The notes under the pieces were generated by a model, which worked only from the letters and a program-made list of their open reading frames with translations, was not told the DNA's origin and made no database searches. From positions 1-22,643 of IMG/VR virus record IMGVR_UViG_3300025133_000629: DNA of 22,643 nucleotides. One strand, 5' to 3'. Both the position numbers and the translations under genes were made by a program. The DNA comes from a virus. Below are positions 1-22,643 of this stretch, in pieces; position 1 is the first letter of the stretch; the number at the start of each line of letters is the position of its first letter.

Positions 1-1
1 A

Positions 2-160
2 ATGAATGAAATTATAATTGATATGCCAACTCCCGAACTTACAAAGGAAGTTGAAGAAAAGGTAAAGGAAATTTTCCCTGACATTCCTGTTGAGGGAGAT
101 GATGAGTATAGCGACAAAGGTTTAAGTCGTGGTGATTTTATAGATAAGGAGTATACATAA
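2..160 (+). CDS. Small acidic protein of unknown function
   Basis: I do not recognise this 52-residue protein. It is acidic (many Glu and Asp), opens with a short hydrophobic stretch (residues 4-7), and has a Pro-Glu rich middle and no cysteines or membrane segment. The ATG lies one base from the window edge, so its ribosome binding site, or a longer N-terminus, may lie outside. Its TAA shares one base with the ATG of the next gene (TAATG), so the two are probably translationally coupled. It is the first visible gene of a three-gene rightward operon that ends at the terminator at 616-639. Confidence 0.6.
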   Translation: MNEIIIDMPTPELTKEVEEKVKEIFPDIPVEGDDEYSDKGLSRGDFIDKEYT

Positions 161-381
161 TGAGTGAAGGTTGGTTAAGGGATTTAGAAGTAGAGTTAAC
201 TCGTAAAAACAAAGCAAAGAAACTGCTAAAGAAAGAAATTGATGATAAAATAGAGCAGTTGAGGTTAATCGAGGAAGATACTCAAAAGGTACTTGATGAT
301 GCTCTTGGTGGTAATTCTAGCCGAGAAGATGTTGAGTTTGATTTATTATACGAAAGACTAAACGGAAAGGGGAAGAAATGA
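160..381 (+). CDS. Small charged coiled-coil protein, unknown function
   Basis: The 73-residue product is almost wholly charged and helical in character. Residues 10-50 alternate Lys/Arg and Glu/Asp with regularly spaced Leu and Ile, as in a coiled coil, and a short acidic tail ends in a basic GKGKK. It has no catalytic motif, signal peptide or membrane segment. It starts on the last base of the preceding stop and its end overlaps the next gene's ATG by four bases (ATGA), so the three genes form one coupled operon. The function is unknown. A DNA-proximal or host-takeover accessory protein is possible, but nothing in the sequence shows it. Confidence 0.7.
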   Translation: MSEGWLRDLEVELTRKNKAKKLLKKEIDDKIEQLRLIEEDTQKVLDDALGGNSSREDVEFDLLYERLNGKGKK

Positions 382-617
382 GTAAAATAGGAAATTATAT
401 TATTTGGTGTCAAGATACAGGTCGTGTCAATGAGAATGGCGAAGTCGATAGCATGGAATATGCAGACGAATACATGGAAACCATGCAATATGCTAGGGAA
501 CATAGAGAACAGGTCTTAAAAGAGGCTTTAGCTGACGCTGACGAGGACTCTTTGTATGGTATGATGCACAAGCTAAGTATCTTAGTTGAAAAACATGAGG
601 AACTTAAGAAAAACTAG
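378..617 (+). CDS. Small hypothetical protein, last gene of the left operon
   Basis: This 79-residue protein is not recognised. It begins with a hydrophobic, aromatic patch (residues 6-11) and continues as an acidic helical protein with several Met-Tyr pairs and a Lys-rich end. The start overlaps the previous stop (ATGA), which supports coupling. The TAG stop lies at the base of a terminator hairpin, so the operon ends immediately after this gene. It has no conserved catalytic signature or membrane segment. Confidence 0.7.
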   Translation: MSKIGNYIIWCQDTGRVNENGEVDSMEYADEYMETMQYAREHREQVLKEALADADEDSLYGMMHKLSILVEKHEELKKN

Positions 618-639
618 GGCAGAAATGCCCTCTTTTTTT
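616..639 (+). terminator. Intrinsic terminator of the left operon
   Basis: A perfect 6-bp stem (AGGGCA paired with TGCCCT) with a GAAA tetraloop is followed, after one C, by a run of seven T. The hairpin begins inside the TAG stop codon of the preceding gene. This is a textbook rho-independent terminator and separates the left operon from the ssb unit. Confidence 0.9.
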
Positions 640-710
640 GTCCGTTATTTTGTATACCCCTGTAATTTATAATGAGTATTAGCCTACTGAAATTAATTTG
701 CGGATTAGCA

Positions 711-739
711 TTGACAGACTATTTCAGATATGGTACAAT
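711..739 (+). promoter_or_regulatory. Strong sigma70-type promoter for ssb
   Basis: The -35 box is TTGACA (711-716, perfect consensus) and the -10 box is TACAAT (734-739, 5 of 6), separated by exactly 17 nt. A TGG directly upstream of the -10 gives an extended -10 element (TGn). The predicted start is near 746. It is the best host-type promoter visible in any non-coding part of the window and points to transcription of ssb by the host RNA polymerase. Confidence 0.87.
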
Positions 740-817
740 ACTACCATTCTAAGAAAGAAAAACATTGAACCTCTTTTTGTTTATATAAATAAATAACTTT
801 AGTCAATGATACTTACT

Positions 818-881
818 TAGTATTACTAAGAGTGTAGTAGTTTTTACTTCCATTTTTTCTACTGCACTTTTAGTAGTATTA
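818..881 (+). promoter_or_regulatory. 23-bp hairpin in the ssb leader
   Basis: Positions 818-840 pair without interruption with 859-881 around an 18-nt pyrimidine-rich loop. Four of the 23 pairs are G-U in the rightward RNA (820-879, 823-876, 830-869, 835-864). These would be A-C mismatches on the other strand, so the structure suits the ssb mRNA leader and not the antisense. No T run follows, so it is not a terminator. Candidate roles are an RNase III processing site, mRNA stabilisation, or control of ssb translation. Confidence 0.7.
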
Positions 882-896
882 CTTAGAATACTGCTA
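871..896 (+). repeat. Inverted repeat overlapping the long leader hairpin
   Basis: Positions 871-880 pair with 887-896 (10 pairs, one of them G-U) around a 6-nt loop. The left arm lies mostly within the right arm of the 818-881 hairpin, so the two structures exclude each other over 871-881. A separate 15-bp palindrome with a single central base (816-830, CTTAGTA-T-TACTAAG) also overlaps the first arm and could be a protein-binding site. Confidence 0.5.
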
Positions 897-935
897 GATG
901 TAAAATTAAATGTTAACTATAAAGGAGATGTACAA

Positions 936-1322
936 ATGAGTGATTATATATCATTAACTGGTGAAGTTGTGTTTAACAAGATAACACAGCCTGATGTATA
1001 CAAAGGACAAAGTAAGTACACACTTACTGTATCCTTAGATAAGTCAGGTATAAAGGAAGCGGAGAAGAATGGTCTAAAGACTAAGGAGTATGAGGGTAAA
1101 ACTCAAATTACTTCTAAGCGTAAGGTAGACTTCGGACAGCCTAAGATTTACAATGCAGACAGGGAGGAGGTAGATGCTACTCACTTATCTATGTTTGGTG
1201 ATAAGGTTACTGTTCTTGTAAAGAAAGGCAAAGAGCCTTATGATGGATATACTTACTTAGAAAGAGTAAGGGTGGATGAGAAGGCAGAAGGAGTAGAGGA
1301 TTACGACCCTTCTGAATTTTAA
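936..1322 (+). CDS. ssDNA-binding protein, T7 gp2.5 type
   Basis: The 128-residue product matches the T7 gp2.5-like phage ssDNA-binding family in size and layout. A beta-rich OB-fold-like body is followed by a strongly acidic C-terminal tail ending in phenylalanine (last residues VEDYDPSEF). In T7 the acidic tail with terminal Phe docks onto the polymerase and helicase, and the match here suggests the same role. It would coat ssDNA at the phage replication fork. The start has a clear AAGGAG. The gene sits alone between its own promoter with a long leader and a terminator-like hairpin, an arrangement suited to high expression independent of the replication operon. The assignment rests on tail signature, length and neighbours, since OB folds have low sequence conservation. 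Confidence 0.8.
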   Translation: MSDYISLTGEVVFNKITQPDVYKGQSKYTLTVSLDKSGIKEAEKNGLKTKEYEGKTQITSKRKVDFGQPKIYNADREEVDATHLSMFGDKVTVLVKKGKEPYDGYTYLERVRVDEKAEGVEDYDPSEF

Positions 1323-1323
1323 T

Positions 1324-1352
1324 TTTACTTTTTTAATAAAGTAGGTTATAAT
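1324..1352 (+). promoter_or_regulatory. Candidate sigma70 promoter ahead of primase-helicase
   Basis: A perfect TATAAT (1347-1352) lies 17 nt after TTTACT (1324-1329, 4 of 6 to TTGACA). The predicted start near 1359 falls inside the UUCG hairpin, so transcripts made here would lack its left arm. The weak -35 makes this a candidate only. Confidence 0.45.
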
Positions 1353-1353
1353 A

Positions 1354-1383
1354 CAGGGCAACTTCGGTTGCCTTGTTTAATTT
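1354..1383 (+). terminator. UUCG-loop hairpin after ssb, probable partial terminator
   Basis: Positions 1354-1362 pair with 1367-1375 (9 bp, one G-U) around a C(UUCG)G tetraloop, an exceptionally stable loop. A T-rich but interrupted tract follows (TTTAATTTT). The broken T run suggests partial termination, reducing but not blocking read-through from ssb into the primase-helicase gene. Confidence 0.65.
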
Positions 1384-1399
1384 TAAGAGAGGAGAAAAG

Positions 1400-3052
1400 A
1401 TGGGAAGCACTGTATTAAGGAAAGAACAATGCCCTACCTGTGCAAAGAAAGGTAAGGATAACAACAAAGATAACTTAGCGGTATACTCTGATGGGCAGAC
1501 TCATTGCTTTGCTTGTGGTGAGCATGGCTTTGTAACACATACTAAAACACCAACTCAGATTACAGAGAAAGAGGATGACTCTTGGAAGCATGAGTATAGA
1601 GGAGATTACTACTCACTTCCTGATAGAAAACTAAGAGCCGAAACCTTAGAGAGATACCATGTCAAATGTGAGAAGGACTCTAAGGGTAATGTAATCAAAC
1701 ACCACTACCCATACTTCAATCAAAAGAATACAATGGTTGGTATGAAAACTAGGATTGTGGCTAACAAATCCTTCTTCGGTAAGGGAGATACTACCAATAA
1801 GAATATGCTCTTTGGACAGAACTTGTTTCAAGGTGGTGGTAAATACATTACTGTATGCGAAGGAGAACTAGATGCTATGGCTGTCTATGAAATGTTTGGT
1901 AGTCGTTGGGCATCTGTATCAATTAACAATGGTGTCCATGCTACTGCTAATATTAAAGCTAACCTTCAATGGCTTGACTCATTTGAAACTGTGGTACTAT
2001 GTTTTGATAATGATGAGGCAGGAAGAGAGGCAGTAGAAAAGGTAGCACCCATACTTGGCCCAAATAAATGTAAGATACTGACATTAGCCAAACACAAAGA
2101 TGCTAGTGATTACTTAGCTAATGGTGATGGTAAGGCATTCTATGATGAGTGGTGGAACTACTCTAAAGAGTATACTGTTAGTGGTGTAGCAAGTATTGAT
2201 GAAATGAGAGAGGCACTATTAGACTATAAGAACACAGAACTAATAGCTTTGCCCGAATCTTTTGGAGACTTAAACCACATGATGAGAGGTGGCATAGCCA
2301 AAGGTGAACTTGTTTCTATAGTAGCACACACCAGTATCGGTAAGACTACTATACTTAACGAACTCATCTATCACTTTGCCACAGAAACCAAAGAGAAGAT
2401 AGGTTGTTTCATGGTTGAGGACAATATAGATGAAACAATAAGAAAGGTAGTTAGTGTACACACAGCACAGAACTTACAGCTTGTTAAACCTAAAGACTTA
2501 AATGTAGATGTCATCATGGAGTCTGCATTAGAGATAGGATTTGGAACAAGGGTGCAACTACATAATGATGGTGGTGGTAGCATTGACCTTGAAGAAATGT
2601 TTTCTAAGATAAGATACTTTGTAAAAGGATTAGGTTGTGGTATAATCTTAGTAGACCCATTACATACAGCAATAAAGAATTTAAGTAATGAGAACATTGA
2701 AGAGGTTATGGATAGATTTATTAAATTGTGTAAAGAAACGAAGTGTGCTGTGATTTTAAGTACACACACAAGAAAGCCTGATGATGGCTCACATCCTCAC
2801 AAGATTAGTGAGTATGATGTTAAAGGTAGTGGTGCAATACCACAGGCTTGTCATACTAACATTCTATTCTCAAGAGATAAACTAGCAGAAGATGAATACA
2901 CTAAGAACTCAACAAGAATACGAGTACCTAAACTAAGAAGAACTGGTCAGACAGGTGAGGCAGGTTGGACATACTTCAATCCTGAAACATCTAGACTAGA
3001 GAAAGGTGTTAACCCTGATGTTGGAGATTGGAATGACCCCTCCGATTTTTAG
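1400..3052 (+). CDS. Bifunctional DNA primase-helicase, T7 gp4-like
   Basis: This 550-residue protein has the complete T7 gp4 layout. The N-terminal zinc ribbon is CPTC at 11-14 and CFAC at 36-39. The TOPRIM primase core has Glu154 in CEGELD and Asp203/Asp205 in CFDNDEAG. The C-terminal RecA-like hexameric helicase has Walker A SIGKTT (312-317), Walker B ILVDP (416-420) and a following STHTR segment. It would unwind DNA 5'-3' and lay primers for the polymerase encoded next. The ATG at 1400, behind GAGAGGAG at 1386-1393, is preferred to a TTG at 1375 or earlier that lies inside the UUCG hairpin. It overlaps the polymerase gene by 20 nt, consistent with coupled expression. Confidence 0.95.
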   Translation: MGSTVLRKEQCPTCAKKGKDNNKDNLAVYSDGQTHCFACGEHGFVTHTKTPTQITEKEDDSWKHEYRGDYYSLPDRKLRAETLERYHVKCEKDSKGNVIKHHYPYFNQKNTMVGMKTRIVANKSFFGKGDTTNKNMLFGQNLFQGGGKYITVCEGELDAMAVYEMFGSRWASVSINNGVHATANIKANLQWLDSFETVVLCFDNDEAGREAVEKVAPILGPNKCKILTLAKHKDASDYLANGDGKAFYDEWWNYSKEYTVSGVASIDEMREALLDYKNTELIALPESFGDLNHMMRGGIAKGELVSIVAHTSIGKTTILNELIYHFATETKEKIGCFMVEDNIDETIRKVVSVHTAQNLQLVKPKDLNVDVIMESALEIGFGTRVQLHNDGGGSIDLEEMFSKIRYFVKGLGCGIILVDPLHTAIKNLSNENIEEVMDRFIKLCKETKCAVILSTHTRKPDDGSHPHKISEYDVKGSGAIPQACHTNILFSRDKLAEDEYTKNSTRIRVPKLRRTGQTGEAGWTYFNPETSRLEKGVNPDVGDWNDPSDF

Positions 3053-4790
3053 TTGCGACATAGAAACTGATGGTTTAAACCCAACTAAGGTGTGGTGTAT
3101 TGCTGTACAAAATACTTACAGCGAAAGCACTAAGGTGTGGTATCCAAATGAGGGTTGGGATATAAATGAGAATGGCTCATTCCAAGATTGGCTAGACTCA
3201 GAAGAAGTTTCTAGCTTAGTGTTTCATAACGGCATAGCATTTGACATACCTGTGTTACAAAAGCTGTACAACATAGACTTTAGTAATGTTGAAGTGGAAG
3301 ATACTTTAATCATGAGTCAGCTTGACAATCCAAGAAGAGAGGGTGGTCATTCATTAGCCAAGTGGGGAGAATACTTAGGCTACCCTAAAGGAGAGCATGA
3401 GGATTGGTCAAAACTAAGCACAGAGATGGTGAATTACTGCCTCAGGGATACAGAGATAACAACTAAAGTGTTTAAAATTATGATACAGAAACAACTTAGT
3501 AAAGATGCCCTGCAATTAGAGTACGAGATTAAAAGACATTGCACAGTACAAGAAAGAAATGGTTGGTTGTTTGATGAGAAAAGTGCAATAGAAATACTAC
3601 AAAAGATTAATGAGGACTTACGAAAGGCAGAAGAGGAAGTGCATAAGAAGTTTAAACCACTACCTGTATGGAAGAGTAAGACACCAGTAAAGAATAGATT
3701 TAAGAAAGACTTTACTAGGACTAAAGGATACCAAGCAGAGGTAGAATTACAATGTCATACTAATGATGAGGGTGATTATGGTTACTGGCACTACCCTGAA
3801 CTTAACTTAGGCAGTAGACAACAAGTAGGCAGACACCTTATGCACTACGGTTGGAAACCCGAAGTGTTTACTGATACTGGTAAGCCAAAGGTAGATGAGT
3901 CAACCCTTAAAGATGTAGACATACCTGAGGCAAAGTTAATTTCTCGTTACCTTATGCTACAGAAAAGACAAGGACAGGTCAACTCATGGCTCGATGCATT
4001 GGACAAGGACACCCAAAGAATACATAGCAGAGTACACACTATGGGAACTGTAACTCACAGAATGAGTAGCAGTAATCCAAACTTACAACAAGTAACAGCA
4101 AGTGGCAAGGAGTATGGCTCAGAGATGAGGTCATTGTTTACTGTACCTAAGGACAAAGTATTAGTTGGTGCAGACCTATCAGGATTAGAATTAAGATGCC
4201 TCGCCCACTATATGAAAGACGATAAGTATACGAGAGAACTATTAACTGGTGATATACATACTGCCAATCAGAAGTCAGCAGGATTAGACACTAGAGATAA
4301 AGCAAAGACATTTATATATGCTTTCTTATATGGTGCAGGGGATGAGAAGATAGGTAGTATTACAGGTGGCACAGCTAAAGAAGGTAAGATACTTAAAGAG
4401 AACTTCTTAAACAACACTCCTGCACTAAAGAAGTTAAGGGAGAGAGTGTCCAAGGCATCTGAAAAAGGATACCTAAAAGGATTAGATGGCAGGAAGATTA
4501 GAGTTAGAAGTCCACACGCATCACTCAACTTTTTATTACAGAGTGCGGGTGCAATAATAAGCAAGAGGGCATGGGAGATATTTCATAATATGGCAGAATA
4601 TGAAGGGTTTAAGTATAAACAACTTGGTATAATACATGATGAGATACAGATTGAATGTAGTCCTGAGGATGCAGAGGCAATAGGTTATTTAATTGTTGAT
4701 GCTATGACAGTAACTACAGAGCATTATAAACTAAACTGTCCAATGACAGGTACATTTAAGATAGGGAGGAGTTGGAATGACACACATTAA
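3033..4790 (+). CDS. Family A DNA polymerase with 3'-5' exonuclease, T7 gp5-like
   Basis: The 585-residue replicative polymerase carries proofreading and synthesis motifs in order: ExoI DIE (Asp9, Glu11), ExoII around Asn66 and Asp71, ExoIII YCLRD (Tyr135, Asp139), motif A DLSGLE (Asp381), motif B R421-K425-Y429-YG434, and motif C HDE (535-537). The spacing Arg421/Lys425/Tyr429/Tyr433 equals T7 Arg518/Lys522/Tyr526/Tyr530, and the motif B stretch is nearly identical to T7 gp5. Tyr at the selectivity position predicts weak discrimination against dideoxynucleotides. The protein is about 120 residues shorter than T7 gp5. From ExoIII Asp to motif A Asp is 242 residues, against 301 in T7 (174 to 475), so the thioredoxin-binding insertion is probably missing or reduced. 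The ATG at 3033 is chosen for the GGAG at 3023-3026; a GTG at 3006 is the alternative. Confidence 0.95.
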   Translation: MTPPIFSCDIETDGLNPTKVWCIAVQNTYSESTKVWYPNEGWDINENGSFQDWLDSEEVSSLVFHNGIAFDIPVLQKLYNIDFSNVEVEDTLIMSQLDNPRREGGHSLAKWGEYLGYPKGEHEDWSKLSTEMVNYCLRDTEITTKVFKIMIQKQLSKDALQLEYEIKRHCTVQERNGWLFDEKSAIEILQKINEDLRKAEEEVHKKFKPLPVWKSKTPVKNRFKKDFTRTKGYQAEVELQCHTNDEGDYGYWHYPELNLGSRQQVGRHLMHYGWKPEVFTDTGKPKVDESTLKDVDIPEAKLISRYLMLQKRQGQVNSWLDALDKDTQRIHSRVHTMGTVTHRMSSSNPNLQQVTASGKEYGSEMRSLFTVPKDKVLVGADLSGLELRCLAHYMKDDKYTRELLTGDIHTANQKSAGLDTRDKAKTFIYAFLYGAGDEKIGSITGGTAKEGKILKENFLNNTPALKKLRERVSKASEKGYLKGLDGRKIRVRSPHASLNFLLQSAGAIISKRAWEIFHNMAEYEGFKYKQLGIIHDEIQIECSPEDAEAIGYLIVDAMTVTTEHYKLNCPMTGTFKIGRSWNDTH

Positions 4791-5271
4791 AATTACAAAA
4801 GAAAATGTTAACTTGGCTAATGAAATGTCAAGTGATATGGGCATTTTAAATAATTCAATAACAAAAGGAAAAGGAAATGTAATTGGGTTTTTAGGTGAGA
4901 TTATTGTGGCAGAGGAACTAGGAATTTCCTTGAACAATACTTATGACTATGATTTAGTATTTAATAACAAAAAAATAGATGTTAAAAGTAAGAGGGTAAC
5001 ATCAGCACCTAGAGATTACTATGAATGTTCTGTAGCCGACCTGAATACTAAACAAAAGTGTGACTTTTATGTCTTTACCCGAATAAAAAATGATTTGTCA
5101 GAAGGGTGGATATTAGGCTACTTAGAAAAAGAAAAGTATTTAGCAGACTCAAAGTTTTTAAAGAAGGGGAGTATAGACCCTGACAATAATTGGAAAGTTT
5201 CAACAGACTGCCATAATTTACCTATAAGCAAATTAAAGGATATAAGGGAACTAGTTAAGCATGAAGGATAA
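4777..5271 (+). CDS. PD-(D/E)XK nuclease-like protein
   Basis: The 164-residue product has the spacing of a small PD-(D/E)XK nuclease: Glu41 in a GFLGE helix, Asp59 at the start of a hydrophobic strand (YDYDLVF), and Asp68-Val-Lys70 on the next strand. Glu41, Asp59, Asp68 and Lys70 would bind metal and catalyse phosphodiester cleavage. The remainder is beta-rich with no extra domain. It begins 14 nt inside the polymerase gene behind GGAGGAG, so it belongs to the replication operon. A role in host DNA breakdown or recombination is inferred from the fold and neighbours. It could instead be a structure-specific nuclease. The substrate is unknown. Confidence 0.65.
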   Translation: MTHIKITKENVNLANEMSSDMGILNNSITKGKGNVIGFLGEIIVAEELGISLNNTYDYDLVFNNKKIDVKSKRVTSAPRDYYECSVADLNTKQKCDFYVFTRIKNDLSEGWILGYLEKEKYLADSKFLKKGSIDPDNNWKVSTDCHNLPISKLKDIRELVKHEG

Positions 5272-5539
5272 TGAATTTAAAGTACACTGGAATGAGGACA
5301 GGAAGTCCGATAACATTAATCCCGAACACTACACACAAGGGATAGAGTGCATTGACTATATTACTTCAAAAAACATGAGTTTTCTAGAAGGGAATGTGAT
5401 AAAATATGTAACTAGATATAAGATGAAGAATGGATTAGAAGATTTAAAGAAAGCACAATGGTATTTGAATCGGCTAATAGAAATTACAATAAGAGAGGAG
5501 AAGGAAAGTGGAAAAGACAATACAAACAGTAATACCTGA
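5261..5539 (+). CDS. DUF3310-family protein
   Basis: This 92-residue protein matches the DUF3310 family of small phage proteins, often labelled nucleotide kinase without biochemical proof. The hallmarks are NPEHYTQGIECIDYI near residues 20-34, LEGNVIKYVTRY near 43-54, and the GLEDLKKAQWYLNRLI helix near 58-73. No Walker A motif is present, so a kinase function is not supported by the sequence. It overlaps the nuclease gene by 11 nt upstream and the exonuclease gene by 32 nt downstream, inside the replication operon. The family is very common next to phage DNA metabolism genes, and its function is unresolved. Confidence 0.8.
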   Translation: MKDNEFKVHWNEDRKSDNINPEHYTQGIECIDYITSKNMSFLEGNVIKYVTRYKMKNGLEDLKKAQWYLNRLIEITIREEKESGKDNTNSNT

Positions 5540-6317
5540 TGTGTATGAGGTAATGAAGTCAAAGGATTATTCCGGAGACTTAGACACTATTGCTATGCAC
5601 TGTGGTAGAGAGGTTGAACAGGCAATTAAGAATGCCTTTGAACCTTACGAACAAAAGAAAGACCTACGAATGTCTAGCATTGGTCGTTGTGAAAGGGCAC
5701 AGTGGTATGCTGTGAAAGGGTACACACCGGAGGAGATTGAAGGAAGTGTGTACCTTACCTTTCTACAAGGTCATGTGTTAGAAGCCATGCTTGTGGCTCT
5801 GATTAAACTATCAGGACATAAGGTAGAAGACCAACAAAAGAAACATACTGTTGAGGGTGTCAATGGCTCACAAGACTGTACTATAGATGGTGAGTTAGTA
5901 GACATTAAGACAGCTAGTGCTTGGTCTTGGGATAACAAATTTACTGAGGTAGGTATAAAGGATGATGGCTTTGGATATATCAAACAGCTATCAGCCTATG
6001 GTAAGAACGATGATAGAAAGCATGGATATTTCCTAGCTTTAAATAAAAACAAATCAACTCTCAAGCTGTGCAGACAGGAACTTGAACAAGATGTTGATAC
6101 TTTTATTGTTGACTTGAAAGATAAAATGGAGTCTGATACACCACCTATGAGAGTAGCTAACGCTACTACTATGACTAAATCAGGAGAGGAGAAACTGTGC
6201 ATGACTTGTGCATTCTGTGGATTCAAAGAGGATTGTTATGGTAGCCTAGATGCTAGACCTATTCCATCAGGTAAGATAACCAATTATTTCGTTGACAAAC
6301 AAGGAGCAAGTTTTTGA
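5508..6317 (+). CDS. Cas4/RecB-like PD-(D/E)XK exonuclease with predicted iron-sulfur cluster
   Basis: The 269-residue protein combines a PD-(D/E)XK core (Asp127, Asp132-Ile-Lys134-Thr) with four cysteines placed as in Cas4: Cys61 before the nuclease core, then Cys234, Cys237 and Cys243 near the C-terminus. The C-x2-C-x5-C spacing is that of the Cas4 Fe4S4 site, and a further Cys231 sits beside it. Proteins of this type resect DNA ends. Here it likely takes the role that gp6 exonuclease has in T7, in host DNA degradation and recombination during replication. There are no cas1 or cas2 genes nearby, so a CRISPR role is not indicated. The GTG at 5508 is chosen for GAGAGGAG at 5493-5500; the next ATG (5552) lacks a comparable site. 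Confidence 0.82.
   Translation: MEKTIQTVIPDVYEVMKSKDYSGDLDTIAMHCGREVEQAIKNAFEPYEQKKDLRMSSIGRCERAQWYAVKGYTPEEIEGSVYLTFLQGHVLEAMLVALIKLSGHKVEDQQKKHTVEGVNGSQDCTIDGELVDIKTASAWSWDNKFTEVGIKDDGFGYIKQLSAYGKNDDRKHGYFLALNKNKSTLKLCRQELEQDVDTFIVDLKDKMESDTPPMRVANATTMTKSGEEKLCMTCAFCGFKEDCYGSLDARPIPSGKITNYFVDKQGASF
6301..6306 (+). promoter_or_regulatory. Shine-Dalgarno fixing the TTG start at 6314
   Basis: AAGGAG ends seven bases before a TTG that overlaps the TGA of the exonuclease gene. It decides the start of the small gene 6314-6487, which has no usable ATG. Confidence 0.65.
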
Positions 6318-6487
6318 AACTACTACCCGAACTAAAGGCTTTTATCTCTGCAACTTATGACACCTGTTTAATCTGTGATGAGTTAGAGATAGAGCCTGAG
6401 GAGTTACTGGATGCATTTGAAAGTAAACTGATTGAAAAGAAAGATAGATTTTTAGAGGACTTCGAGGAAACCGAATGGAATACATAG
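6314..6487 (+). CDS. Small acidic helical protein, TTG start
   Basis: The 57-residue product fills the gap between the exonuclease and the membrane protein genes. It has two short helical segments, an acidic middle (ICDELEIEPEELLDAF) and an alternating charged C-terminus. It resembles small hypothetical proteins I recall from marine podophages with a similar EPEELL-(D/E)-F-x5-K pattern. No function is known. The TTG start overlaps the preceding TGA and has AAGGAG seven bases upstream, and the 3' end overlaps the next gene by 13 nt. Both facts argue it is real although it starts without ATG. Confidence 0.7.
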   Translation: MKLLPELKAFISATYDTCLICDELEIEPEELLDAFESKLIEKKDRFLEDFEETEWNT

Positions 6488-6678
6488 AAATAAGTCTAGC
6501 TTTTATGTTATTAGGTGCTGTTGCTATCTACTTTACCCACAAGAGAGCCTATGATAAGGGCATAACAACAGCAGTATTACTACATAGAAATGGAAGATTG
6601 AAGTACAAAGATTATTATGATGACAATGGTGATAAGATGGTTGACATTGAAATTGCACCAATAGAAGATGAAGACTAA
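6475..6678 (+). CDS. Small single-pass membrane protein
   Basis: The 67-residue protein has one hydrophobic segment at residues 5-20 (ISLAFMLLGAVAIYF) followed by a basic turn (HKRAYDKG) and a soluble acidic tail. That predicts an N-out, C-in inner membrane protein. It starts 13 nt inside the preceding gene and its end overlaps the next small gene by 11 nt. The sequence shows no lipobox or enzymatic motif. It lies between the exonuclease and ribonucleotide reductase genes, and the function is unknown. Confidence 0.7.
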   Translation: MEYIEISLAFMLLGAVAIYFTHKRAYDKGITTAVLLHRNGRLKYKDYYDDNGDKMVDIEIAPIEDED

Positions 6679-6808
6679 ACCACATCCTATCATAAACAAA
6701 CTCAAGTATGCCCTACGACATGACAGACTTTGGCATACAAAAACAATTATTAACAAAAAGAAAGAACAAAAAAAGAGAGGAGAACATATTGAACACACTA
6801 CCAAATGA
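6668..6808 (+). CDS. Small very basic protein overlapping the reductase start
   Basis: The predicted product has 46 residues and is strongly basic, with a KLKYALRHDRLWHTKTII segment and a Lys-rich tail. The ATG lies in the end of the preceding gene and the reading frame covers the gap up to 20 nt inside the reductase gene. Its 3' region carries the Shine-Dalgarno that serves the reductase TTG. There is no strong ribosome binding site of its own, so translation would rely on coupling. The alternative is that this stretch is an N-terminal extension of the reductase (ATG at 6708). The basic protein seems more likely because the reductase has a well-placed TTG, but proof would need expression data. 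Confidence 0.5.
   Translation: MKTKPHPIINKLKYALRHDRLWHTKTIINKKKEQKKRGEHIEHTTK
6775..6782 (+). promoter_or_regulatory. Shine-Dalgarno fixing the TTG start of the reductase
   Basis: GAGAGGAG ends six bases before TTG 6789. No comparable site precedes the in-frame ATG at 6708, so the reductase most likely starts at the TTG. Confidence 0.7.
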
Positions 6809-8753
6809 CTATCAAAACTTTATAGCACTAAGCAGATATGCAAGGTGGCTACCTGAGAAGAACAGAAGAGAAACTTGGGAGGAAACAGTAGCTAGGTACT
6901 TTGACTTCATGGAAGAGCATTTGAAAGAGAATACTAACCAAGAGCTGATACCTAAGACTAGAAAAATATTAGAAGAAGCTGTGCTAAATCTAGACATAAT
7001 GCCAAGCATGAGAGCATTGATGACTTCGGGCAAGGCATTAAAGGATAATAACATAGCAGGGTACAACTGTGCCTATCTAAGTGTTGACCATCCCAAGGCA
7101 TTTGATGAATGCTTATATGTATTAATGCATGGTACTGGTGTAGGCTTTAGTGTTGAGAGACAGCACATAGCTAAGTTACCCGAAGTACCCGAAGAGTTAG
7201 TAGATGTAGAGGATACTATTGTGGTACAGGATAGTAAGGAAGGTTGGCAGTCTGCATTTAGAAAACTAATAAACTATTTATACAATGGAGAGATGCCTAG
7301 ATGGGATTTTTCCAAGATAAGACCTAAGGGTTCAAGACTGGCTACCTTTGGTGGCAGAGCAAGTGGCCCTGAACCACTACTAGACCTATTTAATTTCTCT
7401 AATAACTTATTTAAAGATGCAGTAGGCAGACAACTAACAAGCTACGAGTGTCATAGAATGATGTGTAAGATAGCAGAGGTAGTTGTAGTTGGTGGTGTTC
7501 GTAGGTCAGCACTCATCTCACTTAGTAACCTAACTGATGAGAGAATGCGTGGTGCTAAGACAGGTCAATGGTGGATAGACACACCTGAAATGGCACTAAG
7601 TAATAATAGTGTATGCTATACAGAAAAGCCTGACATGGGAATATTTATGAAAGAATGGCTATCTTTATATGAATCTAAGTCGGGTGAAAGAGGTATATTT
7701 AACAGAGAATCTGCTATAAAACAAGTTGCTAAGTCAGGAAGAAGGGATACTGAGCATGAATTTGGTTGTAACCCTTGTAGTGAAATCATCCTAAGAGATG
7801 GTCAATTTTGCAACTTAACAGAGGTAGTGATACGAGCAACAGACACACAGAAAGATATGCTCCGTAAGGTAAGATTAGCCACCATACTGGGCACATTTCA
7901 GGCAAGTCTTACGAACATAAAAAGACTTAGACCGAAATGGGTTAAAAATACAGAAGAAGAAGCCTTGCTTGGAGTGTCATTAACTGGTATAATGGACAAC
8001 AGTTTTATGAATAGTAGTAGCAAGGACAGAGGATACTACGGTAAAAGAAGTTTGCCTGACTTTTTACAGGACTTAAAGAAAGAGTCAGTCAAGACTAATG
8101 CTCATTGGTCAGAACTTCTAGGGATTAATCCGGCTACATCAACAACAGCAATTAAACCTAGTGGTACAGTCAGTCAGTTAGTTGATAGTGCAAGTGGCAT
8201 ACATACTAGACACAATGACTACTATTTTAGAAGAGTTAGAGCAGATGCTAAAGACCCAATAGCACAACTTATGGAAGACCAAGGTATTCCTTGTGAGCCT
8301 GATGTTATGAAACCCAATAGTGTTAAGGTCTTTACATTCCCTATGAAAGCACCCAAAGGTGCTGTACTTAGGAACGAAAGGACTGCAATACAACAGCTAG
8401 AACTATGGCTCACATACCAAAGGTATTACTGTGAACATAAACCTAGCGTAACTATCAGTGTAAGAGATAATGAATGGATGGAAGTAGGAGCATGGGTGTA
8501 TAAACATTTTGATGAAATAAGTGGTGTAAGTTTCTTGCCTCACTCAGACCATTCATATCAACAAGCACCTTATGAAGACTGTACAAAGAAACAATACAAT
8601 GAACTCGCTAAGAAGATGCCTAAGTCAGTTGACTGGGATTTAATTAGCAAGTACGAGTTGACAGATACAACAGTAGGAACTAAGCAATTAGCTTGTACTG
8701 GCAGTGTATGTGAACTCGTTGACTTAGTTGAAGAAGAGAGGGATGTAGAATGA
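6789..8753 (+). CDS. nrdJ: Class II (B12-dependent) ribonucleoside-triphosphate reductase
   Basis: The 654-residue enzyme belongs to the monomeric adenosylcobalamin-dependent class II reductases typified by Lactobacillus leichmannii RTPR (739 residues). The active-site cysteines keep RTPR spacing: Cys330 in NPCSE is the thiyl radical site with Glu332 and Asn328, and Cys341 is 11 residues later as in RTPR Cys408/Cys419. Cys94 in YNCAYL is the redox partner, and the C-terminal Cys636-x4-Cys641 is the shuttle pair. It reduces NTPs to dNTPs for phage DNA synthesis using host-supplied coenzyme B12 and thioredoxin. It needs no oxygen and no second subunit. The start is TTG 6789 behind GAGAGGAG; ATG 6708 would add 27 basic residues that overlap another reading frame. 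It overlaps the lipoprotein gene by four bases (ATGA). Confidence 0.93.
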   Translation: MNTLPNDYQNFIALSRYARWLPEKNRRETWEETVARYFDFMEEHLKENTNQELIPKTRKILEEAVLNLDIMPSMRALMTSGKALKDNNIAGYNCAYLSVDHPKAFDECLYVLMHGTGVGFSVERQHIAKLPEVPEELVDVEDTIVVQDSKEGWQSAFRKLINYLYNGEMPRWDFSKIRPKGSRLATFGGRASGPEPLLDLFNFSNNLFKDAVGRQLTSYECHRMMCKIAEVVVVGGVRRSALISLSNLTDERMRGAKTGQWWIDTPEMALSNNSVCYTEKPDMGIFMKEWLSLYESKSGERGIFNRESAIKQVAKSGRRDTEHEFGCNPCSEIILRDGQFCNLTEVVIRATDTQKDMLRKVRLATILGTFQASLTNIKRLRPKWVKNTEEEALLGVSLTGIMDNSFMNSSSKDRGYYGKRSLPDFLQDLKKESVKTNAHWSELLGINPATSTTAIKPSGTVSQLVDSASGIHTRHNDYYFRRVRADAKDPIAQLMEDQGIPCEPDVMKPNSVKVFTFPMKAPKGAVLRNERTAIQQLELWLTYQRYYCEHKPSVTISVRDNEWMEVGAWVYKHFDEISGVSFLPHSDHSYQQAPYEDCTKKQYNELAKKMPKSVDWDLISKYELTDTTVGTKQLACTGSVCELVDLVEEERDVE

Positions 8754-8893
8754 TTAATGGAATAATATTAGTAATAGTATTACAAGTCTTAGTTATTATG
8801 ATTACAGGATGTACTATGATTGAGGAAAAAATGCAACACTTACAATGTTATGCACCAGTTGACTCATCATTATGTGTAGGCTGGAAAGTATAA
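8750..8893 (+). CDS. Small predicted lipoprotein
   Basis: The 47-residue product is a hydrophobic signal segment (residues 4-19, rich in Ile, Val and Leu) ending in a lipobox ITGC with Cys21. It would be processed to a lipid-anchored peptide of about 27 residues containing two further cysteines. It starts on the last bases of the reductase gene (ATGA), which strongly supports translation. The following gene encodes a two-helix membrane protein. A small lipoprotein beside a holin-like gene suggests an Rz1-type outer-membrane spanin subunit. However, it lacks the proline-rich composition of lambda Rz1, so superinfection exclusion or another envelope role is equally possible. Confidence 0.7.
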   Translation: MINGIILVIVLQVLVIMITGCTMIEEKMQHLQCYAPVDSSLCVGWKV

Positions 8894-8950
8894 CTACTAC
8901 CTTTGTTCCTTAACTAAAAATAAAATGTTAGACTAATATAGGAGTAAGTT

Positions 8951-9193
8951 ATGTTAGAGAAAATGAAATCGGGTGCTGATGGTGCGATAGATTTAGGTAT
9001 CAAACTAATCAGCTTGTCAATTATATTACAAGTTATCTTTGGTTCAAAGGTAGCATTCCTTACAGGAAATGTAATTGGTTCTATACTTGATATAGTTTGG
9101 ACTTTAGGAAATGCTGGGTTAGCAGGTATTATCGCAGCATTAATCATTTGGAGGTTACTCGATAAAGATATTGTCGATGAACTCAAAGACTAA
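8951..9193 (+). CDS. Small two-helix membrane protein, holin candidate
   Basis: The 80-residue product has two hydrophobic helices, about residues 16-44 (interrupted near 30 by Gly-Ser-Lys) and 49-70, joined by a short Gly/Asn-containing turn, with a charged C-terminal end (RLLDKDIVDELKD). This is the size and layout of class II holins, which form the inner-membrane lysis hole. An AGGAG lies seven bases before the ATG. It follows a small lipoprotein gene, which fits a lysis module, but no endolysin is visible in the window. It could instead be a membrane protein unrelated to lysis. The lack of a conserved holin signature keeps the call tentative. Confidence 0.55.
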   Translation: MLEKMKSGADGAIDLGIKLISLSIILQVIFGSKVAFLTGNVIGSILDIVWTLGNAGLAGIIAALIIWRLLDKDIVDELKD

Positions 9194-9311
9194 GGTTAAA
9201 AAAACTTGGGGTCTTGTCCGTATGGATAGGACTTCCAAGTTACAACTAGAACTCAAGGATAAGAAGAAAGAACCTAATCCGAGACTTTGGAAATCAGACT
9301 GGAGAAAGTAA
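9177..9311 (+). CDS. Small basic protein with embedded RNA hairpin
   Basis: The 44-residue product is highly basic (many Lys and Arg) with three Trp and no known motif. It begins 17 nt inside the membrane-protein gene, and its TAA shares a base with the ATG of the rusA gene (TAATG), an arrangement typical of real coupled phage genes. Its 5' third carries a 17-bp hairpin (9203-9241). The function is unknown; nucleic-acid binding is compatible with its charge but not shown. Confidence 0.6.
   Translation: MNSKTKVKKTWGLVRMDRTSKLQLELKDKKKEPNPRLWKSDWRK
9196..9241 (-). terminator. Possible leftward terminator (hairpin plus T7 tract)
   Basis: The stem arms 9203-9219 and 9224-9241 form 17 pairs around a GTAT loop with one bulged base in the rightward RNA. 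On the leftward strand the outer 7 bp (AACTTGG/CCAAGTT) remain perfect, while three inner pairs become A-C mismatches. That strand then runs directly into seven T (complement of 9198-9204), as in an intrinsic terminator. It would stop late transcripts about 850 nt beyond their last gene. In the rightward direction the hairpin has no T run. Confidence 0.5.
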
Positions 9312-9718
9312 TGAAGAACAAAGGGATACTCCCACTGCCTATATTTACAAGGGGCAGAGGAGAAGAAAAAAGGGAACACTTAGTTAGTTTAAACAACTTC
9401 TTTCCTATGCATTATGCACAAAAGAACAATGTTAAACGAGCCTATCACGATACTGTTATGGAATGGGTAAAGACACTACCTAAATATAAGACCATACAGC
9501 CACACTATAAGCTATACTTCAAAACAAAACACAAAAGAGATTTAGATAACTATACATTTACTATGCACAAGTTTCTTATGGATGCATTGGTAGAGGGAGA
9601 GGTTATTGAGGATGACCACTATGAGATTGTAACTAAGGTTACTACAGAGATTGGTGGTTTAGACACAGACAACTATGTTATAGTAGAAATAAAGGGAGAA
9701 GAACTTGGGATTGAATAA
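9311..9718 (+). CDS. rusA: RusA-like Holliday junction resolvase
   Basis: The 135-residue protein shows the RusA signature. KRDLDN supplies Asp77 and Asp79, followed by a helix with MDAL (Asp91) and a VIEDD turn (Asp101/Asp102), together giving the acidic metal site. RusA family enzymes are about 120 residues, and this one has an N-terminal extension of roughly 15. It would resolve four-way junctions and branched replicative DNA before packaging, the job of gp3 in T7. The ATG at 9311 shares its A with the previous stop and has GGAG at 9301-9304; an in-frame ATG at 9287 has no ribosome binding site. It overlaps the next gene by 14 nt. Confidence 0.85.
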   Translation: MKNKGILPLPIFTRGRGEEKREHLVSLNNFFPMHYAQKNNVKRAYHDTVMEWVKTLPKYKTIQPHYKLYFKTKHKRDLDNYTFTMHKFLMDALVEGEVIEDDHYEIVTKVTTEIGGLDTDNYVIVEIKGEELGIE

Positions 9719-10103
9719 GAGTAAGGACATAAAAGGTATGCGTAAATTTGATGTTGACCTAGAGTTTGGTCAGCAGTGGGAGAAGCACATAGATGAGATG
9801 TTCTCAGGTGCTAAGAAGTGTGAAGTTAAAACAGAGAGGGATAAGTGGGCGAGTACAGGTAATATCTGTATTGAGACGGAAAGCTATGGAAAACCCTCAG
9901 GATTAACTAGCACAGAGGCTGAGTTGTGGGTACATAATTTAGTTAAGGATGGAGAACTGTGCTGTAGTCTAGTGTTTAATACAGACAAGTTAAGAAAGAC
10001 AATGGAAGAAATGAAACCATTTCAAATCATGGGTGGAGATAACAAAGCATCTAAGATGTACTTAGTTAATATAGCTAAGTTGCTTGAATCAGTAAGCAGT
10101 TAA
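9705..10103 (+). CDS. Probable PD-(D/E)XK-like phage protein
   Basis: The 132-residue product has a helix with Glu26 and Asp30, then a strand EVKTE (Glu40-Val-Lys42, Glu44) and the block TGNICIE...GKPSGLT. I associate this pattern with small nuclease-like proteins of marine podophages. The Glu-x-Lys element fits the catalytic strand of a PD-(D/E)XK fold, so nuclease activity on DNA is inferred with moderate confidence. The TTG at 9705 is preferred because GGAG (9695-9698) lies six bases upstream; the next ATG (9738) would remove 11 residues. It is the last rightward gene and its 3' end overlaps the convergent gene by 15 bp. Confidence 0.65.
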   Translation: MGLNKSKDIKGMRKFDVDLEFGQQWEKHIDEMFSGAKKCEVKTERDKWASTGNICIETESYGKPSGLTSTEAELWVHNLVKDGELCCSLVFNTDKLRKTMEEMKPFQIMGGDNKASKMYLVNIAKLLESVSS

Positions 10104-10322
10104 AGTAAACGAGCCATCCTCATGCTCAATAAATTGAGGAGCATCAACTATAAAAGGCTCACCTTTAGCTATAGATTTATGTACCTCTTCTGCTAAAATT
10201 GGGTCTCCTATCCGAGTCTTACCTCCAAACTCAGGTGGATAACCAAAAGTATCTTCGTGTAGCCTGATTGCCACAGCTAGTGGAGTATTACTTAGTATTT
10301 TTTCTATCTCTTTATATTTCAT
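10089..10322 (-). CDS. Small protein, last gene of the leftward virion arm
   Basis: The 77-residue product is not recognised. It has an N-terminal amphipathic helix, an aromatic-glycine-proline middle (FGYPPEFGG) and an acidic end, with no cysteine, signal peptide or membrane segment. It follows the metallopeptidase gene after a 9-nt gap, so it is co-transcribed as the final gene of the leftward unit. Its last 15 bases overlap the end of the rightward operon on the other strand. A minor virion or late accessory role is possible on position alone. Confidence 0.6.
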   Translation of the reverse strand: MKYKEIEKILSNTPLAVAIRLHEDTFGYPPEFGGKTRIGDPILAEEVHKSIAKGEPFIVDAPQFIEHEDGSFTLTAY

Positions 10323-10331
10323 ATCTCTATT

Positions 10332-11588
10332 TTACCCTATTCTTTTCCTTCTGTTAAGCTCTTTTCTTATTCTCTTTCTATCTTTTTCAGAAAGAAAATG
10401 GTCGTGTAAGAGCATCGAAATTAACTCTTGAGTAGACTCATCCTTTATTCTTTCATTATTTAAAACATCATACTTATTCTCAGTTGGATTTTCAAACTCC
10501 TTACTTTCCGAAGCATTAGTAGTAGAAGCAGTAGGATTAACTGAGTTAAAGATAGTAGTAGGGTCTCCGTAAACACTCATCATCTCATCAAACACTTTTG
10601 TTAACTCAGGAAAGTATCTCTTCATTCTCTTCCAAGACCTTTTATCCTTAGAAGACCAAGACTCAAATAAATTAGCGAATGTTTCGTGAAGCCTAGAATT
10701 TCCAAATTTCTTTGGAATATTCAATTTATAGTATTTAATACCATGACCACCACCAAATCCTCTAGATACCCAAGCACCACCAGTCATAGCATCTGCTATA
10801 TCTAGTATACCTGAGGCATCATCAAGAATATCATTTAGGTCTCCTTTTACTAATCCTTGTCTCGTTACCTTACTAGCTGGTGCAACTAACTCCTCTACAA
10901 TCCTATCAAGAAATTCTTTTCCTGTGCCTTTTACTGTCTTCTTTGGCTCTAGTCCTAGCCTAGTAATTTCTTTCTGAAATGCCTCTCCAAAAGCAGGAAA
11001 GAGGTCAGAAAAAAATAAGGCTTGGCTTCTAGTATCCCCTTTATATGACATAAGACCAAGTACATAATCTACAAAATGACCGAACTCGTGTCTAGCAGTA
11101 GTAGAAACTAACTTAGACCTACCTCTCTTCATAGTTATGTTAAATGTAAATTTACCACCCACACCTGAAACTGAAAAATGAGAAGGTAATTTCTTATTTC
11201 CATGCCATGTTATTGTATTTAGGGGATTAGCATCTAGGAATCTTCCTATAAAATCTAATCCCTTGTCACTTATTCCATTAATTATACTTTGTGCAAATAT
11301 TCCTTTAGGATTTCCAATCTCTTCTGCTTCAAAAAGTTGTCTACGCACACGATTAGCTCTCCACGATTCATCCTTACCTCTAGCAAAATCTTTTCTTTTC
11401 CTTCTGGGTTTATTGCTTTCATCTGGAATCCTAGGAGGATTCTTATCTACTTCTGATGGGTCATATCCCCAATCAACCTTACCTGTTCCACTATGTCCGG
11501 AAAGTCCCCTGTCAATAGCCTGTTGTAGTACAGGAGCATGTATATTTTGGAATCCCGGTTGGTCTTCTAAAGTAATACATTTCCTCAC
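10332..11588 (-). CDS. Virion-associated zincin metallopeptidase
   Basis: The 418-residue protein contains a clear zincin site: ARHEFGH with His167, Glu168 and His171 (HExxH). A downstream HETFANLFE segment (Glu302 or His301) is a plausible third zinc ligand. An N-terminal basic patch (RRKRK, 62-66) and a charged C-terminus (LNRRKR) flank the domain. No signal peptide is present. It lies directly after the 1155-residue internal virion protein gene, sharing one base (TAGTG), so it is probably a minor virion protein made with the ejection machinery. It may cleave virion or host proteins, or act at the cell envelope during entry; the substrate is not evident. The start is GTG with GGAG seven bases upstream. 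Confidence 0.75.
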   Translation of the reverse strand: MRKCITLEDQPGFQNIHAPVLQQAIDRGLSGHSGTGKVDWGYDPSEVDKNPPRIPDESNKPRRKRKDFARGKDESWRANRVRRQLFEAEEIGNPKGIFAQSIINGISDKGLDFIGRFLDANPLNTITWHGNKKLPSHFSVSGVGGKFTFNITMKRGRSKLVSTTARHEFGHFVDYVLGLMSYKGDTRSQALFFSDLFPAFGEAFQKEITRLGLEPKKTVKGTGKEFLDRIVEELVAPASKVTRQGLVKGDLNDILDDASGILDIADAMTGGAWVSRGFGGGHGIKYYKLNIPKKFGNSRLHETFANLFESWSSKDKRSWKRMKRYFPELTKVFDEMMSVYGDPTTIFNSVNPTASTTNASESKEFENPTENKYDVLNNERIKDESTQELISMLLHDHFLSEKDRKRIRKELNRRKRIG

Positions 11589-14500
11589 TATCTGTCTCCC
11601 ATAAATGCTTCACTACCTATCCTACCAGTAGTGGTATTTAAAAATAATTTGAATATTTCTTCTGCTGTATCACCAAAAGGATTGCCTCCGGTTGCTGTTC
11701 TTATCCAGTTATCTACAAGTGCTGGGCCCGGCCCAACGACATATCCACCTACTTTTGAATCGGATATTTCACCAATTAGTGGAACACCGACAGCACTAAT
11801 TGTTTCCATAATACCTCTGTCTTCTTCTACCCCTTTGATAGCATCCTTAACTGCCATTGCTAATGCAGCCATTCCAATAGCAGCACTAATAGCAGAGATA
11901 GTACCTAACCTACCTACCAAATCAGGAGAGCAAATCTGAGGATTCATCTTAGCATTTAATCTTCTAGCTATTGTATTACCAAATAATATTGGAAAGGATT
12001 TAAGCTGTGCTAGTAATAACATATTAGGGTCAGACATCCATAGTGGGCGATTTGCACCAGTAGGCTCTAGTGCTACATCAGTAGTTATCTTACGCATCCA
12101 AGGAATCATAACATCTCTTACAGAGATTTCATTCCCTTTAGAATTAGTAAAGGTACTGTCTAAGAAGTTATCATCGAGGATACTGTTCCTTATATCTCCG
12201 TTAGCTAAAGAACCTATCTTTTTGAAATCCTCCATACTCATTCCATTCTCTTTTAATTCCGACTCTAACAGAGCCCTGTTTGTTTTGTTCATGGAATTAA
12301 CTTTATTGAGTTGATTCTGTATCATGTGTAGACCAGCAGCAGCAGTCCAAACTCTAACGAAGTTTGTATACTGGGTTAGCCACATAGCACCCGGACTACG
12401 GAAGAAATAATTTAAAGTAATGTTCCTATCACCTGCCATCAACTTATCAATTCTCTCTGACATTGCTGGGTTGAGAGCCATTCCCATCACCCTGAGTAAA
12501 TCTTTTCCAAAAGCAGTTGTAGGACTCTTACCCTCACTTCCTCCATAGATAGAATTAGCCAATCCTTTTAGAGCATATCCCGATATAATTGGTGCAGCTT
12601 TTAACATATTGTACCAACCAACTCTTTGACCAATCCACATAGGCTCAGTCCAAGAACTTATAGTAGCTAGTCCCAAGTAACTAATGGCAGTCACTGTAGA
12701 CAAACCCTTCATACCTTGAACTAAGGCTCTTTGTTTTTCATTCCTAGGTTTCTTATATACATTATGGTATGCATCATATATACCCCAAAGTTTTTCTGTT
12801 TGTGAATCATTAAGTATACCACTATCTTTTAAAGTCTTAATAGCAGAATTATATTTATTAGCCTTGTCTCCTCCAAATGCCTCTGCTGATGCTATTCTAG
12901 TAACACCACTAAACAAATAGCGTTCTATTGAATTTAATGTATCCTGATTTCTGAACTCTGTTGATAAATTATCCCATGAACCTGTCCTTGTTTGTTCAAA
13001 AGGGGATGGGCCTACTCCCTCTGTTTGGTCTAGGCCTGCTCTAATTTGTTCTGATGTATAAACATTCGGGTCTACATCATTTAATACATTATTTAGTACC
13101 TGCTCTGCTTGTTCAGTAGATAAACCAACATCATTTTTTAAGCTAAGTTTAAATCCTTCGGGATTTCTTTTGGCTGCTTTATAATCAATGCCTCTAGTTA
13201 AGTATCCCTTCTGATGACCTATACTAAGACCATCTTTACCTAACACGTTAGATAACTTAGTCCAAATATTATCCTGTATTTTAGCAATCTGTTGAATATC
13301 TTTATCAAGTTCTAGCTTCTTAGAATTTCCTAATAGACTTATAACTTCAGCCTCTGCTTCCGCTAGATTGTACAAAGGTCTTTCATTCTTCTCTTCTAAC
13401 TTAGCAGCTATATATCTATTAACAGCAGGCCTAACATTTCCAAACATTTCACCGGAAAGAGGAACGTGTCTAGTCCATTTATTTTTAATTTTTTCAAACT
13501 TATTTACATAATCACCAATGTACTTATGACGTAATGTGTCAAAAGATTTAGAGACACCCTGAGTTTTACCGCTACTTGATTCTGTGTCTACAATACCAGC
13601 TTGTACATCTAAAAAGGCTGCCATCTGCTTACCAGTCTGAACATCCTTAGGAATATCCTTTAACATATCAGAGGAGCGTCTCAATGTTAAGTCAGCTATA
13701 GCATCTTTAATATTACCTAATACTCCTTTAGCATCTTCTTGAGCATTCCATAGTTCTGGAATAATATCTGCTACATTAGCATCTATATCCTTTATAGGCG
13801 GGGCAATCTTACCCTTAACCGTATTTAAGTTGAATGGCTTATTTGTACCCGAAAGACTACCAAGTTTATTAATAGTATCAATAGTAAAATCTTTATTACC
13901 AACCAGAGGCCCATACTCCCTTCCCTTCTTACCAGCCTTTGTTATTGAATCAAATTGCTTTACTAAGCTATCATATTCCTTTTCATAGGCAGCAACATCC
14001 TCAAGATACTTATCCGATGCTGCTACTTTCTTTTGGTAGTCATCAAAATCCAGTAAGAACTTGTCTGCTTTACGACTTCTATTAACAGAAGTAGCCTCAC
14101 TTATAGATGCCGGAGTACCATACAGGCCACCACCTGCTGCACCGACAGCAAAGTCTGTTAACATAGATTCTGGATTTATTCCTGCTGTACCTAATACAGA
14201 GGTACGCATCATGTTAGCCTGCTGTGCAGACTCGATGCCACCTTCTATTAGAGAGGATTTAAGAGTTTGCCTTGCTCCCTTATAAAGCATTGAACCAATC
14301 TTTTCTTTATCGGTTGCTTTAAGATTTTTAGCTAGTTCCTTTAAAGATTTCTTTGCAGGTAATCCTGCTTTATTCATAGACCTAGCCCATATTCCCGGAA
14401 GGATAAAGTCAAGTCCGGCATTTTGTATGGCTGTGAAACTAGCATTACCAATTTCACTTTCAGTTAATTCATCTACAGTTTTACCTGCAGCTGCAGCATG

Positions 14501-15055
14501 GGTTTCTACTGCCTCATCTAGTAACATTAAATAGTTAAACCCAAAAGTAGCACCGGTGATACCAGCTCCTATGACCTTAGAAACACCCGGCCCTTTCATT
14601 AAGGATTGACCTAATGTAAGACCAAACATAGTTATTCCCATAGCAGTAGCGTTCTCTGCTAGTTTCTCTCCTAAGAATCCGGGAACATCCTTTAAACTTT
14701 GCTGTGTAATTTCACCTGCATATTCTGGAGCATAGTCTTCCATTCCAGTTTCACCAGCTTCCTGTAACTTAGCAGAATAGTCCTGTATACCCTGAGGTAC
14801 ATTAAGTCCCATGCGTGGCAATAAATCTGATAGTCCACGACCACCAGCTTTCATTGCTCTGTCAAAGGAATATCCTAAGGAGTTAGAACCCTTACCTGAG
14901 AAACTCCCTGCATCAAAGTCTCTACCTGAAAACTCTCCTGCACCAAACTCGAAATCGGCAAAAGGATTTTCTTCCTCCATATCCTTAAAAGAATTATCAG
15001 AGAAATTAAAATCTCCGAAAGGATTTTCCTCTTCTTCTCTCGTTTGTATAGCCAT
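11588..15055 (-). CDS. Very large internal virion / DNA ejection-type protein
   Basis: At 1155 residues this is the largest protein in the window. It begins with an acidic aromatic repeat, ENPFGDFNF (10-18) and ENPFADFEF (29-37), then a Gly-Phe-rich linker to about residue 60. Hydrophobic segments occur near 135-150 and 158-180, near 800-820, and near 1065-1085, between long charged helical stretches. T7 gp15/gp16-type ejection proteins have comparable size, and position among virion genes fits that role: release from the capsid to build a channel for genome entry. No lysozyme or transglycosylase motif is apparent. It follows the 352-residue gene after 3 nt and shares one base with the metallopeptidase gene. 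Family identity is inferred from size, layout and context, not from a diagnostic motif. Confidence 0.7.
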   Translation of the reverse strand: MAIQTREEEENPFGDFNFSDNSFKDMEEENPFADFEFGAGEFSGRDFDAGSFSGKGSNSLGYSFDRAMKAGGRGLSDLLPRMGLNVPQGIQDYSAKLQEAGETGMEDYAPEYAGEITQQSLKDVPGFLGEKLAENATAMGITMFGLTLGQSLMKGPGVSKVIGAGITGATFGFNYLMLLDEAVETHAAAAGKTVDELTESEIGNASFTAIQNAGLDFILPGIWARSMNKAGLPAKKSLKELAKNLKATDKEKIGSMLYKGARQTLKSSLIEGGIESAQQANMMRTSVLGTAGINPESMLTDFAVGAAGGGLYGTPASISEATSVNRSRKADKFLLDFDDYQKKVAASDKYLEDVAAYEKEYDSLVKQFDSITKAGKKGREYGPLVGNKDFTIDTINKLGSLSGTNKPFNLNTVKGKIAPPIKDIDANVADIIPELWNAQEDAKGVLGNIKDAIADLTLRRSSDMLKDIPKDVQTGKQMAAFLDVQAGIVDTESSSGKTQGVSKSFDTLRHKYIGDYVNKFEKIKNKWTRHVPLSGEMFGNVRPAVNRYIAAKLEEKNERPLYNLAEAEAEVISLLGNSKKLELDKDIQQIAKIQDNIWTKLSNVLGKDGLSIGHQKGYLTRGIDYKAAKRNPEGFKLSLKNDVGLSTEQAEQVLNNVLNDVDPNVYTSEQIRAGLDQTEGVGPSPFEQTRTGSWDNLSTEFRNQDTLNSIERYLFSGVTRIASAEAFGGDKANKYNSAIKTLKDSGILNDSQTEKLWGIYDAYHNVYKKPRNEKQRALVQGMKGLSTVTAISYLGLATISSWTEPMWIGQRVGWYNMLKAAPIISGYALKGLANSIYGGSEGKSPTTAFGKDLLRVMGMALNPAMSERIDKLMAGDRNITLNYFFRSPGAMWLTQYTNFVRVWTAAAGLHMIQNQLNKVNSMNKTNRALLESELKENGMSMEDFKKIGSLANGDIRNSILDDNFLDSTFTNSKGNEISVRDVMIPWMRKITTDVALEPTGANRPLWMSDPNMLLLAQLKSFPILFGNTIARRLNAKMNPQICSPDLVGRLGTISAISAAIGMAALAMAVKDAIKGVEEDRGIMETISAVGVPLIGEISDSKVGGYVVGPGPALVDNWIRTATGGNPFGDTAEEIFKLFLNTTTGRIGSEAFMGDR

Positions 15056-15058
15056 TGC

Positions 15059-16117
15059 TTATCCGTATAGTTTTTCTAACATTGCCATAATTGAATCATG
15101 GTCTGTTGGGTATCCCTTAGTAAACATCTGAGCCCTTACAGCATAATATTTTGCTACTTTTGCAGAGGCTTTCTTATCCCTTTCTTCCTCACTATCTCCT
15201 ATTAAAAAAGGTTTCTTGCTTCTAAATAAATTCATAAGAGTTTCTTTATCTACCTTCTGAGCATTAAAGTCTGCAGCATCTGGGCCACCACTGGCTGCTG
15301 CAGCTGCATAGTCTCCTTGCAATTCGCCTAATGTATTTTGACCCGGTATATTACTACCTATGTCTTGTAGTCCAGCACCAAATAAAGCAGCAGTAGAAGG
15401 GTCTTTCATTCCTAGCTTAAACTTATCAAAGAAACTCATGTTGTCTATTTTATTTTTTGCATCAACTTTAGCCTGTTCGTCTATTTTCTTTTGTTCTGCT
15501 TCTTTATCTTTTAAGTCAATACCTGCTTTAGCATCTAATAAAGCCTTTTGTTGCATTGCTAATCTATTTTCCTTACCCCTTGCTGAGAAAGGTTCATTCC
15601 AAGGTGTTGTAATTCCAGCTTGGTCTGCTATACCTAATCCCAAAGCTGCTCCTCCAGTAGCATATGGTCTAAGCACTGTTTTTGTTAAACCAGATTTAAT
15701 ATCATAAGCACTCTTTGGTAATGCACCTTGGAAATCTTTAGGAGGTTTCTTTTTTAATTTCCATACATCTGGAAGGTTCTTCTTTTTAGTAAAAGCAGCT
15801 TTCATTATACCCCTAAGTCCAAGTTTACCTAAAACACCATAACCACCACCTACTCCATATAATAGAGCATCCATTGCTAAACCAGCAGGGTCATCTTCGA
15901 CTCTTCTATTAACATACTCTCCAAACTTTTCTTTACCATCAGCACCTTCCATGTTCATACTATTCATAACTGCATTACCAAAGTCTTTTCCAATTAGGAT
16001 GTTTCCCTGAAATCCTTGTTCTTCAGGTTTGCCCTCAGACCAAGTACCTCCATTATCAGTACAGAATTTTTTATTTTGTGTTGGCAAAGTACCGCTACCA
16101 TAACTACATACACCCAT
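15059..16117 (-). CDS. Virion protein with N-terminal two-cysteine GGTW motif
   Basis: The 352-residue product begins with a short Cys motif: Cys4 and Cys19 followed by NGGTW at 22-26. It continues with a Gly-rich hydrophobic region (residues 78-106), a second small hydrophobic Gly/Ala patch near 155-165, and a charged helix of about 40 residues (near 185-228) rich in Lys, Asp and Glu. The C-terminus is helical and charged. It has no enzymatic signature. It lies between two other large virion genes with gaps of 19 and 3 nt and has a good AGGAG, so it is probably an internal or tail-tube-associated structural protein. The Gly/Ala hydrophobic segments suggest membrane insertion during ejection, an inference only. 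Confidence 0.6.
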   Translation of the reverse strand: MGVCSYGSGTLPTQNKKFCTDNGGTWSEGKPEEQGFQGNILIGKDFGNAVMNSMNMEGADGKEKFGEYVNRRVEDDPAGLAMDALLYGVGGGYGVLGKLGLRGIMKAAFTKKKNLPDVWKLKKKPPKDFQGALPKSAYDIKSGLTKTVLRPYATGGAALGLGIADQAGITTPWNEPFSARGKENRLAMQQKALLDAKAGIDLKDKEAEQKKIDEQAKVDAKNKIDNMSFFDKFKLGMKDPSTAALFGAGLQDIGSNIPGQNTLGELQGDYAAAAASGGPDAADFNAQKVDKETLMNLFRSKKPFLIGDSEEERDKKASAKVAKYYAVRAQMFTKGYPTDHDSIMAMLEKLYG

Positions 16118-16136
16118 TATCTTTCTCCTTTATTCA

Positions 16137-18887
16137 TTACCATCTCCAAGGGCCCGGATTATTTCCATACCCTGAACCACCCCAGTTTATCTTTGGAACA
16201 GTCATATTATTTTGTGTCTTAGCTACCATTGGTTTAATTTGTGCCATGCTATGTGGCCCAGCAGGTGGACTAAATATACTTACTACATTTGCAGGTGTTA
16301 CCTTAGGAGGATTTCTTCGTGCTTCTGCTTCTGCTGCTGCTTTTGCTGCTGCTGCTTTTGCTACTTGAGCAGCTTGAGCTTCTGCTTGCATAACAACCCT
16401 ATCAATAGGATTAAACACACTTAGCGGAGGATTTCTTCGTGCTTCTGCTGCTTCTGCTGCTTTTGCTGCTTTTGCTTCTGCTGCTGCTTTTGCTTCTGCT
16501 GCTGCTTTTGCTACTTGAGCAGCTTGTGCTTGTGCTGCTGCTTGAGCTTGTACTGCTGCTTGTGCTTCTGCTGCTGCTTTTGCTTCTGCTGCTGCTTTTG
16601 CTACTTGAGCAGCTTGTGCTTGTGCTTGCATAACAACCCTATCAATAGGATTAAACACACTTAAAGGTATGTCTTCAGCTACATTTTGAAATAAACTTTC
16701 TCCCATATCAGTGCCTTCTTGCTCTCTAGCATATTCAGGTATGTAAGAAGTAGCGTTAGCTTGTCTCATGTCTTGCTGTTCTCTTGCTAAAGCAGCATTT
16801 TCTCTACCAGCATTACCACCAAACGCAGATAAAGTAGCATTAAGTATTTCTTTTAACTCAGCTTCTGCACTAGCATCTGTTTTACTGCCTGCATATTTAG
16901 CATCAATTGCTGTCATTGCATCATTTAATGCCCCCATATCACCACTTGTTAATTCTCCTGTATCTGGAGCAAGCTCGGCTTCTGTTAATTCTCTAGGTTT
17001 AATACCTTCAAATGTTGCATAGTCAGATGGTTCAGTAGCTTGTTCAGTTCCGTATGTACGGTTAGGTATTTGGTAAAGAGGTTGTTTTTCAGTAGCTCCA
17101 GTAAGTGGCTCTGTACCTAAGTCATCATGCCAAGCAAAATAATTACCTGTCACATCTTGATAATAATCCTCACCTTCTTTGCCCTCAGGTCTAAATGGTG
17201 GAGTTGGTATGTCTATTTCAGCATCTTTCCAAATACTTCTTTCTGGGCCAAGTTCTACTGGTATTCCATCTATACCACCATACACCGGTTTATATTCTCT
17301 TTTAGGTTTGGGATTTAGTATAGCATCTTGAAATATTTGTCTAGGGTCTCCTTCATCAAATATAGTAACACCATCAATCATATTATTATTTTGAGTGGCA
17401 TAATCCATTATTTGCTGTGTTCTATCTGTTATACCTCTAGCCTCAAAATCATCTAAGTATCCTTGCATGTCTGTTGGCATAAGTGAAATACCCGCTTCTA
17501 CATCAGCAGTATCATCCATAGTTGTACCACGTTGTGAAGTAAGCATACCTCTTTCTATATCAGCAGTATCATCCATTGCAGGAGCACCGGCAACAGGAGT
17601 AGCAGGGAAACCAAGCCTATCACCCATAGCTAAGTCTGCTAATTCTTGATTTACTGCCATGCTTCTATCTTGTGCTCTAAATTTTAACAAATCTGCTAAA
17701 GCTCTTCTTTGTGTTGCTGCTGCATCTGCTTCTTGTAATTGAGCATCCATAGGCCACCCAGTAAGAGGAGCATCTTGTAGCATTCTTTCAGTTAATGTAG
17801 GGCTGTCTCCCGGACTAGGGAATAGTGTGCTAGGAGGAGGATTGTTAGGGCCAAATATACCCATCTCATCAATTGTCTGTTGGTATGTTAAATCTCCAGC
17901 AGAACTAGGAGGTCTAGGTGTAATACCACTAGGTAAACTTCCACCTATTATTTGATTACCACTACCAGTGAATCCCGGCATACTAACATCAGCACTAACT
18001 GGTTGTACACCTTCCGGTAATTCAACTGCTGGCATATTTATTGCAGCATCCGCAGGCCCTTGAGGTTCTGGAGTTGTTGGAGTAGCAAACTGTCCAGAGA
18101 AATAAGGGTTGGCTATATCAGCTGGTGAACCCCATACATTGTATGCTGCACCATCTGTAGGTAATCCTTGACCATAGGTATATTCAGATAAACCACCCGG
18201 CCCAGCGTAATTAAATAAAGAAGAGTCATTATACGCAGACAAATCTGGTGCATATACAGTGCCTGATGGTGTGCGTGAGGTAAATGGGAATGTACGAGTT
18301 CTTAGTACAGGTGCTGATGGTACTGAACCACCACTACTATTACTATAGCCACCACCACCACCACTGGAACGAGAATCATTAATTAAAGAATCAGCTAATG
18401 CTGGATTGTAGGGCACATCATCTAATCCTAACTCCCAGCCCGGAAGTAAATCGCCAACATTATCATAGCCTCTATTGTAAGAATTATGAGTTCCCACAGC
18501 ATTAACATTTATTTCGTCATCTTTCCAAGGTCTTTCAGTAACAGCAGTTCCACTCCTTGGAGTAGAAACATAAGGTCTGTCAGAGGATGATGTAGAAATT
18601 GTTGGCCCTTTCTTAATAACTATAGTGGGCAAACTACTTATACCATCAAGCTCTGGAACTTCACCACCACCATATGTTAAATCCATATTGTCCGACATAA
18701 AAGTATCATCAAATAAATTACTAGGTGTTGTAAAAGAAGTTGTAAAGTTAGATGTTGCTGATTCATTTGGGTCATAACTTGAACCACTTGTAAGAAAATT
18801 TGTAGCTGCATCAGTAACAGGCGATATAAAATCTAATACAGGCTCAAGATTATGTATCGATTGTTTCCAGTAATTTTCTAGTCCCAT
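16137..18887 (-). CDS. Large low-complexity virion protein with duplicated Ala-rich module
   Basis: The 916-residue product has three zones. Residues 1 to about 380 are rich in Gly, Ser, Thr, Pro and Tyr and look disordered. About 380-745 is acidic, with repeated MDDTAD blocks. About 750-890 holds an alanine-rich helical region built from a duplicated module: LSVFNPIDRVVMQA, an Ala/Glu/Gln/Lys tract, then EARRNPP. The first copy has the longer tract. The composition suggests an extended structural or ejection protein; no enzyme motif is seen. AAGGAG lies upstream of the ATG, and the gene follows the previous stop by 9 nt. The opposite strand of the Ala tract reads as poly-leucine and is not a gene. 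The product name is inferred from position and size only. Confidence 0.65.
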   Translation of the reverse strand: MGLENYWKQSIHNLEPVLDFISPVTDAATNFLTSGSSYDPNESATSNFTTSFTTPSNLFDDTFMSDNMDLTYGGGEVPELDGISSLPTIVIKKGPTISTSSSDRPYVSTPRSGTAVTERPWKDDEINVNAVGTHNSYNRGYDNVGDLLPGWELGLDDVPYNPALADSLINDSRSSGGGGGYSNSSGGSVPSAPVLRTRTFPFTSRTPSGTVYAPDLSAYNDSSLFNYAGPGGLSEYTYGQGLPTDGAAYNVWGSPADIANPYFSGQFATPTTPEPQGPADAAINMPAVELPEGVQPVSADVSMPGFTGSGNQIIGGSLPSGITPRPPSSAGDLTYQQTIDEMGIFGPNNPPPSTLFPSPGDSPTLTERMLQDAPLTGWPMDAQLQEADAAATQRRALADLLKFRAQDRSMAVNQELADLAMGDRLGFPATPVAGAPAMDDTADIERGMLTSQRGTTMDDTADVEAGISLMPTDMQGYLDDFEARGITDRTQQIMDYATQNNNMIDGVTIFDEGDPRQIFQDAILNPKPKREYKPVYGGIDGIPVELGPERSIWKDAEIDIPTPPFRPEGKEGEDYYQDVTGNYFAWHDDLGTEPLTGATEKQPLYQIPNRTYGTEQATEPSDYATFEGIKPRELTEAELAPDTGELTSGDMGALNDAMTAIDAKYAGSKTDASAEAELKEILNATLSAFGGNAGRENAALAREQQDMRQANATSYIPEYAREQEGTDMGESLFQNVAEDIPLSVFNPIDRVVMQAQAQAAQVAKAAAEAKAAAEAQAAVQAQAAAQAQAAQVAKAAAEAKAAAEAKAAKAAEAAEARRNPPLSVFNPIDRVVMQAEAQAAQVAKAAAAKAAAEAEARRNPPKVTPANVVSIFSPPAGPHSMAQIKPMVAKTQNNMTVPKINWGGSGYGNNPGPWRW
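16306..16663 (-). repeat. In-frame direct repeats coding the Ala-rich duplicated module
   Basis: Three exact or near-exact repeat families lie here. A 41-nt unit occurs at 16383-16423 and 16623-16663 (240 bp apart). A 45-nt unit with one mismatch occurs at 16306-16350 and 16426-16470 (120 bp apart). A 64-nt unit occurs at 16473-16536 and 16563-16626 (90 bp apart). All spacings are multiples of three, so the repeats keep the frame of the 916-residue protein and look like recent in-frame duplications. Confidence 0.88.
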
Positions 18888-18896
18888 GACTACTCC

Positions 18897-19691
18897 TTAA
18901 AATAAACCGTACATTGCAGCTAAAGAACCCATGTTTTCTAATGGTGTTCTACCCGGAGTTGTACTAATCTTCTGACCAGCTCCACCAACAAGAGGACTAA
19001 ATCCTGTAATACCTGATTGGTACTGTTGTAATTGTTGGTAAGGTAAGTTCTGCTCAAACTCCTGTTGCTTCATAGCATCTTGTATAAGTGCTTGTTCTCT
19101 TTGTTGCTGTTGTCCACCTGATGCACCTAATGCATTATAAGGTTGCATTCCTGCACCCATTAATCCACCTGTCATTCCTAATGTATTAGCTTGGTGTCCG
19201 AGTCCTTGTCCATAAGCATTACCATATATCTGAGCTGCTGCTTGAGTTGCAGCATCAGCAGCTCCAGCAAGTGCATTACCTTCTGCAATACCCTGTCTGC
19301 CACCACCATAACCACCAGACATAATTGCACCACCTCTAATATCAGCAAGTTGAGGTGTTAAACTAGCCATTGCTCTGTCTGATGCAGCTTGTGCCATCCC
19401 TGTCACATATGGATTGTTAGCTACGTCTAGCATACTAGGGTCAACACCTTGTTGATAAGCACTTAATGCAGGATTCATTATACTAGGAGCACCTTGTGTT
19501 GCAAAGTCTCTAATGCCTTGCTGTGCTGTTAGTTGGTCTGGACTAAATCCAGCCTGTGTTTGTCCAGTATAATACTGTGGTGTATTATTGTTATAAAGAT
19601 TAGCAGCTTCTTTAAAGCCACCTTCCATATAAGGTACAGCAACATCCCAAGGGTCTGCGTTTACTGAACTTTGATTGTCACCTTTAGACAT
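18897..19691 (-). CDS. Ala/Gly/Gln-rich internal virion protein
   Basis: The 264-residue product belongs by pattern to a common type of small phage ejection or minor structural protein: a DPWDVAVPYMEGGFKEA opening (about 13-29), a YYTGQTQAGFSP block (about 40-51), then long Ala/Gly/Gln-rich segments including GGYGGGRQG. It has no cysteines, no membrane helix and no enzyme motif. A strong AAGGAG precedes the ATG. It lies directly upstream of the 916-residue gene and overlaps the end of the GNAT-like gene by 8 nt. An internal virion or DNA-ejection role is inferred from composition and neighbours. Confidence 0.65.
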   Translation of the reverse strand: MSKGDNQSSVNADPWDVAVPYMEGGFKEAANLYNNNTPQYYTGQTQAGFSPDQLTAQQGIRDFATQGAPSIMNPALSAYQQGVDPSMLDVANNPYVTGMAQAASDRAMASLTPQLADIRGGAIMSGGYGGGRQGIAEGNALAGAADAATQAAAQIYGNAYGQGLGHQANTLGMTGGLMGAGMQPYNALGASGGQQQQREQALIQDAMKQQEFEQNLPYQQLQQYQSGITGFSPLVGGAGQKISTTPGRTPLENMGSLAAMYGLF

Positions 19692-20097
19692 TATTTATCT
19701 CCTTTGCAAATAATCTTGTTTGTTCTTTATAGTTTAAATCTTTGAGTACCTTTCCCCAACCTTTACGACCAAAGAGTTCTACATACTCACACTTATTTTC
19801 TTTTCCGAAAGCATCTAATAGTACATCTGCTTCGCCTCTCCACCTGCTGAAGTTTTTTCCACCTAACAGTAGAACACATAATATGTTTTTCTGTGGATAT
19901 TTGCTTATCTTTGTAACAAAAGCACCTTCTACTTCTGTGCCTATTTTTACCCAGAGCTGCATATTCTTCGATTTACAGGCACTTTTTATGTCAGTAATAC
20001 TATACTCGCCTAAACCAAACTTAAGGGCAGCATTCAAGTATTCTTCAACGAGAGGCCACCAAGCCTCTACACTCTCTCCCTTAATCCCTTCAATCAA
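19684..20097 (-). CDS. Small protein resembling GNAT-fold phage virion accessory proteins
   Basis: The 137-residue product is a compact alpha/beta protein. A strand run near VKIGTEVEGAFVTKI, a hydrophobic strand ILCVLLLGG (about 71-79), and a C-terminal YVELFGRKGWGKVLKDLNY segment (about 104-122) recall GNAT acetyltransferase-like small proteins in T7-type virion regions. The usual acetyl-CoA P-loop (Q/R-x-x-G-x-G/A) is not clear, so catalysis is doubtful. The start is TTG, overlapping the previous TGA, with GGAG at the proper distance (20104-20107). Its end overlaps the next gene. Function is uncertain; a virion assembly or DNA-ejection accessory is possible. Confidence 0.55.
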   Translation of the reverse strand: MIEGIKGESVEAWWPLVEEYLNAALKFGLGEYSITDIKSACKSKNMQLWVKIGTEVEGAFVTKISKYPQKNILCVLLLGGKNFSRWRGEADVLLDAFGKENKCEYVELFGRKGWGKVLKDLNYKEQTRLFAKEINNV

Positions 20098-20345
20098 AGT
20101 TTACTCCACGCTCCTGTGCTTAAGTAAATATATACTCCTTCCCCTGTACTTCCCGGATTCCAGTTACTGCCATCTGCGTACCTTATGTCACCGGTTCTAG
20201 GCTTGTCTGGTGCTACATTGCTTACATCAAAATGCCCATCAGCAATGTTATTTATAATACCAGACATTCTCTCAAATTCTTGTCTTAAATATGCAGGTAT
20301 GTCCTCTGTGTTATCTGGAACAGGTGAGGGTGTGTAACGAATCAT
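20094..20345 (-). CDS. Small conserved-looking tail-region protein
   Basis: The 83-residue product has a helical IPAYLRQEFERMSGIINNI segment (about 14-32) followed by a beta-rich C-terminal part, APDKPRTGDIRYADGSNWNPGS (about 45-66) and a Gly/Tyr strand. I have seen this arrangement in small phage proteins lying beside tail genes, where the second half looks like a short adhesin or fibre-type strand pair. It has no membrane or enzyme motif. It starts inside the stop of the 516-residue gene (ATGA) and its stop is shared with the next TTG. A trimerising tail-fibre accessory or head-tail component is possible. Confidence 0.6.
   Translation of the reverse strand: MIRYTPSPVPDNTEDIPAYLRQEFERMSGIINNIADGHFDVSNVAPDKPRTGDIRYADGSNWNPGSTGEGVYIYLSTGAWSKL
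20104..20107 (-). promoter_or_regulatory. Shine-Dalgarno for a TTG start
   Basis: GGAG on the leftward strand lies six bases before TTG 20097. The TTG overlaps the stop of the previous gene, and no ATG serves this frame nearby. Confidence 0.55.
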
Positions 20346-21892
20346 ACACCATTACCTCTATTACCCTGAGGTGTCCAGTGTATTTCTAAATTCTCTAGTG
20401 CCCAAGTCTTATCGTCTGTAGATTCAGCCCTTATACCTAAGTAATTTCCTGTTGCTCTTACTGGTATTTCTGAATGTGTACCCGGAGTAAAGCTATATGG
20501 GCCTTTCCAAGTAATACCTTGATTTGGATTCATCTCATTTCCAATATAGAAGTCTACTGCACCAGTACCTGAAAGTCTAGGTACAATTTTAGTAACAGAC
20601 TTAGTTCCCGGATAGCCTAGTTGCATACTATCTTTCTGCACCCAAGCTCTATAGCTCGTACCACTATGTTGGTTAGTACCTAATACATATAGTTTAGTAT
20701 CTCCGGAATCTGCCATTATTAAAGAAGGTTTGAGAGGTGAATCCCAAGAATCATTGTCTGTATCCCAGTCACCAGATTCCGTCCAGTCTGTTGTACTAAC
20801 TGAATCTACAACTCCCCAAGCTATAAAACTTACATTAGGTAAATCTCTCTTAGACCAGCTGTTGTTTCTCCAATTCCATACATAAGCTGTATCAGCAAAG
20901 GCATCTGTGTCATTAGTGTTAGATGTGAAACAAATCCACATCTCATTCTTCTCTCTATCAGCAGCTACAAATGTTCTTGTCTTGTAGTCTGGATGTATAG
21001 AGTTAAATAATTCATCTCTTATCTGACTATCTACTATAGATTGCTTAGTTTGACCATCATGTATGAATACATCATCCTCAGAAACCACGAAATGCTTATT
21101 GTCGAAGTCTTTTACGCAATGCCTACCTAGTATACCTGCATCAGAAAAAAGTTGCCTAAATCCAAAAATAGACTGTCCGCCCTCAAATGCCATAGACCAT
21201 ATTGAATCTTCTTTATATACTACATTGATGTCACCAAGTGGTAGACAATCAATTACAAATCCACTAGACTGAGACAAGTCAACATAACCTGCATCTTTAG
21301 TAGCATCTGAAGCATCCCAGCTTGTAGGAACTGTACCACCCTCTGCTGGATGAGACCAACGCACCCTGAAAGGATAACGTGTACTGGATTCGGTTGTGTC
21401 CAGTGCTACTAAGAATCTTTTAAATGGTCGCATAACTGCACAGGTTGTACTGCTTAACCAGTTAGTTAGATTAGCAAACTTTGCACTATCTGAAGTACCC
21501 ATAAACTGTGGCTCATCAACACCATTATTAATTATAGCTACACCACCTAATACACCACCATTCCAACCACCAGCAGCGGTTGCACTGTAGTCACCACCAG
21601 ATGTTCTTGTAAGGTCTGTGTGTGTAGTGCTTGCACCAGATGTATGTACTCTATATACTTTAGCTAGTCCCGGATAAATCCAAGAATTTGTAGTTGCGGT
21701 GTCAAATTGCATTAACCAATAAGGTGCTGCTGTTGGTGTGCCAAATACTTGTAGGTGTCCTTTAACTTTAGCAGTCTTATCATTATCAAACTGTATGTTA
21801 TTCCCATCAGACCATTTGTTTTCTGGTAGCTCATAGGAAGAAATATCCTTGTTGATTCCTGTAGGATTAAGCTGTGTTATTTGTGCTGGCAT
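20342..21892 (-). CDS. Probable tail protein, propeller-type (P22 gp10-like layout)
   Basis: The 516-residue product is beta-rich, with repeated strand blocks ending in aromatic-Gly and Asp-Ser turns, many Trp, and no membrane segment. This is the profile of the propeller-like DNA stabilisation or tail-hub proteins of podophages such as P22 gp10, which close the portal and bind the tail. It opens with MPAQITQLNPTGINKDISSYELP, an N-terminus typical of that group. It is followed by a small tail-region gene and preceded by the fibre gene with 1 nt between. The ribosome binding site is weak, so translation is probably coupled to the fibre gene. Adhesin-like function is an alternative. Confidence 0.6.
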   Translation of the reverse strand: MPAQITQLNPTGINKDISSYELPENKWSDGNNIQFDNDKTAKVKGHLQVFGTPTAAPYWLMQFDTATTNSWIYPGLAKVYRVHTSGASTTHTDLTRTSGGDYSATAAGGWNGGVLGGVAIINNGVDEPQFMGTSDSAKFANLTNWLSSTTCAVMRPFKRFLVALDTTESSTRYPFRVRWSHPAEGGTVPTSWDASDATKDAGYVDLSQSSGFVIDCLPLGDINVVYKEDSIWSMAFEGGQSIFGFRQLFSDAGILGRHCVKDFDNKHFVVSEDDVFIHDGQTKQSIVDSQIRDELFNSIHPDYKTRTFVAADREKNEMWICFTSNTNDTDAFADTAYVWNWRNNSWSKRDLPNVSFIAWGVVDSVSTTDWTESGDWDTDNDSWDSPLKPSLIMADSGDTKLYVLGTNQHSGTSYRAWVQKDSMQLGYPGTKSVTKIVPRLSGTGAVDFYIGNEMNPNQGITWKGPYSFTPGTHSEIPVRATGNYLGIRAESTDDKTWALENLEIHWTPQGNRGNGV

Positions 21893-21893
21893 C

Positions 21894-22514
21894 TTACTTC
21901 ATGTCCAAGCCATTAACAACTGCGTACCAATTAGTACCAGCGTCAATTGTCTCAAAGGTTAGAATGTCAATTCCACTTGTAGTTAAAGTAGGAGTAGTAC
22001 CACCAGCAAACTTAACACTTGAATGCCAAGGGTCTGCTACCGTACCACCATTTGTTAATATTAATCTGAACTTACCATAGACACCAGAGGTAGGTGCATT
22101 ACTAATTGTGAATGAACCACCACTTGCAAGTACAGCAGTAACTACATTGCCTAATGCAAAGTCAATTGCTGTTGCCGAACTTACTGTTCCTACAGCATTA
22201 ACAATCTCTGTCTGCTTCTTAGTCTTTAAGTTTGTTGTTGTACCTACAGCATCAGCAGTGACAGTCTTAGAAGCCTCTACTGTTCCTAGTGTTGGTACAT
22301 CATTATAGTTTAGCTCTGCTGTTGTACCAGTATAGCCATCTATAAGATTTAATTCTGTATGTGTTGCTGTTACAGCACCTGTTAAGTTTGGAAAGGTAGC
22401 TTTAACAGTAGACTTCACTAATCTTATATGGTCATCTCCCTGACTCCTTGGGTCTGTACCTGTGGGATTAGTTGTTACTAAGCCATCTATATATGTTGTT
22501 GATTCTAATGCCAT
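21894..22514 (-). CDS. Tail fibre-type protein
   Basis: The 206-residue product has the fibre N-terminus seen in many podophages: ESTTYIDGL, then NPTGTDPRSQGDDHIRLVKSTVK (about 15-37) followed by a TGAVTATHTELN repeat-like region. The remainder is Gly, Ala, Thr and Val rich with many short strands, ending in a trimer-like IDAGTNWYAVVNG. It has no enzyme domain, so receptor binding or attachment of a longer fibre is the likely role. AAGGAA lies six bases before the ATG. It is the first complete gene of the leftward arm in this window. The short length suggests it may be a fibre adaptor and not the full receptor-binding fibre. Confidence 0.7.
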   Translation of the reverse strand: MALESTTYIDGLVTTNPTGTDPRSQGDDHIRLVKSTVKATFPNLTGAVTATHTELNLIDGYTGTTAELNYNDVPTLGTVEASKTVTADAVGTTTNLKTKKQTEIVNAVGTVSSATAIDFALGNVVTAVLASGGSFTISNAPTSGVYGKFRLILTNGGTVADPWHSSVKFAGGTTPTLTTSGIDILTFETIDAGTNWYAVVNGLDMK

Positions 22515-22515
22515 A

Positions 22516-22643
22516 TTATTTTCCTTTTGCTAATTGTGCTCCGAAGTAGAACTCTATAATCATTGTAGCCCATTGAAAGACTTCATCAAATTTAAGTACC
22601 GCACCTGCTTGTACAGTTACATATTCAATTGTGTCTGGTGTAA
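22516..22643 (-). CDS. Partial unknown protein (C-terminus only)
   Basis: The last 42 codons of a leftward gene are visible, ending in TAA at 22516-22518, one base before the fibre ATG. The readable peptide includes TIEYVTVQAGAVLKFDEVF and ends MIIEFYFGAQLAKGK, a mixed hydrophobic and charged segment without a recognisable motif. The start lies beyond the window, so neither length nor identity can be given. Its tight spacing to the fibre gene shows it belongs to the same late transcript. Confidence 0.6.
   Translation of the reverse strand, partial: TPDTIEYVTVQAGAVLKFDEVFQWATMIIEFYFGAQLAKGK

Follow-up and report, generated by a model that had tools for sequence, protein, structure and literature searches.

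Background

The locus described here raises the question of whether two hairpins that cannot exist at the same time, located in the leader of a phage gene for a single-stranded DNA-binding protein (SSB), are maintained by selection as RNA and, if so, whether they could act as a switch of gene expression. The leader lies in a tailed-phage fragment 22.6 kb long (IMG/VR record IMGVR_UViG_3300025133_000629, positions 1–22,643; the whole stretch is referred to as the window). It was described in an initial annotation made from the sequence alone, whose observation is confirmed and whose interpretation is partly supported by the analysis below.

Genomic setting of the ssb gene

The left part of the window carries the rightward gene order ssb, primase-helicase (PHROG 239), family A DNA polymerase, and class II ribonucleotide reductase. 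The ssb gene (936–1322, + strand) encodes a 128-aa OB-fold protein with an acidic tail ending in F. Neither Pfam nor PHROGs recognised its product, and its identity came from the predicted fold: the AlphaFold (AF2) model (pLDDT 80) matched the Enc34 SSB (5odk, E 2.0e-6) and T7 gp2.5 (1je5, E 9.1e-5) in Foldseek. As an annotated ssDNA-binding protein is also found directly before the primase in isolates with a related polymerase, the name ssb given by the initial annotation is sound, and the product is, judged by its modelled fold, an SSB.

An intrinsic terminator was called upstream of the ssb unit (616–638, + strand), followed by a sigma-70-type promoter (TTGACA-N17-TACAAT, 711–739, + strand; 11/12, with TG before the -10 box), from which the predicted transcript would start at ~746 and carry a leader of ~190 nt. 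A -10-like box is present 180–220 nt 5' of the ssb ATG in the relatives whose upstream sequence was available. Between ssb and the primase-helicase, a separate promoter (1324–1352) and a terminator-like hairpin (1353–1376) were found on the same strand (1324–1376, +). Given its own promoter, the preceding terminator and the separate promoter of the next gene, ssb is probably a single-gene transcription unit with this ~190-nt leader.

In four relatives (L012 at ~1205–1295, and also L008, L013, and L014), the place of the ordinary terminator of the window, adjoining the ssb promoter upstream, is taken by T-arm-like tRNA remnants (GGGTTCGA/AATCCCCC) followed by T-runs. ARAGORN called no tRNA at these remnants, which are possibly tRNA pieces in new use as terminators. 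Elsewhere in the window (16137–18887, - strand), a large structural-type protein contains long Ala/Gln/Lys-rich repeats near its C-terminus, opposite which spurious poly-Leu frames arise on the + strand.

Architecture of the leader

The region which the initial annotation had proposed for folding (746–940) indeed folds better than its shuffles (z -3.65, 1/200 shuffles). It begins with a 5'-proximal hairpin, P1 (763–808, + strand; 763–768 with 803–808 in the MFE structure), which is found in most relatives with unrelated sequences, the folding z of the 5' domain ranging from -0.1 to -7.5 among 21 leaders. The long stem starts ~75 nt into the leader, and the two-hairpin element, all of it on the + strand, lies 38 nt 5' of the ssb ATG. 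It consists of a left arm, L (818–840), an 18-nt pyrimidine-rich apical loop (841–858, UUUUUACUUCCAUUUUUU), a right arm, R (859–881), which pairs with L, and an alternative hairpin, P3 (871–896), whose 5' strand is the 871–880 segment of R. The apical loop is kept in most relatives and cut back in L186, where most of the motif is gone. Further downstream lies an AU-rich ribosome-binding stretch (910–927, + strand, AUGUUAACUAUAAAGGAG) that is conserved in the leader alignment; over all of IMG/VR, the exact 18-mer is confined to 10 ssb leaders apart from a single unrelated coding sequence.

The palindrome at 816–830 (+ strand, CTTAGTATTACTAAG), described initially as one of 15 bp, does exist, but as an odd palindrome of 15 nt whose arms are 7 bp long; once the long stem is open, it could fold into a hairpin of 5–6 bp (P2). 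We rejected P2 as a conserved helix, as it was 90.5–93% paired without a clear double change, and its pairing decays in two lineages (L185 and L188).

Several lineages conserve the predicted 5' end of the transcript (746–753, AUUCUAAG), which shows complementarity to 882–889 (CUUAGAAU in the lineage of the window) as well as to CUUAG at 816–820. In L185, the sequence of the 5' end is AUUCUAGG and that in L is CCUAG, a difference that may represent a further compensatory change involving a possible third partner strand.

Selection on the long stem as RNA

Homologues of ssb down to 56–63% identity were collected in three protein-guided scans of IMG/VR, and their leaders were aligned as a set of 23 non-redundant sequences and as a second set of 21, which additionally took in L217 and L254 as the most distant members; L185 had to be aligned in a shifted register. 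In the window, the long stem consists of the 23 uninterrupted standard pairs reported in the initial annotation (818–840/859–881), 19 of them Watson-Crick and four G-U (820–879, 823–876, 830–869, and 835–864); the latter are, as had been noted, specific to the rightward RNA, since the opposite strand would give A-C. The covariation check suggested at that time in related leaders showed that both stems are retained. In the 23-leader set, 97.0% of the 529 cells of the long stem are paired, a value that falls to 31–59% when the partner is slid by 1–3 columns as a control, and double compensation occurs in 8/23 pairs (47 double-changed cells vs. 13.5 in shuffled data). Pair 837–862 is individually significant across the alignment (E 0.017), and the stem has a near-constant length of 23–24 bp in all members. 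The 9-bp inner helix (832–840/859–867) is paired in 207/207 cells of the 23-leader set, while its sequence changed repeatedly (GUGUAGUAG, GUGCGUUGA, GUGUGACAG, GUGCAACAG, and GUACACUGG).

In order to guard against kinship inflating the compensation counts, independent evolution was simulated on a tree for which only the ssb gene was used. On this tree, 14 double-compensated branches were inferred for the long stem over 21 distinct leaders (SSB homologues down to ~60% identity) against 0.9 ± 0.9 expected (0/300 simulations), under a null that begins with a paired ancestor and so measures resistance to breaking plus compensation. The excess of G-U over A-C cells (81 vs. 4 in the 23-leader set) identifies the rightward strand as the folding strand. 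These comparisons bear out the selection for RNA structure that the initial annotation had proposed: by the pattern of its substitutions, the long stem is under selection as RNA.

The same counts bear on the possibility that the repeats act as DNA, either as paired palindromic operator sites or as a primase hairpin or plus-strand origin. In favour of this, each half forms an inverted repeat (816–830 and 871–897) and TAGTATTAC occurs twice in the window (at 818 and 874); however, the inner helix covaries without conservation of sequence, and the G-U to A-C ratio is not what a duplex site would lead one to expect. The second copy of TAGTATTAC is TAGTATTAA or otherwise altered in most relatives, for which reason it was also rejected as a Rep-type origin motif, and every relative with upstream sequence available has the element downstream of the promoter and ahead of the start codon. 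We therefore consider a role as DNA very improbable.

A transcription attenuator, in which the inner helix followed by UUUU would be a weak terminator under the control of P3 or the long stem, finds its motive in the UUUU that follows the inner stem in the window. This U-run is, however, short, and the relatives do not conserve it (UGUU in L018, CUU in L217, CCU in L186, CCUU in L188), and no terminator-like site was called after the inner stem, so that attenuation was rejected as a candidate and is disfavoured to the point of being barely credible.

The right arm is shared with a competing hairpin

P3 (871–880 with 887–896) comprises 10 pairs, one of them U-G, and, as it shares 871–880 with the long stem, the two are mutually exclusive, just as initially described. 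It is paired in 98% of cells in the 23 leaders, with a core (870–876/891–897) common to all lineages and a length varying between 6 and 10 bp because indels after R were matched on both sides. R is among the slowest-changing parts of the leader (0.62–0.67 changes per column vs. 1.8–2.6 in the inner helix). At two of its shared bases, changes were matched by changes in both partners: A875 is replaced by G in 7/21 leaders of the second set, with C at its P3 partner 892 in L130, L186, and L188 and U elsewhere (G-U), and with U (U-G) or C at its long-stem partner 824 (U824C in L188), while in L217 the change 877 U→G is found together with 822 A→C and a C in the strand downstream of R (S, 890–897). 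R is thus held by two partners.

In the two-state RNA proposed here, state A would be the default, with L and R paired as the 23-bp stem under its loop. In state B, S would capture the lower part of R into P3 and L would fold on itself as P2, leaving only the inner helix (829–840/859–870) and its loop. Because L, R, and S would be transcribed in this order, the long stem should form first and be the resting state; state B would be reached only if something holds L or the loop, or if the loop gets cut.

The initial annotation had named compensatory changes preserving both stems as support. P3 taken by itself showed no formal excess of double compensations (the single one observed was reached in 69/300 simulations). 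Its pairing was nevertheless maintained on the ssb tree through 19 changed branches (97.5% vs. 81.2 ± 6.5%). The energetics were evaluated with nearest-neighbour estimates by forbidding the L:R pairs and comparing the best remaining fold with shuffles of the S strand. Among 21 leaders, state B costs 1–10 kcal/mol over state A (mean 4.4, window 1.1), against 9.3 when S is shuffled; the native cost is below its own shuffled mean in 21/21 leaders, which are related and do not amount to 21 independent tests, and six of them (L019, L023, L130, L185, L187, and L188) are individually not separated from their shuffles. The covariation evidence for P3 is weaker than that for the long stem, and the energy test is the clearer of the two. 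Taken together, the comparisons indicate that both mutually exclusive helices are conserved and that the leader is a conserved two-state RNA and a good switch candidate; we regard the element and its two states as highly probable.

Distribution among phages

Pattern scans of IMG/VR for each half of the element found the halves together only in front of ssb, and a covariance model returned a single strong copy in each genome, in every case before ssb, its weaker opposite-strand match being the mirror of the strong copy. The model had no match in four isolate genomes (HTVC104P, CRP-403, HTVC115P, and HTVC121P), and the ssb leader of HTVC104P forms a different hairpin (z -1.5). The isolate phage collection contained neither an SSB homologue (tblastn) nor a DNA match, and no relative was found in the GTDB species genomes. 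Rfam 15 gave 0 matches at the gathering cut-off, the best sub-threshold one being mir-8338 (23.8 of 80 bits). The element family belongs to uncultured marine phages and lies outside Rfam.

According to the initial annotation, relatives with the same ssb gene should not lack either stem. Both stems are kept in the 21–23 aligned leaders, but L244–L247 and L249 retain an ssb homologue and a structured leader in which the model finds no element, so the link between element and ssb is strong, not absolute. The leaders of L244 (1328–1503), L249 (1330–1503), and L247 (10–191) have a different structure with repeated CUUAG/CUAAG or CCUAG/CUAGG units and possible alternative pairings of their own, and may represent this element in diverged form. 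In L254, a ~200-nt stretch (1260–1480) with a small open frame from ~1279 lies between P3 and the ribosome-binding stretch, with the element and the conserved AUGUUAAUUAUAAAGGAG intact on either side.

Access to the ribosome-binding site

A direct gating of translation by the two hairpins is not supported in the form initially put forward. The Shine-Dalgarno sequence is predicted to be about equally open in states A and B in most leaders, neither state hiding it by nested pairing, which speaks against its sequestration in one state there, and a state change alone need not alter translation. State B lowers the predicted openness from 0.56 to 0.26 in the window, and it is also lower in L186–L191. 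The ribosome-binding stretch is AU-rich and largely open in the window, and a further hairpin is present there in many relatives. A pseudoknot between the apical loop and the Shine-Dalgarno sequence was likewise rejected, as duplex energies were no better than those of shuffled loops (P 0.14–0.96), and so was a mini-ORF (AUGUUAACU...) 5' of ssb, whose frame and stop are not conserved (alignment inspected by eye). The conserved and unpaired parts are the U-rich loop UUUUUACUUCCAUUUUU and AUGUUAACUAUAAAGGAG before the start codon.

What could operate the switch

The leader may be a cis-acting two-state RNA that tunes ssb expression post-transcriptionally, with SSB itself as the likeliest effector. 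When in excess, SSB would bind to the U-rich loop and also to the AU-rich ribosome-binding stretch (898–935), tilt the equilibrium between the two states and repress ssb translation, on the model of T4 gp32, whose binding starts at a folded element and extends from there across a Shine-Dalgarno region without structure. The U-rich loop and AUGUUAACUAUAAAGGAG are plausible candidate targets for an OB-fold protein, and their conservation in unpaired form, together with a layout like that of the T4 gene 32 operator, leads us to favour SSB as an autogenous regulator. Taken as one statement, a two-state leader element that tunes ssb with SSB as the favoured ligand is, in our judgement, evenly poised between true and false; that SSB is the ligand is put forward tentatively and with some doubt.

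The main rival to autogenous control is nuclease processing or mRNA stability. RNase III processes leaders of T7 and lambda N, and could here cut the 23-bp stem (~two A-form turns), or RNase E the U-rich loop, after which the 3' product would begin with R and S, fold into P3 and cap the processed ssb mRNA. The near-perfect stem exceeds the ~20 bp such a substrate needs (23 pairs in the window, 97% paired in relatives) and hardly varies in length; the loop is long, single-stranded, and AU-rich, and P3 would win only after a loop cut or the removal of L, which fits the energy lead of the stem. Processing alone leaves the conserved loop sequence and the conserved AUGUUAACUAUAAAGGAG unexplained, and we rate it as unlikely. 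These same unpaired conserved segments suggest sequence recognition, and with the retained two-state design they could also point to another trans-acting factor setting the state, be it a host RNA-binding protein, an sRNA or a metabolite, in a riboswitch-like or protein-operated manner. No Rfam family matches and no candidate factor is at hand, though, and the linkage to ssb fits the ssb product at least equally well, which makes such a factor decidedly unlikely. Autogenous control by SSB, which the initial annotation had already offered as a hypothesis, remains our preferred reading.

Comparison with known systems

To our knowledge, one tailed-phage SSB operator is well described, that of T4 gp32 and its relatives. 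The gene 32 operator of T4 and RB69, a ~28-nt pseudoknot with UUAAA/UAAA repeats (PMC535899), resembles the present leader in its position in a phage SSB mRNA, in the order of a folded 5' element and an AU-rich Shine-Dalgarno stretch that is, in the window, predicted to be little structured, and in being conserved among near relatives and diverged in farther ones (PMC535899). In contrast, the present element combines a 23-bp stem with a competing hairpin, and the SSB, a putative ligand, has the Enc34/T7 gp2.5 fold. We did not file the leader as a gene 32-type operator, because a pseudoknot between loop and Shine-Dalgarno sequence, the only type searched for, is unsupported. The STAXI motif (RF01728), a tandem pseudoknot of Enterobacteriales, is likewise a candidate structured element near ssDNA-binding protein genes (PMC2864571), whereas the element described here is single-copy with a different fold, and the RF01728 covariance model gave no match, whether at the gathering score or with E allowed up to 10. 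Type I toxin mRNAs (PMC6733600, PMC11228461) and riboswitch expression platforms likewise have mutually exclusive hairpins that share one strand and compete in energy; neither state of the ssb leader is predicted to hide the Shine-Dalgarno sequence, and it has no known ligand or antisense RNA. With the RNase III-processed leaders of T7 early mRNA and lambda N, the present leader shares a long stem of substrate size, and it differs from them in its competing hairpin and conserved loop.

A new family of autogenous SSB-mRNA switches, in which an SSB of the T7 gp2.5/Enc34 fold flips a leader whose R strand pairs with either L or S without a pseudoknot, is possible but rather unlikely. The carriers are marine phages without an isolate in the collection searched, and a strand with two obligatory partners is a rare case in which the evolution of the sequence is enough to reveal both states of an RNA switch. 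The system is also compact (190 nt and a 128-aa protein), small enough for direct tests. If true, a two-state leader before a T7-type SSB would show that the control of SSB dosage has more than one origin and makes use of different RNA folds.
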